Assembly (NCBI RefSeq): GCF_003725535.1
Contig: NZ_RJSF01000040.1
Span: 427,407 to 491,406, forward strand
Direction: 5' to 3'
Length of the DNA: 64,000 bases
Origin: Nocardioides pocheonensis
GTDB taxonomy: Bacteria > Actinomycetota > Actinomycetes > Propionibacteriales > Nocardioidaceae
How positions within the stretch are numbered: the stretch's first letter is position 1; the number at the start of each line of letters is the position of its first letter. Shown here piece after piece: positions 1 to 64,000 of the stretch. Below the pieces are notes generated by a model. It was not told the origin of the DNA, made no database searches, and saw only the letters and a program-made list of their open reading frames with translations. The position numbers were made by a program, and so were the translations under genes.

Positions 1-4
1 ACCC

Positions 5-499
5 TCAGCCGATCTCCGTCACGTCCGCGACCGTCGCGTCGAGGGCGGCGACGAGCTCGGCTGCGTCGACCGTGAGCGCCACGCCGTGCGCGCCGCCGCC
101 GATCGAGATCGTGCCCTCCAGTGACGCGTCGGCGATCACCGGCAGGGGAGTGCGGCTGCCGAGCGGGGTGATCGTGCCGCGCACGAAGCCGGTGACGTCG
201 TACGCCGCGTCGGCCGAGGGCATCGAGAGTCGGTTGACGCCGAGCAGGGCGCGCAGCTTGGGCCAGGCGATCTCGCGGTCGCCGGGAACGAGCACGAAGC
301 GGTGGTCGCCCTCCGAGACCCGCACCACCATCGTCTTGACGACCTGGCGCGGCTCGATCCCGCGCGCGGCGGCGGCCTCCTCCAGCGAGCGGACCGGGCC
401 GTGCCGGGTGACGTCGTACCGGAGTCCGAGCTCGTCCGCCGCCGCGATCGCCCCCCCGGAGTTGTCCGAGCCGGGTGGCTCGGCGTCACCAGGGGGCAA
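5..499 (-). CDS. YbaK/EbsC-type aminoacyl-tRNA deacylase
   Basis: The protein (about 164 aa) matches the YbaK/ProX fold, whose members hydrolyse mischarged aminoacyl-tRNAs. Visible features are the N-terminal helix leading into YDVTRHGPVRSLEEAA, the strand KTMVVRV, and the conserved lysine in WPKLRALLG. It lies directly downstream of the VOC gene on the same strand. The start is uncertain. In the frame as read, a TTG at 497-499 is the closest start. A GTG at 487-489 overlapping the VOC stop would be the natural start but is out of frame because of a 7-base C run at 451-457; eight bases would join them. The substrate amino acid cannot be read from sequence. Confidence is good for the family and low for the start. 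Confidence 0.8.
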   Translation of the reverse strand: MPPGDAEPPGSDNSGGAIAAADELGLRYDVTRHGPVRSLEEAAAARGIEPRQVVKTMVVRVSEGDHRFVLVPGDREIAWPKLRALLGVNRLSMPSADAAYDVTGFVRGTITPLGSRTPLPVIADASLEGTISIGGGAHGVALTVDAAELVAALDATVADVTEIG

Positions 500-893
500 C
501 GGTGACACCGCCCCACTCCTCGGGCTCCACGTCGCGGATCGTCTGCGTGAGCTCCCAGTGGTGGCCGGCGGGATCGCGCACGACACCGGAGCGCTCGCCG
601 TACTCCCACGTGGTGAGCTCCTCGACCACGGTCGCTCCGCCGGCGCACGCCTTCGCGAAGGCGGCGTCGACGTCCGGCACGCGCACCTTGAGGATGTGGG
701 GCACGCTGCCCGCCGTCGGCGGCTGCTTCTCGCCGCCGGCCTCCGCGACGATGACGGCGGCGTCGTCCCCCACGCGCAGCTGGGCGCGATGGGCCTCGCC
801 GACGCGGACCCGCTCCTCGAAGCCGAACGCGTCGCCTAGCCACGCGACCGCGGCCCGGACGTCGGGATACGGCAGCACGGGCGTCACCGTCAC
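486..893 (-). CDS. VOC superfamily (glyoxalase/bleomycin-resistance fold) protein
   Basis: A single VOC module of about 135 aa, in the PhnB-like branch. It opens with VTPVLPYPDVRAAVAWLG, carries a central acidic VPDVDAAFAKA segment, and ends with the typical VVRDPAGHHWELTQ metal-site strand. It therefore has the beta-alpha-beta-beta-beta pairs that place a metal and a small substrate between two modules. The reaction is not predictable from sequence. I chose the GTG at 891-893; another GTG at 918-920 is possible and neither has a strong ribosome binding site. It follows the ECF sigma gene by 44 nt on the same strand, and VOC and YCII proteins often accompany this type of sigma factor. Confidence 0.8.
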   Translation of the reverse strand: MTVTPVLPYPDVRAAVAWLGDAFGFEERVRVGEAHRAQLRVGDDAAVIVAEAGGEKQPPTAGSVPHILKVRVPDVDAAFAKACAGGATVVEELTTWEYGERSGVVRDPAGHHWELTQTIRDVEPEEWGGVTVAPW

Positions 894-937
894 GGGTGGT
901 GCGGAGCGGTTGGTCAGCACGTTCGCCAGCGTAGCGA

Positions 938-2185
938 TCAGAGGCTGTCCCGCCGACCGACCAGGTGGGCACGCTCGGCCTCGTTCGCGGTGAGCTCGAG
1001 CGCGCGGTCGTAGGCGGCCCGGGACTCGTCGTACCGGCCGAGCCGTCGGAGCAGCTCGGCGCGGGCGACGTGCCACGGGTGGTACGACGCCAGGTCGAGC
1101 CGGTCGACGATGCTCAGCCCCACCTCGGGGCCGTCGAGCTCGGCGACCGCGACGGCCCGGTTGAGCTCGACGATCGGGTTGGGTTGCACGGCGAGCAGCT
1201 GGTCGTAGAGCTGCACGATCTGGGACCAGTCGATCATCGAGGCGTCGAGGGCATCGGTGTGGACCGCGTTGATCGCCGCCTGCAGCTGGTAGGGGCCGGG
1301 CCGGTTGGTCGCGAGGCACTGGCGCACCAGCCGGTGCCCCTCGTCGACCAGGGCGGAGTCCCACAGCGTGCGGTCCTGCTCGTCGAGCGTGACCAGCCTG
1401 CCGTCGGCGATCCGCGCCGGCCGGCGTGCCTCGGTGAGCAGCATCAGCCCGAGCAGGCCGTCGACCTCGGGCTCGTCGACCAGGGTCGCGAGCTGCCGGG
1501 TGAGGCGGATCGCCTCCGACGACAGGTCGACGCGCAGGCCCTCGCCCTCGCTGGCCAGGTAGCCCTCGTTGAAGACCAGGTACAGCACGGCCAGCACGGC
1601 GCTCAGGCGAGTGGGGAGGTCCTCCGCGCTCGGCACCCGGTAGGGGATGTTCGCGTCGCGGATCTTCTGCTTCGACCGGGTGATCCGCTGGGCCATCGTG
1701 GTCTCCGGCACGAGGAAGGCCCGCGCGATCTCGGGGACCGTGAGGCCGCCGAGCAGGCGCAGGGTGAGGGCCACGCGGTTCTCGAGCGCCAGCGCAGGGT
1801 GGCAGCAGGTGAAGATCAGGCGCAGCCGGTCGTCCTCGACCGGTCCGGTCGGTTCATGAGGGGTGTGGTCCTCGAGCATGGCGGCCTCGGCGTACTTGGC
1901 GTCGCGCTTCTTCTCGCGTCGGATCCGGTCGATCGCCTTGTTCCCCGCGGTCGTGGTGAGCCACGCGCCGGGGTTCGGCGGGATGCCGTCGGCCGGCCAG
2001 CGCTCGAGCGCGGTGACCAGGGCGTCGGCGACGGCGTCCTCCGCCAGGTCGATGTCGCCCAGACGGCGAATCAGGCTGGCGACGACACGGCCGTGCTCGG
2101 CACGCACGATCGCGGTGATCTCCTCGGAGATGCTCTCCGTGACCGTGGCGCCTCGCTCGACGGGATCCTCGGGCGAGCTCGGCAC
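938..2185 (-). CDS. ECF RNA polymerase sigma factor, ECF42 type
   Basis: A 415-aa sigma factor made of sigma2 and sigma4 regions (about residues 20-180) followed by a long C-terminal extension of roughly 230 aa rich in TPR-like helices. This is the architecture of the ECF42 group. The sigma2 part has LAEDAVADALVTALERWP. The sigma4 part has LTVPEIARAFLVPETTMAQR, and the linker to the extension has LYLVFNEGYLA. Known ECF42 sigma factors lack an anti-sigma partner and use the C-terminal domain for control, and they sit beside DGPF (YCII) genes, as here. The GTG start directly follows the TGA of the upstream DGPF gene, so the two are transcribed together. Confidence 0.92.
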   Translation of the reverse strand: MPSSPEDPVERGATVTESISEEITAIVRAEHGRVVASLIRRLGDIDLAEDAVADALVTALERWPADGIPPNPGAWLTTTAGNKAIDRIRREKKRDAKYAEAAMLEDHTPHEPTGPVEDDRLRLIFTCCHPALALENRVALTLRLLGGLTVPEIARAFLVPETTMAQRITRSKQKIRDANIPYRVPSAEDLPTRLSAVLAVLYLVFNEGYLASEGEGLRVDLSSEAIRLTRQLATLVDEPEVDGLLGLMLLTEARRPARIADGRLVTLDEQDRTLWDSALVDEGHRLVRQCLATNRPGPYQLQAAINAVHTDALDASMIDWSQIVQLYDQLLAVQPNPIVELNRAVAVAELDGPEVGLSIVDRLDLASYHPWHVARAELLRRLGRYDESRAAYDRALELTANEAERAHLVGRRDSL

Positions 2186-2539
2186 TCAGCCCACGACGCC
2201 CTGGAACGGCCGGATCTCGACCGGGTGCATGCACGCGGCCGACGCCCGACGCGCGATGTCGAGGGCCTCGTCGAGGTCGGCGGCCTCGATCACCCAGAAC
2301 CCGCCGAGCTGCTCCTTGACCTCGACGTACGGGCCGTCGGTGACGATCGAGGCACCCTTGCGGCCGTCGACGACCGTCGCGTCGGAGGGGTGCGTGAGGC
2401 CGCCGGCGAAGACCCAGTGGCCGCTGCCCTGCAGCTCGGTGTTGAACGCGTCGGTGAGCCGGAAGGACTCCTGCTGCTCCTCCTCGGACAGGTCCGGGTG
2501 GTCCCAGTCGTGGATCACGGCCATCAGGTAGTGCGTCAT
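2186..2539 (-). CDS. YCII-related DGPF-domain protein
   Basis: A 117-aa single-domain YCII/DGPF protein. The defining motif appears as VTDGPYVEVKEQLGGFWVI, with Tyr in place of Phe in the DGPF signature. The ATG at 2537-2539 follows a clear GGAGGAG ribosome binding site. It is the first gene of the pair with the ECF42 sigma factor, and members of that sigma group usually direct transcription of their DGPF neighbour. The biochemical activity of DGPF proteins is not established, so the sequence supports the family and the regulatory link only. Confidence 0.88.
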   Translation of the reverse strand: MTHYLMAVIHDWDHPDLSEEEQQESFRLTDAFNTELQGSGHWVFAGGLTHPSDATVVDGRKGASIVTDGPYVEVKEQLGGFWVIEAADLDEALDIARRASAACMHPVEIRPFQGVVG

Positions 2540-2661
2540 CGGTTGCTCCTCCGCTCGGGGGCTCGCGCCCATCTTGTCGTGATCACCACGAAGGACCGAA
2601 GCCCAATACGACACGTGTCGGTGATTTCCCCGGACGCGTGATCGGTGTGAGGATCGGAGCC

Positions 2662-3321
2662 GTGCCCACCGTGGTCTCCGTGAACGTCGGTCTCCCCAGG
2701 CTGGTCGGCTTCGAGACCACCTCGCTGCCGATGACCGGGATCGAGAAGCGCCCCGTCGACGGCCGGGTCCGGATCACGACGTACGGCGTCGAGGGCAACG
2801 GCTGCGGCGACACCGTGAATCACGGTGACGCGTTCATGCGCGTCTACGCCTACTCCGTCGAGGACTACCGCTGGTGGGAGACCGAGCTCGGCGCCACCCT
2901 GCCGCCGGGTCACTTCGCCGAGCAGCTCACCACCGAGGGGATCGACCTGAACGCCGCGCTGGTGGGGGAGACCTGGCGGGTGGGCACCGCGGTGCTGCAG
3001 ATCGCCCACGTGCGCACCCCGTGCCTGACGTTCAAGGGCTGGATGGGCCACACCGGGCACGACAACACCGCCTGGGTACGCCGGTTCGCACTCGCCGGCC
3101 GCCCCGGGCCCTACTTCCGGGTGCTCGAGGAGGGCAGCGTGGCCGCCGGTGACCCGATCGTCGTGCTCGAGCGGCCCGACCACGACGTGACGGTGGCGAC
3201 CATGTTCCGCGCGCTGCTGGTCGAGCCGCGTCTCCTCCCGCGGCTGCTCGCGGTCGACGGCCTCAAGGGCTGGGTGCGGGAGCGGGCCGAGGCCGCCGTG
3301 GCGAGATCCGATCCGTCCTGA
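2662..3321 (+). CDS. MOSC domain protein (YiiM-like)
   Basis: This 219-aa protein starts with VVSVNVGLPR and has the MOSC core. The substrate-facing histidine segment is YGVEGNGCGDTVNHGD, and the C-terminal half carries the conserved Cys in HVRTPCLTFKG. MOSC proteins of the YiiM type use molybdenum cofactor to reduce N-hydroxylated compounds, with the cysteine binding the metal. I chose the GTG at 2662-2664 because a GGATCGGAG sequence lies just upstream; an in-frame GTG exists at 2638. It stands alone, divergent from the DGPF/sigma operon. The last 40 residues form a short helical extension also seen in YiiM relatives. Confidence 0.85.
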   Translation: MPTVVSVNVGLPRLVGFETTSLPMTGIEKRPVDGRVRITTYGVEGNGCGDTVNHGDAFMRVYAYSVEDYRWWETELGATLPPGHFAEQLTTEGIDLNAALVGETWRVGTAVLQIAHVRTPCLTFKGWMGHTGHDNTAWVRRFALAGRPGPYFRVLEEGSVAAGDPIVVLERPDHDVTVATMFRALLVEPRLLPRLLAVDGLKGWVRERAEAAVARSDPS

Positions 3322-3408
3322 GATCTGGGTCTTGTGGCCCATCTGCCGCGTGGTGATCTAGGTTACGTTCGACTTACCCCTGAGTAATCGACGAGAAGCG
3401 AGCGCGCC

Positions 3409-5238
<1,830 letters not shown>

Positions 5239-5266
5239 GGCTGCTTCGCCGGGGTCGTAGGTTCTG

Positions 5267-6481
5267 GTGGTGCCCTCGACCCTGCCCGACGGTGAGCCGG
5301 CGCCCGCGGACGGGTCGCTGCCGGCCGGTGCGCTCGCGTCGCTGCGCGAGCGTGCGCTGGGCGTCTACGTGCACGTGCCGTTCTGCCGCGTGCGCTGCGG
5401 CTACTGCGACTTCAACACCTACACCGCGACCGAGCTCGGCGGAGGTGCCTCGCAGGCCTCGTACGCCGACACGGCGACCCGCGAGCTCGACCTGCTCCAC
5501 AAGGTGCTGGTCGGGGCGCCCCCGGTGGCGACGGTGTTCGTCGGTGGCGGCACGCCGACGGTGCTCCCGGCGCGTGACCTGGTCGGCCTGCTCGCCGGGA
5601 TCGCCGACCGGTTCGGGCTCGCGCCTGGTGCCGAGGTCACCACGGAGGCGAACCCGGACAGTGTGACGCCCGACGGGCTCGCCGAGCTGCGCGAGGGCGG
5701 GTTCACGCGGATCTCGTTCGGCATGCAGTCGGCGGTGCCCTCGGTGCTCGCCGTGCTCGACCGCACGCACGATCCCGAACGCGTCCCGCAGGCCGTGCAG
5801 TGGGCGCGCGACGCGGGTTTCGAGCAGGTCAGCCTCGACCTGATCTACGGCACGCCGGGGGAGACGCTGGACGACTGGCGTCGCTCGCTCGACGCAGCGC
5901 TGACCTGCGAGCCGGACCACGTCTCGGCGTACTCGCTGATCGTCGAGGACGGCACCGCGCTGGCCCGGCAGGTGCGGTCCGGCGTGCTGCCGATGCCGGA
6001 CGAGGACGACCTCGCCGACAAGTACCTGCTCGCCGACGAGGTGCTCGAGGCGCACGGCCTGGGCTGGTACGAGGTGTCGAACTGGTCCCGTGCCCCGGAG
6101 TCGCGGTGCCGGCACAACGAGCTCTACTGGACCTCGCAGAACTGGCTCGGGGTCGGGCCCGGCGCCCACGCGCACGTCGGGGGAGTCCGGTGGTGGAACG
6201 TCAAGCACCCCACCGCGTACGCCGAGCGGCTGGCCGCCGGGGTCTCGCCGGCCCTTGCTCGCGAGGAGCTCGATCCCGAGACCGGCCTCGTCGAGCGGGT
6301 GCTCCTGGAGGTGCGGCTCCGCGACGGCCTGCCGCTGGAGGTCCTGGACGCGATCGGCACCCGCGACCGGGTCGACGACGTGGTCGCCGACGACCTGGCC
6401 GTGGTCGACGACGACCGCCTGGTCCTCACCCTCCGCGGCCGGCTGCTCGCCGACGCCGTGGTCCGCCGACTGCTCGACTGA
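5267..6481 (+). CDS. hemW: HemW, radical SAM heme chaperone
   Basis: A 404-aa radical SAM protein of the coproporphyrinogen-oxidase-like family. The cluster-binding cysteines are at about residues 40, 44 and 47 in VPFCRVRCGYCDFN, with no fourth upstream cysteine of the HemN type. This favours HemW, now regarded as a heme chaperone rather than the oxygen-independent oxidase. The GGGTPT segment follows at about residue 95 and the C-terminal HemN domain ends the protein. In actinobacteria hemW precedes hrcA-dnaJ, as here. Two adjacent GTG codons (5267 and 5270) can serve as start and neither has a strong ribosome binding site. Confidence 0.93.
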   Translation: MVPSTLPDGEPAPADGSLPAGALASLRERALGVYVHVPFCRVRCGYCDFNTYTATELGGGASQASYADTATRELDLLHKVLVGAPPVATVFVGGGTPTVLPARDLVGLLAGIADRFGLAPGAEVTTEANPDSVTPDGLAELREGGFTRISFGMQSAVPSVLAVLDRTHDPERVPQAVQWARDAGFEQVSLDLIYGTPGETLDDWRRSLDAALTCEPDHVSAYSLIVEDGTALARQVRSGVLPMPDEDDLADKYLLADEVLEAHGLGWYEVSNWSRAPESRCRHNELYWTSQNWLGVGPGAHAHVGGVRWWNVKHPTAYAERLAAGVSPALAREELDPETGLVERVLLEVRLRDGLPLEVLDAIGTRDRVDDVVADDLAVVDDDRLVLTLRGRLLADAVVRRLLD

Positions 6482-6488
6482 GCGGATG

Positions 6489-6543
6489 GTCCCACCCGGA
6501 AAGCACCACTCGGAGGCGAGAACCGGTGCCTTTCCTGTGGGAC
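6489..6543. terminator. Hairpin between convergent hemW and DUF3097 gene
   Basis: A near-perfect inverted repeat of about 19 bp per arm, with outer arms GTCCCAC/GTGGGAC and inner arms GGAAAG/CTTTCC plus CACC/GGTG, and a loop of about 16 nt. It lies exactly between the two convergent genes and touches the DUF3097 stop codon. There is no long T tract on either strand. It is probably a bidirectional terminator or mRNA 3'-end stabiliser. Confidence 0.65.
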
Positions 6544-7397
6544 TAACCGTCCTGGCCGGCCGTCACGAAGTCGATCAGCTCCTCGACCCGGCCGAGGAGG
6601 GCCGGCTCGAGGTCGGCGTACGAGCCGACCCTGGAGAGGATGTGCTGCCAGGCGCGGGCGATGTCGGCCTGGTCGCGGTGCGGCCAGCCGAAGCTCTGGC
6701 AGACGCCCTTCTTCCACTCGAGGTGGCGCGGGATCGTGGGCCAGGCGTCCTTGCCGATGCGCTGCGGCTTGACCGCGGCCCAGATGTCGACGAACGGGTG
6801 GCCGACGATCAGCACGTGCCTCCCGACCGGTGACTTCGCCACGGACTGGGCGATCCGGCTCTCCTTGGAGCCGGGCACCAGGTGGTCGACGAGCACACCG
6901 ACCCGCCGCTCGGGCCCCGGACCGAAGTCGCGCAGGTGCTCGGCCAGGTCGTCGACACCCTCGAGGTACTCCACCACCACGCCCTCGAGACGGAGGTCGG
7001 CGCCCCAGACCTTCTCGACCAGCTCGGCGTCGTGCCGGCCCTCGACGAAGATCCGGCTGGCCCGCGCGACCCGCGCCTTCGCGCCCGGGACCGCGACCGA
7101 TCCTGACGCCGTGCGTGTGGGCGCGGCCGGCCCCGTGCGGCTCGGCGCGACCAGGATCACCGGGCGTCCCTCCAGCAGGAAGCCGGGGCCGAGCGGGAAC
7201 GTCCGGCGCTGGTGGTGGCGGTCCTCGAGCGTGACGACGCCCAGGTCGCGCTCGACCTTCACGATCTCGCCGCAGAAGTCGGTCTGAACCTCTTCGACGA
7301 CCAGCCCGGGCTCGGCCGCCGCCTCGGCGGCGCGACCGTTGCGAGGCGCGCGCCAGTCGGAGGAGAGGACGTCGGAGCCGTAGCGGTCGGTGGTCAC
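6543..7397 (-). CDS. DUF3097 family protein
   Basis: A 284-aa protein of the actinobacterial DUF3097 family. It has an N-terminal segment beginning TTDRYGSDVL, a small beta-barrel-like stretch around IVKVERDLGVVTLEDR, and a C-terminal half with RIFVEGRHDAELVEKVWG and VGVLVDHLVPGSKE. That C-terminal half looks like a TOPRIM-type nucleotide-binding fold with acidic residues. The family is nearly universal in actinobacteria and usually sits near hemW/hrcA, but its function is unknown. I chose the GTG at 7395-7397; longer readings would run into unrelated sequence. No signal peptide is seen. Confidence 0.85.
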   Translation of the reverse strand: MTTDRYGSDVLSSDWRAPRNGRAAEAAAEPGLVVEEVQTDFCGEIVKVERDLGVVTLEDRHHQRRTFPLGPGFLLEGRPVILVAPSRTGPAAPTRTASGSVAVPGAKARVARASRIFVEGRHDAELVEKVWGADLRLEGVVVEYLEGVDDLAEHLRDFGPGPERRVGVLVDHLVPGSKESRIAQSVAKSPVGRHVLIVGHPFVDIWAAVKPQRIGKDAWPTIPRHLEWKKGVCQSFGWPHRDQADIARAWQHILSRVGSYADLEPALLGRVEELIDFVTAGQDG

Positions 7398-7494
7398 CGG
7401 GTCACCGTACGAGCGGGATCGGCGGTGGCGGGGGAGGCCCGCCGTGGGGCGGCCGAGCCTGCCGGCGCGGCCCCGGAGGCACCCGGAACATCTC

Positions 7495-7531
7495 TTGACT
7501 CCCGGACGTTCGCGATATATCGTCAACGTAT
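7495..7531 (+). promoter_or_regulatory. Probable PadR promoter and operator
   Basis: A TTGACT hexamer at 7495-7500 is followed by the palindrome CGATATATCG (7513-7522) over the expected -10 position. A partial second copy follows (ACGTATCG, about 7527-7534). AT-rich palindromes containing ATAT are typical targets of PadR-family repressors, so autoregulation of the gene at 7592 is likely. Confidence 0.55.
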
Positions 7532-7591
7532 CGAGAAGTTCGGCGCACTATCGGAGCCGCCGCCTCGATCATCGACCAGAAGGAGATCGAC

Positions 7592-8287
7592 ATGTACAAC
7601 CGAACCGACAATCCCTGGACCGCCGAGTTCGAGGCGGTCCGCAGGCAGCACGGTCGTGGCCGTGGCCACGGCCGGCACCCCGGCGGAGGGTGGGGCGGCC
7701 CCGGCTGGGGCGGCCCGATGGGCCCGCCGCCGTGGGTCGCGCAGATGTTCGGCCCGCAGTGGGCCGGACCCGGCGGTGGCCGGGGCGGTCGTGGCCGTGC
7801 TCGCGTCCGCCGTGGCGACGTCCGGTCGGCGATCCTCGACGTGCTCGGCAGCGCCGCGGAGCCGATCAACGGCTACCAGGTGATCCAGCTGATCGCCGAG
7901 CGCAGCAACGGCGCGTGGAAGCCGAGCCCCGGCTCGGTCTACCCGACCGTCGCGCAGCTGCAGGACGAGGGCCTCGTCGAGGACGCTCCCACCGGGCGCA
8001 AGACCCTCCAGCTCACCGAGGCCGGCCAGGCCCACGTGCGCGACCACGCCGAGGAGCTCGCCGCCGTCTGGCAGCCCTTCGACGACGAGGGGCCGGAAGA
8101 GGCATCCGACCTGCGCCAGGTGATCGGCCAGACCGTCGGCGCGATCATCCAGGTCGCCTCGACGGGCAGCCCCGACCAGCGCCAGAAGGCCGTGCAGATC
8201 CTCGCCGAGACCCGGCGCCGGCTCTACGGGCTGCTCGCCGAGGGCCCGGATGCCGACGCCGACGACGGCGACACGGGCGAGGAGTGA
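7592..8287 (+). CDS. PadR family transcriptional regulator
   Basis: The 231-aa protein has a Gly/Pro/Arg-rich leader (residues 20-65) and then a PadR winged-helix domain. The recognition core includes GDVRSAILDVLGSAAEPINGYQVIQLI and PSPGSVYPTVAQLQDEGLV, written here in parts, and a C-terminal dimerisation helix follows. The glycine-rich leader is common in actinobacterial PadR proteins with a small envelope gene downstream. Four bases later starts a DUF1707 membrane protein, probably co-transcribed. The promoter carries an AT-rich palindrome consistent with self-repression. The ligand is unknown. Confidence 0.92.
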   Translation: MYNRTDNPWTAEFEAVRRQHGRGRGHGRHPGGGWGGPGWGGPMGPPPWVAQMFGPQWAGPGGGRGGRGRARVRRGDVRSAILDVLGSAAEPINGYQVIQLIAERSNGAWKPSPGSVYPTVAQLQDEGLVEDAPTGRKTLQLTEAGQAHVRDHAEELAAVWQPFDDEGPEEASDLRQVIGQTVGAIIQVASTGSPDQRQKAVQILAETRRRLYGLLAEGPDADADDGDTGEE

Positions 8288-8291
8288 CCTC

Positions 8292-8693
8292 GTGCCCGCA
8301 CATGACCTGCGGCTCAGCGACGCCGACCGCGACGCGGCGATCGACCGGCTGAGCGAGCACTACGCAGCCGGCCGCCTCGACAAGGACGAGTTCGACGAGC
8401 GCAGCGACGCGGTGTGGTCGGCGAAGACCGGGGCCGACCTGGCTCCGGTCTTCGCCGACCTCGAGCCGCTGCACCGCAGCCGGCGCCCGTACGCCGGTCC
8501 GTACGCCGGCCCCTTCGTCGGCCCGTTCGGCCCGTGGGGACGACGCCGCTGGTTCGGCGTGCCGTTCCTGCCCGTGCTCTTCGTGCTCATCGTGCTCACG
8601 GTGCTCACCCACGTGCCGTTCGTGCTGCTGGCGTTCGTCGGGTGCATGTTCGTGCTCGGTCGCCGGCGCCGCCGGTCGTGGCACCGCACCTGA
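8292..8693 (+). CDS. DUF1707 domain membrane protein
   Basis: A 133-aa protein with an N-terminal DUF1707 (SHOCT-like) module: LRLSDADRDAAIDRL, then GRLDKDEFDERSDAVW, then the ADLAPVFADL helix. A proline/glycine/tyrosine repeat (PYAGPYAGPFVGPF) links this to two hydrophobic segments (about residues 94-125) and an Arg-rich tail. The GTG at 8292-8294 removes an arginine-rich false extension. DUF1707 modules are thought to be small interaction domains at the membrane of actinobacteria. It ends one base before the stop of the convergent MBL gene. Confidence 0.85.
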   Translation: MPAHDLRLSDADRDAAIDRLSEHYAAGRLDKDEFDERSDAVWSAKTGADLAPVFADLEPLHRSRRPYAGPYAGPFVGPFGPWGRRRWFGVPFLPVLFVLIVLTVLTHVPFVLLAFVGCMFVLGRRRRRSWHRT

Positions 8694-8694
8694 C

Positions 8695-9555
8695 TCAGAT
8701 CAGCGGCAGTCGCTTCTGCGCCCTGGGAAGGTGCTCGTAGCCGCGGCGTACGGCGTGCCGGAGCTGCTCGCGCGGGTAGGGCCACTCCGCCGCCTCGAGC
8801 GCCTGGTCGAGCGGGACGCCCCGCCCGGCCAGGTCGCGGATCGTCTCGGCGACCACGCCGAGAGCGGCGCGCTGCTCCTGGACGAAATCGCGCCCCACGG
8901 GCGCGCCGTGGCCGGGCACGACCACGGTGTCCGGCCCGACCAGGTTGAGGGCCAGGTCGAGGGTCGTCGGCCACTCCATCGGCCACGAGTCGTCGCCGTA
9001 GCCCGGCGCGCCGCCGCGCAGCGCGGACTCCTCGACCAGGTCGCCGGCGAGGACGACGTCGGCGTCCGGCACGCGGACGACCAGGTCGCCACCGGTGTGG
9101 CCCTTGCCGGGGTGGATCAGCTCGACGAGCCGGTCGCCCAGGTCGAGCGTGAGGGCGGAGGAGAACGTCCGGCTCGGCACCAGGGGGTGGGTGTCGACCA
9201 GCTCGGCGTACCGCGGGTCGTCGTCGAGCTCGGCGGCGGCCTGGCCCCGGATCTCGGCGGCGTGCTCGGGCAGCGCCTCGGCCGCCGCTTCGTGGGCGAC
9301 GATCTCGGCGCCCTCGGCCGCGAACACGCCGTTGCCGAAGGTGTGGTCGAAGTGCACGTGGGTGTTCACCGCGGCCACCAGGGGAGCGCCGGAGAGCCTG
9401 CGGAGGTCGGCGAGCACCTCGTGCGCCGCCCTTTCCGACGCGTTGGTGTCGACCACGACGAGCCCCGCCGGTCCCTCGACCACGCTCACGTTCACGTCGA
9501 ACCACGCGTAGCGAGCGACCCACACCCGGTCGGCGACCTCGAGAAACCCCGTCAT
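8695..9555 (-). CDS. MBL-fold metallo-hydrolase
   Basis: The 286-aa protein has the metallo-beta-lactamase fold with the metal motif HVHFDH (about residue 75), a downstream HTGGD histidine, the Asp in VLAGDLVEES, and the final VVPGHGAPVG histidine. It therefore has a full set of dinuclear zinc ligands. The family spans many hydrolases, and members with HPGKGHTGGDLVV are often quinoprotein relay or lactonase-like proteins. The substrate cannot be named. The ATG at 9553-9555 was chosen with GGGTGG upstream. It is transcribed away from hrcA and is separated from it by the CIRCE promoter region. Confidence 0.88.
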   Translation of the reverse strand: MTGFLEVADRVWVARYAWFDVNVSVVEGPAGLVVVDTNASERAAHEVLADLRRLSGAPLVAAVNTHVHFDHTFGNGVFAAEGAEIVAHEAAAEALPEHAAEIRGQAAAELDDDPRYAELVDTHPLVPSRTFSSALTLDLGDRLVELIHPGKGHTGGDLVVRVPDADVVLAGDLVEESALRGGAPGYGDDSWPMEWPTTLDLALNLVGPDTVVVPGHGAPVGRDFVQEQRAALGVVAETIRDLAGRGVPLDQALEAAEWPYPREQLRHAVRRGYEHLPRAQKRLPLI

Positions 9556-9615
9556 GGGATCCACCCTAGAGAGCCCGCCGCGGCGGCGGGCGGGCACGGG
9601 CGCTGCCTTGTAGAC

Positions 9616-9642
9616 TTGGCACTCGACGCGCGGGAGTGCCAA
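9616..9642 (+). promoter_or_regulatory. CIRCE operator
   Basis: TTGGCACTC (9616-9624), a 9-nt spacer, then GAGTGCCAA (9634-9642) make a perfect inverted repeat that matches the CIRCE consensus TTAGCACTC-N9-GAGTGCTAA in all but one base pair. It lies 32 nt before the hrcA start and overlaps a TAGACT -10-like hexamer, so HrcA probably represses its own operon. Confidence 0.92.
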
Positions 9643-9674
9643 TCCATGCGCGAGCCGACCGGAGAGGAGACGAC

Positions 9675-10697
9675 GTGATCGAGGATCGGAAGCTCGCCGT
9701 GCTGCGGGCGATCGTCGAGGACTATGTCGCCACCCAGGAGCCGGTGGGCAGCAAGACCCTCGTGGAGCGGCACCGGCTGGGAGTCTCCCCGGCGACGGTG
9801 CGCAACGACATGGCCTGGCTCGAGGACGAGGGCCTGATCGCCCAGCCGCACACGAGCGCGGGCCGCATCCCCACCGACAAGGGCTACCGGTTCTTCGTCG
9901 ACCGGCTGACCAGCCTCAAGCCGATGTCGGCCGCCGAGAAGCGTGCGATCGCGACCTTCCTCGAGGGCGCGCACGACCTCGACGACGTGGTCCAGCGCAG
10001 CGTCCGGCTGCTTGCGCAGCTGACCCAGCAGGTGGCGATCGTGCAGTACCCGACCCTGGCGCGCTCCACGGTGCGCCACGTCGAGCTGGTGGCGCTGAGC
10101 ACGTCGCGGCTCCTCGCGGTGCTGATCCTCTCGACCGGCCGTGTCGAGCAGCGGGTGATCGAGGTGCCCGTCGAGCTGACCGACGACCTGATCGGTGACC
10201 TGCGCTCCCGGGTGAACAAGACTGCCGCGGGCGCCCGCATCTCCGACGCGGCGGCGGCTCTCGGTGACCTCCCCGACGACGTCGCTCCCGACAACCGGTC
10301 GACGTACTCCATCGTGGTCGCCGCGCTGGTCGAGGCCATCTCCGACCACCGCTCCGACGAGCGTGTCGTGGTCGGCGGCACGGCCAACCTCGCGCGCTTC
10401 GGCGAGAGCTTCGACCAGTCGATCAAGCCGATGCTCGAGGCGCTCGAGGAGCACGTCGTGCTGCTCAAGCTGCTGGGCGAGGCCACCTCGCCGAGCGAGG
10501 TGACCGTGCGGATCGGTCACGAGGGGCCGATCGACGAGCTCGCGTCGACCTCCGTGGTCGTGACCGGCTACGGCTCCTCGGACGAGGCACTCGCCTCGCT
10601 GGGTATCGTCGGCCCGACCCGCATGGACTACCCCGGCTCGATGGCGGCCGTCCGCGCCGTCGCGCGCTATGTCTCGACGATCCTCGACGAAGGATGA
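9675..10697 (+). CDS. hrcA: HrcA heat-inducible transcription repressor
   Basis: The 340-aa repressor binds CIRCE elements and controls chaperone genes. Its N-terminal winged helix has [20 protein letters not shown] and [19 protein letters not shown], followed by the [18 protein letters not shown] wing that is diagnostic of HrcA (quoted in parts). A GAF-like regulatory domain with an inserted helical part follows. The GTG at 9675 has an AGGAGA ribosome binding site and lies 32 nt after a CIRCE element. dnaJ follows 8 nt later, so hrcA, dnaJ and rsmE form one heat-regulated operon. Confidence 0.97.
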
Positions 10698-10705
10698 TCT
10701 GACCT

Positions 10706-11866
10706 GTGAGCCAGGACCCCTATGCCGCGCTCGGCGTCGAACGCGATGCGGACGCCGAGACGATCAAGAAGGCGTACCGCCGGCTGGCGCGGCAGTACCA
10801 CCCCGACGTGAACTCCGACCCCGGCGCGGCCGAGCGGTTCAAGGAGGTCTCGCACGCCTACGAGGTCCTGTCCGACCCGGAGAAGCGCCGCGTCTACGAC
10901 CTCGGCGGAGACCCGTTCGGCGGGGGCGGCTTCGGCCAGGGCGCCGGCTTCTCGTTCACCGACATCATGGACGCCTTCTTCGGTGGGCAACAGGCGGGCG
11001 GACGCGGTCCGCGTCCCCGGCAGCGTCGGGGCCAGGACGCCCTGGTGCGGATCGACCTGGAGCTGGCCGAGGCGGCGTTCGGGGCGACCCGCGAGCTCAA
11101 GGTCGACACCGCCGTCCTCTGCTCGACCTGCCGGGGCTCCGGGGCCGCCGAGGGCTCGCGCCCGGTGGTCTGCGAGACCTGCCACGGTCGCGGCGAGGTC
11201 CAGCACGTGCAGCGCTCGTTCCTCGGCGAGATCCGCACGTTGCGGCCGTGCGCTGCCTGCCGCGGGTACGGCGAGATCATCCCCGACCCGTGCCGGGAGT
11301 GCGCCGGCGACGGGCGGGTGCGGTCGCGTCGTGCGATCACCGTGAAGATCCCGCCGGGCGTCGACACCGGCACCCGCGTCCAGCTCAGCGGCGAGGGTGA
11401 GGTCGGGCCGGGCGGCGGCCAGCCGGGAGACCTGTACGTCGAGGTGCACGTCGCTCCGCACCGGATCTTCCAGCGCGACGGTGTCGACCTGCGCTGCCAC
11501 GTCTCCGTCCCGATGACCGCCGCCGCGCTGGGCACCACGATCGAGCTGCCGCTGCTCGAGGCGGACCTGGACACCGAGGACATCGAGCTCGAGCGCTCGG
11601 TGGTCCTCGAGATCAGCCCGGGCACGCAGTCGGGCACCGAGAAGGTCCTTCGTGGCCGTGGCGTGCCCGGGCTCCGCAGCGGCGCCCGGGGCGACATCGT
11701 GGCCACGATCGACGTCGAGACCCCGACGAAGCTGGACGAGCAGCAGGAGCAGCTGCTGCGCGAGCTGGCCGCGATCCGCCGCGAGGAGTCTCCGGACGGC
11801 CGCATCCAGCCGACGCAGAACAAGGGGATGTTCGGCCGGATCCGCGACGCGTTCAACCCACGGTGA
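10706..11866 (+). CDS. dnaJ: DnaJ chaperone (DnaJ2 type)
   Basis: The 386-aa J-domain co-chaperone stimulates DnaK ATPase. The J domain (residues 3-68) contains HPD at 32-34. A Gly/Phe-rich region follows, then four CxxCxGxG-type zinc repeats ([32 protein letters not shown]) and the two beta-sandwich substrate domains. It is the hrcA-linked paralogue, and a second dnaJ normally sits next to dnaK elsewhere in actinobacteria. The start is GTG. The last codons overlap the rsmE start by 4 nt (GTGA at 11863-11866), supporting translational coupling. Confidence 0.96.
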
Positions 11867-12597
11867 GCCTACCGGTCTTCCTCTCCGACGCCGTGACCGG
11901 TGCGTCCGTCGGCGCCCCCGTGGTGCTCGACGGCGACGAGGGACGGCATGCCGCCACCGTCATGCGGATCCGGGCGGGCGAGCAGGTCGTGCTGACCGAC
12001 GGTGCCGGCGTCTCGGCCACGTGCACGGTCGTCGAGGCGGCCAGGGCCAGCCTGAGCCTCCGGGTCGACTCCGTCGAGCACACCGACCGCGCCCTGCCGC
12101 ACGTCACGGTCGTGCAGGCGATCCCCAAGGGAGACCGCGGCGAGCTGGCGGTCGAGATGCTCACCGAGATCGACGTCGACCGGATCGTGCCGTGGGCCGC
12201 GGCCAGGTCGGTCGCCGTGTGGCGCGGTGAGCGCGCGACGAAGTCACTCGCCAAGTGGCGCGCGGCCGCCCGCGCCGCGGCGAAGCAGGCTCGGCGCGGC
12301 TGGCTGCCGGAGGTCACCGAGATGGCCGACACGGACGCGGTCGCCGGGCTGCTCGCCGATGCCGACCTCGCGGTCGTGCTGCACGAGGACGCCGCTCTGC
12401 CGCTCGCGGCACTGTCGCTGGAGGGAGTCGAGTCGGTCGTCGTGGTGGTCGGTCCCGAGGGTGGGCTCGACGAGGCGGAGCTGGCTGCATTCACCTCCGC
12501 CGAGGTGGTGCGCCTCGGCTCGTCGGTGCTGCGCACGTCCACGGCAGGTGTCGCCGCCGTCGCCGCCCTGCTGTCACGCACGCCCCGCTGGAGCTGA
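11863..12597 (+). CDS. rsmE: RsmE, 16S rRNA m3U1498 methyltransferase
   Basis: A 244-aa SPOUT-class methyltransferase that methylates N3 of U1498 in 16S rRNA with SAM. It has an N-terminal PUA-like domain (about residues 1-70, including [10 protein letters not shown]) and a knotted C-terminal domain with [10 protein letters not shown], the conserved [11 protein letters not shown] segment, [12 protein letters not shown] and [11 protein letters not shown]. These are the standard RsmE SAM-binding motifs. It is the third gene of the hrcA-dnaJ operon, followed by a strong hairpin. Confidence 0.95.
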
Positions 12598-12631
12598 CCG
12601 CTCGGTGGCCGGCGTACTCACGCCAGGGTGA

Positions 12632-12665
12632 GCCCGGCGGGAGGGCACATGCCCTCCCGCCGGGC
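12632..12665 (+). terminator. Hairpin after the hrcA-dnaJ-rsmE operon
   Basis: Two 16-bp arms (GCCCGGCGGGAGGGCA and its complement) are separated by only two bases, 35 nt after the rsmE stop. No T tract follows. In GC-rich actinobacteria such I-shaped hairpins serve as terminators. Confidence 0.75.
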
Positions 12666-13114
12666 CGTGGCGCATCGGAGCAGCCGCCGGCGTGGCGGTC
12701 CCCCGGCTCCGACCCGTCGCACCGTCGCGGCAGCCGAGGTCCCCGGCGCACCGGCTGCGACGTCCCGCGTCGCGAGTCGCCGGGCCACGGCGGGTGTCGC
12801 CGGGGCCCGAGTGATGGCTGAGCGGGAACCGAACGGGTACGGGCACGGCGTGGACCACGGTAGGGCGGTGGGGTGGGAGGCCCACCCGACCGGAATCATT
12901 CCCATGCCGACCCCTTCGGAGCGCATCTCGTGATCGGCGGGGTCCGGGCCGTCGCCGCGTCGCGTGACGTGGCGCTGTCCGCAAAATAACCCCGCGGCGG
13001 CGCTCCGTCCAGAGTCCCAATGCCCGGCAGATCCTGCTGCTCAGCCAGTAGAGTGCGGCCAGTCGCGGCGTACTCGGCCGCCGCGGTGTCCAGGGGGACG
13101 GAGGAACGCGTCGG
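12666..13114. other. Intergenic region without a visible gene
   Basis: About 450 bases between the rsmE hairpin and the GAF-ANTAR gene. Frames on both strands are open only because of GC content and show no protein-like composition or ribosome binding site. It holds a short stem around 12866-12890 (GGTGGG against CCCACC) and a TAGAGT hexamer near 13050 that could be the -10 of the downstream gene. I see no RNA gene with certainty. Confidence 0.5.
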
Positions 13115-13792
13115 ATGTCGGACGACCGGACGATGCAGGTGGCGAAGCACGACGGTCTGGATGCCGTTCGTGACTTCTGCCGCGTCGCGCTGGCCCGCAT
13201 CGGCGTGGACGCGGCGGCCGTGAGCTACCGGAGCTCCGACACGGGGATCGAGCTCCTCCATGCCACCGATGACGTCGCCGACCGGCTCACACAGCTCGAG
13301 CTGACCCTGGGGGAGGGGCCGACGTTCGACGCGGTCGCCTCGAGCCTGTCGACCGCCGTCGACGACCTGCGCAGCCCGATCGCCACGCACCGGTGGCCGC
13401 TCTTCGCCACCGAGGCGGTGGTTGCGGGAGTGCGCGCGATGTTCGCCTACCCGATCGTGCTCGGCGGGGTCACGTTCGGGGCGGTAGGGCTGTACTCACG
13501 ACAGCCGATCCGGCTGGGCAGCGAGCAGCACCGGGTCGCCGAGGACCTCACCGAGCTGATCGGCCTGGCCCTCGTCGACCCGCGCTCGGGCCGAAAGGTC
13601 GGCGGCACCTTCCGGATGAAGGTTCACCAGGCAGCGGGCATGGTCATGGTCCAAGCGGGTACGTCGATCCACGACGCGCTCGTCATGCTCCGGGCGACCG
13701 CCTTCGCAGAAGACACTCGGGTCACAGAACTGGCGGCGGACGTCATTGCCGGGCGCCGCCGGTTCGCAAGGACGGAGGAAGCCCATGGCTGA
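13115..13792 (+). CDS. GAF and ANTAR domain protein (first of a pair)
   Basis: The 225-aa protein has an N-terminal GAF sensor domain (about residues 15-165) and a C-terminal ANTAR RNA-binding domain (about 170-220, beginning FRMKVHQAAGMVMVQAGTS). ANTAR domains bind paired hairpins in nascent RNA and prevent termination; the GAF domain would sense a small ligand or redox signal. The ATG follows a GGACGGAGG ribosome binding site. The last 8 nt overlap the next gene, which has the same domain order, so the two are co-translated and may heterodimerise. No RNA target with certainty is visible in the window. Confidence 0.88.
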   Translation: MSDDRTMQVAKHDGLDAVRDFCRVALARIGVDAAAVSYRSSDTGIELLHATDDVADRLTQLELTLGEGPTFDAVASSLSTAVDDLRSPIATHRWPLFATEAVVAGVRAMFAYPIVLGGVTFGAVGLYSRQPIRLGSEQHRVAEDLTELIGLALVDPRSGRKVGGTFRMKVHQAAGMVMVQAGTSIHDALVMLRATAFAEDTRVTELAADVIAGRRRFARTEEAHG

Positions 13793-14564
13793 CCCTGACG
13801 GGGGACTGGACGGCGGCCAGGTCGGCGGCGCCAGCAGACGGGCGGTGCGGGTCGCGGAGAGCTTCGTGGCTCTCGCCGACACGCTGGTGGACGACTTCGA
13901 CGTCGTCGAGCTGTTCGACCGGCTGGTCTCGGACTCGGTCAACCTGCTCGACGTGGATGCGGCTGCGATCCTCCTGTCCAGCGTCAACCGGACCCTCGAG
14001 GCCGTGGCCAGCTCGGACGAGGCCTCGCGCGTCGTCGAGCTGGTCCAGCTCCAGAGCCACGCCGGCCCGTGCATCGACGCGATGCGCACCGGCGAGCCCG
14101 TCCACGTCACCGACGCCGAGGAGATCGTGCGCCGATGGCCGGCGTTCGGCCGGGCCGTGCTCGCCGCGGGCTTCACCGCGGTGTACGCCGTGCCCCTGCG
14201 GCTCCGGGACGAGCGGATCGGCGCGCTGAACCTCTACGCCTCCGGCGACCCGCTCACCGAGTTCGACCGGCGGCTGGCGCAGGCGCTGGCCGACGTCGCG
14301 ACGATCGCGATCCTCCAGCAACGCAAGTTCACGCGGGCCTCGGTGCTGGCCGAGCAGCTCCAGGCAGCCCTGAACACCCGTATCTCGGTGGAGCAGGCCA
14401 AGGGAGTGATCGCCGAGTACGGCGGCGTGGACATGGGTGTCGCCTTCGACGCGATCCGCGACTTCGCCCGCAGGCACCGCCTCAAGCTCAGCGCCGTGGC
14501 CGGCTCGCTGGTCGAGCGGGAGCTCGACCCCGGCCAGGTCGTCGAGCCCCGGCGCGACCGCTGA
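13785..14564 (+). CDS. GAF and ANTAR domain protein (second of a pair)
   Basis: The 259-aa protein has a GAF domain (about residues 25-180, including VDAAAILLSS and the SHAGPCIDAMRTGEPV cap) and a C-terminal ANTAR domain with the typical ALNTRISVEQAKGVIAEYGG entry. In the ANTAR family the VEQAKG segment precedes the RNA-contacting helices. The ATG at 13785 has GACGGAGGA upstream and overlaps the preceding gene by 8 nt. The pair looks like a duplication, but the two share little identity beyond domain signatures. It is convergent with the GerMN gene and ends 9 nt from it. Confidence 0.9.
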   Translation: MADPDGGLDGGQVGGASRRAVRVAESFVALADTLVDDFDVVELFDRLVSDSVNLLDVDAAAILLSSVNRTLEAVASSDEASRVVELVQLQSHAGPCIDAMRTGEPVHVTDAEEIVRRWPAFGRAVLAAGFTAVYAVPLRLRDERIGALNLYASGDPLTEFDRRLAQALADVATIAILQQRKFTRASVLAEQLQAALNTRISVEQAKGVIAEYGGVDMGVAFDAIRDFARRHRLKLSAVAGSLVERELDPGQVVEPRRDR

Positions 14565-14573
14565 CGAAGCGCC

Positions 14574-15578
14574 TCACTGCACCGTGATCTGCTTGGTGTC
14601 CTGGTCGACGGGGAGGTTCTGGCCCGACTCGTCGGTGTCGTGGACGACCAGCGTGTAGGTGCCGGGAGGCGCCGTCACCTGGAAGGAGTACGGCGAGAGC
14701 GTGCAGCACTCCTGCGCTGTGGTGAATCCCTTCTTCGCGACCGTGTCGCCCTGCTTGAGCTCCCAGACGACGTTGGCCTCGAACGTCGCGGCGCGGCCGG
14801 TCACGGTGAACGGGCTGGACACGGTCGAGCCCTCGGCGGGCGCATCGACCTGCACCAGCGCCTCGACGTCGTCGGGGTTGCCCGCCGCCAGCGGCTCGGA
14901 CGCCGGTACGCCGAGGACGGTGTCGCTGTGCTTGCCGTCCAGCAGCAGCTGCACCGGCACCCGTCCCTTCCCGAGACCCGCCTGGGCGGAGTAGATCAGC
15001 TGCTGCACGGCCAGCTCCGCGTCGGCCTGGCTCATGCCGGCGGGCCGGTCGTGGAGGTCGCCGACGAGGTCGATGGTCAGCGCATCACCGTCGTAGGCGA
15101 CGTTGCGCAGGCCGGTTCCGTCCGGCCAGGGCGCCGTGTAGTCGGCGTCCTGGGGAGTCCCGGAGAGCGCGGTGACGGTGGCCGCCTTGAGCAGGCACGC
15201 GTCGGTGTCGCACGTGTCCTTGGCCTGGAACTCCCGGTAGAGCTTCGGTCCGTGGGATGAGTCGCCCACGAAGTACACGGGCACGGCGCGTCGGCTCGTG
15301 GCGCCACCCGTGGCCCCATCGGTCGGCTGTGGGCTCGAGGTGCCCTGGGTCGGCGTACCGGAGGGGCTCGGAGTCGTGTCGTCGCTGGTCAGCCAGAAGG
15401 CCCCGGCGACGACCACCGCCATCACCGCGGCGACGGCGAGCGTGGGCAGGATCCAGCGGCTCTTCATGGGGACCACCTTGTCGGTTCGGGAGCGGATGTC
15501 GTCGTAGCTTCCGCGCGGGCGCACGTCGGCCACGGCGTCGTGCAGGACGCGGCTGAGCTCGTCGTCGGGCTGGCTCAT
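14574..15578 (-). CDS. Membrane-anchored GerMN and Gmad2 domain protein, possible anti-sigma
   Basis: A 334-aa protein with a 40-residue cytosolic start (LSRVLHDAVADVRP), one membrane helix (residues 42-63), a Ser/Thr/Pro linker, then an extracellular GerMN domain (about 98-230) and a C-terminal Gmad2 immunoglobulin-like domain (about 238-334). The last two domains are known from spore-germination and lipoprotein contexts. The short cytosolic head directly follows a SigE-type sigma gene, with the TGA and ATG sharing bases at 15576-15580. This layout suggests it restrains that sigma factor, but no recognised anti-sigma domain is present, so the role is inferred. Confidence 0.8.
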   Translation of the reverse strand: MSQPDDELSRVLHDAVADVRPRGSYDDIRSRTDKVVPMKSRWILPTLAVAAVMAVVVAGAFWLTSDDTTPSPSGTPTQGTSSPQPTDGATGGATSRRAVPVYFVGDSSHGPKLYREFQAKDTCDTDACLLKAATVTALSGTPQDADYTAPWPDGTGLRNVAYDGDALTIDLVGDLHDRPAGMSQADAELAVQQLIYSAQAGLGKGRVPVQLLLDGKHSDTVLGVPASEPLAAGNPDDVEALVQVDAPAEGSTVSSPFTVTGRAATFEANVVWELKQGDTVAKKGFTTAQECCTLSPYSFQVTAPPGTYTLVVHDTDESGQNLPVDQDTKQITVQ

Positions 15579-16120
15579 CAGTCCTCCTCCTCGCGCGGCA
15601 GCGCCGCACGCAGCGCGGCGGCGCCTCGGGACGCGTGACTCTTCACCGCGCCCCGGCTGATGCCGAGCGTGCCGGCGATCTCGGCCTCCGAGAGGTCGAG
15701 GTAGTAGCGCAGGGCCAGCACCTCGCGCTGCCGCGCGGGCAGCGCCGCGAGCGCGTCGAGCACCGCCGTGCGGCGCTCCGTGCGCAGCACCGTCTCGTCG
15801 GCGCCCGCGGCGGCGGGCACGGGCTCCGGCTGGTGCCGGGTGGCCACGGCCCGGCGGCGCAGCGCGCTGCGCGACCGGTTCACGACCGTCTGGCGCAGGT
15901 ACGCCGGCGCCTTGGCCCCGTCGATCCGGTCCCAGCGCGCGTGCACGGCGACGAACGAGTCCTGCACGACGTCCTCGGCCAGGCCCTGGTCGCGCAGCAG
16001 CAGGACGGCGAGCCTGACCAGCGCGGTGTAGTGCCCGGCGTACAGCTCCTCGAGGGCGGCGTCGGCGTCGTGGCCTGTGATGGCCGCCTCCTCCACCGTC
16101 GTGAGCATGGTCGTGTTCAC
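15578..16120 (-). CDS. SigE-family ECF RNA polymerase sigma factor
   Basis: A sigma factor of about 180 aa. Region 2 contains LYAGHYTALVRLAVLLL and GLAEDVVQDSFVAVHARW. Region 4 contains ALPARQREVLALRYYLDL, SEAEIAGTLGISRGAVKSH and a short C-terminal helix. This matches the SigE family of actinobacterial ECF factors. I chose GTG at 16118-16120; an ATG 12 nt downstream is equally possible. The gene is immediately followed, with overlapping stop and start, by the membrane GerMN protein. It is divergent from the HIT gene, with 79 nt between starts. Confidence 0.9.
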   Translation of the reverse strand: MNTTMLTTVEEAAITGHDADAALEELYAGHYTALVRLAVLLLRDQGLAEDVVQDSFVAVHARWDRIDGAKAPAYLRQTVVNRSRSALRRRAVATRHQPEPVPAAAGADETVLRTERRTAVLDALAALPARQREVLALRYYLDLSEAEIAGTLGISRGAVKSHASRGAAALRAALPREEED

Positions 16121-16199
16121 GCTACTGGGACGCGCAGCCCGCTCCGCCGGTTTACACGCCGGGGACACCGATCCGCCGGGGGCGACCTATCCTCGGTCC

Positions 16200-16550
16200 A
16201 TGACCGCGGACCCCGACTGCCTGTTCTGCAAGATCGTCGCGGGTGAGATCCCCGCGACCGTCGTGCACGAGACCGACACGACCGTCGCCTTCCGCGACCT
16301 CGAGCCGCAGGCGCCGACCCACGTCCTCGTCGTGCCCCGCAGTCATTACCCGAACGCCGCGGCCCTGGCGGACGGCGAGCCGGACACCGCGGCCCATCTC
16401 TTCGCCACCGCTCGCGAGATCGCCGAGCAGGACGGCCTGGACGGCGGCTACCGGCTGGTCTTCAACACGGGAGCCGATGCGCACCAGACCGTCTTCCACG
16501 TGCACATGCACGTGCTGGGCGGACGGAAGATGGGCTGGCCTCCCGGATGA
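16200..16550 (+). CDS. HIT-family nucleotide hydrolase
   Basis: A 116-aa histidine triad protein of the HINT branch. It begins with the metal-binding DCLFCKIVAGEIPA segment and ends with the catalytic triad HVHMH followed by VLGGRKMGWPPG. Such proteins hydrolyse AMP-lysine or other phosphoramidates. The ATG at 16200 was chosen on length and the conserved N-terminus. Its TGA overlaps the ATG of the copper monooxygenase-like lipoprotein, so the two are co-transcribed, although no functional link between them is known. Confidence 0.93.
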   Translation: MTADPDCLFCKIVAGEIPATVVHETDTTVAFRDLEPQAPTHVLVVPRSHYPNAAALADGEPDTAAHLFATAREIAEQDGLDGGYRLVFNTGADAHQTVFHVHMHVLGGRKMGWPPG

Positions 16551-17722
16551 GGCGTCCTGCGGCCGCGGTCCTGGCGGTGGGTGCGCTCGCCCTGGTCGCC
16601 GCCTGCGGCAGCACCCCCGACAGCCCGTCAGGTGGCGCGGCCCGCTCCGCGAGTCCGAGCCCGACCTCGAGTCCGGCCTCCAGCACGGCGACGACCGCAC
16701 CCGTGGCGGACAAGCCGCTGCGTGCGGGGGAGCGCCGGGTCACCGTCGCCATGCCCAAGCCCTACACGCCGTCCGCGCCGACCGGCGTCGGCACCGACGA
16801 CTACCGGTGCTTCCTGCTCGACCCGAAGATGACGCAGGACTCCTTCATCACCGGCTTCAACGTGCGTCCGGGCAACCCCACCGTGGTGCACCACGTGATC
16901 CTCTTCCGGGTGCCGCCCGATCTCGTCAAGGAGGCGGAGAGCAAGGACGCCGAGACACCGGGCGAGGGCTGGACCTGCTTCGGCACCTCCGGTCTGAGCT
17001 CGCAGGGGAGCCTCGACGACGCGCCCTGGCTCGGGGCCTGGGCCCCGGGCGGCTCCGAGCGGATCTACGGCAAGGGCCTCGGTGAGACGATGCCCGCGGG
17101 CTCGCGGATCATCATGCAGGTGCACTACAACCTGCTGGAGGGCGCGGCGCCGGACACCAGCGCCGCCGAGCTCCGGCTCAGCACCGACCCCGCCACGCAG
17201 GCCCTCGAGACCCAGCTGCTCCCGGCACCCGTCGAGCTGCCGTGCCGCCCCGGGAAGAGTGGGCCGCTCTGCGATCGCGCGAACGCCCTCGCCGACGTCA
17301 AGGCGCGGTTCGGCGACGGGCCCGGCTCGATCGCCGACGGGCTCCACCTCCTGTGCGGGGGCGCTCCGCCCGGGCCGGTGCAGTCCTGCACGCGCGAGAT
17401 CACCGCTCCGGAGACGATCCGCGGCGTCGCGGGCCACATGCACCTGCTCGGCCGGCAGATCCGGATCGAGGTCGACCCGGGCACCCCGAAGGCCCGGACC
17501 ATCCTGGACATCCCGGTGTGGGACTTCGACAACCAGGGCAGCCGCCCGACGCCGCCGATCCACCTGCAGCGGGGCGACACGGTCAAGGTGACCTGCACGC
17601 ACAGCCAGGACCTGCGCGACCGGCTCCCCGCGTTCCACGGCCAGCCCGACCGCTACGTGCTGTGGGGCGAGGGCACCACCGACGAGATGTGCCTCGGCAT
17701 CCTCCTGGTCACGCGCCCCTGA
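16547..17722 (+). CDS. Lipoprotein with copper type II monooxygenase-like domains
   Basis: A 391-aa exported protein. The signal peptide ends in a lipobox with Cys20 (LVAAC-G), followed by a Ser/Thr/Pro linker. The rest matches the two-domain fold of peptidylglycine alpha-hydroxylating and dopamine beta-monooxygenases. All copper ligands of that family can be placed: His115-His116 and His193 (MQVHYN) for the first copper, and His297, His299 (GHMHLLG) and Met381 (DEMCLG) for the second. The enzyme class uses ascorbate and oxygen to hydroxylate a C-H bond. The bacterial substrate is unknown. Eight cysteines could make disulphides outside the membrane. Confidence 0.85.
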   Translation: MRRPAAAVLAVGALALVAACGSTPDSPSGGAARSASPSPTSSPASSTATTAPVADKPLRAGERRVTVAMPKPYTPSAPTGVGTDDYRCFLLDPKMTQDSFITGFNVRPGNPTVVHHVILFRVPPDLVKEAESKDAETPGEGWTCFGTSGLSSQGSLDDAPWLGAWAPGGSERIYGKGLGETMPAGSRIIMQVHYNLLEGAAPDTSAAELRLSTDPATQALETQLLPAPVELPCRPGKSGPLCDRANALADVKARFGDGPGSIADGLHLLCGGAPPGPVQSCTREITAPETIRGVAGHMHLLGRQIRIEVDPGTPKARTILDIPVWDFDNQGSRPTPPIHLQRGDTVKVTCTHSQDLRDRLPAFHGQPDRYVLWGEGTTDEMCLGILLVTRP

Positions 17723-17839
17723 ACCTCGTCGCACGGCCCGTACGCCGCGCGGCCACCAACTCGGGTGCCCCGCGCGAGCCACTCCCGTAACATGGAGAGG
17801 CACTGCTCCCCACCGAGAGGCCGCCCGCGAAGGGCACGG

Positions 17840-18883
17840 ATGACTGACACCAGCAAGGCGAGCACCGAACGCTCAGCAGAGTCCCGCGGACCGGGCACGC
17901 TCCACACCGTCGTGGTCCCGACGAGCGTGAACATGGTGGCCCTGCTCGGCCCCGGTGACGAGCACCTCGCCCTCATCGAGAAGGCCCTCGTCTCCGACAT
18001 CCACGTGCGGGGCAACGAGATCACGCTGACCGGCGATCCGGGCGAGGTCGCGCTCGCCGAGCGGATGATCGACGAGCTGGTCGCGATCGTGCGCACCGGC
18101 CAGGGCCTCACGCCCGAGACGGTCGAGCGGGTGATCACGATGCTGCGCGCCGAGTCCACCGAGCGCCCGGCCGACGTGCTCTCGCTGAACATCCTCTCCA
18201 ACCGCGGCCGCACGATCCGCCCCAAGACGCTGAACCAGAAGCGCTACGTCGACGCGATCGACCGCCACACGATCGTGTTCGGCATCGGCCCGGCCGGCAC
18301 CGGCAAGACCTACCTCGCGATGGCCAAGGCCGTGCAGGCGCTGCAGGCCAAGAAGGTCAACCGGATCATCCTGACGCGTCCTGCCGTCGAGGCAGGGGAG
18401 CGGCTCGGCTTCCTGCCCGGCACGCTCAGCGAGAAGATCGACCCCTACCTGCGGCCGCTCTACGACGCCCTGCACGACATGCTCGACCCCGAGTCGATCC
18501 CCAAGCTGCTCACCGCGGGCACGATCGAGGTCGCTCCGCTGGCGTACATGCGCGGACGCACCCTGAACGACGCGTTCATCATCCTCGACGAGGCGCAGAA
18601 CACCTCTCCGGAGCAGATGAAGATGTTCCTCACCCGGCTCGGGTTCGGGTCGAAGATCGTGGTCACCGGTGACGTGACCCAGGTCGACCTCCCGTCGGGC
18701 ATCAAGTCCGGGCTGCGGATCGTCGAGGGCATCCTCGACGGAATCGAGGACGTCTCCTTCAACCGGCTGACCGCCCACGACGTGGTCCGCCACAAGCTGG
18801 TCGGCAAGATCGTCGCGGCGTACGACGAGTTCGACGCCCGCGCGGAGCACCGCCGCACGATGCGGTCGGGCAGTCCGGAATGA
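17840..18883 (+). CDS. PhoH-like ATPase
   Basis: The 347-aa protein is a PhoH/PhoH2-type P-loop ATPase. It has an N-terminal KH-like part (about residues 15-100) and an ATPase core with Walker A GPAGTGKT (about 154-161), the Walker B IILDEAQN, and [11 protein letters not shown]. The family is linked to RNA metabolism, and the gene is nearly always followed by ybeY, as here. The ATG at 17840 has AAGGG upstream; an earlier in-frame ATG at 17765 would add an unconserved stretch. A TAACAT hexamer near 17788 could be the -10 of the phoH-ybeY operon. Confidence 0.93.
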
Positions 18884-18914
18884 GCACGAGCGTGCGAGCG
18901 AATCGACCGGCGTC

Positions 18915-19424
18915 ATGACGATCGAGGTGCTCAACGAGTCCGGGCTCGACCTGCTCGACGTGAGCCGCACCCAGCGGCTCGCGGCGTTCGTGCTGGACCG
19001 GATGCGGGTCCACCCGCAGGCCGAGCTGTGCATCACGGCCGTCGACGAGGACACCATCGCCGAGCTGAACGCGAAGTGGATGGACAAGGAGGGGCCGACC
19101 GACGTGCTGGCCTTCCCGATGGACGAGCTGCGCCCGGGTCAGGTGAACGAGGAGCCCGAGGAGGGCGTGCTCGGTGACCTCGTGCTGTGCCCGGCCGTCG
19201 CCGTGCGTCAGGCCGAGGAGGCCGTCGCCAACGGCCAGGCCGGTCACACGGCCGTCGCCGAGCTCGACCTGCTCACCGTCCACGGGATCCTGCACCTGCT
19301 CGGCTACGACCATGCCGAGCCCGAGGAGCACCAGGAGATGTTCGGCCTGCAGGCTCGCCTCCTGGCCGAGTGGCAGGCCGTGCTGAGCGGCGGCCCAGCT
19401 CCCGAGGGGGCGGCCCCGAGATGA
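18915..19424 (+). CDS. ybeY: YbeY, rRNA maturation endoribonuclease
   Basis: A 169-aa zinc-dependent endoribonuclease acting in 16S rRNA 3'-end maturation and ribosome quality control. The zinc motif [11 protein letters not shown] supplies His123, His127 and His133. The upstream [12 protein letters not shown] segment is typical of the family. It follows phoH by 31 nt and overlaps the next gene by 4 nt (ATGA at 19421-19424), the classic phoH-ybeY-corC order. Confidence 0.96.
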
Positions 19425-20740
19425 GGGCGGACAGTCCGGGCCTGCTCCTGATCGTGATCGGTCTGGTGCTGGTCGCCGGGCTGCTCAGCGCCTCGGAGGC
19501 GGCGCTCGGAGGCTTCTCGCGCGCCCGCGCCGAGGAGCTCGAGGACGAGGGCCGCAGCGGCGCACGTCGCGTGCTCCGGATCCTCGAGGACGCCCCGCGC
19601 TACCTCAACACGGCGCTGTTCCTGCGCCTGCTCTCCGAGACCAGCGCGGTGGTGTTGGCGACCCTGATGATCCAGCACGTCCTGGGCGCCGGCCGCTTCG
19701 TCGTCGTCCTGGTCTCGGTCGCGGTCATGCTCGTCGTGTCGTTCGTGGTGATCGGCGTGGGCCCGCGCACGCTCGGTCGCCAGCACGCGGAACGCATCGC
19801 CCTCGGGTCCGCGGGTCTGGTGATCGCGCTCACCCGCGTGCTCGGTCCGATCCCGCAGCTGCTGATCCTGGTCGGCAACGCCCTCACCCCGGGCAAGGGC
19901 TTCAGTGAGGGGCCGTTCGCGTCGGAGGCCGAGCTGCGCGAGATGGTCGACCTGGCCGAGGCGAGCCAGCTGATCGAGTCCGACGAGCGGGCGATGATCC
20001 ACTCGGTCTTCGAGCTCGGTGACACGATCGTCCGCGAGGTGATGGTGCCGCGCACCGACGTCGTCTACATCGAGCGGCAGAAGACGCTGCGGCAGGCGAT
20101 GTCGCTGTTCCTGCGGTCCGGCTTCTCCCGCGTGCCCGTGATCGGGGAGGACCTCGACGACATCATCGGCTTCGCCTACCTCAAGGACGTCGCCCGCCGG
20201 GTCTTCGACCGCAAGGACGCCGAGACCACCGAGCACGTCGAGTCGGTGATGCGTCCCGTGCTCCACGTGCCCGACACCAAGCCGGCCGACGACCTGCTCC
20301 GCGAGATGCAGCAGTCACGCAAGCACCTGGCCGTGGTCGTCGACGAGTACGGCGGCACCGCGGGCCTCGTCACCATCGAGGACATCCTGGAGGAGATCGT
20401 CGGCGAGATCACCGACGAGTTCGACCGCGAGGAGGTCACGCTCGAGCGGCTGCCCGACGGCTCCACCCGGGTCTCCTCGCGCTACCCGGTCGACGACCTC
20501 GAGGAGCTCGTCGGGGTCGAGATCGACGACGACGAGGTCGACTCCGTCGGCGGCCTGATGGCCAAGCACCTCGGCCGCGTGCCGATCCCGGGGTCGACGG
20601 TCGAGGTCGGCGGCCTGCTGTTCCGGGCCGAGGAGGCCAAGGGGCGTCGCAACCGGATCGGCACGGTGCTGATCAGCCCGGTCGAGGTGCGCAAGCCCGA
20701 GCCCGAGCCGACCGAGACCCCGTCCCCCGCGAAGGCCTGA
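19421..20740 (+). CDS. CNNM/CBS/CorC domain transporter-like protein
   Basis: The 439-aa membrane protein has a CNNM domain with about four hydrophobic segments (residues 5-150), a CBS pair (about 200-330, with [12 protein letters not shown] and [21 protein letters not shown] in parts) and a C-terminal CorC_HlyC domain. Relatives are called hemolysin-like but are related to magnesium efflux proteins of the CNNM/CorC group. In Mycobacterium the orthologous position is Rv2366c. The ATG overlaps the ybeY stop. Magnesium or cobalt transport is an inference from the family. Confidence 0.92.
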
Positions 20741-20784
20741 CGGCGCGGACCTTGTTCGGCCTGCCGGTCAGTAGGATCGCGGCC

Positions 20785-21114
20785 GTGGAAGCCGAGGACG
20801 AGAAGCTGGTGGTGCTGGCGCGCGCGACGAGGGTGCGCACGGGCGCGGCCGAGGGTGCCGCGCTGCGCGACCTCGACGGGCGCACCTACGCCGCCGCCAC
20901 GGTCGACCTGCCGTCGCTGAAGGTCTCCGCGCTCGGCGTGTGCATCGCGATGGCCGTGGCCAGCGGTGCCCGGGGCGCCGAGGCGGCCGTCGTGCTCAAC
21001 GAGGGAGCTTTCCTGGAGAGCGAGCTGGTGCCGTTGCGGGAGTTCGCCGGAGCCGGCGTACCGGTGCACCACGGGGGTCCGAACGGCACGATCGGCGATA
21101 GTCACTCGACGTGA
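20785..21114 (+). CDS. Cytidine-deaminase-fold protein lacking catalytic residues
   Basis: The 109-aa protein keeps the strand order of cytidine deaminases (DLDGRTYAAATVDLPSLKVSALGVCIAMAVASG, read in parts). It lacks the zinc-binding HAE/CAE and PCxxC motifs: only Ala-Ala-Thr stands where the first would be. It corresponds in position to the short CDA-like gene between the CNNM protein and era in Mycobacterium (Rv2365c). It is therefore probably non-enzymatic. The start is the GTG at 20785. In many actinobacteria era follows directly; here about 4.8 kb intervene. Confidence 0.8.
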   Translation: MEAEDEKLVVLARATRVRTGAAEGAALRDLDGRTYAAATVDLPSLKVSALGVCIAMAVASGARGAEAAVVLNEGAFLESELVPLREFAGAGVPVHHGGPNGTIGDSHST

Positions 21115-21142
21115 CCCCCGGTCGCGGCGCTAAATTGCTCCG

Positions 21143-22621
21143 GTGGCTTTGATCGGGAGGACGCGGCACGAAGCCGCAGTGGAGCAGCTGCGCAGGTCCT
21201 ACGCCGCGATCGCCCCGGCGGACACCGTCCGGCTGGCCAAGAAGACGTCGAACCTCTTCCGGGCGCGCGCTGCCACGAGCGGTCCGGGCCTCGACGTCTC
21301 CGGCCTCGACGGAGTGATCGGCATCGACCCCGCCGGGCGCACCGCCGACGTGCAGGGCATGTGCACCTACGAGCACCTGGTCGAGGAGACCCTGCGCCAC
21401 GGCCTGATCCCGTACGTCGTGCCGCAGCTGAAGACGATCACGCTGGGTGGCGCCGTCACCGGGCTCGGCATCGAGTCGACGTCGTTCCGCAACGGACTGC
21501 CCCACGAGTCGGTCCTGGAGATGGACATCTTCACCGGCAGCGGCGAGGTCGTCACCGCGACCGAGGACAACGAGCACGCCGACCTGTTCCGCACCTTCCC
21601 CAACTCCTACGGCTCGCTCGGCTACGCCACCCGGTTGCGGATCCGGCTCGAGCCGGTCCCGGCGTACGCCGCGCTGCGGCACGTGCGCTTCCACGAGGCC
21701 GACAAGCTGTCCGCCGCGATCGCGGAGATCACCGAGAGTCGGGAGTGGGACGGCGTCCGGGTCGACGGCCTGGACGGCGTCGCGTTCGGGCCGGGGGAGT
21801 ACTACCTGACGCTGGCGACCTGGACCGACGACGGAGGTTTCGAGGTGGTTCCTGAGGAGGTCGCGCAGCGACCGTCTCGAAGGGCGGGCGAGCTCGCACC
21901 TCAACCACCGAAGACGTCGGACTACACGGGCCAGCAGATCTTCTACCGCTCGATCCAGCAGCGCTCCACCGACCTCCTGACCGTCCACGACTACCTGTGG
22001 CGCTGGGACACCGACTGGTTCTGGTGCTCCGGCGCGTTCGGTGCCCAGGACCCTCGTGTCCGCCGGCTGTGGCCGCGGCGCTGGCGGCGCTCGGACGTCT
22101 ACATGAAGCTGCTCGGCCTGGACCGTCGGTTCGGCATCGCCGACCGGCTCGACCGGCGTGCCGGCCGCCCGCAGCGCGAGCGGGTCATCCAGGACGTCGA
22201 GGTGCCGGTCGAGCGGCTCGGCGAGTTCCTCGACTGGTTCGACGCCGCGGTCGGCATGCGTCCGGTCTGGCTGTGCCCACTCAGGCTTCTCGCGCGCGGC
22301 AGTGACGCAACCACGGACGTAGCAGGTGGTTCCCACCCATGGACTTCCTATCCGTTGGAGCCCGGGCAGACCTACGTCAACGTGGGCTTCTGGGGCACGG
22401 TGCACGTCGGCGCCGACGCCCCGCAGGCGCCGCGCAACCGGGCGATCGAGGCCAAGGTGCACGAGCTCGACGGCCACAAGTCCCTCTACTCCGACTCCTT
22501 CTACGACCGGGAGACGTTCGACCGGCTCTACGACGGCGCCAACCTGGCTGCGGTCAAGCAGCGCTACGACCCTGATGACCGGTTCATCAGCCTCTACGAC
22601 AAGGCGGTTACCCGACGATGA
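21143..22621 (+). CDS. FAD-dependent reductase, TmsA/BfaA-like
   Basis: The 492-aa oxidoreductase has a PP-loop FAD-binding domain (TLGGAVTGLGIESTSFRNG in parts, near residue 110) and a C-terminal domain of the DHCR24/arabinonolactone-oxidase class. Paired with the next gene it matches TmsA/TmsB (also described as BfaA/BfaB), which make 10-methyl fatty acids such as tuberculostearate: TmsB adds a methylene to oleoyl lipid and TmsA reduces it. Two in-frame insertions look foreign to the family. One at about residues 233-257 is encoded by a REP-like palindrome (21838-21914). The other, at about 382-405, follows WLCPLR. The reading frame is intact. Confidence 0.8.
   Translation: MALIGRTRHEAAVEQLRRSYAAIAPADTVRLAKKTSNLFRARAATSGPGLDVSGLDGVIGIDPAGRTADVQGMCTYEHLVEETLRHGLIPYVVPQLKTITLGGAVTGLGIESTSFRNGLPHESVLEMDIFTGSGEVVTATEDNEHADLFRTFPNSYGSLGYATRLRIRLEPVPAYAALRHVRFHEADKLSAAIAEITESREWDGVRVDGLDGVAFGPGEYYLTLATWTDDGGFEVVPEEVAQRPSRRAGELAPQPPKTSDYTGQQIFYRSIQQRSTDLLTVHDYLWRWDTDWFWCSGAFGAQDPRVRRLWPRRWRRSDVYMKLLGLDRRFGIADRLDRRAGRPQRERVIQDVEVPVERLGEFLDWFDAAVGMRPVWLCPLRLLARGSDATTDVAGGSHPWTSYPLEPGQTYVNVGFWGTVHVGADAPQAPRNRAIEAKVHELDGHKSLYSDSFYDRETFDRLYDGANLAAVKQRYDPDDRFISLYDKAVTRR
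21838..21914. repeat. REP-like palindromic element inside the tmsA-like gene
   Basis: Outer inverted arms GGTGGTT and AACCACC enclose the core TCCTGAGG..GCGCAGCGA..CTCGAAGGG (21850-21884). The same three blocks occur at 34501-34533 in an intergenic region. It is read through in frame and encodes about 25 extra residues. Confidence 0.7.
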
Positions 22622-23913
22622 CGCTCCTCTCCTCCACGACCTCCATCGCCGATGCGTTCACCGAGCTGCTGCTCGGGGACATCCCGTTCCGGTTCACGGC
22701 GTACGACGGCAGCAGCGCGGGTCCCGAGGACGCGCCGTACGGGCTCAACCTGCTCAACGAGCGGGGCCTGAACTACATCCTCTCCGCGCCCGGCGACCTC
22801 GGCCTGTCGCGCGCCTACGTGTCCGGCGACCTCGAGGTGATCGGCTCGCACCCGGGTGACCCCTACGACGCGCTGATGGCGATCAAGGGCGGTGCGAAGG
22901 GCCTCAAGTTCCGGATGCCGAAGCCCGGCGAGGCCCTCGGTCTCGTGCGCGCGCTCGGGGTGTCCAACCTCAAGCCGCCGCCGGTGCCGCCCGAGGAGCA
23001 CCTGCCTCGGTGGCGCCGGATCATGGAGGGCTTCCTGCACTCCCCGGAGCGCGACGCCGAGGTGATCCACCACCACTACGACGTGTCCAACCGCTTCTAC
23101 GAGATGGTCCTCGGTCCCTCGATGACCTACACCTGCGCGGTCTTCCCGACCGAGGAGGCCACCCTCGAGGAGGCGCAGTACGCCAAGTACGACCTGGTCT
23201 GCCGCAAGCTCGACCTCCAGCCCGGCCAGCGGTTGCTCGACGTGGGCTGCGGGTGGGGCGGCATGGTCCGGCACGCCGTCAAGCACTACGGCGTCACCGC
23301 GCTCGGCGTCACGCTGTCGGCGGAGCAGGCCGCCTGGGCCCAGCAGAAGATCAAGGAGGAGGGCCTCGACGACCGTGCCGAGGTGCGCCACCTCGACTAC
23401 CGCGACGTGACCGAGACGGGCTTCGACGCGGTCAGCTCGATCGGCCTGACCGAGCACATCGGCGTGGCCAACTACCCGTCGTACTTCGGCTTCCTGAAGT
23501 CGAAGCTGCGCCCGGAGGGTCGGCTGCTCAACCACTGCATCACCCGGTCGCACAACAAGAAGGCCCAGACGGGGGCGTTCATCGACCGCTACGTCTTCCC
23601 CGACGGCGAGCTCACCGGGTCCGGCCGGATCATCACCGAGATCCAGGACGCCGGCATGGAGGTGCACCACGAGGAGAACCTCCGGATGCACTACGCCAAG
23701 ACCCTGGCCGGCTGGAACCGCAACCTCGTCGAGCACTGGGACGAGTGCGTCGCGGAGGTCGGTCTGGGCACGGCGCGGGTGTGGGGGCTCTACATGGCCG
23801 GGTCTCGGATGGGCTTCGCGCTCAACGAGATCCAGCTCCACCAGGTGCTGGCGACGAAGACCACGCCCGACGGCTCCAGCGGGATGCCGCTGCGCCCGAC
23901 CTGGCTCTCCTGA
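22618..23913 (+). CDS. Cyclopropane-fatty-acid-synthase-like methyltransferase, TmsB/BfaB-like
   Basis: A 431-aa SAM-dependent methyltransferase of the CFAS family. It has an N-terminal lipid-binding part (residues 1-145) and a Rossmann domain. HHHYDVSNRFYEMVLG, the glycine loop LLDVGCGWGGM (about 205-215), LSAEQAAWA and SIGLTEHIG are the standard family motifs. It overlaps the TmsA-like gene by 4 nt. The pair in this order is the arrangement known for 10-methyl branched-chain fatty acid synthesis. The likely substrate is the double bond of a phospholipid oleoyl chain. A plain cyclopropane synthase is the alternative. Confidence 0.88.
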   Translation: MTLLSSTTSIADAFTELLLGDIPFRFTAYDGSSAGPEDAPYGLNLLNERGLNYILSAPGDLGLSRAYVSGDLEVIGSHPGDPYDALMAIKGGAKGLKFRMPKPGEALGLVRALGVSNLKPPPVPPEEHLPRWRRIMEGFLHSPERDAEVIHHHYDVSNRFYEMVLGPSMTYTCAVFPTEEATLEEAQYAKYDLVCRKLDLQPGQRLLDVGCGWGGMVRHAVKHYGVTALGVTLSAEQAAWAQQKIKEEGLDDRAEVRHLDYRDVTETGFDAVSSIGLTEHIGVANYPSYFGFLKSKLRPEGRLLNHCITRSHNKKAQTGAFIDRYVFPDGELTGSGRIITEIQDAGMEVHHEENLRMHYAKTLAGWNRNLVEHWDECVAEVGLGTARVWGLYMAGSRMGFALNEIQLHQVLATKTTPDGSSGMPLRPTWLS

Positions 23914-23983
23914 GGGGGGCGGGCGACCCGCCGGGATCGCGGAGGATTCTGCGAATCCCGGTGATTCGAGGCAGGATGACCAG

Positions 23984-25105
23984 GTGCGTCGCTCTCGGAT
24001 CATCCTCTCCCTGTTCTGCCTGCTCGGCCTGCTGGCCGCCGGTCTGATGGTGCTGCAGCCTGCCCAGGCCCGGCCGCTCCGACCCTCCCCGACCGGGCAG
24101 GACCCGCTCGTCGCCGGCCAGCCCTACAGCGGTGACTTCCCGGACCCGTCGGTCCTGCGCGTGGGCGCCAGGTACTACGCGTACTCGACCACCAGCGGCG
24201 ACAGCGTCAAGACCGGCCTGAACGTCCCGATGGTCACGTCGACCGACCTGCGCACCTGGGTCCTGCGGCCGGAGACGCCCGACGCCCCGCTCGGTGACGT
24301 GCTCCCGAAGCCGGCGGCCTGGGCGGCGTACTCCACGACCCAGCCCGACGACGGCCGGCTCCGCCCGGCGCACGGACCCTGGGCCCCGGCGGTCGCCCGG
24401 ATCGCCAAGCACGACTTCGTCCTGGCGTACGCCGTGCAGGCCGCAGGCGTCCCGGGTCAGCGCATGTGCATCTCGCTCGCGCACGCGACCACGCCGACCG
24501 GACCGTTCGTCGACAGCACCACGTCGCCGACCGTCTGCCCGACCAAGGGTGCGATCGACCCCCAGATCTTCATCGCGCCGAACGGCCGGCCGTGGCTGGT
24601 CTGGAAGCGGGACTACTTCCCGGCGAAGCTGTTCACCCAGCCGATGGACCGTGCGGCCACCGGGGTCCTCCCGGGCCGCAAGCCGTCGTTCCTGGCCAGG
24701 GTGGCCCAGGACTGGGAGGGCACGATCATCGAGAACCCCGCGATGATCCGCTACCAGAACCGCTACTACCTCTTCTACTCGGCGAACTCCTACGCCAGCA
24801 CGGCCTACGCCGTCGGCTACCTGATCTGCAAGACCTGGAAGGGCGACTGCCACCGCCCGCGCAAGAAGCCGCTGCTGCACACCGCCGGCGGCATCGCCGG
24901 CCCGGGCGGCCCCTCTCCGTTCGTCGACACCCGGGGCAAGCTGAGGCTCGGCTACCACGCCTGGAGCGCCGGGGCCGTGGGCTACGCGCAGACCGGGGAC
25001 CCCTGCTCGTTCGCGCCGGGCACCTGCGGCCAGCGGCGGCTCTACGTCGCGCGGCTGGGCGTGAAGCCCGACGGCCGGCTGAAGGTGAAGAGCTACTACC
25101 CCTGA
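23984..25105 (+). CDS. Secreted glycoside hydrolase family 43-like protein
   Basis: The 373-aa protein has a signal peptide (residues 1-29, cleavage after AQA) and a five-bladed propeller of GH43 type. The three catalytic acids can be placed: Asp54 in DFPDPSV as base, Asp192 in AIDPQIF as pKa modulator and Glu250 in IIENPAM as acid. Members cleave arabinans or xylans. There is no carbohydrate-binding module or membrane anchor. It starts with GTG at 23984, 70 nt after the TmsB-like gene, in a block absent from the usual phoH-era order. Confidence 0.85.
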   Translation: MRRSRIILSLFCLLGLLAAGLMVLQPAQARPLRPSPTGQDPLVAGQPYSGDFPDPSVLRVGARYYAYSTTSGDSVKTGLNVPMVTSTDLRTWVLRPETPDAPLGDVLPKPAAWAAYSTTQPDDGRLRPAHGPWAPAVARIAKHDFVLAYAVQAAGVPGQRMCISLAHATTPTGPFVDSTTSPTVCPTKGAIDPQIFIAPNGRPWLVWKRDYFPAKLFTQPMDRAATGVLPGRKPSFLARVAQDWEGTIIENPAMIRYQNRYYLFYSANSYASTAYAVGYLICKTWKGDCHRPRKKPLLHTAGGIAGPGGPSPFVDTRGKLRLGYHAWSAGAVGYAQTGDPCSFAPGTCGQRRLYVARLGVKPDGRLKVKSYYP

Positions 25106-25152
25106 GCCGACGCGGCGCGGGGGACGGCAGGGTGTCCCGTTAGCCTTGCCGG

Positions 25153-25932
25153 GTGAACGCCCGCCCCGACGCCCGCGCCTTCGAGGCCACGGTCGCGCGT
25201 CGTGAGGTGCTCAGCGCCCACCTGGTGCGGCTGGTGCTCACCGGCCTCGACGGCTTCGCCAGCACCGGCGTCCCGGACGAGTGGGTCGCGCTCACCGTGC
25301 CGGGCCAGTTCCAGACGCGCTACTACACGGTGCGGTCGTGGTCACCTGGTGAGCTCGTGCTCGACGTCGTCGTCCACGAGCACGGCTTGGTGACCGAGTG
25401 GGCCCAGGGCGAGTGCGTCGGTGACGTCGTCGGCGTCTCGGCCCCGAAGGGCTCCTTCGAGCTTCCGGACGGCTCGTCCTGGGTCGTGCTGGTCGGCGAC
25501 CTGACCGCGCTGCCGGCCGTCGCGCGGATCAGCGAGTCGACCGACCTGCCGGTCACCGCGTACGTCGAGACCCCCGACGGGCCCCTGGACGACTACGTGG
25601 GCGTGCCCGTCACCTGGCTGCCGCCGCCGGCACCGGGGGAGAGCGCGCTGGCCGAGCTGGTCGCGGGCCTGGAGTGGCCCGAGGGCCCCGGGTACTTCTG
25701 GATGGCGGGGGAGTCCGCGCAGATGCGGGCGATCCGGCGTCACCTGCGCCACGACCTCGGCATGCCGTCCTCGGCGTACGACGTGATGGGCTACTGGAGC
25801 GGCACGCGGGGCCGCCAGTCCCGGGCCGTCGACCCCCGTCCGATCTACGAGGCGGGTCGTGCGGCGGGCAAGACCGACGAGCAGATCTGGGACGACTACG
25901 ACGCCGCTCGCGGGGGTGGGTCGCGTGGCTGA
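25153..25932 (+). CDS. Siderophore-interacting FAD-binding reductase (ViuB/YqjH-like)
   Basis: The 259-aa protein matches the SIP family. It has an FAD-binding barrel (about residues 15-110, with RYYTVRSWSPGELVLDVVVHEHG in parts) and a NAD(P)H-type domain (about 112-230, with VVLVGDLTALPAVARI and YFWMAGESAQMRAIRRHL in parts). Such enzymes release iron by reducing ferric siderophores in the cytosol. No siderophore transporter is nearby. The C-terminal GKTDEQIWDDYDAA segment is typical of actinobacterial members. It overlaps the era start by 8 nt. Confidence 0.9.
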   Translation: MNARPDARAFEATVARREVLSAHLVRLVLTGLDGFASTGVPDEWVALTVPGQFQTRYYTVRSWSPGELVLDVVVHEHGLVTEWAQGECVGDVVGVSAPKGSFELPDGSSWVVLVGDLTALPAVARISESTDLPVTAYVETPDGPLDDYVGVPVTWLPPPAPGESALAELVAGLEWPEGPGYFWMAGESAQMRAIRRHLRHDLGMPSSAYDVMGYWSGTRGRQSRAVDPRPIYEAGRAAGKTDEQIWDDYDAARGGGSRG

Positions 25933-26854
25933 GCACCCCGACACGTTCCGCAGCGGGTTCGCCTGCTTCGTGGGGCGTCCCAACGCAGGCAAGTCAACGC
26001 TGACCAACGCGATGGTCGGCTCGAAGGTCGTGATCACCTCCTCGAAGCCGCAGACCACGCGCACCGTCGTGCGCGGCATCGTCAACCGCGACGACGCCCA
26101 GCTGGTGCTGGTCGACACGCCCGGGCTGCACCGTCCGCGCACCCTGCTCGGTGAACGGCTCAACGACCTCGTCCGCACCACGTGGGCCGAGGTCGACATC
26201 GTCGCGGTGTGCTTCCCGGCCGACGAGAAACCGGGTCCCGGCGACCGGTTCATCCTCACCGAGCTGGCGAAGGTGCGTCGCACGGTGAAGTTCGCGGTGG
26301 CGACCAAGACCGACCTGGTGACGCCCGAGCAGCTCGCGGCGCACCTGCTGGCGATCCAGGCCCTCGCCGACGACCTCGGCGTGGAGTTCGCGGAGATCGT
26401 TCCCGTCTCCGCGAAGTCGGGTGACCAGGTGGGCCTGCTCGCCGACCTGTTCGTGGGCCGGCTCCCCGAGGGGCCGCAGCTCTACCCCGACGGCGAGCTC
26501 AGTGACGCGCCTGAGGAGAACATCGCCGCGGAGCTGATCCGCGAGGCTGCGCTGGAGGGCGTGCGCGACGAGCTGCCGCACTCGATCGCGGTCGTGGTCG
26601 AGGAGATGGCGCTCAAGCCCGACCGCCCGGCGGACAAGCCGCTGCTGGTGATCCACGCCAGCCTGTACGTCGAGCGCGACTCCCAGAAGGGGATCGTGAT
26701 CGGTCACCGGGGAGCGCGGCTGCGGGAGGTCGGCACCGCGGCGAGGAAGCAGATCGAGGCCATCCTCGGCACGCCGGTCTACCTCGACCTGCACGTGAAG
26801 ATCGCCAAGGACTGGCAGCGCGACCCGCGGCAGCTGCGGAAGCTCGGCTTCTGA
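25925..26854 (+). CDS. era: Era GTPase
   Basis: The 309-aa GTPase binds the 3' end of 16S rRNA and helps assemble the 30S subunit. G1 is GRPNAGKS (residues 17-24), the switch region has SSKPQTTRT, G3 is DTPG and G4 is TKTDLV. The C-terminal KH domain ends with KIAKDWQRDPRQLRKLGF. The GTG at 25925 has a GGGGGTGGG ribosome binding site within the end of the SIP gene. G4 reads TKTD instead of the usual NKxD, a change seen in other actinobacterial Era proteins. Confidence 0.95.
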   Translation: MAEHPDTFRSGFACFVGRPNAGKSTLTNAMVGSKVVITSSKPQTTRTVVRGIVNRDDAQLVLVDTPGLHRPRTLLGERLNDLVRTTWAEVDIVAVCFPADEKPGPGDRFILTELAKVRRTVKFAVATKTDLVTPEQLAAHLLAIQALADDLGVEFAEIVPVSAKSGDQVGLLADLFVGRLPEGPQLYPDGELSDAPEENIAAELIREAALEGVRDELPHSIAVVVEEMALKPDRPADKPLLVIHASLYVERDSQKGIVIGHRGARLREVGTAARKQIEAILGTPVYLDLHVKIAKDWQRDPRQLRKLGF

Positions 26855-26893
26855 GCCTCGCCCGGCGGCGCCGCGGAATCTAGGCTGTGCCCC

Positions 26894-27835
26894 GTGGACC
26901 AGGCTGCGAGGGAGGCGGCGGGCCCCGCGGCAAGCGTCGTCGCCTGGGCCGAGAGCGCAATGGCGCGCCTGGCGGCCCTGCCTCACGTCCGCCGCGTCGG
27001 ACTCGCCCTGCTCGAGGGCGGTGGTCGGCGGCTGCGGTTCACCGCCAGTGACCGCGACCCGGCGGCCGACGTCGCCTGGTGCCACGTGGACGCGTACGAC
27101 GACGTACCGCTGAACACGGCAGTCCGCACCGGGCTGCCCGTGGTCGGCTCGGTCGTCGAGCTCGCCGCGCGCTACCCCGAGTTCGCTGCGAGGCAGTCCG
27201 AGGAGCACCAGGCGGTGGCCGCGGTGCCGATCGCCACCGGACGCGACGTCGTGGGCGGCTACGTCCTCTACTTCGACAGCACGCAGGTGCTCGACGACGA
27301 GCCCGCAGCCGGTCTGGTGCAGCAGGGTCGCGACCTCGCGGCCAGTCTCCGCGAGGCCCGGCGTCCGCACGAGCGTCCGCCGGCGTTCGCGGGACCGGTG
27401 CCGCCGGAAGGCGCTCTCGTCGCGGTGCACGAGGTCGCCGGAGACCGCTCCTCGGTGGCCCCGGCGCGGAGGTTCCTCGAGGAGACTCTCTCGGGGTGGG
27501 GTGTCGACGACGACGTGGTCGAGGCGTCGGTGGTGTGCCTGTCGGAGCTGGTCACCAACGCGGTGATCCATGCGCAGGGCGGGTGCATCGTGCGGGCGGA
27601 GCTGCACGACGACGTGCTCACCGTGTCCGTGCGCGACAGCGGCTCGGCAGGTGCGGCTCACGTGACGTCGATCGCCGACCCGCTGCAGGTGCACGGCCGC
27701 GGGCTCCAGCTGGTCGAGGCCCTGACGAGCCGCTGGGCCTACGAGATCGACGGCGACGGCGCCGTCGTCTGGTTCGCGCAGGACCTCGCGTCGCCGCCGA
27801 CGAGCGCCGTCAGCGGAACGCCGACTCCCCGGTGA
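26894..27835 (+). CDS. GAF and HATPase_c_2 (RsbW-like) regulatory protein
   Basis: The 313-aa soluble protein combines an N-terminal GAF-like domain (about residues 15-155) with a C-terminal GHKL ATPase of the RsbW anti-sigma/serine-kinase type. The ATPase has LSELVTNAVIHAQGG (N box), VRDSGSAG (G1) and GRGLQLVEALTSRW (G2), read in parts. Such proteins act in partner-switching networks controlling sigma factors or cyclic-di-GMP enzymes. No phosphatase or anti-anti-sigma gene is adjacent. The start is GTG at 26894. The last 26 nt overlap the end of the convergent acyl-CoA dehydrogenase gene. Confidence 0.88.
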   Translation: MDQAAREAAGPAASVVAWAESAMARLAALPHVRRVGLALLEGGGRRLRFTASDRDPAADVAWCHVDAYDDVPLNTAVRTGLPVVGSVVELAARYPEFAARQSEEHQAVAAVPIATGRDVVGGYVLYFDSTQVLDDEPAAGLVQQGRDLAASLREARRPHERPPAFAGPVPPEGALVAVHEVAGDRSSVAPARRFLEETLSGWGVDDDVVEASVVCLSELVTNAVIHAQGGCIVRAELHDDVLTVSVRDSGSAGAAHVTSIADPLQVHGRGLQLVEALTSRWAYEIDGDGAVVWFAQDLASPPTSAVSGTPTPR

Positions 27836-29006
27836 GCGCCTGGCCGATCACGAGCTGGTGCACCTCGGAGGTGCCCTCGTAGGTCAGCACCGACTCGAGG
27901 TTGTTCGCGTGCCGGAGTGCGGGGTACTCGAGCGTGATGCCGGCGGCACCGAGCAGGGTGCGGCACTGTCGCGCGATCGCGATCGCCTCCCGGGTGTTGT
28001 TGAGCTTGCCGAGGCTGACCTGCTCGTTGCGCAGCGTGCCCGCCTCCTTGAGCCCGGCGAGGTGCAGGGCGAGCAGCATGCCCTTGCCCAGCTCGAGCGT
28101 CATGTCGGCGAGCTTCGCCTGCGACAGCTGGAACGCGGCCAGTGGCTTGTCGAAGATCTGCCGCTCCCGGGCGTAGGCGAGCGTCGACTCCAGGCAGTCG
28201 CGCGCCGCGCCCAGCGAACCGAACACGATCCCGAACCGGGCCTCGGTCAGGCAGGACAGCGGGCCCGACAGCCCGCGCGCCTCGGGCAGCACCGCCGAGG
28301 CAGGCAGCCGCACGTCCTCCAGCACGAGCTCGCTGGTCACCGACGCGCGCAGCGAGAGCTTGCGCTTGATCTCCGGCGCCGTGAACCCCGGCGTGTCGGT
28401 CGGCACCACGAACCCGCGCACGGTCCCGCGGTCCGTGTCGTCGTCGGCCCGTGCCCAGACCACGGCGACGTCGGCGACCGAGCCGTTCGTGATCCACATC
28501 TTCGTGCCGTTGAGCACCCAGTCGCCGGACGGCTCCTGACGGGCCCGGGTGCGCATCCCGCCCGGGTCGGAGCCGAAGTCGGGCTCGGTGAGGCCGAAGC
28601 ACCCCAGAGCTTCCCCTCGGGCCATCCGCGGGAGCCATTCCTGCTTCTGCTCCTCGCTGCCGTACCGCCAGATCGCGAACATCGCCAGCGATCCCTGCAC
28701 CGAGACCAGCGACCGCAGCCCGGAGTCGCCTGCCTCCAGCTCCATGCAGGCCAGCCCGTACGCCGTCGCGGACGTGCCCGCGCAGCCGTAGCCCTCGAGG
28801 TGCATGCCGAGCACCCCGAGCCGGCCGAGCTCGGCGGACAGCTCCCGCGCGGGCACGGTGCCGGCCTCGTACCAGCCCGCGATCTCGGGCCGCAGCCGGT
28901 CGTCGACGTAGCGGCGCACGGTGTCGCGGATGGCGCGGTCCTCGGGGTCGATCAGGTCGTCGATGTCGAAGAGGCCCAAGGGGGAGGCCGGCGCAGACGA
29001 GGTCAT
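27810..29006 (-). CDS. Acyl-CoA dehydrogenase, glutaryl-CoA dehydrogenase type
   Basis: The 398-aa flavoenzyme has the standard ACAD motifs CFGLTEPDFGSDPGGM (FAD and substrate), WITNGSVAD, and the C-terminal catalytic glutamate in LTYEGTSEVHQLVIG. The EGTSEVH ending and the N-terminal LFDIDDLIDPEDRAI resemble glutaryl-CoA dehydrogenases, which oxidise and decarboxylate glutaryl-CoA to crotonyl-CoA in lysine/tryptophan breakdown. The ATG at 29004-29006 was chosen. Its 3' end overlaps the convergent GAF-HATPase gene by 26 nt. Other acyl-CoA substrates cannot be excluded. Confidence 0.88.
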   Translation of the reverse strand: MTSSAPASPLGLFDIDDLIDPEDRAIRDTVRRYVDDRLRPEIAGWYEAGTVPARELSAELGRLGVLGMHLEGYGCAGTSATAYGLACMELEAGDSGLRSLVSVQGSLAMFAIWRYGSEEQKQEWLPRMARGEALGCFGLTEPDFGSDPGGMRTRARQEPSGDWVLNGTKMWITNGSVADVAVVWARADDDTDRGTVRGFVVPTDTPGFTAPEIKRKLSLRASVTSELVLEDVRLPASAVLPEARGLSGPLSCLTEARFGIVFGSLGAARDCLESTLAYARERQIFDKPLAAFQLSQAKLADMTLELGKGMLLALHLAGLKEAGTLRNEQVSLGKLNNTREAIAIARQCRTLLGAAGITLEYPALRHANNLESVLTYEGTSEVHQLVIGQALTGESAFR

Positions 29007-29034
29007 GGCGCCGATCCTCGCACCCAGGGAGCGA

Positions 29035-30399
29035 TCACATCCGGTGGGCCATCGGCAGCGCGAACAGCACGGCGTTGAGCGCACCGAACGCGAGCACGAG
29101 CACGAGCGTCGGCGCGGCGACGCTGCGGGCGATGCTCCCTGCTCCGTGCCGGTTCACCGAGATCCGGTGCCCGGTGAGCACCGACAAGCCGAGTCCGGCC
29201 GCGAGCAGTGCGTACTGCAGCACGCTGATCGTCGCCTGACCGACGACAGCCGTCGACCCGCCGGCCGGCGACCCGATCAGGCCGCCCAGGGTGAACACGA
29301 CGGCCTTGCCTTCCGCGAGCAGGTGGAAGAGGTTGTGGGCGACGTGTGCCGCCACGTCGAGCGGGATGAGCGCGTAGCCGAAGCGAGCGAAGTTCTGCCG
29401 CACCGACTCGCGGCTCTCCGGCGCGGCGACCCATGCGGCCACGGTCAGCAGCAGCACCGGAAGCGAGACCGCGACCAGGAACGCCGCGGTGAAGATCACC
29501 GGGTAGCTCGTGATCCCGGTCGTCCGCTCGATCCAGTCCAGGGCGTCCTGCCAGACGCTCAGCATCGTGACGTTCTGGATCAGCACGATGCCCATGATCG
29601 CCATCGCCAGGAACGACTCCTCGAGCCGCGCGCGCCCGACGAGCCAGAGCTCGCGGGCCGGAGGCCGCACCGTGATCGTGATGGCGTCGTTCGGGCACGA
29701 CTTCACGCAGCTGGCGCAGAGGTTGCAGTTGGCCATGCTGTCGAGCTGCCTGGGGAAGCTGAACAGGGGGCACGGCGGAGTGGTCGCGGTGCCGTTGTAG
29801 CAGGCGGCCCGCGCGGTGCACGTGGCGCAGACGTCCGGGTCGGCGCGCAGCTGCAGCATCCCCGCGCGGGAGTAGTTGCCGCTGAGCCCCCCGAGGAAGC
29901 ACAGGTACCGGCAGAACGTGCGCCTCTGGAAGAACGCCCCACTGACGACCACCGCCGTGGTGAGCAGGAGCAGCAGCACCCCCGAGCCCCAAGGGGAACC
30001 GACGACGCCCCAGACGTGGTCGGCCCAGGTGATCGCGAGGAACGCCGCGTCGATCACCCAGATGCCGTAGACCTTGAGGAACCGCGGCACGGGTCGGTTC
30101 AGGCCTACGGCCTTCTGGACCAGGTCGCTCAGGGTCGCGAACGGGCACACGGCGCACCAGAAGCGCCCGAGCAGCAGGAACGTGAGGGGCACCAGCGGCC
30201 ACCACAGCACCCACATCAGGGCCGTGCCCGCGTTGTCGTGCGCGCCGGACGGGCCGAGGAGCAGCTCGTAGGCGACGAGCCCGAAGACCGCCGCGACCGG
30301 CACCTGGAACACGGTGGGGTACCAGCGGCTGCGCACGAAGGCCGCGATCCCCCGGTGGGACAGCAGGTCGCGGGCGGGCCTCGCCGAGGTCGCGGTCAC
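29035..30399 (-). CDS. Membrane polyferredoxin (NosR/CcoG-like 4Fe-4S protein)
   Basis: The 454-aa protein has roughly nine hydrophobic segments and several cysteine groups: FCAVCP (CxxCP), FCRYLC, CATCTARAAC, and a 4Fe-4S motif CNLCASCVKSCP. This is the arrangement of the membrane flavoprotein partners NosR, NapH and CcoG, which carry electrons across the membrane to a maturation or reductase system. No NosZ, NapA or CcoN gene is in the window, so the acceptor is unknown. The GTG at 30397-30399 overlaps by 4 nt the stop of the upstream His-rich gene, so both are translated together. Confidence 0.82.
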   Translation of the reverse strand: MTATSARPARDLLSHRGIAAFVRSRWYPTVFQVPVAAVFGLVAYELLLGPSGAHDNAGTALMWVLWWPLVPLTFLLLGRFWCAVCPFATLSDLVQKAVGLNRPVPRFLKVYGIWVIDAAFLAITWADHVWGVVGSPWGSGVLLLLLTTAVVVSGAFFQRRTFCRYLCFLGGLSGNYSRAGMLQLRADPDVCATCTARAACYNGTATTPPCPLFSFPRQLDSMANCNLCASCVKSCPNDAITITVRPPARELWLVGRARLEESFLAMAIMGIVLIQNVTMLSVWQDALDWIERTTGITSYPVIFTAAFLVAVSLPVLLLTVAAWVAAPESRESVRQNFARFGYALIPLDVAAHVAHNLFHLLAEGKAVVFTLGGLIGSPAGGSTAVVGQATISVLQYALLAAGLGLSVLTGHRISVNRHGAGSIARSVAAPTLVLVLAFGALNAVLFALPMAHRM

Positions 30400-30758
30400 C
30401 GGGCCGGCCTCGCACGACGGCGCCCGCCGCCTCGCCTGCGCAGCACCCACGCCGTGCCGACCGCGGCGGCGTTGACGGCCCCGAAGCTGCCGAGCACGAC
30501 CAGTCGGGTGCCCTCGGCGACGCTCGTCGCGGGCACCGACAGTGATCCGGCGCCGCCAGATCCGTGGGCGCTGTGTCCCGGGTCGCCGTGGTCGTGTCCC
30601 TCCAACGCGGGTGGCGCCGGAGCGGCGGGTGAGGGCGAGGGGTGCGTGTGGTCGCCCGGTCCCGGGCCCGCGGCGTACGCCGGCCCGGCCGTGAGGACGC
30701 CCGCCGCGACGAGGACGGCCGCGACCGCATGCACCGCTGCCGCGGTCGTCCTGCTCAT
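30396..30758 (-). CDS. Small secreted or membrane His-rich protein
   Basis: A 120-aa protein with a signal peptide (about residues 1-30, ending YAAG), a proline-rich region, a His cluster (HDHGDPGHSAHG, about 54-65), a hydrophobic segment (about 86-106) and an arginine-rich tail. I do not recognise a named family. The His cluster on the outside suggests binding of a divalent metal such as copper or nickel. It overlaps the polyferredoxin gene by 4 nt, suggesting a shared task. It is divergent from the ABC exporter gene. Confidence 0.7.
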   Translation of the reverse strand: MSRTTAAAVHAVAAVLVAAGVLTAGPAYAAGPGPGDHTHPSPSPAAPAPPALEGHDHGDPGHSAHGSGGAGSLSVPATSVAEGTRLVVLGSFGAVNAAAVGTAWVLRRRGGGRRRARPAR

Positions 30759-30854
30759 CGGTCACCCCCGTGATGAGGTTGCACCCCGATCCTCGGGGAC
30801 CGGGCGGGGGCGCGGCCACGGACCAAGTGCCGCGATGAGCGGGCCGATGGTCCC

Positions 30855-30866
30855 TGACAAATGTCA
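30855..30866. promoter_or_regulatory. Palindrome upstream of the ABC-2 exporter/two-component operon
   Basis: TGACA-AA-TGTCA sits 59 nt before the ABC ATPase start in the 167-nt divergent gap. It could be the operator for the DesR-type regulator encoded at the end of the operon, which would make the system self-regulated. Only the symmetry supports this. Confidence 0.4.
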
Positions 30867-30925
30867 TGCCCGGGTCGTGACGACCGGGCGAGGCGCCCGC
30901 GCCCCCGAACCGGCAGGCTGTGGCC

Positions 30926-31867
30926 ATGACCTCTTCCATGACCGAGACCTCGGCTCGGGGCTTCACCGGCAGCGAACCTGCGGTGAGCCTGACCGGGGTC
31001 AGCAAGGACTTCGGCCACGTGCACGCGGTGCGTGGCGTCGACCTGACCATCGCCCCCGGCGAGATCGTCGCCTTCCTCGGCCCGAACGGCGCCGGGAAGA
31101 CCACGACCATCGACATGATCCTCGGCCTCACGCAGCCCACCGCTGGTGAGGTCGAGGTCCTCGGCCTGGCTCCCCGGCACGCGATCGCCCGTGGCCTGGT
31201 GTCCGCGGTGATGCAGACCGGCGGCCTGCTGAAGGACATCACCGTGCGCGAGACCGTGGCCTACACCGGGAGCCTCTTCGCGCACACCCGGTCGATCGAC
31301 GAGGTGCTCGCCGACGCGGGCATCTCCGGCATCGCCGACCGCAAGGTCGCCAAGTGCTCGGGGGGTGAGCAGCAGCGGCTCCGCTTCGCGATGGCGCTGC
31401 TCTCCGACCCCGCGCTCCTCCTCCTCGACGAGCCGACGACCGGCATGGACGTCGAGGGTCGGCGTACGTTCTGGTCGACGATCCGCGAGGACGCCGCCAA
31501 GGGCCGCACCGTGCTGTTCGCCACGCACTACCTCGAGGAGGCCGACCAGTACGCCGACCGGATCGTGCTGATCAGCCAGGGCCGGATCGTCGCCGACGGC
31601 ACCGGCGCCGAGATCAAGGCCCTCGCCAGCGGCCGCACCGTGCGCGCCACCCTGCCCGACGCCGACACGGCCGCGCTCGCGGCGCTCGGCGGGGTCGACC
31701 ACGTCGAGGTCCGCGGCGACAGCGTGATCGTGCACGCCAAGGACAGCGACGCGGTCGCGCGCTACCTGCTGACCCAGACCCCGGCCCGCGACGTCGAGAT
31801 CGCCGCGAAGGGGATCGAGGAGGCATTCCTGAGCCTGACCGGACACGACGAGAGCGAGATCCGATGA
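30926..31867 (+). CDS. ABC transporter ATP-binding protein (ABC-2 exporter type)
   Basis: A 313-aa ATPase with Walker A GPNGAGKT (near residue 54), signature CSGGEQQR, Walker B LLLLDEPTTGMD, and a C-terminal extension of about 80 residues typical of DrrA-like exporters. The signature reads CSGGE rather than LSGGQ. I chose the ATG at 30926; a GTG 6 nt upstream is possible. The ATPase, permease, kinase and regulator genes are separated by 4-nt overlaps or short gaps, forming one operon. The exported substrate, lipid or antimicrobial, cannot be told. Confidence 0.93.
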   Translation: MTSSMTETSARGFTGSEPAVSLTGVSKDFGHVHAVRGVDLTIAPGEIVAFLGPNGAGKTTTIDMILGLTQPTAGEVEVLGLAPRHAIARGLVSAVMQTGGLLKDITVRETVAYTGSLFAHTRSIDEVLADAGISGIADRKVAKCSGGEQQRLRFAMALLSDPALLLLDEPTTGMDVEGRRTFWSTIREDAAKGRTVLFATHYLEEADQYADRIVLISQGRIVADGTGAEIKALASGRTVRATLPDADTAALAALGGVDHVEVRGDSVIVHAKDSDAVARYLLTQTPARDVEIAAKGIEEAFLSLTGHDESEIR

Positions 31868-32655
31868 CCACCCTGCAGACCACCTTCGACCCGCACGCCC
31901 GTCGGGTACCGCCGCTGGGTGGCTTCAACCTCACCGTGCTCGGCATCGAGCTCAAGCGGATGCTGCGCAACCGGCGCACGATCATCTTCACGCTGATCCT
32001 GCCGGCGGCGCTGCTGCTCAGCTTCGGCGGCCAGAAGGGCTGGCAGGACCCGGCCGGCTCGGGCAACGTGGCGGCGTACATCCTGGTCTCGATGGGCCTG
32101 TACGGCGCCGCTCTGACCGCCGCGGCCTGCGGCTCCATGGTCGCCCTCGAGCGTTCGCTCGGCTGGTCGCGCCAGCTGCGCCTGACCCCGCTGAACCCGG
32201 TCGTCTACATCCTGATCAAGGCGCTGGTCGCCCTGGTCATGGGCGGCCTCGCCATCCTGGCGGTCAACGCGACCGGCAAGCTCCAGGGCAAGGCCGAGAT
32301 GCCGACCCATGTGTGGGTGCTGAGCGCCGTCGTCACGCTGTTCTGCACCCTGACGTTCGCGGCCCTCGGGGTCTTCGTCGGCTACGTCGTGCCCGGTGAG
32401 AACGCCATGCAGATCCTCGGTCCCGGCCTGGCCCTGCTGTCCTTCCTGGGCGGAGTCTTCATCCCGCTGGACCAGTACTCCGACGCGGTCCGCCACATCG
32501 CGTACTGGACCCCGATGTACGGCGTCTCCGAGGTCGCGCGCTCGCCGCTGACCCACGAGCTGCCGTGGTACGCCCTGGTCAACGCGATCGGCTGGTTCGC
32601 CCTGTTCGTGGCCGGCGCCGCGTGGCGGATGAGCAAGGACACCGCCCGGGTCTGA
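31864..32655 (+). CDS. ABC-2 type permease
   Basis: A 263-aa membrane subunit with six predicted hydrophobic segments and an N-terminal cytosolic part ending GIELKRMLRNRRTIIFTLI, typical of ABC-2 permeases. It overlaps the ATPase gene by 4 nt (ATGA). It pairs with that ATPase to form an exporter, probably as a dimer of each. The SHELPWYALVN-like C-terminal region lies just before the last helix. Confidence 0.9.
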   Translation: MTTLQTTFDPHARRVPPLGGFNLTVLGIELKRMLRNRRTIIFTLILPAALLLSFGGQKGWQDPAGSGNVAAYILVSMGLYGAALTAAACGSMVALERSLGWSRQLRLTPLNPVVYILIKALVALVMGGLAILAVNATGKLQGKAEMPTHVWVLSAVVTLFCTLTFAALGVFVGYVVPGENAMQILGPGLALLSFLGGVFIPLDQYSDAVRHIAYWTPMYGVSEVARSPLTHELPWYALVNAIGWFALFVAGAAWRMSKDTARV

Positions 32656-32677
32656 CCGGGAAAGTACGGTGAGGAAC

Positions 32678-33799
32678 GTGAGCGCCACACCCGTCGACGC
32701 GAAGCCCGCGGGTCCGCGTCGGTGGGGGTGGGTCTTCGCCCTGGTCTGGCTGTTCTACCTGCTCAACCCGCTCGAGGCGGCCTGGGAGAAGCGCGACAGC
32801 CTCGCAGGGTGGGTCGGCGTGGTCGGCACGTTGCTGTTCGCGCTGGTCTACGCGGGCGCGTTCATGATGCTGCGCTGGAACCGGCCCGAGGGCACGCCGT
32901 TCCGGGTCTCGCCGAACCGCTCGCTCGGGCTGAGCGTGGTCGCGGTCGAGATCGCGCTCGGGGTGGTCGTGTGCGCAGCCGTCGGCCAGCCCGGGACCGC
33001 GACCGCGGTCTACGTCGCGGTGATCACGATGATCTCCCTGCCGGCACTGCTCGCCTGGCCGGTGGTCATGGTCGTCGCCGGGACGACGTACGGCGCGACC
33101 ATCCTGGTCGACGGCTGGACCAAGGACACCGGCATCCTCTTCGGCACCCTGGTCGCCGCGCTCGCGATCTGGGGCATCTCCCAGGCGATCAACCGCAACA
33201 TCGAGGTGCTCGCCGTGCGCGAGGAGAACGCCCGGCTCGCCCTGGAGGACGAGCGGAACCGGTTCGCCCGCGACCTGCACGACATCCTCGGTCACTCGCT
33301 GACGGTGATCACCGTGAAGGCGGAGCTCGCGCAGAAGCTGTTCGACGTCGACCCGGAGCGCGCGCGTGCCGAGGTGACCGACCTCGAGCGGCTCTCGCGC
33401 GACGCGCTCGCCGACGTCCGCCGCGCGGTCGAGGGGTACCGCGAGCTCACCCTGCCCGGTGAGCTCGCCCGCGCCCGGGTGGCGCTCGAGGCGGCCGAGA
33501 TCGAGGCCCACCTGCCCAACTCGACCGACGACGTGCCGTCCTCGGTGCGCGAGCTGTTCGCCTGGACGATCCGGGAAGGGGTCACCAACGTGGTTCGGCA
33601 CAGCCGGGCGCGGACGTGCACGGTCACCCTGACGCCGACCAGCGCGGAGGTCGCCGACGACGGCCACGGGCCGGACGAGTCGGCAGCGGTCGGCGGGAAC
33701 GGCCTGCGCGGCCTGCGCGAGCGCGCTGCCGCCGTGGGCGCGACCGTGGTCACGACCGCGCGTGAGCCGGGGTTCTCGCTGAAGGTCGTGGTGCCGTGA
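32678..33799 (+). CDS. Sensor histidine kinase, DesK/NarX-type HisKA_3
   Basis: The 373-aa kinase has about five membrane helices (residues 15-170), a coiled stretch, and a HisKA_3 domain with the phosphorylated His201 in FARDLHDILGHSLTV. A shortened HATPase follows with EGVTNVVRHS and GNGLRGLRERAA. There is no large outer sensor domain, so it probably senses the membrane itself or the neighbouring exporter. I chose the GTG at 32678 because GAGGAAC lies 1-7 nt upstream; a GTG at 32669 is possible. It overlaps the response regulator by 4 nt. Confidence 0.93.
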   Translation: MSATPVDAKPAGPRRWGWVFALVWLFYLLNPLEAAWEKRDSLAGWVGVVGTLLFALVYAGAFMMLRWNRPEGTPFRVSPNRSLGLSVVAVEIALGVVVCAAVGQPGTATAVYVAVITMISLPALLAWPVVMVVAGTTYGATILVDGWTKDTGILFGTLVAALAIWGISQAINRNIEVLAVREENARLALEDERNRFARDLHDILGHSLTVITVKAELAQKLFDVDPERARAEVTDLERLSRDALADVRRAVEGYRELTLPGELARARVALEAAEIEAHLPNSTDDVPSSVRELFAWTIREGVTNVVRHSRARTCTVTLTPTSAEVADDGHGPDESAAVGGNGLRGLRERAAAVGATVVTTAREPGFSLKVVVP

Positions 33800-34401
33800 T
33801 CCGGCTGCTGCTCGCCGACGACCAGGCCCTCGTGCGCGGCGCCCTCGCCGCGCTGCTGGCCCTGGAGCCCGACCTCGAGGTGGTCGCCGAGGTCGGCTCC
33901 GGCGACGAGGTCCTCGACGCGGTGCGCGAGCACCGCCCGGACGTGGCCCTGCTCGACGTCGAGATGCCGGGCCTGGACGGGATCAGCGCGGCTGCCGCCG
34001 TGCGCCAGGAGTTCCCGGACGTGCGAGTCCTCATCGTGACCACCTTCGGCCGGCCGGGGTTCCTGCGCCGGGCGCTGCAGGCCGGGGCATCCGGCTTCGT
34101 CGTCAAGGACACACCGGCCGCCGAGCTGGCCGACGCCGTACGCCGCGTGCACGCGGGCCTGCGGGTCGTGGACCCGGCCCTCGCCACCGACAGCCTGGTC
34201 GCCGGGGAGTCGCCCCTGACCGCCCGGGAGACCGAGGTGCTCCAGGCCGCGCGCGACGGCTCCTCGGTGGCGACGATCGCCGGGAGGCTGTTCCTCTCCG
34301 AGGGCACCGTCCGCAACCACCTCTCCAGCGCGATCGGGAAGACCGGCGCCGGCAACCGCGCCGAGGCGGTGCGGATCGCGGACGGCAACGGCTGGTTGTG
34401 A
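33796..34401 (+). CDS. Response regulator, NarL/DesR type
   Basis: The 201-aa regulator has a receiver domain with the phosphorylated Asp54 (VALLDVEMPG), the acidic pair LADDQ, and a LuxR-type DNA-binding domain with SPLTARETEVLQAA and LFLSEGTVRNHLSSAI. It is the last gene of the exporter operon. Its target may be the TGACA-AA-TGTCA palindrome before the ABC ATPase. REP-like repeats follow. Confidence 0.94.
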   Translation: MIRLLLADDQALVRGALAALLALEPDLEVVAEVGSGDEVLDAVREHRPDVALLDVEMPGLDGISAAAAVRQEFPDVRVLIVTTFGRPGFLRRALQAGASGFVVKDTPAAELADAVRRVHAGLRVVDPALATDSLVAGESPLTARETEVLQAARDGSSVATIAGRLFLSEGTVRNHLSSAIGKTGAGNRAEAVRIADGNGWL

Positions 34402-34597
34402 GCCGGAGCCCTGCGACGCGTCGTACTGAGCTTGCCGAAGTGAAGGAGCAGGGGTCCGACGCGAACAGGTTGAGCGAGGCCGCGGGTGCGTGTGCGCTCG
34501 TCCTGAGGTGCGAGCGCAGCGAGCCTCGAAGGGAAACCGCGACGCCGGGCCGAAACCTCTGTGAGCCGCGGGCCGAGACCTTCGTGAGCCGGAGCCT
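34402..34597. repeat. REP-like repeat cluster between operons
   Basis: The gap between the DesR-type regulator and the convergent ABC ATPase holds several short repeats. GTGAGCCGGAGCC occurs twice (34399-34411 and about 34583-34595). CGAAACCTCTGTGAGCCG and CGAGACCTTCGTGAGCCG form a direct pair. A palindromic unit TCCTGAGG..GCGCAGCGAG..CTCGAAGGG (34501-34533) matches the one in the tmsA-like gene. A third unit, TACTGAGCTTGCCGAAG, lies near 34425-34441. The open frame across the region has no protein-like character. Confidence 0.6.
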
Positions 34598-35287
34598 CTA
34601 GGCCGGTCGCCCGGCAGCCAGCGGCCGGGCCCAGGACGCCCGGCCCTCGTTCAGGACCAGCTCCGCGTCCGCCGGCTCGGCAGCCTCGGGGTCATGGGTC
34701 GCGACCACGACGACGCAGCCCGCGTCCGCCTCCGCGCGGAGCGCGGCGAGCACGCGCTGCCGGTTGGCCGCGTCGAGCTCGCTCGTGGGCTCGTCGAGCA
34801 GGAGCACCCGCGCGCGTGACGCGAGCAGCACGGCGATCGCCGCCCGCTGCTGCTGGCCGCCCGAGAGCTCCTCCGCGAGGTGGCGACGCTCCTCGTCGAG
34901 GCCGACCGCGGCCAGCGCATCGACCACCCGCGCCCCGGCCTCGGCCGGTTCGACCCCGGTGGCCAGCACGCCGACCAGTCCGTTCTCCTCCGCCGTGAGG
35001 GTGGACACGAGGCCACCGGCCTGGGGCAGGAGCACGACCCCTGCGCGCAGGGCCTGCTCGCGGGACTCGATCACGGAGCCGTCGACGCCGACCGTGCCCG
35101 CGGACGGCCGGAGACCGCCCGACAGGGCCCACAGCAGCGAGGACTTCCCCGATCCCGACGAGCCGGTCACCGCGAGCAAGGTGCCGCCGGGCACGACCAG
35201 GTCGAGAGGGTGCAGAGCGACGCGGTCGCCGTACCGGACCTCCAGGCCGGACGCTTCGAGCCAGACGGTCGGACGTCCGCCGCTCAT
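34598..35287 (-). CDS. ABC transporter ATP-binding protein (second ATPase of FtsX-type system)
   Basis: The 229-aa ATPase has Walker A GSSGSGKS, signature LSGGQQQR, Walker B VLLLDEPTSELD and the switch His in ATHD. Its ATG overlaps the stop of the preceding ATPase by 4 nt. With the large FtsX-like permease it forms a MacB/LolCDE-type assembly, here with two different ATPases. Such systems work on cell-envelope substrates by mechanotransmission rather than transport through the membrane. Confidence 0.92.
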   Translation of the reverse strand: MSGGRPTVWLEASGLEVRYGDRVALHPLDLVVPGGTLLAVTGSSGSGKSSLLWALSGGLRPSAGTVGVDGSVIESREQALRAGVVLLPQAGGLVSTLTAEENGLVGVLATGVEPAEAGARVVDALAAVGLDEERRHLAEELSGGQQQRAAIAVLLASRARVLLLDEPTSELDAANRQRVLAALRAEADAGCVVVVATHDPEAAEPADAELVLNEGRASWARPLAAGRPA

Positions 35288-36147
35288 GGCGTGCCTCCTG
35301 GCCCGGCCGCTGCCTCCGGCTCGTCCTCGACGAGCAGGTGGTAGGTGCCGTCGACGGGATGGAACCGCACGAGGGTGCCCGGCGGCAGGTCGACCAGGGC
35401 GTGCGCCGGCAGCGGCAGGAACCCGTCGGCGCTGACCACGGAGTACTCCTCGCCACTGCGGCCTTCGCCGCCGATCCGGCCGTCGCGGATGGTGACCGTG
35501 CGCGGCAGCGACGTCGCGACCTCGGCGTCGTGGGTGACCAGGACGATCGTGGTGCCCCAGTGCGCGTTGATCTCGCCGAGCGTCTCGAGCACGCGGTCGC
35601 GCGCCCGGTGGTCGAGCTCGCCGGTGGGCTCGTCGGCGAGGAGCACACCGGGGCTCGGTGCCAGGGCGACCGCGAGGGCGGCCAGCTGCAGCTCTCCCGG
35701 GCTCAGCGAGCGCAGGTCGGTGTCGGCTCGCGACGCCAGCCCGACGGAGGCCAGCACCTCGTCCGGGTCGCGCACGCCGGAAGGATCCACGCGGCGGGCG
35801 GCCGCCTGCGCGAAGCCGACGTTCTCCCGGGGGGAGCAGTAGGGGAGCAGGTTGCGCTGGGACCCCTGGAGCATCAGGGACACCGTGCGTGCGCGGAGCC
35901 GGTCCAGCTCGCGGGCGGTGGCGGCGGAGAGCTCGAGCTCGCCGACCCGGATGTGACCGGCGCTCGGTCGGAACAGCCCGCCCATGAGGCTCAGCAGGGT
36001 CGACTTGCCCGACCCCGACGGCCCGAGGAGGCCGATGAACTCGCCGGCGGCCACGCTGAGGTCCACGCCGGCGAGCGCCGCGACGTCGTGCCCCTCGGTG
36101 CGGTAGATGTGCACGAGGCGCCGGGTGCTGACGGCGGTCCCGGTCAT
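35284..36147 (-). CDS. ABC transporter ATP-binding protein (first ATPase of FtsX-type system)
   Basis: The 287-aa ATPase of the MacB/LolD group has Walker A GPSGSGKS, signature LSPGELQ, Walker B VLLADEPTGELD and switch VTHD. The signature motif departs from LSGGQ, so it may be the less active partner. A C-terminal extension of about 60 residues (after GEGRSGEEYS) is not part of the ATPase fold. It overlaps its neighbours by 4 nt on both sides. Confidence 0.92.
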   Translation of the reverse strand: MTGTAVSTRRLVHIYRTEGHDVAALAGVDLSVAAGEFIGLLGPSGSGKSTLLSLMGGLFRPSAGHIRVGELELSAATARELDRLRARTVSLMLQGSQRNLLPYCSPRENVGFAQAAARRVDPSGVRDPDEVLASVGLASRADTDLRSLSPGELQLAALAVALAPSPGVLLADEPTGELDHRARDRVLETLGEINAHWGTTIVLVTHDAEVATSLPRTVTIRDGRIGGEGRSGEEYSVVSADGFLPLPAHALVDLPPGTLVRFHPVDGTYHLLVEDEPEAAAGPGGTP

Positions 36148-39100
36148 GCGGCACCGCCCACGTGCTCGAGCGTGGCCCGCCGGGCGATCAGGCCCGCCAC
36201 GACGACGCCGACCGTCCCCAGTGCGAGCGCGGTGACGACCGCGACGAGCACCAGGGCAGCCCATGACGGGGCGAGGTCGACGAGGTCGACCACGGGCTTC
36301 GTCGGCAGGATCGGGAGCGTGGGGAGCGCGTACTGCGCCGCGACGAGCCCGGCCGCGGTGCCGGTCAGGACGGACACGAGGACGACGGGGATCTGCTCGC
36401 CGAGCGAGATGCCCCGCAGCGCGCGGTCGGTGAGGCCGTTCAGCCTCAGGATCGCCAGGTCGCGCGCCCGGGAGCGCCACGAGGCGGCGCCCGCGATCGC
36501 GAGGCCCAGGGCCGCGACGAGGACGCAGGCGATCGCGACCAGCACCCCGAGCTGCATGCTCCAGGTCGCGGCGGAGTCGTCGAGCCGCTCGCGTGCGGCG
36601 GAGAGCCGGCTGACCTTCGTCACGCGCATCCCGGCTCCCTCGAGGGCGGTGCGCACCGCACTCAGCGCCTTGCTGTCCTCGTCGTCGAACCAGACCTGCA
36701 GCTCGGCCTCGTCACCGAGCGCCATCCCGGAGCGCAACGTGAGGTCGAGATCCGCCAGCGTGGCGTTGGCCGTGGCGGCCGGCAGCCAGGGGAGCCGGGT
36801 CACGGCCGCCATCGGGCGCTCGACTCCGTCGAGGCCGACGCCGTCGAAGCGCGAGCCGTCACTGCCGGGGGGCAGCGTGCCGCTGACCACGGTCGGCAGC
36901 CGTGCGGGCAGCCAGCGGTGGGCGAGCACCAGGGTGCTCGACCCTGCGTTGGTCACGAAGAGGGTGAGCGAGCCGGGTCCTGCGTCGAGCGCATCGATGC
37001 GTGCGCCCTCGGTCCGCGACGGCGTCCAGTCGCCGCGGGCGCCGAGGTCGATCGGCCCTGCGTCGGTGCGCGCCGATCCGAGCGTGACGCGCCCGCTTCC
37101 GGAGTTGCCGGGGTCGGTGAGGAGCTGCCACCCGGTGAGCACGCAGCCGTCGGCACAGTCGACGGACGCCTCCCGCGTGGTCGCCGCCGACGTGCCGGAG
37201 GCGAGCGCTCCCAGCGGGACGGAGACCGGTGTCCCGTCATGACCGAGCAGCTGGGCTGCCAGCCGGACCTCGCGCCGCGAGCCCTCGTAGAAGCCGTCGG
37301 TCGCGACGTCGACGCTGAGCCTGGTGCCCACCACGCGGATCGGCGCGATCGTGGTGCCGTCGAGCCGGCCGAGCGCACGACGCGCCGCGCCGCGATCGGG
37401 GAACGTCGCGACCCGCAGGAAGGCCTTGCGATCGACGTACAGGCTGCTCTGGTCCTGGTCGCTGAGCGGGTGCTGGAGCACCACGACCGTCGCGTCCGTG
37501 CCGGGTCGGTGGGCCGAGGCGACGGCAGCCCGCGCCGCCCGGACGGTGCCTCCCGCCACCGTGGCGACCATCGGCGCACCGACCTCCTGGGCGGCCGCCA
37601 GCCCACGGTTGCGGTCTCCCACCGCGACGACGTCGGCGGTGAACACCAGGATCGCGGCCGAGACCGTGAGGAGGGCGACGGTGGCGCGTGACCCGGGGCG
37701 CCGGGCCAGCTGGAGGAGAGCCACGCCGGGGACCGCGCGGCCACGGCCGAGCAGTCGGCGACCGAGCCGGGTGGCGACCGGTACGAGCAGGCGGGCCAGG
37801 ACGAGGCCGACCGCCAGCGCCAGCACCGCCGGCGCGGACAGGGCCACCGGGCCGGTGAGCCGGCCCGTCACGAAGGCCCCGAGGATCGAGGCGGCCACGG
37901 TCACGACGACGGCGTCGAGCGTGCCGAGGCCCCAGCCGGTGCGGCGTACCGGCACCCGGCGGAGCAGGGCGGCGATCGGCTCGCGACTGATCCCCGCGCT
38001 GACCAGGACCGCGGCCGACACGACCGCGAGGATCGCGAGGGCCACGGCGATCCACACGGGAGGGCGCAGCTCGATCGGCACGCCGTCGGGCAGCAGCGCC
38101 CGACGGGCCGACCAGGCGAGCGCGTACGCCGCCGCGACGCCGACCGGCACCCCGGCGAGGACGATCGGGACCAGCTCGCGCAGGAGGTGTGCCCGGGCGC
38201 CCCGCACGCCTTGGCCACGCAGCCGCGCGAGGGCCACCTCGGGCCGGCGCTGCTCGACAGCCGCGCCGAGGGCCATCCAGAGCACCACCAGACCGAGCAG
38301 GCCGAGCGGAACCATGAGGGCCGGGATGGTCACCCGGGACTGGTGCCGCGAGGCCCGCACCGTGTCGGCGATGTCCGGGAGGCCGGAGCGCCCCAGGACG
38401 ATCGCGCTGGTCACCGGACGACGCTGCTGCTCCTTCAGGAAGGCGCTCAGCGCAGGACCCAGCCGCAGCAGGTCGTCGACGTGGGTGTGGGCGCGATCGA
38501 CCGGCAGGTCGATCCGCGTGGTCGAGTTGCGCCAGCGGGTCGACGGTTCGAACGTCGCGTGCGAGGTGAGCCAGGTGTCGTGGAGCACGACGGACCGGTC
38601 GGGGTTGGTGCCGGAGTAGCCGGCGAGGTTCCAGCCGGCCCAGTACCGAGCGGCCGCGCCTCCGCTCGACGGAGCACGGTAGACGCCGGCCACCGTCAGT
38701 GTCACGACCGGGGAGCGCCGGTCGAGGACGTCGCGCGGCAGCGACCCCACGACCGAGACGCGCGTGCCGACGGAGAGGCCGAAGTTGCGCGCGTCCGCGG
38801 TGCTCACCGTGATCTCGTCGGCAGCGGCCGGGCAGCGGCCGGAGGCGAGGTCGAGGTGGGGGCAGCTCCCTTCCCGCCAGGCGAGCGGGCCGTTGGAGGG
38901 TTGGGAGGCACCGGCGGGCATGGTCAGGTCGACCGACAGGGAGTCGATCGGTGCCTCGAACGACCGACGCACCGAGGGTGGCACCAGCGCCGCGAGCTGC
39001 CCGGCGGTGAGCGCCGGGATGGCGTTCCCCGGGCCGGTGTAGTAGCTCGGGAGGATCCCGGTCGAGGTGAGCTGGAGCTGGGTGGCGCCCTGCGAGGCGT

Positions 39101-39239
39101 GGTCGAGCTCGACCCGGGTCGACGCCTGGTCGAGGGCCCGCTGGTAGAGCGGGGTCATCACGGCGCACGCGGTCACGAGACCGGAGAGCAGAGCGATCAC
39201 GCAGGCCTGGGCCGGCCGGTACCAGATCGCCTTGAGCAA
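36144..39239 (-). CDS. Large FtsX-like permease
   Basis: The 1031-aa membrane protein has an N-terminal helix (residues 12-33), an extracellular domain of about 300 aa, several helices around residues 300-550, a second large extracellular domain of about 300 aa, and a final FtsX module (helices about 900-1025). This is two FtsX units fused in one chain, so one polypeptide can pair with the two different ATPases. The TTG start (39237-39239) is supported by a GGGGGTGGG ribosome binding site. The gene is first of the operon. The function is probably envelope remodelling or lipoprotein handling; the substrate is unknown. Confidence 0.87.
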   Translation of the reverse strand: MLKAIWYRPAQACVIALLSGLVTACAVMTPLYQRALDQASTRVELDHASQGATQLQLTSTGILPSYYTGPGNAIPALTAGQLAALVPPSVRRSFEAPIDSLSVDLTMPAGASQPSNGPLAWREGSCPHLDLASGRCPAAADEITVSTADARNFGLSVGTRVSVVGSLPRDVLDRRSPVVTLTVAGVYRAPSSGGAAARYWAGWNLAGYSGTNPDRSVVLHDTWLTSHATFEPSTRWRNSTTRIDLPVDRAHTHVDDLLRLGPALSAFLKEQQRRPVTSAIVLGRSGLPDIADTVRASRHQSRVTIPALMVPLGLLGLVVLWMALGAAVEQRRPEVALARLRGQGVRGARAHLLRELVPIVLAGVPVGVAAAYALAWSARRALLPDGVPIELRPPVWIAVALAILAVVSAAVLVSAGISREPIAALLRRVPVRRTGWGLGTLDAVVVTVAASILGAFVTGRLTGPVALSAPAVLALAVGLVLARLLVPVATRLGRRLLGRGRAVPGVALLQLARRPGSRATVALLTVSAAILVFTADVVAVGDRNRGLAAAQEVGAPMVATVAGGTVRAARAAVASAHRPGTDATVVVLQHPLSDQDQSSLYVDRKAFLRVATFPDRGAARRALGRLDGTTIAPIRVVGTRLSVDVATDGFYEGSRREVRLAAQLLGHDGTPVSVPLGALASGTSAATTREASVDCADGCVLTGWQLLTDPGNSGSGRVTLGSARTDAGPIDLGARGDWTPSRTEGARIDALDAGPGSLTLFVTNAGSSTLVLAHRWLPARLPTVVSGTLPPGSDGSRFDGVGLDGVERPMAAVTRLPWLPAATANATLADLDLTLRSGMALGDEAELQVWFDDEDSKALSAVRTALEGAGMRVTKVSRLSAARERLDDSAATWSMQLGVLVAIACVLVAALGLAIAGAASWRSRARDLAILRLNGLTDRALRGISLGEQIPVVLVSVLTGTAAGLVAAQYALPTLPILPTKPVVDLVDLAPSWAALVLVAVVTALALGTVGVVVAGLIARRATLEHVGGAA

Positions 39240-39307
39240 GTCCCACCCCCGAGGTTCGTTCCCCGGATGCTAGACCCGCCCGATCGGCTCCGCAGTAGCC
39301 TCGCCCC

Positions 39308-40576
39308 GTGGCCGACTGGGAGCAGCTGTACGACGAGGCGGCGCGGGCCCGGCTCGTCGAGGAGCCCGCCAAGCGCGTGCCGGCCCCGGTGCGGACGGCG
39401 TTCGAGCGCGATCGGGCGCGGGTGGTGCACTCCGCGTCGCTGCGCCGGTTGGCGGCCAAGACCCAGGTGCTCGGGCCGCAGGCCGACGACTTCGTCCGCA
39501 ACCGGCTCACCCACAGCCTGGAGGTCGCGCAGGTCGCCCGGGACATCGCCCACCCGCTCGGCTGCCATCCCGATCTCGCGGAGACGGCGGCGCTGGCCCA
39601 CGACCTCGGCCACCCGCCGTTCGGGCACAACGGCGAGTCCGTGCTCGACGGCCTCGCTGCAGACTGCGGAGGCTTCGAGGGCAACGCCCAGACGTTCCGC
39701 ATCCTCACGCGGCTGGAGGCGAAGTCCGCCGACGCGGCGGGTCGCTCGATCGGCCTCAACCTCACCCGCGCGACGCTCGACGCCTGCACGAAGTACCCGT
39801 GGCCGCGGCTCGTCGGCCACGGTGCGCGCTCCGGCAAGTTCGGCGTGTACGACGACGACCTGGCGGCCTTCCGCTGGGTGCGCGAGGGGGTGGAGGGTGA
39901 GCGCCGCTGCCTCGAGGCGCAGGTGATGGACTTCGCCGACGACGTCGCCTACTCGGTGCACGACCTGGAGGACGGCATCGTCAGCGGCCGGATCGACCTC
40001 GTGGTGCTGGACAGCCCGGACGAGCTCTCGGCGGTCTGGGAGACCGTGCGCGACTGGTACCTCCCGTCGATCGAGGAGTCCGCCCTGGTCGAGGCGCTCG
40101 AGCGGCTGCGCGCGATCGGGACCTGGCCGACGACCCCGTACGACGGCAGCCGTGCCGGGCTGGCCACGCTGAAGAACCTGACCAGCGACCTCATCGGGGT
40201 CTTCTGCGGTCACGTGCACACGGCTACCCGGGAACGCTTCGGTGAGGCGCCCCTCGTCCGGCACGACGCCGACCTCGTCGTGCCCGACGAGACCGTCCAC
40301 GAGATCGCGGTGCTCAAGGGCATCGCGGCCCACTACGTCATGCGCGCTCCGGAGCGCACGGCGGCGATGGAGCGCCAGCGGACCCTCCTCGCCGAGCTGT
40401 TCGAAGCCCTGGTGGTCTCCGACGGCGTGGCCCTCGACCCGACCTTCCGGGCGGACCTCGCGACCGCGTCCGACGACGCCGGCCGGACCCGCGTGCTGGT
40501 CGACCAGGTGGCGTCCCTGACCGACGCGAGCGCGGTGGCGTGGCACGCTCGACTGACCGGGCGGGTGCCGGCGTGA
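39308..40576 (+). CDS. dgt: Deoxyguanosinetriphosphate triphosphohydrolase (dNTPase)
   Basis: The 422-aa HD-domain enzyme converts dNTPs to nucleosides and triphosphate and so controls dNTP pools. The metal site has His69 (NRLTHSLEV), His98-Asp99 and His102 in ALAHDLGHPPFGHNGE, with the later Asp in MDFADDVAYSVHDLED. It is the usual neighbour of dnaG in actinobacteria, here separated by a dehydrogenase and three small genes. The GTG at 39308 is a typical start. The TGA overlaps the next gene's GTG. Confidence 0.94.
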   Translation: MADWEQLYDEAARARLVEEPAKRVPAPVRTAFERDRARVVHSASLRRLAAKTQVLGPQADDFVRNRLTHSLEVAQVARDIAHPLGCHPDLAETAALAHDLGHPPFGHNGESVLDGLAADCGGFEGNAQTFRILTRLEAKSADAAGRSIGLNLTRATLDACTKYPWPRLVGHGARSGKFGVYDDDLAAFRWVREGVEGERRCLEAQVMDFADDVAYSVHDLEDGIVSGRIDLVVLDSPDELSAVWETVRDWYLPSIEESALVEALERLRAIGTWPTTPYDGSRAGLATLKNLTSDLIGVFCGHVHTATRERFGEAPLVRHDADLVVPDETVHEIAVLKGIAAHYVMRAPERTAAMERQRTLLAELFEALVVSDGVALDPTFRADLATASDDAGRTRVLVDQVASLTDASAVAWHARLTGRVPA

Positions 40577-41493
40577 CCGAGCCGCTGGTGTGGCTGCCGT
40601 TCTCGCCCGAGCACCTCGTCGAGCCGCCTGCCGGCCTGCGCTACGAGGTGGTCCGTCCGGAGCCGGGGGAGCCGCTGCCGCCCAGCGCCGCGGAGGTCGA
40701 GGTCTACGTGCCGGCGTACCAGATGGGGCCGGTCGACCCCGACCTGTTCACCCACCTGCCGCGTCTGAAGGTGGTGCAGACCCTCACGGCCGGGGTCGAC
40801 CACATCCGCGGCGCGGTGCCGGACGGCGTGGTGCTCTGCAACGGCCGCGGGATCCACGACACCTCGACCGCCGAGCTCGCGCTCACGCTCGTGCTCGCCA
40901 GTCTCCGGGGCATCCCGGCGTTCGTGCGTGCGCAGGACCGCTCGCGCTGGGAGCCGGAGCGCCGCGAGTCGCTCGCCGACAAACGCGTGCTGATCGTCGG
41001 CCACGGCCAGATCGGCGCCGCGATCGAGGCGCGCATCCTGCCCTTCGAGGCGGAGGTGGTGCGGGTCGCGCGCCGGGCGCGCCCGGGAGTGCACGCGATC
41101 GCGGAGCTCCCGTCGCTGCTCCCGGACGCGGACGTCGTCGTGCTGATCGTCCCGGGCACCGCAGAGACCCGGCACCTCGTCGACGAGGACTTCCTGGGCC
41201 GGATGAAGTCTGGTGCCCTGCTGGTCAACATGGCGCGGGGGAGCGTCGTCGACCACGACGCCCTGGCGACCGCGCTGCACGACGGCCGGATCAGTGCGGC
41301 CCTCGACGTGACCGAGCCGGAACCGCTGCCGCCCGACCATCCGTTGTGGTCGGCGCCCAACCTGCTGCTGACGCCGCATGTGGGCGGCGCCAGCAGCGCG
41401 ATGTGGCCCCGCGCGTACCGCGTCGTGCGCGAGCAGCTGGAGCGCTACGCGCGCGGCGAGACCCTGGCGAACCAGGTCACGGGCGAGTACTGA
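40573..41493 (+). CDS. D-isomer-specific 2-hydroxyacid dehydrogenase
   Basis: The 306-aa NAD(P)-dependent dehydrogenase has the Rossmann motif VLIVGHGQIGAAIEARI (in parts), the catalytic Arg in VNMARGSVVD, the Glu in ALDVTEPEPLP and the His in TPHVGG. It converts 2-oxoacids to D-2-hydroxyacids; the substrate is unknown. It overlaps dgt by 4 nt (GTGA at 40573-40576). It is convergent with the YtxH-like gene and ends 3 nt from it. Confidence 0.92.
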   Translation: MTEPLVWLPFSPEHLVEPPAGLRYEVVRPEPGEPLPPSAAEVEVYVPAYQMGPVDPDLFTHLPRLKVVQTLTAGVDHIRGAVPDGVVLCNGRGIHDTSTAELALTLVLASLRGIPAFVRAQDRSRWEPERRESLADKRVLIVGHGQIGAAIEARILPFEAEVVRVARRARPGVHAIAELPSLLPDADVVVLIVPGTAETRHLVDEDFLGRMKSGALLVNMARGSVVDHDALATALHDGRISAALDVTEPEPLPPDHPLWSAPNLLLTPHVGGASSAMWPRAYRVVREQLERYARGETLANQVTGEY

Positions 41494-41496
41494 GGG

Positions 41497-41790
41497 TCAG
41501 CGGATCCCGGTGCTCTGGTACGACGAACCGTAGGTCGTGTCGGTCGTGGTGCCCGGCTCGTCGTGGGACAGCTTGTCCTTCACCTTGTGGGCGCCCTGCT
41601 CGAACTTGTCCTTCACGACCGGCGCCTGCTCCCGTGCCATCTCGGCGGCCTGGTGGGCCGCACTCTGCACGCGCGGGTCGCTCTTGACCCGCATCGTGAT
41701 CCGGCGGATCTGCTCGTAGCGCTGACGACCGGCCTTGGCGCCGAGCACGTAGCCGGCTGCGAAGATGGTCAGTGCCAACAGCTTCTTCAT
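41497..41790 (-). CDS. Small membrane-anchored YtxH-like protein
   Basis: The 97-aa protein has an N-terminal hydrophobic segment (LLALTIFAAGYVLGAKAG, residues 4-21), then an amphipathic helical stretch rich in Lys/Glu/Gln, and a disordered Thr/Ser/Gly tail. It resembles YtxH-domain proteins linked to general stress in Gram-positives. The function is not known. It stands in a three-gene set of small envelope proteins, 69 nt after the DUF3618 gene. Confidence 0.6.
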   Translation of the reverse strand: MKKLLALTIFAAGYVLGAKAGRQRYEQIRRITMRVKSDPRVQSAAHQAAEMAREQAPVVKDKFEQGAHKVKDKLSHDEPGTTTDTTYGSSYQSTGIR

Positions 41791-41859
41791 GGTTCCTCCC
41801 TGGGTCGGTCCTGGGACCGATCGTCGGACCGGCCGGCCGGGGCGGCCGCCGGGTGGTTC

Positions 41860-42141
41860 TCAGGAACGGGCCCGCCACCAGACCAGGATCGCGACCCCGG
41901 CCACCACGGCGGCGCCGACGGCGAGCAGATCGGGACGCGGTTTCCCGCTGTCAGTGGTCACAGTGTCCCGCAGTCGGGCGGCCTTCTGGTGCAAGGCGTC
42001 CTCCGCCCGGTGCTTGACGTCGAGCTTGTGGCTCAGCGCGTCGACGGTCGCGGCCAGCTGCTCGCGCTGCCGGGCGATGTCGCGCTCGATCTGCGCCGGG
42101 TCGCGGGTCGCGTGCCCGTTGTGCTGGCTGAGGTCGGTCAT
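41860..42141 (-). CDS. DUF3618 domain protein
   Basis: The 93-aa protein has the DUF3618 core RDPAQIERDIARQREQLAATVDALSHKLD (in parts, residues 13-41) and one C-terminal membrane helix (about 72-88) with a short basic end (WWRARS). DUF3618 proteins in actinobacteria usually sit beside a phage-holin-like DUF1469 gene, as here. Their role is unknown, presumably at the membrane. It overlaps the holin-like gene by 4 nt. Confidence 0.82.
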   Translation of the reverse strand: MTDLSQHNGHATRDPAQIERDIARQREQLAATVDALSHKLDVKHRAEDALHQKAARLRDTVTTDSGKPRPDLLAVGAAVVAGVAILVWWRARS

Positions 42142-42560
42142 CGGGCGGCCTCCTTCACGGCTGCGACGTCCTTCTGGACACCGGCCACGGCCCGCTCCGG
42201 CTTCAGCGGCTGGCCCTCGGTCACCTTCTTGCGCCCGGTGAGCGCCGCGACTCCGGCCCCGGCGAGGAGCACCGCCGCCACGACCAGGGCGGACGCCCAG
42301 CCGGGCAGCGCCTCCGCGAGCCCGAGGACGGCCGCGGCCACGAGGGTGCCCAGCGCGAAGAACGCCAGCAGCCCGGCGGCGCTGAACATGCCCAGCCCGG
42401 TGCCGACGGCACGCCCCTTCTCGGCCACCTCGGCCTGGGCGAGCCTGATCTCCGAGCGGACCAGCTGGGGGATCTCCTGGGCCAGGTCGTGCACCAGCGC
42501 GCCGATGGTCGGCTCCTCGGCGGCGACCGGACGCGTTCCCTGGTGTGCTTGTTGTGCCAT
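42138..42560 (-). CDS. Holin superfamily 3 (DUF1469) membrane protein
   Basis: The 140-aa protein has an N-terminal helix IGALVHDLAQEIPQLVRSEI followed by two membrane helices (about residues 57-80 and 86-108) and a lysine-rich tail. Annotation tools often name this phage holin, but in actinobacteria it is a chromosomal envelope gene paired with DUF3618. No other phage gene is present in the window, so I do not call a prophage. It is divergent from dnaG. Confidence 0.82.
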   Translation of the reverse strand: MAQQAHQGTRPVAAEEPTIGALVHDLAQEIPQLVRSEIRLAQAEVAEKGRAVGTGLGMFSAAGLLAFFALGTLVAAAVLGLAEALPGWASALVVAAVLLAGAGVAALTGRKKVTEGQPLKPERAVAGVQKDVAAVKEAAR

Positions 42561-42665
42561 GGGACTCCACTACCCGAAGCGACCGGTTCGACACGTTCGG
42601 CAGCCGCGTCGGCCGATGCGCGCACTCGTGCTTCGCCGTCGGCGGGCGGCCGTAGACTCACCGTC

Positions 42666-44537
42666 GTGGCGGGCCGGATCAGGGAAGAGGACATCGCGGA
42701 GGTTCGCGAGAAGGCGCGCATCGACGACGTGATCTCGGCGTACGTGACGCTGAAGAGCGCGGGCGGCGGCAACCTCAAGGGCCTGTGTCCGTTCCATGAC
42801 GAGCGGTCCCCTTCGTTCAATGTGACCCCTTCGCGCGGTATGTACCATTGCTTCGGCTGCGGGGCCGGCGGTGACGTCATCAAGTTCGTGATGGAGATCG
42901 ACGGTCTGGGCTTCACCGAGACTGTCGAGCGGCTCGCGGAGAAGACCGGTGTGCAGCTGCGGTACGTCGACGGCGGCCCGCAGCGGGCGAGCGGCGGTCC
43001 CCAGCGGCCGCGGCTCGTCGAGGCGCACAAGCTCGCGGCGCAGTGGTACGCCGACCAGCTGGCGACGCCCGACGCCATGGTGGCGCGCCAGTTCCTCGAC
43101 CAGCGCGGCTTCGACCAGGACGCCGCGGCGACGTTCGGGGTCGGGTTCTCCCCGCGCGGCGGCGACGACCTGGTCAAGCACCTGCGCCAGCACGGGTTCC
43201 GCGACGACGAACTCGTCACCAGCGGCCTCGCCGGCGACAACAACCGCGGGCTCTACGACCGGTTCCGCGGCCGGCTGATGTGGCCGATCCGCGACAGCAG
43301 CGGCGACGTGATCGGGTTCGGCGCGCGCCGGATCTTCGACGACGACCGGATCGAGGCGAAGTACCTCAACACGCCCGAGACGCCGATCTACAAGAAGAGC
43401 CAGGTGCTCTACGGCATCGACCTCGCCCGCCGCGAGATCGCCCGGGCCAGCCAGGCCGTGATCGTCGAGGGCTACACAGACGTGATGGCCTGCCACCTCT
43501 CCGGGGTCAAGACCGCGGTCGCGACCTGCGGCACGGCCTTCGGCGAGGACCACAGCCGCGTGATCCGGCGGCTGCTGCAGGACCACGACGAGTTCCGCGG
43601 CGAGGTGATCTTCACCTTCGACGGCGACGAGGCCGGCCAGAAGGCGGCCCTGCGGGCCTTCGAGGGCGACCAGGCCTTCGCCGGCCAGACCTACGTCGCG
43701 GTCGAGCCGTCCGGCCTCGACCCGTGCGACCTGCGGCTCCAGCAGGGCGACGCCGCGGTGCGCGAGCTGGTGGCCCGGCGCGTGCCCCTCTACCGCTTCG
43801 TGCTCGGCAACGTCGTCTCCCGCTACGACCTCGACCGCGCCGACGGCCGCATCGACGCGATGCGCGACGCCGCCCGGCTGGTGACCGCGATCCGCGACCG
43901 CTCCAAGGTCGACGCGTTCGCGCGTGAGCTGGCCGGCATGCTCGGCATCGACCCGAACGACGTCCAGCGCGAGGTCCGCCGCGCCGCCGGCCGGGCTGCG
44001 GCGACGGCGGCGTCGACCGCGGCGGCGACGCCGGTGCAGCAGCGGCCGAGCCCCGACCTGCCCGACGCCCGCGACCCCCGGTTCGTGCTCGAGCGCGAGA
44101 CCCTCAAGCTGGTGATCCAGCACCCGGCGGTCATCGCCGCCCTGCTCGGCGAGGTCGACGAGGCCGACTTCACCCACCCGGCGTACCGCGCGGTGTGGTC
44201 GGTCGTGGCGGCCGCCGGCGGGGTCGACAGCGCCGACTCCCAGTGGGCCGCCCGGCTCCAGGCCGCGACCGGCGACGAGCGGCTCAAGGGTCTGCTCACC
44301 GCGCTCGCCGTCGAGGCGGTGCACACCTCCAAGGAGCCCACGCCGGCGTACGCCGCCCAGCACGTGCACCGGCTCCGCGAGCTGACCGCGCTGCGCCGGA
44401 TCGCCGACCTCAAGTCCCGGCTCCAGCGCACCAACCCGGTCGACGAGGCGGCGGAGTACAACCGCATGTTCGGCGAGCTGGTCGCGCTCGAGCAGCACCG
44501 CCGCAACCTCCGCGAGCTCGCGCTCGCGAGCGAGTGA
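42666..44537 (+). CDS. dnaG: DNA primase
   Basis: The 623-aa primase makes RNA primers for replication. A CHC2 zinc domain uses Cys41, His44, Cys62 and Cys65. The catalytic TOPRIM domain (about residues 255-350) includes VIVEGYTDVMACH and FTFDGDEAGQKAA. A helicase-interaction part at the C-terminus (about 470-623) follows an Ala/Thr-rich linker. The GTG at 42666 gives the usual N-terminus AGRIREEDIAEVREKA. It sits near dgt as in other actinobacteria. A conserved hypothetical gene follows 22 nt later. Confidence 0.96.
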   Translation: MAGRIREEDIAEVREKARIDDVISAYVTLKSAGGGNLKGLCPFHDERSPSFNVTPSRGMYHCFGCGAGGDVIKFVMEIDGLGFTETVERLAEKTGVQLRYVDGGPQRASGGPQRPRLVEAHKLAAQWYADQLATPDAMVARQFLDQRGFDQDAAATFGVGFSPRGGDDLVKHLRQHGFRDDELVTSGLAGDNNRGLYDRFRGRLMWPIRDSSGDVIGFGARRIFDDDRIEAKYLNTPETPIYKKSQVLYGIDLARREIARASQAVIVEGYTDVMACHLSGVKTAVATCGTAFGEDHSRVIRRLLQDHDEFRGEVIFTFDGDEAGQKAALRAFEGDQAFAGQTYVAVEPSGLDPCDLRLQQGDAAVRELVARRVPLYRFVLGNVVSRYDLDRADGRIDAMRDAARLVTAIRDRSKVDAFARELAGMLGIDPNDVQREVRRAAGRAAATAASTAAATPVQQRPSPDLPDARDPRFVLERETLKLVIQHPAVIAALLGEVDEADFTHPAYRAVWSVVAAAGGVDSADSQWAARLQAATGDERLKGLLTALAVEAVHTSKEPTPAYAAQHVHRLRELTALRRIADLKSRLQRTNPVDEAAEYNRMFGELVALEQHRRNLRELALASE

Positions 44538-44559
44538 GCGAGAGCCGAGTGACGCCGCG

Positions 44560-45063
44560 GTGAGGCTCCGTCGTCCGTCCCTGCCGGCCGAGGTCGCGGC
44601 CCGGGTCGACGGCCGCCCGCTGGCGTTCGCCCGGGCCGTCGACGGCACGTGGGTCGTCGGCACCCGTGCAGCCCTGGTGGTGCTCGGCGCCGACCAGGCC
44701 CGGCACGTCCCCTGGGAGCGCGTCGAGGGCGCCGACTGGGACCGCGAGACGTCGCGCCTGCGGGTCAGCGAGGTCGGCCACTACGGCCAGGCGCGGCCGG
44801 CGTACTCCTTCACGATGCCGGACTCGGAGCCCGGCGGGCTGCTCCAGCTGATCCGCGAGCGCGTGACCGCGAGCGTCGTGCTCCAGCGGGGTCGCCTGGT
44901 CAACGGCAAGCGCGGGCTGAAGGTGATCGGCCGGCGGTCTCCGGTGGGTGGTCCGATCGCCTGGATGCACGAGTACGACGACGGCATCGACCCCGACGAT
45001 CCCGAGGTCGCGGCGGTCGCGGCGGCCCTGCTGGAGCAGGCGCGGGCCGACGTGGGGGAGTAG
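44560..45063 (+). CDS. Conserved hypothetical protein downstream of dnaG
   Basis: The 167-aa soluble protein is mostly beta structure with no membrane segment. It has WVVGTRAALVVLG and VPWERVEGADWDRETSRLRV, resembling a PH-like barrel, followed by a short helical domain (GGLLQLIRERVTASVVLQ). It lies 22 nt after dnaG and is probably transcribed with it. Actinobacteria near this group keep a gene of this kind at this site. I do not assign a function. Confidence 0.7.
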   Translation: MRLRRPSLPAEVAARVDGRPLAFARAVDGTWVVGTRAALVVLGADQARHVPWERVEGADWDRETSRLRVSEVGHYGQARPAYSFTMPDSEPGGLLQLIRERVTASVVLQRGRLVNGKRGLKVIGRRSPVGGPIAWMHEYDDGIDPDDPEVAAVAAALLEQARADVGE

Positions 45064-45150
45064 CCCGCGAGCCGCTCGAACAGCCGCTCGCGACACCGCC
45101 GTACCGATTTAGCAAGAGCCCGGGACAGTTGCTAACCTTTGCGGGCGCGA

Positions 45151-45226
45151 TCCCCTGTAGCTCAACTGGCAGAGCATTCGGCTGTTAACCGGAGGGTTGT
45201 TGGTTCGAGTCCAACCGGGGGAGCCA
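45151..45226 (+). tRNA. tRNA-Asn (GTT)
   Basis: The cloverleaf folds completely. The acceptor TCCCCTG pairs with CGGGGGA (45216-45222), the D arm has AGCTCAACTGGCAGAGC, the anticodon stem TTCGG/CCGGA encloses loop CTGTTAA with anticodon GTT (45184-45186), and the T arm has GTTGG-TTCGAGT-CCAAC. The discriminator is G45223 and CCA is encoded. Confidence 0.97.
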
Positions 45227-45232
45227 CCGGAG

Positions 45233-45277
45233 CCCCGTCTGACCTGCGAGACAGGTCAGACGGGGTTCCTTCGTTTC
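45233..45277 (+). terminator. Rho-independent terminator after tRNA-Asn
   Basis: A 14-bp perfect stem (CCCCGTCTGACCTG and its complement) with a 5-nt loop is followed by TTCCTTCGTTT, 7 nt after the CCA end. Confidence 0.85.
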
Positions 45278-45369
45278 CGGTCCGGGCCGCCTGCGAAGGT
45301 TCCACGTGACGGCCCACGGTCCTGCGATCCTGGCCGAACGTCGATGCGCGTCGGAGGGCACGCTCGAAG

Positions 45370-46131
45370 CTATTGCCCGGGCCGTCGTGGCGGCCACGAA
45401 GGCGCTCCGAGCTCGCGAGAGACCGCCCGTGCCGTCTCGCGAACCAGGTCGCTGATCTGGCCGTCGAGCTCGCCACCGGACGGGAGCACGACACCGATCG
45501 CGCCCACGGCTTCGCTGTAGGAGTCGAACACCGGGCTGGCCAGTGAGCTCTCGCCGATCACGGCCTCGTCCCGTTCCGCCGCGATGCCGCTCGCGCGGAC
45601 CTGGTCCAGCTGATCGCGCAGGTTCTCCGGCGAGCTGATGGTCTCACCCGTCATGCTGCGCAGCTCTCCCGAGGTGAGCACGCGCTTCTCGTCCTCCGGC
45701 ATGAATGCGAGCATCGCCTTGCCGAGCGCACTGGCGTGGACGGGGATGACGATGCCGACCTCCGGCATCTGCCGGCTACCGTCCGGGCGCGGCTCGTGGT
45801 GGATGATCACGACGTCGTCGATGAGGAGGACTCCGGTCCGTACGGCGAGCCCGGTACGCCGGGCGAGATCCTCGGCCCAGGGGATCGCCTTGGACCTGAG
45901 CTCGAGCGTGTCCAGGTAGACGTTGCCCAGTCGCAGGACGGCGGGACCGAGCTGGTAGCGGCTTGATCCGCGCTCCTGGACGACCATGCCGTGCTCGACG
46001 AGGCTGCGCACGATGCCGTGGGCCGTCGACGGTGCGAGCTCGAGGCGCGCAGCCAGCTCGGACAGGCTCATCCGACGGGTGCCCTGGAGTGCGGTCAGGA
46101 CGCGAATGGCTCGGTCGACCGATTGGATCAC
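45370..46131 (-). CDS. IclR family regulator (GylR-like)
   Basis: The 253-aa regulator has an N-terminal winged helix (MSLSELAARLELAPSTAHGIV in parts, residues 20-42) and a C-terminal IclR effector domain with the conserved HASALGKAMLAFMPEDE and SGIAAERDEAVIGESSLASPVF (in parts). I chose the GTG at 46129-46131 because AGAGGGG lies 6 nt upstream; a GTG 30 nt earlier would leave this site inside the coding region. It is divergent from the glycerol/dihydroxyacetone operon and shares a 126-nt gap that holds a perfect palindrome. By analogy with GylR of Streptomyces it probably represses that operon until a glycerol-derived ligand binds. Confidence 0.9.
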   Translation of the reverse strand: MIQSVDRAIRVLTALQGTRRMSLSELAARLELAPSTAHGIVRSLVEHGMVVQERGSSRYQLGPAVLRLGNVYLDTLELRSKAIPWAEDLARRTGLAVRTGVLLIDDVVIIHHEPRPDGSRQMPEVGIVIPVHASALGKAMLAFMPEDEKRVLTSGELRSMTGETISSPENLRDQLDQVRASGIAAERDEAVIGESSLASPVFDSYSEAVGAIGVVLPSGGELDGQISDLVRETARAVSRELGAPSWPPRRPGQ

Positions 46132-46169
46132 TGGATTCCCCTCTGGTGTGACTGATTTCACGAAAAGTC

Positions 46170-46199
46170 TTGCGCACTAGTGAATCACAGGTGTACGGT
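46170..46199 (+). promoter_or_regulatory. Candidate promoter of the glycerol/DHA operon
   Basis: TTGCGC (46170-46175) and TACGGT (46194-46199) are spaced by 18 nt. The operator palindrome begins 10 nt after the -10 hexamer, a typical repressor position. Confidence 0.45.
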
Positions 46200-46208
46200 C
46201 CCACAAAC

Positions 46209-46225
46209 GTTCGACATTGTCGAAC
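46209..46225. promoter_or_regulatory. Operator palindrome for the IclR-type regulator
   Basis: GTTCGACA-T-TGTCGAAC is a perfect 8+1+8 inverted repeat, 33 nt before the MIP channel start and in the divergent gap with the IclR gene. A related half site, ATTCGAAAC, follows at 46230-46238. It is the clearest binding-site candidate for the regulator. Confidence 0.7.
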
Positions 46226-46257
46226 CACATTCGAAACAACTAGTGAGGGGCACGGGC

Positions 46258-47055
46258 ATGCTTGACGACACCACTCTCTTCCAGCGCCTGGGTGCGGAAG
46301 CCATCGGAACCGCCTTCTTGGTGTTCATCGGGGTGGGCTCGGTCCCCGCCACACTGATCGTGAACGGCGACGCGCCGTTCACGATGGCTGACCTCGGCAT
46401 GATCTCGTTCGCGTTCGGCACCGTCGTGATCGCCACCGTCTACGCCCTCGGGCACATCGGCGGTAACCACATCAACCCGGCCGTCACCCTGGGCCTTGCC
46501 GCGTCCGGCAAGTTCCCGTGGCGTCAGGTGCCGAGCTACATCGGCGCACAGGTCGTCGGCGCCGTCGTCGGCGCGGTCGCCATCATCGGGGTCCTCGGAC
46601 ACAAGGCCAGCGACGTCGGTCTCGGCGTCGCCGCCTACAACGAGGACCACGTCAGCGTGCTGCAGGCCTTCACCGCCGAGTTCGTCGGCACGTTCATCCT
46701 GGTGTTCACGATCTTCGGGGTCATCCACCGCAAGGCTGTTGCCGGCTTCGCCGGTGTCGCCATCGGTCTGGTCGTCTTCGCCGCCATCATTCCGGTCGCA
46801 CCCACGACCGGTGCCTCGATCAACCCGGCGCGCACGTTCGGCCCGATGCTCGTCCAGCAGTTCGCGGGCGGCGACGTGAAATGGAACCAGCTGCCGGTGT
46901 ACCTGGCCGCCGAGCTTCTCGCCGGCGTCGTCGCAGCCTTGCTGTACGGCGTGCTTACGCGGACGCCCGCAGATCGCCACACTGCAGGTATCGCCGTGGA
47001 CCTCGGTGATCCCGACCCCGTGCAGGTGGCCGAGCCCCAAGCCAGCCGGGTCTGA
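46258..47055 (+). CDS. MIP family channel (glycerol facilitator/aquaporin)
   Basis: The 265-aa protein has six membrane helices and both NPA boxes: HINPAV at residues 71-76 and SINPAR at 188-192. Its operon partners argue for glycerol or dihydroxyacetone uptake. However, the second box continues NPARTFGP, without the Asp (NPARDFGP) that marks GlpF channels, so a water-type selectivity filter is possible. The ATG has GTGAGGGG upstream. The C-terminal tail of about 25 residues is hydrophilic. dhaK follows 36 nt later. Confidence 0.88.
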   Translation: MLDDTTLFQRLGAEAIGTAFLVFIGVGSVPATLIVNGDAPFTMADLGMISFAFGTVVIATVYALGHIGGNHINPAVTLGLAASGKFPWRQVPSYIGAQVVGAVVGAVAIIGVLGHKASDVGLGVAAYNEDHVSVLQAFTAEFVGTFILVFTIFGVIHRKAVAGFAGVAIGLVVFAAIIPVAPTTGASINPARTFGPMLVQQFAGGDVKWNQLPVYLAAELLAGVVAALLYGVLTRTPADRHTAGIAVDLGDPDPVQVAEPQASRV

Positions 47056-47091
47056 CCCGACCCGCACGATTCGGATCCGAAAGGGAATGTC

Positions 47092-48093
47092 ATGAAGAAG
47101 CTGATCAACGATCCCAATGATGTCGTGGTCGAGGCGCTGCGGGGAATCGAAGCGGCCCATCCGGAGCTGCAGGTCGACCACCAGCACAAGGTCATCTACC
47201 GCGGAGACGCCCCCAAGCAGGGCAAGGTCGGGCTCATCTCGGGCGGTGGATCTGGCCACGAGCCGCTCCACGGCGGCTTCGTCGGCCTCGGCATGCTCGA
47301 CGCCGCCTGTGCGGGCGAGGTGTTCACCTCACCGGTGCCGGAGCAGATGCTGGCGGCCACCAAGCTGGTCGACGGCGGCGCCGGCGTCCTGCACGTGGTG
47401 AAGAACTACACCGGCGACGTCATGAACTTCGAGATGGCGGCGGAGCTGGCGGCTGCAGAGACCGGTGCCAGGGTCGTCTCGGTGGTCACCGACGACGACG
47501 TCGCCGTCCAGGACAGCACCTGGACCGCGGGTCGCCGCGGTGTCGGCGTGACCGTTCTGCTCGAGAAGATCGCCGGGGCGGCGGCCGAGCAGGGCCGTGA
47601 TCTCGACCAGGTTGCCGAGGTCGCGCGCAAGGTCAACGCCAACGGTCGAAGCATGGGCGTCGCGCTGACGTCCTGCACCGTGCCGGCCGCGGGAAAGCCC
47701 ACCTTCGAGCTCGGTGAGGGCGAGATGGAGCTGGGCGTCGGTATTCACGGTGAGCCCGGCCGGGAGCGGCTGCCGCTCGCGCCTGCGAGTGAGATCGCCG
47801 CCATGCTGGTCGAGCCCATCCTCGCGGACCTGACGTTCAAGCCTGGCGATCCGGTGATTGCCTTCGTCAACGGGCTCGGCGGTACGCCGCTGATCGAGCT
47901 CTACGTGATGTTCAACGAGGTCGCGCGGATCCTCGCCGGGCACGGTGTGCCGGTTGCGCGTTCGCTCGTCGGCTCCTACATCACCTCGCTCGACATGGCC
48001 GGCGCGTCGGTCACCCTGCTCAAGTCCGATGACGAGCTGCTCTCCCTCTGGGACGCTCCCGTCAACACTTCAGCACTGAGATGGGGCATCTGA
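47092..48093 (+). CDS. dhaK: Dihydroxyacetone kinase subunit DhaK
   Basis: The 333-aa subunit binds dihydroxyacetone covalently. His219 (GVGIHGEPG) corresponds to the hemiaminal-forming His218 of E. coli DhaK, and His56 and Asp109 match the two other active-site residues. The [17 protein letters not shown] segment is diagnostic (in parts). The protein ends at residue 333, so it is the PTS-type single subunit and not the fused ATP-dependent kinase. dhaL follows after 3 nt. Confidence 0.96.
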
Positions 48094-48096
48094 GAG

Positions 48097-48732
48097 ATGG
48101 ACGAGAACGTGACCACGGCGGTCCTCGAGCAGTGGGTGCGCAGGTTTGCCCACCTGGTCGCTGAGAACCGTGACTACCTGACCGAGCTCGACGCTGCCAT
48201 CGGCGATGCCGACCACGGGTCGAACATGGACCGGGGCATGAGGGCCGCCGTGGCCGCGCTCGACGCAAGTCCGCCGGAGACGTGCGGGGCACTCTTCTCC
48301 AAGGTGGGCATGACGCTGGTCTCGACGGTCGGGGGTGCCAGTGGACCGTTGTTCGGGACCCTCTTCCTGCGGATCGGCAGCACGCTCGGCGACGACGCCA
48401 ACGCTGCGCCGCTCGAGGTCGCTGCGGCCCTGCGTGCCGGACTCGGCGGAGTGGTGGACCGCGGCAAGGCCGGACCCGGGGACAAGACCATGTACGACGC
48501 GCTCGCACCGGCCGTCGAGGCACTCGACGAGGCGCTCGCCGCAGGGACGGACCTGGCCGCCGGCCTCAAGCAGGCCCGGGACGCGGCCGCGGCCGGACGG
48601 GACGCAACGACACCGATGCTGGCGCGCAAGGGCCGGGCGAGCTACCTCGGCGAGCGCAGTGTCGGCCACCAGGACCCCGGCGCGACGACCGTCGCTCTCC
48701 TGCTCGAAGCAGCGACCGAAGCGCCCTTCTGA
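48097..48732 (+). CDS. dhaL: Dihydroxyacetone kinase subunit DhaL
   Basis: The 211-aa ADP-binding subunit carries phosphate from DhaM to DHA. Asp32, Asp37 and Asp39 in LDAAIGDADHG bind the magnesium-ADP, as in E. coli DhaL. VGGASGPLFGTLF and GDKTMYDAL are family motifs. It is a separate chain, which together with the downstream DhaM confirms a PEP-dependent system. It sits 3 nt after dhaK and 45 nt before the DhaM fusion. Confidence 0.95.
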   Translation: MDENVTTAVLEQWVRRFAHLVAENRDYLTELDAAIGDADHGSNMDRGMRAAVAALDASPPETCGALFSKVGMTLVSTVGGASGPLFGTLFLRIGSTLGDDANAAPLEVAAALRAGLGGVVDRGKAGPGDKTMYDALAPAVEALDEALAAGTDLAAGLKQARDAAAAGRDATTPMLARKGRASYLGERSVGHQDPGATTVALLLEAATEAPF

Positions 48733-48777
48733 ACCCTCCATCTGACGTAACGGACCAGCGAGTGGAGTGCAGTGGCC

Positions 48778-51285
48778 ATGACAGAGAGCCTTTCGGGAGA
48801 CTCGCCGAGACCCGGTGACGGACGGGGCGTCGGCCTGGTGGTCGTCTCCCACAGCAGGATGCTGGCCCGCTCCGCAGTGGCCCTGGCCTCCGAGATGCTG
48901 CACGGGCGTGCGCTGAGGATCGAGGTGGCCGCGGGTCTCGACGACACGACGTTCGGCACCGACGCGGTCGCGATCATGGAAGCCATCGAGCGAGCGGACG
49001 GCCCCGAGGGCGTCGTCGTGCTCATGGATCTCGGCAGTGCGGTGCTCAGCACCGAGCTGGCCCTCGATCTGCTGCAGGATCCCTCCATCCGCGATCGGGT
49101 GACCCTCTCGCCGGCACCCCTCGTCGAAGGGCTGATCGTCGCGGCCGTCGCGGCGGCGGGTGGTGCGAGTCGAGCAGAGGTCGCTGCCGAGGCCCGGGAC
49201 GCACTCATGGGCAAGTCGGGCCACCTGTCCCCGCCGCTGGAAGGCGGCCAGGCAGAGGCGGGCACGGTCGACGCAGAGGAGATCGTCGGAGTCTTCTCCG
49301 TGCAGAACCCCCACGGGCTGCACGCGCGTCCGGCTGCCCGGCTCGTCAGCGAGGTCCGCGGGCTCGACGCGTCGGTCCAGCTGCGCAACCTCACCACCGG
49401 CGGGCCGGCGGTTTCGGCGGGCAGCCTGAGCCGGGTCGCGACGCTGGCGGCCCTGCGTGGCCACGAGGTCGAGGTCCGCGCCTCGGGGCCGCAGGCCCAG
49501 GAGGCGGTCGAGCACCTCCTCACCCTCGCGGCGCGTCGGTTCGACGAGACCGCCGAGGAGGCCGCCGAACCGGTGGCGACGGGGCCGGCCCGTTCGGTCG
49601 GCGGCCCGCTCCCTGCGTCGCCCGGGATTGCGATCGGCCCGGTCCGCCGGCTCAGCGCCGTACCCGTCGACCTCGACCAGGGACCACGGGGCGAGCCGGC
49701 CGCGGAATGGCGGCGCATCGTGGAGGCGGTGGCCGCCGTACGCCGCGACATCGAGCACGTCCGCGTCGTGACGGCACGCGAAGTCGGCACGGAGCAGGCC
49801 AGCATCTTCGATGCGCACCTGTCCCTGCTCAGCGACGCCGAGATGCTTGCGGACGTCAAGGCCCGGACCAGCTCCGGGATCAGCGCCGTCTCCGCGTGGG
49901 CCGGATGCCTGGCTGACGTCGAGCGCGAGTGGGCGAGCCTGCCCGACCCCTACCTGAGGGAGCGTGCCGTCGATGTCCACGCGGTCGGCGACCAGGTCCT
50001 CCGGGCGCTGACCGGAGAGCCAGCCAGGCAGATGACGTCGAGTGGAGTCCTGGTGGCCGGCGACCTGACTCCTGCGGAGACCGCCGGGCTCGACCTTTCG
50101 CTGGTGACCGGTGTCGTCCTCGCCTTCGGCAGTCCGACCTCCCACGCGGCGATCCTGGCCCGGGCCCGGGACATCCCCGTGGTGGTCGCGGCCGGTCCAG
50201 AGGTGCTGAGCATCGCCGAAGGAAGCACAGTGCTGCTCGATGGCAGCACGGGTGAGCTGCACGTCGACCCGGACTCCCACCTGCTCGCGGAGTACGAACG
50301 CCGCTCGGCCGACGCCGGCGAGCAGCGAGCGCGACAGCTCGCGCTTGCCGGCGAGCCTGCGACCTCGCTCGACGGCACGTCCGTCGTCGTGGCCGCCAAC
50401 CTCGGGTCCGTCGCCGACGCCCGTGCCGCCGTCGCGGCCGGTGCGGACGGTGCCGGGCTGGTTCGCACCGAGTTCCTCTTCCTCGATCGAAGCTCCGCGC
50501 CCGGTGTCGAGGAACAGCACGACGAGTACGTCGCGATCGCCGAGACCATGGCCGGCCGGCGGATCACCCTGCGGACCCTCGACGTGGGGGGTGACAAGCC
50601 GCTGTCGTACCTGCCGATGCCGCGTGAGGCGAACCCGTTCCTCGGCCAGCGCGGGATCCGGCTCAGCCTCGAGCACCGCGACCTCCTCCGGGACCAGATG
50701 GCGGCGATCTGTCGTACCGCGCGAGAGTTCCCGACGAGCGTGATGATCCCGATGGTGTCCACACCCGGCGAGATGGTCGAGGCACGGCAGGTGCTCCTGG
50801 AAGCGGCCGGACCTGCAGGCCTCCCGGAGGCGCTGCACATCGGCACGATGATCGAGGTCCCGTCTGCGGCGCTCAAGATCGAGGCGTTCCTGCCGTACGT
50901 CGACTTCGTCAGCATCGGCACCAACGACCTGACGCAGTACACCCTCGCCGCCGAGCGGGGAAACGGCGCCGTGACGGCCCTCTTCGACGCCCTCGACCCG
51001 GGTGTGCTCCAGCTGATCGACCACGTGTGCCGGGCGGCCCGCGGTCGGATCGACGTTGCTGTCTGTGGCGAGGCCGCGTCCGACGAGCTGGCCATTCCGG
51101 TGCTGGTCGGGCTGGGTGTGCGGGAGTTGAGCGTCTCGCCGTCCGCCGTACCCAGGGTCAAGGCGGCAGTCAGGGAGCTCGACGTCGCACGCTGCGCCGC
51201 GCTGGCCCGCGAGGCACTGACCATGGCGGGAGCTGACGACGTTCGCAAGCTCGTGCTGGCGATGCTGTCGGGAGCCGGCGCCTGA
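48778..51285 (+). CDS. dhaM: DhaM-HPr-enzyme I fusion (PTS phosphotransferase for DHA)
   Basis: The 835-aa protein joins three phosphocarrier modules. A DhaM/EIIA-mannose domain (residues 18-145, His25 in VVVSHSRML) is followed by an HPr domain (170-255, His182 in PHGLHARPAA) and a full enzyme I (275-835). The enzyme I part has phospho-His456 in GSPTSHAAILARA, the PEP-binding TIM barrel with LVRTEFLFLD and MIPMVSTPGE, and the catalytic Cys763 in VAVCGEAAS. One chain can thus take phosphate from PEP and deliver it to DhaL without other PTS proteins. E. coli DhaM carries only a truncated enzyme I, so the full-length part is notable. I chose the ATG at 48778; a GTG 6 nt upstream is possible. Confidence 0.93.
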   Translation: MTESLSGDSPRPGDGRGVGLVVVSHSRMLARSAVALASEMLHGRALRIEVAAGLDDTTFGTDAVAIMEAIERADGPEGVVVLMDLGSAVLSTELALDLLQDPSIRDRVTLSPAPLVEGLIVAAVAAAGGASRAEVAAEARDALMGKSGHLSPPLEGGQAEAGTVDAEEIVGVFSVQNPHGLHARPAARLVSEVRGLDASVQLRNLTTGGPAVSAGSLSRVATLAALRGHEVEVRASGPQAQEAVEHLLTLAARRFDETAEEAAEPVATGPARSVGGPLPASPGIAIGPVRRLSAVPVDLDQGPRGEPAAEWRRIVEAVAAVRRDIEHVRVVTAREVGTEQASIFDAHLSLLSDAEMLADVKARTSSGISAVSAWAGCLADVEREWASLPDPYLRERAVDVHAVGDQVLRALTGEPARQMTSSGVLVAGDLTPAETAGLDLSLVTGVVLAFGSPTSHAAILARARDIPVVVAAGPEVLSIAEGSTVLLDGSTGELHVDPDSHLLAEYERRSADAGEQRARQLALAGEPATSLDGTSVVVAANLGSVADARAAVAAGADGAGLVRTEFLFLDRSSAPGVEEQHDEYVAIAETMAGRRITLRTLDVGGDKPLSYLPMPREANPFLGQRGIRLSLEHRDLLRDQMAAICRTAREFPTSVMIPMVSTPGEMVEARQVLLEAAGPAGLPEALHIGTMIEVPSAALKIEAFLPYVDFVSIGTNDLTQYTLAAERGNGAVTALFDALDPGVLQLIDHVCRAARGRIDVAVCGEAASDELAIPVLVGLGVRELSVSPSAVPRVKAAVRELDVARCAALAREALTMAGADDVRKLVLAMLSGAGA

Positions 51286-51304
51286 TCTGGGAGAGGGATC
51301 CCGC

Positions 51305-54046
51305 ATGAAGACGTCCACGACCAGGCTGGTCTTCGCCTTCTGCGAGGGTGACAAGGACCAGAAGGACCTGCTCGGTGGCAAGGGTGCGAACCTTGCCGAG
51401 ATGACCCGGCTGGGCCTGCCGGTGCCGCCGGGGTTCACGATCACGACCGAGGCGTGCCGGTTCTACCTCGAGCAGGGCCGCGAGCCGGACCTGCTGACCG
51501 TGCAGGTCACCACCGCGCTGCGCCGTCTCGAGGACGAGGTCGGGCGTCGGTTGGGTGACGCGACCGACCCACTCCTGGTGAGTGTCCGCTCGGGAGCGAA
51601 GCACTCCATGCCCGGAATGATGGAGACGGTCCTCAACGTCGGGCTCAACGACCGTTCGGTGCTGGGGCTGGCCGATGCTTCGGGTGACGAGCGGTTCGCG
51701 TGGGACTCCTATCGACGCCTGATCCAGATGTTCGGCAAGACCGTTCTCGGCGTCGACGGTGAGGCGTTCGGGTCAGCCCTGGAGGCGGCCAAGCTGCGGA
51801 AGGGGGTCGACTCCGACATCGAGCTGGAGGCCAGGGACCTGCAGGCGCTCGTCGCCGAGTTCAAGCAGATCGTCCTGGTTCACACGGGCGAGGAGTTTCC
51901 CCAGGAGCCACGTCGCCAGCTCGACCTGGCAACGCGTTCGGTCTTCGACTCGTGGAACACCCACCGAGCCAGGCTCTACCGCCGACGTGAGCGCATCCCG
52001 CACGACCTGGGCACGGCGGTGAACGTCTGCGCGATGGTCTTCGGCAACCTCGGCCCGACCTCGGGCACGGGCGTCTGCTTCACCCGGGACCCTGCGACAG
52101 GGAAGAAGGGCGTGTACGGCGACTACCTTGCGAACGCCCAGGGCGAGGACGTCGTCTCCGGGATTCGAAACACGCTCCCGCTGGATGACCTCGCCAGGCT
52201 CGATCCCGACTCGTACGCCGAGTTGACGCTGATCATGCGTCGCCTGGAGACGCACTACCGAGATCTGTGTGACATCGAGTTCACGGTCGAGCGCGGCAAG
52301 CTGTGGGTGCTCCAGACGCGGGTGGGCAAGCGCACCGCCGCGGCGGCGTTCCGGATCGCCGTCCAGCTCGTCGACGAGGGCCTGATCACCATGGACGAGG
52401 CGCTCGAGCGGGTCGCCGGCGCGCAGCTGGCGCAGCTGATGTTCCCGCAGTTCGATGCTGGGGCCGAACGCAATCTGTGGACCAGGGGCATGGCCGCCTC
52501 ACCGGGCGCGGCCGTCGGCAGGATCGTCTTCGACCCGGCGACGGCCGTCGCGTGGCACGCGCGTGGAGAGCGAGTGATCCTGGTCCGCAAGGAGACGAAC
52601 CCCGAGGATCTCGAAGGGATGATCGCCGCGACCGGCATCCTCACCAGCCGCGGCGGCAAGACGTCGCACGCCGCCGTCGTCGCACGCGGCATGGGCAAGA
52701 CCGCGGTCTGCGGAGCCGAATCCGTCACGGTCGACGCGGCCCGCCGCGTTGCCGTCGCAGGGGGGAGGACCCTCCACGAGGGGGACACCCTCTCCCTCGA
52801 CGGCTCGACCGGCGAGGTCTTCCTGGGTGAGCTGCCGGTCGTACCCTCCCCGGTGGTGTGCTACCTCGAGCACGGCCTCGAGGTCGCCCTGGCCGGCGTG
52901 GACGAAAGCACTGCCGAGGTGATCAGGGCCGTCGACCGTCTGCTCGCTCACGCCGACAGGGTCAGGCGCATGCGGGTGCGCGCCAACGCCGACACGGGTG
53001 CCGACGCCGACCGGGCACGCCGCATGGGGGCAGAGGGGGTCGGGCTCTGCCGCACCGAACACATGTTCCTCGGCGAGCGGCGCCCCCTCATCGAACGGGT
53101 GGTCCTGGCTGCAGATGCCGAGGAGCGCGAGGCTGCCCTGGCCGAGCTGGTGGCGCCACAGATCCAGGACTTCGTGGACCTGCTGACCGCGATGGACGGC
53201 CTGCCGACGACGATCCGCTTGCTCGACCCGCCGCTCCACGAGTTCCTTCCCGATCGTGCTGAGCTCATGGTCAAGGCGGCGGTGGCGAGGGAGCGTGGCG
53301 AGGTCGATCCGAATGACGTTCGCCTGCTCGCGGCGGTGGAGCGCCTGCATGAGTCCAACCCGATGCTCGGGCTGCGCGGTGTTCGCCTGGGGCTGACCGT
53401 CCCGGGGCTCTTCGCCCTCCAGGTGCGTGCGATCGCCCAGGCCACGGCGCAACTGAGGAAGGCGGGCGGCAACCCCCGGCCCGAGATCCTCGTACCGCTG
53501 GTCGGCTCCGTGATGGAGCTGCATCTGGTCCGCGACGAGGCCGACTCGATCGTGGCCGAGGTTGCCGCTTCGGAATGCGTGGACCTGGCGATACCGATCG
53601 GCACGATGGTCGAGCTGCCTCGAGCTGCGCTGACCGCGTTCCGGGTCGCTGAGGCGGCCGAGTTCTTCTCGTTCGGCACCAACGACCTCACTCAGACGAC
53701 GTGGGGGTTCTCGCGCGACGACGTCGAGGCGGGGTTCTTCGCGGCGTACCTCGACAAGGGCGTCTTCACGGTCTCCCCGTTCGAGACCCTCGATGCGAGC
53801 GGGGTCGGCCGGCTGGTCGACATCGCGACGAGAGAAGGGCGCAGCACCCGTCCCGACCTGAAGGTCGGTGTCTGCGGCGAGCACGGTGGTGACCCGGAGT
53901 CGATCCACTTCTTCCACAGCACGGGGCTCGACTACGTCTCCTGCTCGCCGTTCCGCGTGCCTGTCGCGCGGCTGGAAGCCGGTCGCGCCATGCTCGGTCG
54001 GCCCAGGGCCTCGGCCGCCCACGACGACAACCTCGAACGCACCTGA
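51305..54046 (+). CDS. ppdK: Pyruvate phosphate dikinase
   Basis: The 913-aa enzyme interconverts pyruvate, ATP and Pi with PEP, AMP and PPi. It has an N-terminal ATP-grasp part (about residues 1-340), the swivelling phospho-His domain with Thr453 and His455 in GGKTSHAAVVARG, and a C-terminal PEP/pyruvate barrel with Cys857 in VGVCGEHGGD. The length matches single-chain bacterial PPDK. It follows the DhaM fusion by 19 nt, so its likely task here is to restore PEP from the pyruvate made in DHA phosphorylation. The start is the ATG at 51305. Confidence 0.95.
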   Translation: MKTSTTRLVFAFCEGDKDQKDLLGGKGANLAEMTRLGLPVPPGFTITTEACRFYLEQGREPDLLTVQVTTALRRLEDEVGRRLGDATDPLLVSVRSGAKHSMPGMMETVLNVGLNDRSVLGLADASGDERFAWDSYRRLIQMFGKTVLGVDGEAFGSALEAAKLRKGVDSDIELEARDLQALVAEFKQIVLVHTGEEFPQEPRRQLDLATRSVFDSWNTHRARLYRRRERIPHDLGTAVNVCAMVFGNLGPTSGTGVCFTRDPATGKKGVYGDYLANAQGEDVVSGIRNTLPLDDLARLDPDSYAELTLIMRRLETHYRDLCDIEFTVERGKLWVLQTRVGKRTAAAAFRIAVQLVDEGLITMDEALERVAGAQLAQLMFPQFDAGAERNLWTRGMAASPGAAVGRIVFDPATAVAWHARGERVILVRKETNPEDLEGMIAATGILTSRGGKTSHAAVVARGMGKTAVCGAESVTVDAARRVAVAGGRTLHEGDTLSLDGSTGEVFLGELPVVPSPVVCYLEHGLEVALAGVDESTAEVIRAVDRLLAHADRVRRMRVRANADTGADADRARRMGAEGVGLCRTEHMFLGERRPLIERVVLAADAEEREAALAELVAPQIQDFVDLLTAMDGLPTTIRLLDPPLHEFLPDRAELMVKAAVARERGEVDPNDVRLLAAVERLHESNPMLGLRGVRLGLTVPGLFALQVRAIAQATAQLRKAGGNPRPEILVPLVGSVMELHLVRDEADSIVAEVAASECVDLAIPIGTMVELPRAALTAFRVAEAAEFFSFGTNDLTQTTWGFSRDDVEAGFFAAYLDKGVFTVSPFETLDASGVGRLVDIATREGRSTRPDLKVGVCGEHGGDPESIHFFHSTGLDYVSCSPFRVPVARLEAGRAMLGRPRASAAHDDNLERT

Positions 54047-54331
54047 ACGCGGAGTTCGGGCCGGTGAATGTCAGGTGGTCCGTCGTGCGTCTCCGTCTGT
54101 TTCGACGACGGTTCCGGTGATGTCGGGGTTGGTGGGAGGAGCACGACCGCTTCGGCGATGTCGCGCGTGGTGGCGGCGGCGTGCAGCACCACCGGAGCGT
54201 CGGCGTCCCTGGCGAGAGCCCGTCTCTCCCTGTCGCAGGTTCGCGGGAACGAACTTGAGGAAGCCCATCAGGCCGCCCGGGCGGTCGAGAACCTCCTGGC
54301 CGGTCCCGACCGCGCGCGACCGGTGACCGCG
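54047..54331. other. Gap with decayed or non-coding sequence
   Basis: Downstream of ppdK the sequence loses the strong third-position G/C pattern of its neighbours. No frame has a ribosome binding site or family signature. It marks the border between the DHA operon and the copper island and may be the remains of an older gene. Confidence 0.45.
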
Positions 54332-54589
54332 ATGCCGGAGTTCGGAACCCGGATCCACGGTGCGCGCGTCCGCGGCGTCGGCTTCCCCCAGCTGGCGAAC
54401 CGGGGCAGCGTCGTCTGGGGTTCCCTGAGGTCCGGCTCGGCGGTGGTGGCGCTGGTCCGCGACACCACGTCCGTCGCCCTCGTGTCGGTCAACGCCGACC
54501 GGGTCCTGCGCGCGCTCGCAGCTCGCCTGTGGCCCGACGACGGAGACCGCCACGACGCGGCGGACGTCGTCGCGCCGGTCGCGTCCTGA
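54332..54589 (+). pseudogene. Probable C-terminal remnant of a hypothetical gene
   Basis: An 85-codon frame (ATG at 54332; a GTG at 54323 is possible) shows near-complete G/C at the third position, unlike the 280 bases before it. The sequence (GVGFPQLANRGSVVWGSLR, then ALVRDTTSVALVSVNADRVL) looks like the last strands and helix of a small PH-like barrel. The upstream frame stays open but is poorly biased, so this is probably the tail of a decayed gene. It ends 6 nt before the convergent copA. The function is unknown. Confidence 0.4.
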
Positions 54590-54595
54590 GGCCGA

Positions 54596-56953
54596 TCAGA
54601 CCCCTGCCAGCGCGGGCGCGTCGTGCGACGGCGCCGGCAGCTCCGCCGAGGCCGGGCCGGTCAACGGCTGGAACCGCCGCAGCCGCAGGCTGTTGGTGAC
54701 CACGAAGACCGACGAGAAGGCCATCGCGGCGCCGGCGAGCATCGGGTTGAGCAGTCCGGCAGCCGCCAGCGGCAGCGCGGCGACGTTGTAGGCGAACGCC
54801 CAGAAGAGGTTGCCCTTGATCGTCCGGAGCGTACGCCGGGACAGCCGGATCGCGTCCGCCGCCACCCGGAGATCCCCGCGGACGAGGGTGAGGTCGCTGG
54901 CCTCGATCGCGACATCGGTGCCGGTGCCCATCGAGAGCCCGAGGTCGGCCTGCGCCAACGCGGCCGCGTCGTTGACCCCGTCGCCGACCATCGCGACGAC
55001 GCGACCAGCAGCCTGCAGGCGCTTGACCACGTCGACCTTGTCGGCCGGGAGCACGTTCGCGATGACGGTTTCGGGGGAGACCTCGATGCCTACCTGCCGC
55101 GCGACGGCGTGCGCCGTGGGCTCGTTGTCCCCGGTCAGCAGCACCGGCAGCAGGCCGAGGCTGCGCAGCTGGGCGATCGCCTCGGCCGACGTCGGCTTGA
55201 CCGCGTCGGCGACGACGAGGACAGCACGCGCCCGTCCGTCCCAGCCGACCGCGATCGCGGTGGCTCCGTCGGACTGGGCGGCTGCGAAGGCGGCCTCGAG
55301 ATCCGGGCCCAACGGCTGCGACCACTCCTCGAGGAGGCGCGGCCGGCCCACGAGGACCGCGTGGCTGCGATCGGCCGCCACGACGACCCCCTGCACCCCG
55401 AGTCCCTCGACGTTCACGAAGTCCTCGACCGGCGGAAGGGCCCCGACCCGGCTCCGGGCCGCGTCCGCCACGGCCCGGGCGATCGGGTGTTCCGAGGCGT
55501 GCTCGAGCGCTCCGGCCAGCCGGAGGACCTGGTCCACGTCCTCACCCTCGCCGGCCACGACGTCCAGGAGTGTCATGTGACCGGTGGTGACGGTGCCGGT
55601 CTTGTCGAGCACGATCGTGTCGACCCGTCGCGTCGACTCGAGCACCTCAGGTCCCTTGATGAGGATGCCGAGCTGTGCGCCGCGGCCGGTACCCACCATC
55701 AGCGCCGTCGGCGTCGCCAGGCCGAGCGCGCAGGGGCACGCGATGATCAGGACCGCGACCGCCGCGGTGAAGGCGGCGGACAGGTCCTGGCCGGCGCCGA
55801 CCCAGAAGCCCAGGGTCGCTGCGGCGAGGCCGATCACGATCGGGACGAACACGCCCGAGATCCGGTCGGCGAGCCGCTGGACCTGCGCCTTCCCGTTCTG
55901 CGCGTCCTCGACCAGCCGGGCCATCTGCGCCAGCTGGGTGTCCGAACCCACCCTGGTGGCGCGCACCACGAGCCGACCACCGGCATTGACGGTGGCTCCG
56001 ACGACCGCGTCACCGACGCCCACCTCGACCGGCACCGACTCCCCGGTGAGCATCGAGGCGTCGACGGCCGAGCTGCCCTCCTCGACGACACCGTCCGTGG
56101 CGATCTTCTCGCCCGGGCGTACGACGAACGCGTCGCCGACCGCGAGCTGGTCGGTGGGGATCCGCACCTCGACCTGCCCGTCGGGACTGCTCCGCAGCAC
56201 AGCCACGTCCTTGGCGCCCAGCTCGAGCAAGGCTCGCAGGGCCGCGCCCGCCCGCCGCTTGGAGCGGGCCTCGAAGTAGCGGCCGGCGAGGATGAACGTG
56301 GTGACGCCCGCGGCGGCCTCGAGGTAGATGTTCCCGGCGCCGTCGGTGCGGGCCACGGTGAGCTCGAACGCGTGCTTCATCCCCGGAGTGCCGGCGGTGC
56401 CCCAGAACAGGGCGTACACCGACCAGCCCAGAGCTGCCAGCGTGCCGAGCGACACCAGGGTGTCCATGGTCGAGGTGCCGTGCCGCAGGTTCGTCCACGC
56501 GGCCCGGTGGAACGGCCAGGCGCCCCACACCACGACCGGTGCTGCCAGCGTCAGCGAGAGCCACTGCCAGTAGGTGAACTGGAGGGCCGGCACCATCGCG
56601 AACGCGATGACCGGGACCGACAGCGCCGCCGATCCGAGCAGGCGCTGCCGCAGCGGGCGCACCGGATCATGCGCGTCCGTGTCGTCCTCGTCGTGGCCCT
56701 CTGCGTGGGCCGGCCGGGGGAGTGCGGCGCCGTACCCGGCCTGCTCGACGGTGTGGATCAGGTCGCCGGGCTCGACGCCGTCGGCGAACGTGACCTTCGC
56801 CTTCTCGGTGGCGTAGTTGACCGTCGCCGTGACCCCGTCGAGCTTGTTCAGCTTGCGCTCGATCCGGTTCGCGCAGGAGGCACAGGTCATCCCGCTGATC
56901 TCCAGCTCCACCTCCTGGGTGGTGACGCCCGGTGATCCGGTCGCGGAAGCCAT
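54596..56953 (-). CDS. copA: Copper-translocating P-type ATPase CopA
   Basis: The 785-aa P1B ATPase exports Cu(I). It has one N-terminal HMA domain (Cys24 and Cys27 in GMTCASC), a His-rich linker (about residues 82-97), eight membrane helices, the transport motif CPC (406-408), the phosphorylated Asp450 in DKTGT, the HP motif (489-490) and GDGVND. It is third in the minus-strand operon copZ - secreted protein - copA, which starts at a CsoR box. It begins at the ATG at 56951-56953 with AGGAGAA upstream. Confidence 0.96.
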
Positions 56954-56976
56954 GGTGTTCTCCTGTCCTGCGTGGG

Positions 56977-57903
56977 TCAGTGGTTGACGTGGCCGTCGCC
57001 GGCCGGGGTCTTCGCGGAGGTGCCGGTGCCTGCTGCGGTGACCGTGAAGGCCGCGGTCCGGACGACGCCCTGGTGCTTGAAGTCGAGGTAGAGGTGGTAG
57101 CGCCCGCCGCTCGGCACGTCGGCGAAGAACGTCACGTCAGGCCCGGAGGCGGTCTTCCCGTCGCCCGGGGTGCCCTCGGGGTGGACGTGCAGGTAGGCGA
57201 GGTCGCCGTCGCGGAGCGCGACCAGGTGACCGTAGGCCGCCAGGTAGGGCTCGAGGTCGGTGACCGGCTTGCCGTCGCGGGACACCCGGAGGGTGAGCTT
57301 CGCGTCGCGGCCTGCGGTGAGATCGCCGGACAGCGTCACGGTGTAGCCGTCGACGGTGGCGGTCCTCACGTCGGTCGTCGCCGGCGGCGCGGGCTGGTAG
57401 CTGCCGGCCACCGAGAGATCGGTGCCCAGCGTGAGTGCGTCGGCCCCGGTGGCCTTGAAGTCGGCGAACAGACGCCACGCGCCCGGCGTCAGGTCGAGGT
57501 CGGTGGTCCAGGTGCCGTCCGCGTCCCTGACCGGGTGGACGTGCTGGAAGCCGCTGAAGTCGCGACGTACGGCGATGAGGTGGAGCTCCTTGTCGTGCTC
57601 GAGGTCGTACGCGCTGACGGGGGAGCCGTCGGGACCCTCGATCGTGAAGCTGAGTGGTACACCGGAGCCGGCCGGTGCGGACGTGGCCGCGAGCCGGAAG
57701 GTGTAGCCGTCCTGGGAGACCTGCAAGCCCTTCGGGAACGACGCCTCGGCGCCCATCGCCATGCCTTCGCCGCCGCCGGACATGTCCGCATGGCTCGCGG
57801 TGGTCGTCTCCAGCGGACCGACGACATGGCCGACGCCGAGTGCGCCGGCGAACGCCACCGCCAGGAGGCCCACGAACCCGAGCAGCTTGGTGGCAACGTT
57901 CAT
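56977..57903 (-). CDS. Secreted or membrane-anchored copper-island protein, His/Met-rich
   Basis: The 308-aa protein has an N-terminal membrane helix or signal anchor (residues 5-30), a Met/His-rich segment ([16 protein letters not shown], about 36-51), two similar beta-sandwich modules each with a HVHP motif (FQHVHPVRD near 120, YLHVHPEG near 242), and a His-containing end. The repeated HVHP and the Met cluster fit binding of copper outside the membrane. I know no named family with certainty; similar genes sit between copZ and copA in other actinobacteria. It overlaps copZ by 4 nt and precedes copA by 23 nt. Confidence 0.75.
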
Positions 57904-58106
57904 GCGAGCTGGTACCCGGCTTCCTCGACCGCGGCCCGGACGGCAGCCTCGTCGAGCGGCTCCGTGCTGGTGACGGTGACCTGTCCGGTCTCGAGGACGA
58001 CGTCGACGCCCTCAACGCCCGGCACCTCCTGGACCTCCTCGGTCACCGACGCGACGCAGTGGCCGCACGTCATCCCCGTCACGGTGTAGGTCTGCTCAAC
58101 GCTCAT
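57900..58106 (-). CDS. copZ: CopZ copper chaperone
   Basis: The 68-aa HMA-domain protein has the metal motif GMTCGHC (Cys14 and Cys17). It would carry Cu(I) to CopA and to CsoR. It is the first gene of the copper operon, 39 nt after a CsoR box, and its last bases overlap the secreted protein gene. Confidence 0.93.
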   Translation of the reverse strand: MSVEQTYTVTGMTCGHCVASVTEEVQEVPGVEGVDVVLETGQVTVTSTEPLDEAAVRAAVEEAGYQLA

Positions 58107-58144
58107 CGGTAGGCCTTCCTTTCACGGATCGCTTTCCATGAATA

Positions 58145-58159
58145 TACCCCGGGAGGGTA
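58145..58159. promoter_or_regulatory. CsoR operator 1 (copZ promoter)
   Basis: TACCC-CGGGA-GGGTA, a 5+5+5 inverted repeat 39 nt before the copZ start. The same form occurs at three other promoters of the island. Confidence 0.85.
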
Positions 58160-58191
58160 CTTTGATCAACCTGTCGAAGAACAACAATGAA

Positions 58192-58206
58192 TACCCGTAT
58201 GGGGTA
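58192..58206. promoter_or_regulatory. CsoR operator 2 (csoR promoter)
   Basis: TACCC-GTATG-GGGTA, 44 nt before the csoR start and 47 nt from operator 1. This means CsoR can repress both divergent units from adjacent sites. Confidence 0.85.
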
Positions 58207-58249
58207 CACTGACCGCAGATCAGCAGGCTCGACGCCCGGGAGACACGAC

Positions 58250-58552
58250 ATGTCCGAGACCGTTCACCACCAGCACGGCTACATCCACCGCAAGGACGAC
58301 TACCTCCGGCGCCTCAAGCGCATCGAGGGGCAGGCGCGAGGGCTGCAGCGGATGGTCGAGGAGGAGAAGTACTGCATCGACATCCTCACGCAGATCTCGG
58401 CGATCACCAAGGCGCTGCAATCGGTCGGCCTCGGCCTGCTCGACGAGCACCTGGGCCACTGCGTGGTGGACGCGGCCGCGACCGGAGGGCGCGAGGCCGA
58501 GATCAAGCTCAAGGAGGCCTCGGACGCCATCGCCCGGCTGGTGCGGTCCTAG
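58250..58552 (+). CDS. csoR: CsoR copper-sensing repressor
   Basis: The 100-aa DUF156 repressor has the Cu(I) ligands Cys42, His67 and Cys71 in the spacing of Mycobacterium CsoR (Cys36, His61, Cys65). The DNA-facing RLKRIEGQARGLQRMVEEE segment is present (in parts). Cu(I) binding releases the operator. The ATG at 58250 removes an unconserved 21-residue extension. The TAG stop lies in the CTAG at the left end of a MITE-like element, so the C-terminus may have been shortened by that insertion. Confidence 0.94.
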   Translation: MSETVHHQHGYIHRKDDYLRRLKRIEGQARGLQRMVEEEKYCIDILTQISAITKALQSVGLGLLDEHLGHCVVDAAATGGREAEIKLKEASDAIARLVRS

Positions 58553-58712
58553 GAGACTGCTGAAGAATCCTGCCTGCTGCGCGCAGCCCCGCACGCACGC
58601 TGGCTGCGTTCTCGTCGGTCAACGCGGCGCTGCCGCGCCTTCCCGCCTCGGCCTTGCCATCGCACGCACGGGACAGCGCTCGCGACGGCCGGATCCTTCG
58701 GCACCCTCCTAG
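58549..58712. mobile_element. MITE-like element with terminal inverted repeats and CTAG duplication
   Basis: CTAG occurs at both ends (58549-58552 and 58709-58712). Just inside, GAGACTGCTGAAGAATCC and the inverted GAGGGTGCCGAAGGATCC match in 14 of 18 positions. CGCACGCACG is repeated within. There is no transposase gene. A 4-bp CTAG target would suit an IS5-subgroup transposase acting in trans. A transcription terminator of unusual length is the alternative. Confidence 0.6.
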
Positions 58713-58843
58713 GACCTCAGCTCTGCGCGGAAGGATGCCGTGCCGAGGTCGCGGGTGACGCTCACGCTCCACCGCCTGCCGGCGCAGGCGCAAGCGCCGG
58801 CGAGGAGGCTGGTCGCCTGCCTCGCCAGCGCTCGCAGAGTCAT
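58709..58843 (-). pseudogene. Truncated 44-aa reading frame cut by the MITE-like element
   Basis: The ATG at 58841-58843 overlaps the CDGSH stop by 4 nt, as in a normal operon. The frame reads TLRALARQATSLLAG and then WSVSVTRDLGTA before a TAG (58709-58711) located in the CTAG at the end of the element. It looks like the first part of a longer gene of the HMA-CDGSH operon whose remainder was lost at the insertion. I do not recognise the original family. Confidence 0.5.
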
Positions 58844-59121
58844 GCAGCGCCCTCGTCCGCATCGCCGTCGAGGAGCTCCTCGTCGGCGCAGGCAGGCTGG
58901 TCGGCGGTCGCGAATCCGTTCCGCGTGTGGCTGGAGTCGCAGAAGGGCTGGTTCGCCGACCGTCCGCACCGGCACAGCAGCAGGATGCGCTGTCCCTCCA
59001 GGTCGTACTCCTGACCGTCGGGGTCGAGCAGCCTGAAGGTCCCCTTGACCTGGAGAGGTCCGTTGCGGACGGCCTTGACGGTGACCGGGCGCGACGGGGG
59101 CGGTGGTGGAGCGTCGCTCAT
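58840..59121 (-). CDS. CDGSH iron-sulfur domain protein
   Basis: The 93-aa protein has one CDGSH (MitoNEET-type) domain. Cys50, Cys52, Cys61 and His65 in LCRCGRSANQPFCDSSH fit the 2Fe-2S-binding 3Cys-1His motif, with Ser in place of the Gly of CDGSH. A proline-rich start and an acidic tail flank it. It lies between an HMA gene and a broken gene in a CsoR-box operon. Its role may be redox or cluster repair under copper stress, because copper damages iron-sulfur clusters. This link is inferred. Confidence 0.88.
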   Translation of the reverse strand: MSDAPPPPPSRPVTVKAVRNGPLQVKGTFRLLDPDGQEYDLEGQRILLLCRCGRSANQPFCDSSHTRNGFATADQPACADEELLDGDADEGAA

Positions 59122-59327
59122 GCCTCGTCGACGATCGAGTAGCCGACCTGGGCGACAGCGGCACGGATCGCGGCGTCGTCGGCGCTCCCGACGACTTCGA
59201 GGGTTCCCGTGGACACGTCGACGTCCACGTCCTCGACGCCGGCGACATCCGTCACGGCGTTGGTGACCTTGTTGACGCACCCGTTGCAGGTCATCCCGGC
59301 GACGGTGTAGGTGGCGGTGTTGCTCAT
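59118..59327 (-). CDS. HMA-domain metal-binding protein (second CopZ-like chaperone)
   Basis: The 69-aa HMA protein has GMTCNGC (Cys14 and Cys17). It is a second copper chaperone next to copZ, differing in the middle residues of the motif. It heads the HMA-CDGSH operon, 42 nt after a CsoR box, and overlaps the CDGSH gene by 4 nt. Its partner is unknown. Confidence 0.92.
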   Translation of the reverse strand: MSNTATYTVAGMTCNGCVNKVTNAVTDVAGVEDVDVDVSTGTLEVVGSADDAAIRAAVAQVGYSIVDEA

Positions 59328-59368
59328 GGATCGGTCTCCTCGTCTGGCATGAATGGGGATCCCAACAG

Positions 59369-59383
59369 TACCCCGGTAGGGTA
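59369..59383. promoter_or_regulatory. CsoR operator 3 (HMA-CDGSH promoter)
   Basis: TACCC-CGGTA-GGGTA, 42 nt before the HMA gene start on the minus strand, in the same arrangement as operator 1. Confidence 0.85.
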
Positions 59384-59425
59384 TGTGGTTGTCAACAACC
59401 TGCAGCGCCGACCACGTCGGCCGTG

Positions 59426-60001
59426 TCAGGGCCGGCGGGCATGGAAGCGCATCACGTGGTCCCGGTACGACGTGCGCACGGACACGTCCTCGAAACCGAC
59501 CGCCTCGAGCCCGTGCCACAGCTCGTCGACGGCGAGGATCCGGTGCGGCGACCGGTCCGCCCAGTGGATCAGCCGCGCGAACCGGGTGTCGGTGAAGTCG
59601 TACCCGACGAGGACACCGCCCGGACGCAGCACCCGGGCGGCCTCGGCGAGCGCAGCGGGCCACGCGATCACGTGGTGGAGCATCAGATGGCTGGTGACGA
59701 CGTCGAAGGCGCTGTCGCCGAAGGGGAGAGCCGTGACGTCGGCCTGCTCGACTGTGACGTCGGGCAGTCCGGACAGCCGGGCGCCGGCCGCGCGGACCAT
59801 GGCAGCGTCGAGGTCGGTGGCCGTCAGCCGGATCCCCGGATGCGTGCGCATCATGCCCTCCGCCATGGCGCCGCTCCCGGAACCCAGCTCCAGTACGTCA
59901 CCCCTCAGCGGCGTGCCGTCCAGCGCCCAGGGCAGCACCACGCCAGAGGCGAAGGCTCGCCACGGTGCGCTGCGGCAGAACACCTGCTCGGCTGTCGACA
60001 T
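59426..60001 (-). CDS. Class I SAM-dependent methyltransferase
   Basis: The 191-aa methyltransferase has the SAM loop VLELGSGSGAMAEGM, the acidic residue in TATDLDAAMV, and post-II motifs ADVTALPFGDSAFDVV and LRPGGVLVGYDF. It follows the DUF318 permease by 47 nt on the same strand and is probably co-transcribed from the CsoR-box promoter at 61280. Because permeases of that family can export methylated arsenic species, a metalloid or small-molecule methylation role is worth testing. The cysteines that define ArsM are not obvious here, so the substrate remains open. Confidence 0.85.
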   Translation of the reverse strand: MSTAEQVFCRSAPWRAFASGVVLPWALDGTPLRGDVLELGSGSGAMAEGMMRTHPGIRLTATDLDAAMVRAAGARLSGLPDVTVEQADVTALPFGDSAFDVVTSHLMLHHVIAWPAALAEAARVLRPGGVLVGYDFTDTRFARLIHWADRSPHRILAVDELWHGLEAVGFEDVSVRTSYRDHVMRFHARRP

Positions 60002-60048
60002 GATCGGCACGGATCTGTCCTCTCGTTGGTCGACCGGCCTCGCGCCGA

Positions 60049-61236
60049 TCAGTGATCGTGACCCTCGTGGTGGTGGGTGGAGGAGCCCGCGGACTCGGCA
60101 GGGCCGCCCATCATGCGCAGCATCGGGAGTCCACCGGTGCGCACGAACCGCACCACGAGCACGGCGGTGAGGACGAGGAAGCCGAGGTTCAGCCAGGTGG
60201 TGTAGTTCCACGAGAACGACGCCTCGACCACGGTCGCGCTGCGCTCGTCGGGCATCAGGCCGAGCGCGCCGAACAGGATCTCGATCACGTAGCCGGCGAC
60301 GACCATGGCGAGGTAGAAGATGCCGGTGATCCGCAGCGCAGCCTTCGTCCCGTAGTACTTCCGGTAGATCAGGATGATCGGCACGATGATCAGGTCCGCG
60401 AAGATGAAGCTGATCACTCCGCCGAAGCTGATCCCGCCGTTCCACAGCACCGCCGCCAGCGGCACGTTGCCGATCGAGCACACGAAGCTCACGGCGGCCA
60501 CGAGCGGGCCGATCAGCGGTCCCCACAGCTTGGCGGCAGTGGGGTCGCTCTGCAGGAAGAACGTCTGCAGCCAGCTGGTCGGGACCCACGCCGCGAACGC
60601 GCCCGCGATGAGCAGGCCGAGCACGATGTCGCGCAGCACCGATGCCCAGTCCATCACGTAGTAGTGCGAGATCGAGGTGAACCCGTCGCGCGACCACAGC
60701 CGCTGCCACAGCGTGCCGCCGCCGCTGACCGACATGTCCATCGCGGCGTGACCCTCCATCGAGCCGGCCAGGCCACGGTCGGCCTGCTCTCGCGCCGCTT
60801 CGAGGATGCGTCCGCGCATCCACAGCCGGAACAGCAGCGCGACGACCACGATCATGATCGGGCCGCCGAGGAATTCGGCCAGCGTGAACTGCCACCCCAT
60901 CAGCAGGGCCAGGATGATGCCCAGCTCGACCACGAGGTTCGTGGAGGCGATCTCGAAGGCCATGGCCGCGCTGAACGACGCTCCCTTGCGGAACAGCGAC
61001 CGTGCGAGCGCGACGGCCGCGTAGGAGCACGACGACGAGGCGGCGCCGAGGCCGGTGGCCCAGGCGAGGGACCGCGGCGAGTCGCCTGCGAGGAAGCGGG
61101 TCACCTGCTCGCGACGTACGACGGCCTGCACGACGCCCGACAGGAAGAACCCGAGCACCAGCGGCCAGAGGATCTCCCACCCCATCGCGCCCGCCATCCG
61201 GAGCGCGTCTCCGACCGACCCGAGAATGTCCGTCAT
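60049..61236 (-). CDS. DUF318/YraQ family permease with His-rich tail
   Basis: The 395-aa membrane protein has about eight to ten hydrophobic segments in two halves. It has the family motif ASSSCSYAAVALARSLFRKG near residue 50, a cytosolic loop of about 60 residues, and a C-terminal His-rich tail (THHHEGHDH). The DUF318 family includes ArsP, which exports trivalent organoarsenicals. The CsoR box 44 nt upstream suggests a copper-linked role. The ATG at 61234-61236 has GGAGG 8 nt upstream; another ATG is 6 nt earlier. The methyltransferase gene follows. Confidence 0.87.
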   Translation of the reverse strand: MTDILGSVGDALRMAGAMGWEILWPLVLGFFLSGVVQAVVRREQVTRFLAGDSPRSLAWATGLGAASSSCSYAAVALARSLFRKGASFSAAMAFEIASTNLVVELGIILALLMGWQFTLAEFLGGPIMIVVVALLFRLWMRGRILEAAREQADRGLAGSMEGHAAMDMSVSGGGTLWQRLWSRDGFTSISHYYVMDWASVLRDIVLGLLIAGAFAAWVPTSWLQTFFLQSDPTAAKLWGPLIGPLVAAVSFVCSIGNVPLAAVLWNGGISFGGVISFIFADLIIVPIILIYRKYYGTKAALRITGIFYLAMVVAGYVIEILFGALGLMPDERSATVVEASFSWNYTTWLNLGFLVLTAVLVVRFVRTGGLPMLRMMGGPAESAGSSTHHHEGHDH

Positions 61237-61279
61237 CGCCATGCCCTCCGAACCGTGGACGTCAGCACCCGCACGAGTG

Positions 61280-61294
61280 TACCCCCATGGGGTA
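61280..61294. promoter_or_regulatory. CsoR operator 4 (permease promoter)
   Basis: TACCC-CCATG-GGGTA, 44 nt before the DUF318 permease start on the minus strand. It is the same 5+5+5 form as the other three. Confidence 0.85.
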
Positions 61295-61461
61295 TATCGC
61301 GCACCAGGGTCGTGCGCCCTCGCGCATGTGCTCGTCGGACTGCGGGTACGCGTACCAGCGCAGGCGGGGTCAGGTTTCGCGCTGGGGGCGAGCCACACAC
61401 TCCAGGTCACGGGTGTCGTCCGGCGCCCGTCGAGGACAGGTCGTGGTGCGGTGAGGGATCG

Positions 61462-62427
61462 ATGAGGCGCTTGAAGACCGGTTTCGTCCTCGGCGAGCGG
61501 TACGTCCTCGAGGGCCGGATCGCGTCGGGGGGCATGGCCGACGTCTGGGAAGCGCTCGACGAGACCCTGCAGCGCCAGGTGGCGGTCAAGGTGATGCGCC
61601 CCGACACCGAGCACGAGGAGATCTTCCGGCTCCGCTTCCGTGACGAGGCGCTGCACGCGGCGGCCTTGCTGCACACGAACATCGCGACGGTCTTCGACTA
61701 CGGCGAGCACGACGGTCTGGCCTACCTCGTGATGGAGCGGGTCGAGGGCCGGACGCTGAGCGAGGTCGTCCGCGAGGACGGACCCGTCGAACCCGACCGG
61801 GTCGGCTCGATCATCGGGCAGGCGGCGCTCGCGCTCGGCGTCGCCCACGACCAGCGGGTCGTGCACCGCGACGTCAAGCCCGGCAACATCCTGCTCCGCA
61901 GCGACGGGCTGGTGAAGCTGACCGACTTCGGGATCGCGCGCGCGATCGGCGCCGCGGGGCACACCCGGATCGGCGAGCTGCTCGGCACGCCGCACTACCT
62001 GAGCCCCGAGCAGGCGCTGGGGGAGTCCGCGTCGGGCGCCAGTGACCTCTACGCCCTCGGCGTGGTCGCGCACGAGCTGATCACCGGCAAGCGTCCGTTC
62101 GACGGCGGTACGCCGATCGCGACCGCCCTGATGCACGTGCACGAGGCGCCGCCGCCGCTGCCCGACTTCGTCCCCGAGCCGCTGGCGATGGTGGTCACCG
62201 ACCTGCTGGCCAAGAACCCCGCGGACCGGCCCCCCAACGCGCGCGCAGTCGCGGTCCGCCTCGGGCTGGCCGACCACGAGATCGCCGGGCTCGCCCTGGG
62301 CCTCGCACGGACCGTGTACGGCGACGGTGACGAGCCGGACGAGGAGGTCAAGCCGCTGTCGCGGGCCCTCCTGGACCCGGCGCCGACGATGGCCACCGAC
62401 GTCGCCGACCTCCTGGCCGAGGACTGA
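61462..62427 (+). CDS. Soluble Ser/Thr protein kinase (Hanks type)
   Basis: The 321-aa kinase has the glycine loop IASGGMADVWE (residues 20-30), the ATP-anchoring Lys43 in VAVKVM, the catalytic HRDVKPGN (Asp137) and DFG (155-157), an activation segment with HTRIGELLGTPHYLSPEQ (in parts) and a short C-terminal extension. There is no membrane helix and no PASTA domain, unlike PknB. The ATG at 61462 follows GTGAGGG. The neighbours do not reveal a substrate. It overlaps no gene and ends 7 nt before the convergent PIG-L gene. Confidence 0.95.
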   Translation: MRRLKTGFVLGERYVLEGRIASGGMADVWEALDETLQRQVAVKVMRPDTEHEEIFRLRFRDEALHAAALLHTNIATVFDYGEHDGLAYLVMERVEGRTLSEVVREDGPVEPDRVGSIIGQAALALGVAHDQRVVHRDVKPGNILLRSDGLVKLTDFGIARAIGAAGHTRIGELLGTPHYLSPEQALGESASGASDLYALGVVAHELITGKRPFDGGTPIATALMHVHEAPPPLPDFVPEPLAMVVTDLLAKNPADRPPNARAVAVRLGLADHEIAGLALGLARTVYGDGDEPDEEVKPLSRALLDPAPTMATDVADLLAED

Positions 62428-62434
62428 CGAGCCG

Positions 62435-63181
62435 CTAGTCGCCCCAGCCCATCGGGACCACCTCGAACGGCGCGGCGAACGCGACGCCGAGGCGCTGACC
62501 CGTGGCACGCGCCATCCCCTCGAGGAACTCCCGGGGGTCCCAGTTCTCCCAGCCCAGGCCGTCGATGTACGCCGCGTGCGCCTTCAGTGACTCCACGCCC
62601 TGGTCGAACGTGTCGGTGGTGTCCACGGCGTGCGTGGCCATCGGCGAGCCGAACACCCAGACCTGCTTGACGCCGCCCCACGGCTCGAGGCCGTCGTCGG
62701 TGATCTGCTCGGGGAAGATCCACCGGTTGCCCGCGTCGCGCACCGCGTCGAGCACGGCCTTGCCGACGGCGATGTGGTCGGCCTGGTTGAGGTTCGACCC
62801 GCCCCACGTGTCGCGGTGGTTGCCGGTGATCACCACGTCCGGGCGGTGCCGGCGCACCTCCGCGGCGAGCAGGCGGCGCATCGGGACGCCGTACTCGAGG
62901 ATCCCGTCGGGCTGGCCGAGGAAGTCGACGGCGTCGACGCCGACGATGCGGGCCGACTCGACCTGCTCCTTCTCGCGGACGACGCGGCACTCGTCGGGTG
63001 CCATGCCGTCGATGCCGGCCTCGCCGCTGGTGACCATCGTGTAGCCGACCCACTTGCCCTGACCGGTCCAGCGGGCCACCGCCGCGGCGGCGCCGAACTC
63101 CATGTCGTCGGGGTGGGCGACGATGCAGAGCGCCCGCTCCCAGGTCTCGTCGAGCGGCTCGAAAAGCTCAGGTGCGTCCAT
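62435..63181 (-). CDS. PIG-L family deacetylase
   Basis: The 248-aa zinc hydrolase of the LmbE/PIG-L group has the metal motif AHPDD (residues 22-26) and the later His-containing NQADHIAVGKAVLDA. Members de-N-acetylate sugars, including the mycothiol and bacillithiol precursors MshB/BshB and Mca. The closest features (GEAGIDGMAPDE, QPDGILEYG) look like the general LmbE type. The precise substrate is open. It is divergent from the phosphotransferase at 63249. Confidence 0.9.
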   Translation of the reverse strand: MDAPELFEPLDETWERALCIVAHPDDMEFGAAAAVARWTGQGKWVGYTMVTSGEAGIDGMAPDECRVVREKEQVESARIVGVDAVDFLGQPDGILEYGVPMRRLLAAEVRRHRPDVVITGNHRDTWGGSNLNQADHIAVGKAVLDAVRDAGNRWIFPEQITDDGLEPWGGVKQVWVFGSPMATHAVDTTDTFDQGVESLKAHAAYIDGLGWENWDPREFLEGMARATGQRLGVAFAAPFEVVPMGWGD

Positions 63182-63248
63182 GGGCGACAGCGTAGGCGCG
63201 CGCGATATCCACTGGCGACGACATTGCCGACGCAGCAGAGTGCGCTCC

Positions 63249-64000
63249 ATGGAAGTCGCGCCGACCACGCCGTACTGGGGCACCGACGAGTACGCCGCGG
63301 AGCTGCACGCATGGGTCGAGGACCAGGTCGGCCCGGCCCGGATGACGCGGGTGAAGCTGCGGCCCTGGTCGACGGTGTGGCGGGCCGAGGCGGGCGACCG
63401 GGTCTACTGGGCCAAGCAGAACTGTCCGACGCAGGCATTCGAAGGTGCGCTGACCCGCCTCCTCCACGAGCTCGTGCCGGACCGCGTGCTCGAGCCGCTC
63501 GCGGTGCGGGAGGACGGCACGTTCCTCCTCCCCGACGGCGGACCGGTGCTCCGCGACCTCGACCGCGGGCCGGGCGACCGCGAGGCCTGGCAACAGGTCG
63601 TCGGGGAGTGGGCCGGGCTGCAGCGGGACCTGGCGCCGCGCGCCGACGAGCTCGCCGCCGTCGGCGTGACGAGGGTGCCGCCGGAGCGGTTCGTGGCCGA
63701 CACCCTCGCCCGCGCCGACGAGCTGCACGCGCTCCACCCGTCCGACCCGCGCCACCTCGACACTCCTCGGTGGACCTCGCTCCGGAGCGCGGAGCCCGTG
63801 CTCGCGGAAGCCGCGGCCGCCGTCGTCGACCTCGGCCTCCCAATGACGCTGAACCACAACGACCTGCACGACGGCAACTCGTTCGTCGCAGCGGGCGCGC
63901 CGTTGCGGTTCTTCGACCTCGCCGACGCCGTGCTCGCAGAGCCGATGGGTGTGCTGCTCGTGCCGCTCGGCCAGCTCGCCGACCAGCCCAGGACGCGTGG
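63249..64000 (+). CDS. Aminoglycoside-phosphotransferase-like kinase, cut by the window end
   Basis: The frame runs from the ATG at 63249 for 250 codons to the edge without a stop. It has a VYWAKQN strand (lysine anchor), a PLAVREDGTFLLPDGGPVLRDL hinge (in parts), the catalytic loop LNHNDLHDGNSF (His-Asn-Asp-Leu-His-Asp), and a metal Asp in RFFDLADAV. This is the APH/choline kinase fold. The family includes kinases of drugs, sugars and small metabolites, and the substrate cannot be named. The remainder lies beyond the window. Confidence 0.85.
   Translation, partial: MEVAPTTPYWGTDEYAAELHAWVEDQVGPARMTRVKLRPWSTVWRAEAGDRVYWAKQNCPTQAFEGALTRLLHELVPDRVLEPLAVREDGTFLLPDGGPVLRDLDRGPGDREAWQQVVGEWAGLQRDLAPRADELAAVGVTRVPPERFVADTLARADELHALHPSDPRHLDTPRWTSLRSAEPVLAEAAAAVVDLGLPMTLNHNDLHDGNSFVAAGAPLRFFDLADAVLAEPMGVLLVPLGQLADQPRTR

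Follow-up and report, generated by a model that had tools for sequence, protein, structure and literature searches.

CsoR of Streptomyces lividans binds type 2 sites of the form TAC-X9-GTA, and the operators studied in this species are those of csoR, copZA1, and copZA2 (PMC3902906). The variants of the copZA1 probe have TACCCCCTAGGGGTA in common (PMC3902906). In Streptomyces, SCO1044, SCO3280, SCO4137, SCO6710, and SCO7265 are predicted to be under CsoR control (cited in PMC6414726). The RicR regulon of Mycobacterium tuberculosis contains mymT, lpqS, rv2963, socAB, mmcO, and ricR (PMC10961391, PMC10470581). Copper acts as a general antimicrobial stress. According to the portions of the literature cited here, the copper regulons of actinobacteria comprise export by CopZ and CopA, plus a few extra proteins in mycobacteria.

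The gene cluster analysed here, together with a DUF4396 gene elsewhere in the genome, appears to constitute a copper-stress regulon of five units under one CsoR/RicR-type repressor, a reading to which a probability of about 80% is assigned. It is a CsoR regulon of an established type and has two members that are little documented.

Predicted operators and their repressor

The window, i.e. the whole stretch of 64,000 bases analysed, contains four exact copies of TACCC-N5-GGGTA and no other, as the preliminary description had claimed (Table 1). Since these four sites lie within 3.15 kb and 100 dinucleotide shuffles of the window yielded a mean of 0.00, a chance origin of the cluster is ruled out. 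The gene order described for the transcription units was also confirmed. Distances to the first start codons, previously given as 39 to 44 nt, are by coordinate difference 39 nt for copZ, 44 nt for csoR, and 42 nt for the HMA gene; for the permease gene the distance is 38 nt, one base outside this range.

Table 1. Predicted operators, promoter, and genes of the cluster, and the fifth operator
Feature	Position	Strand	Basis or remark
copA, heavy-metal P-type ATPase	54596..56953	-	TIGR01511 copper subfamily
secP, exported-looking protein, 308 aa, between copZ and copA	56977..57903	-	position
copZ-like HMA copper chaperone	57900..58106	-	PF00403 E 8e-18
Sigma-70-like promoter of copZ-secP-copA, TTGATC-17-TATATT	58141..58169	-	promoter-like match
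CsoR type 2 operator (predicted) before copZ-secP-copA, within promoter spacer	58145..58159	-	exact match
CsoR type 2 operator (predicted) before csoR	58192..58206	+	exact match
csoR/ricR-like putative copper-sensing repressor, 100 aa	58250..58552	+	PF02583, fingerprint motifs
CDGSH-type [2Fe-2S] protein, motif CRCG...PFCDSSH	58840..59121	-	PF09360 E 5e-18, alignment
Second HMA (CopZ-like) chaperone	59118..59327	-	PF00403 E 2e-16
CsoR type 2 operator (predicted) before HMA-CDGSH	59369..59383	-	exact match
Class I SAM methyltransferase, following permease as second gene	59426..60001	-	PF08241
ArsP_1/DUF318 permease, 397 aa	60049..61242	-	PF03773
CsoR type 2 operator (predicted) before permease	61280..61294	-	exact match
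Fifth exact operator (predicted), another contig, outside window	G000:C43:129138-129152		12 nt before DUF4396 membrane-protein gene

A count of exact matches in the whole genome (4.92 Mb), set beforehand as a check, revealed five sites, four in the window and one on another contig, compared to two for the reversed control pattern. If one mismatch was allowed, 34 sites were obtained versus 45 for the control, i.e. no excess. Therefore, only the exact motif was regarded as informative genome-wide and degenerate operators were left out. A single-base model predicts 0.054 exact operators per window and 4.2 per genome, which is close to the five found. An isolated exact site is therefore weak alone, since it may be due to chance, and evidence from conservation is needed. 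In 29 relatives, 85 exact sites were counted versus 26 for the control (90 versus 28 in 30 genomes with our own included). Counting one site per relative, 20 of the 29 fetched loci have an exact site no more than 200 nt away from CsoR, CopA, or DUF4396. Sites with one mismatch at L185, L186, and L192 were used only for their right placement, which is a weaker argument. All five sites in the genome fit 5'-TAC-X9-GTA-3' around G-tracts, the rule for type 2 CsoR operators (PMC3902906), and are predicted to be operators of this known kind.

The product of csoR contains the repressor domain (PF02583, 102.7 bits, cut-off 22.8). Inspection by eye revealed the motifs MVEEEKYCID (KYCID) and HLGHC, corresponding to YC.D and H...C, the motif text given for the Cu(I) Cys-His-Cys fingerprint of CsoR/RicR (PMC4531530). 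With the NCBIfam RicR model NF052430, 150.1 bits were obtained over the whole model, below the cut-off of 175, and the protein is therefore named CsoR/RicR-like rather than RicR. Two CsoR-family proteins were found in the genome, and only the one encoded in the cluster carries the copper fingerprint. The gene for the other is located beside a thioredoxin gene, and about 95 kb separate it from the nearest exact site; in this protein two Cys are present, but inspection by eye showed no matching His.

CsoR, RcnR, FrmR, and CstR share a common fold. They are listed as one family in PMC5016687. The sites could accordingly serve a repressor of this family sensing persulfide, nickel, or another signal, without any copper regulon, and both the RicR score below the cut-off and the second family member would be compatible with this. 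Such an arrangement is nevertheless very improbable considering the copper fingerprint, the location of csoR next to copZ-copA with an operator of its own, the S. lividans-like type 2 operator, and the features of the second protein mentioned above. The single CsoR regulon proposed initially is well supported by one fingerprinted CsoR, the operator type, and exact sites at orthologues in other genera.

The copZ-secP-copA unit and the DUF4396 gene

The copZ operator overlaps the -10 hexamer of its promoter by 2 nt. This promoter was the only promoter-like site detected in 3.7 kb (shuffle mean 0.4); the same search reported no promoter-like match for the csoR, HMA, and permease operators. The copZ-like protein scores under the NCBIfam CopZ cut-offs, and its gene overlaps secP by 4 nt. 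CopA reached 517 bits with TIGR01511 (cut-off 397). For SecP, neither Pfam nor NCBIfam gave a family match above cut-off. In eight csoR-copZ-secP-copA-DUF4396 operons and on a plasmid of Prescottella equi, secP occupies the equivalent position.

The gene behind the fifth site specifies a member of PF14342 (DUF4396; 136.7 bits, gathering score 27), and its operator is situated between the -35 and -10 hexamers. Of the 29 closest DUF4396 relatives, 25 are placed under exact sites, 17 directly and eight by operon, compared to none of 29 in control windows. Eight of these relatives are encoded by the last gene of operons consisting of operator, csoR, copZ, secP, copA, and DUF4396; for four, no site was detected near the gene even with up to two mismatches. 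From these comparisons, DUF4396 would belong to the regulon almost constantly among the closest relatives. The proteins contain an invariant HCLTGCAIGE-type motif and their ends are often His-rich. An AlphaFold model of fair confidence (pLDDT 83.6) exhibits four long helices; Foldseek revealed no match to the PDB at E <= 0.001, the best value being 0.99. A literature search for DUF4396 by name gave a single unrelated mention, in which it is listed on the border of a metal island. The conserved sites suggest that DUF4396 is probably a copper-inducible membrane protein, encoded in part together with csoR-copZ-secP-copA. Since they supply a copper context, its function is directly testable, and DUF4396 is the most useful lead of this analysis.

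The HMA-CDGSH and permease-methyltransferase units

The stop codon of the second HMA gene overlaps the start of the CDGSH gene. The CDGSH protein matches PF09360 and has the C-x-C...C...H arrangement of cluster ligands, with S in place of the G of CDGSH. What we take to be the ligands (in CRC...PFCDSSH) are intact. A 15-mer identical to the HMA-CDGSH operator is located between csoR and a CDGSH gene on the Prescottella equi plasmid, and in genome G380 an operator-like site occurs with an independent HMA/CDGSH pair flanking it. Among nine other CDGSH surroundings examined, operator-like sites are present beside CDGSH in three, and six have no copper gene. At 29 order-level CDGSH relatives, no exact site was found within 1.5 kb. 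For more distant CDGSH relatives, in 19 kb around the genes of G132, G615, G742, and G434, the copper query proteins matched nothing except CDGSH, and sites were absent even when one mismatch was allowed; the same was true for CDGSH-containing plasmid stretches of Curtobacterium and Cupriavidus. A literature search found no paper joining CDGSH to copper resistance, and one for CDGSH, copper, and CsoR matched only an unrelated plant paper; by term search, 'copper' is absent from a paper on CDGSH structure, and 'CDGSH' and 'DUF4396' from a Frankia metal paper. The connection of CDGSH to copper control claimed at first is moderately supported by the three further loci with operator-like sites, and HMA-CDGSH is a testable case in which copper sensing may reach iron-sulfur protection.

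The permease is a member of PF03773 (246.9 bits, gathering score 32.3), and its residues C72, C255, and H165 are invariant in 19 sequences. A local match of residues 28-362 to the SO_0444-type Cu/Zn efflux permease (NF033936) gave 59.3 bits with an equivalog cut-off of 300, and the protein is not a member of that type. An exact site was present at the permease gene in 32 of the 77 named loci for which 300 nt of upstream sequence were available, compared to four matches in total in 13 control windows, each covering 69-80 loci and yielding 0 or 1, and none for the reversed pattern. Nine further loci out of 80 have an exact site 1.3-1.65 kb upstream; in the two of these that were read, it heads genes running into the permease gene. 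On the permease tree, the presence of the operator changes at least eight times across starred branches. Permease matches on plasmids, 20 records, are listed outside these counts.

Of the 80 named loci, 39 lack an exact site both at the gene and in the stretch 1.3-1.65 kb upstream of it. The closest named relative, from Nocardioides phosphati (84%), and 10 of 11 order-level relatives fetched are also devoid of a site, and two of these order-level relatives (L017, L018) instead follow a frame that looks ArsR-like by eye. These observations and the CDGSH surroundings without copper genes could indicate that copZ-secP-copA, csoR, and DUF4396 are the only true CsoR targets, the sites at the permease and HMA-CDGSH genes being due to chance or decay and other signals acting there. 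This appears unlikely, because sites at the permease start recur over the tree far beyond the control windows, the HMA/CDGSH pair of G380 is independent, and in M. tuberculosis RicR controls a permease gene, rv2963. Its product is presumably an ArsP_1 protein. Literature searches found nothing linking CsoR with DUF318 and only unrelated matches for DUF318 and copper. The proposed copper control of the permease is supported by conserved sites, but with the rv2963 precedent it is not new in kind; the sites extend the mycobacterial link over several genera.

The methyltransferase gene follows the permease gene by 47 nt on the same strand and has no exact site of its own. Nine relatives were found in 148 other genomes of the family; their flanks, retrieved over at most 1.5 kb, contained in no case an operator (up to one mismatch), the permease, or a copper query gene. 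Its role as a copper gene, claimed initially from its position, is unsupported and was rejected. The gene is most likely a read-through passenger. The position, and weak matches to arsenite methyltransferases far below cut-off, could also point to a working partner of the permease, e.g. methylating a metalloid or lipid exported under copper stress. This is improbable, given the nine relatives, scores far under cut-off for all listed BioC, UbiE, and ArsM models, and the finding that a methyltransferase match above 38% identity occurs just once near the 80 named permeases, at a distance of 4.7 kb (L124).

Proposed regulon and comparison with known systems

From the observed sites, their positions and conservation, and the protein families, we infer CsoR binding, copper induction, and the roles of the extra members. 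At low copper, CsoR would be bound to the promoters at TACCC-N5-GGGTA, a motif that for copZ and DUF4396 lies in the spacer separating the -35 from the -10 hexamer, and would block RNA polymerase. Binding of Cu(I) by the Cys-His-Cys site would release CsoR and switch on copZ-secP-copA, csoR, HMA-CDGSH, permease(-methyltransferase), and DUF4396. The first unit would provide a chaperone, an exported protein, and an export ATPase, the permease a route for export or membrane handling of Cu(I), and DUF4396 a membrane protein handling Cu(I), while the chaperone and iron-sulfur protein of HMA-CDGSH may buffer copper damage to Fe-S clusters. More tentatively, and with somewhat less than even odds for both parts together, DUF4396 might belong, as a hitherto undescribed component, to the core of actinobacterial copper defence, being a four-helix membrane protein that takes over Cu(I) at the membrane with CopZ, SecP, and CopA, and HMA-CDGSH might be a copper-induced device in which the chaperone protects or recharges the iron-sulfur protein, so that copper sensing would be linked to Fe-S repair.

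As in S. lividans, type 2 operators with G-tracts, autoregulation of csoR, and control of copZ-copA are present, here by prediction, and the 15-mer core of the copZA1 operator, TACCCCCTAGGGGTA, is identical to the fifth site (PMC3902906). Unlike the three operators studied there, those described here include the permease, HMA-CDGSH, and DUF4396 genes, although DUF4396 or CDGSH genes may be among those on the predicted Streptomyces list. The M. tuberculosis RicR regulon is similar in that one autoregulated CsoR paralogue controls several scattered units including a putative permease gene (rv2963). In contrast to that regulon, as far as the cited sources describe it, the repressor gene is located here with copZ-copA, and the predicted units extend to CDGSH and DUF4396.

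Operator number and chance expectation

The preliminary description had read four TACCC-N5-GGGTA sites as the operators of one CsoR regulon tying a CDGSH protein, a permease and a methyltransferase to copper control. An exact-pattern count bore out the four sites, and none was obtained in dinucleotide shuffles of the window. Under a single-base model the window should hold 0.054 exact sites, and such a cluster greatly exceeds chance. The whole genome (4.92 Mb) contains five, the additional one on another contig, and two matches to the reversed control pattern. Lone exact sites need other support, since the model already expects 4.2 per genome and, at up to one mismatch, a genome-wide excess is absent (34 versus 45 for the control). 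In 30 genomes including this one, 90 exact sites stand against 28 control matches (85 versus 26 in the 29 relatives alone). When one site per relative was fetched, 13 were within 200 nt of a CsoR gene, four of DUF4396, three of CopA, and nine of no query gene; by this small sample with a single site per genome, DUF4396 would be as regular a target as CopA. Overall, the predicted copper regulon was retained with the permease as a member that has precedent, the CDGSH gene is fairly supported, the methyltransferase is unsupported, and a fifth unit, DUF4396, was added from outside the window.

Coordinates of the features discussed (bare numbers, window; G000, this genome; C43, one of its contigs; L, fetched loci)
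Feature	Position	Remark
copZ operator	58145	inside 17-nt spacer of TTGATC-17-TATATT
csoR operator	58192	GTA end merges into TACACT
HMA-CDGSH operator	59369	GTA end merges into TACTGT
Permease operator	61280	GTA end merges into TACACT
Fifth operator	G000:C43:129138-129152 (L006:6139-6153)	inside 17-nt spacer of TTGGTA-17-TATGAT
secP	56977-57903	exported-looking product
csoR	58250-58552	PF02583
Inverted repeat	58542-58574 / 58687-58719	33-nt arms, 82% complementary, 112 nt between
DUF4396 gene	L006:5647-6126 (-)	PF14342, 136.7 bits; membrane protein
Second CsoR-family gene	G000:C43:223947-224159 (L011:4918-5184)	
Distal-site permease locus, Curtobacterium	L110:6672-7977	
Ferredoxin-like frames	L192:8480-8965; L186:8240-9770	by eye

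Predicted target units and their relatives

Overlaps of 4 nt join copZ to secP and HMA to CDGSH, and 23 nt separate secP from copA. While secP belongs to no Pfam or NCBIfam family above cut-off, it keeps its place between copZ and copA in eight operons of relatives. An inverted repeat begins within the last csoR codons; parts of the stretch 58542-58719 match seven other places in the genome (71-89% identity), and the repeat may be a small element of mobile or terminator-like type.

Profile scores identified the permease as ArsP_1/DUF318 and excluded the SO_0444 type by cut-off. An alignment of 19 sequences shows no variation at C72, C255 and H165 and hardly any at M162, M168 and M170. Among the best 80 of at least 525 named permease loci, 77 have 300 nt upstream; an exact site falls within -300 to +60 in 32 of the 77, and within -41 to -80 in 30 of those 32. 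Thirteen other windows gave zero or one site per 69-80 loci, four in total, and the reversed pattern none. The 32 loci are mostly from Mycobacterium, but also from Frondihabitans, Subtercola, Curtobacterium, Actinomadura, Streptacidiphilus and Amycolatopsis; a quick tree required 15 changes of the site label, at least eight across starred branches. Nine further loci of the 80 have an exact site 1.3-1.65 kb upstream, and in 39 it was found at neither place. Two of the nine were read gene by gene: in Streptomyces (L163) a relative of secP and, ahead of it, a small frame lie between the site and the permease; in Curtobacterium (L110) two small frames do, the first membrane-like and the second with repeated HHE motifs and presumably DUF305-like. 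In a search of 391 order genomes, leaving out second copies in G158 and G107 and matches below 37 bits, 11 permease relatives were fetched and only the same-genus L022 showed the site.

For the methyltransferase, nine further matches (E <= 1e-20) were obtained in eight of 148 other family genomes, and the operator, the permease and any copper query gene were absent from their fetched flanks. Most likely, the gene is cotranscribed with that of the permease and plays no conserved copper role.

CDGSH genes are joined to CsoR-type sites in three of nine other surroundings. In G380, 77% identical HMA and CDGSH counterparts diverge around TACCCCCCTATGGTA, which has one mismatch. On a Prescottella equi plasmid, CDGSH-MFS diverges from csoR-HMA-secP-copA, and between them lie a one-mismatch site and an exact one that has the same sequence as the HMA site of the window. 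In G287, two one-mismatch sites are followed by a frame that by eye resembles a reductase and then by CDGSH; csoR lies at a distance of about 4 kb. The surroundings in G132, G615, G742 and G434 and on Curtobacterium and Cupriavidus plasmids gave no match to copper query proteins, and 29 order-level relatives have no exact site within 1.5 kb. Thus, judged from gene context, the link to CsoR looks real but rare. Copper damages Fe-S clusters, and the CDGSH protein may protect them. A short frame resembling a small ferredoxin was also seen between CsoR sites and CDGSH; in L192 it is apparently broken off, and in L186 a reductase-like frame comes after it.

DUF4396 as a predicted fifth unit

The fifth operator lies 12 nt ahead of the DUF4396 gene. 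Matches to its product occur in 119 of 391 order genomes (own included), and the best 29 loci besides our own were examined. An exact site was present at -300 to +60 in 17 of the 29 and in none of the control windows, mostly between a few bases and 16 nt ahead of the chosen start (89 nt in L066). In eight of the remaining 12, the gene follows copA, and the stretch runs from two or three exact sites through csoR, copZ, secP and copA to DUF4396; the other four have no site near the gene even at up to two mismatches. Across 28 aligned rows (L043 and L052, with unsure starts, omitted), H28, C29, C33, E37, D92, E100, D103, N104, H152, H156 and H159 are invariant. The predicted structure consists of four long helices and matched nothing in the PDB at E <= 0.001. 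A role in membrane Cu(I) handling is suggested. In a literature search by family name, DUF4396 was undescribed in copper control, though the published set of Streptomyces genes predicted to be under CsoR, cited in PMC6414726, could include it.

The regulator and known CsoR systems

The nearest NCBIfam model to the csoR product is RicR, below cut-off (150.1 versus 175). The sole other CsoR-family gene found in the genome lies shortly behind a thioredoxin-like frame; its product has two cysteines without the matching histidine (by eye), and we take it to be CstR-like and probably a persulfide sensor. The csoR product contains MVEEEKYCID and HLGHC, fitting the CsoR/RicR fingerprint as excerpted from PMC4531530. 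A promoter scan placed the operators at copZ and the fifth site within promoter spacers, which points to promoter occlusion as the likely mode of repression; it reported none at the csoR, permease and HMA sites, where the hexamers in the table were noted by eye.

As the permease gene rv2963 is already a RicR target in Mycobacterium tuberculosis (excerpts of PMC10961391 and PMC10470581), the permease represents a wider case of a known link. According to sections of PMC3902906, CsoR of Streptomyces lividans recognizes type 2 operators of the form TAC-X9-GTA around G-tracts, and the copZA1 probe variants described there have TACCCCCTAGGGGTAT in common; the fifth site is the same 15-mer.
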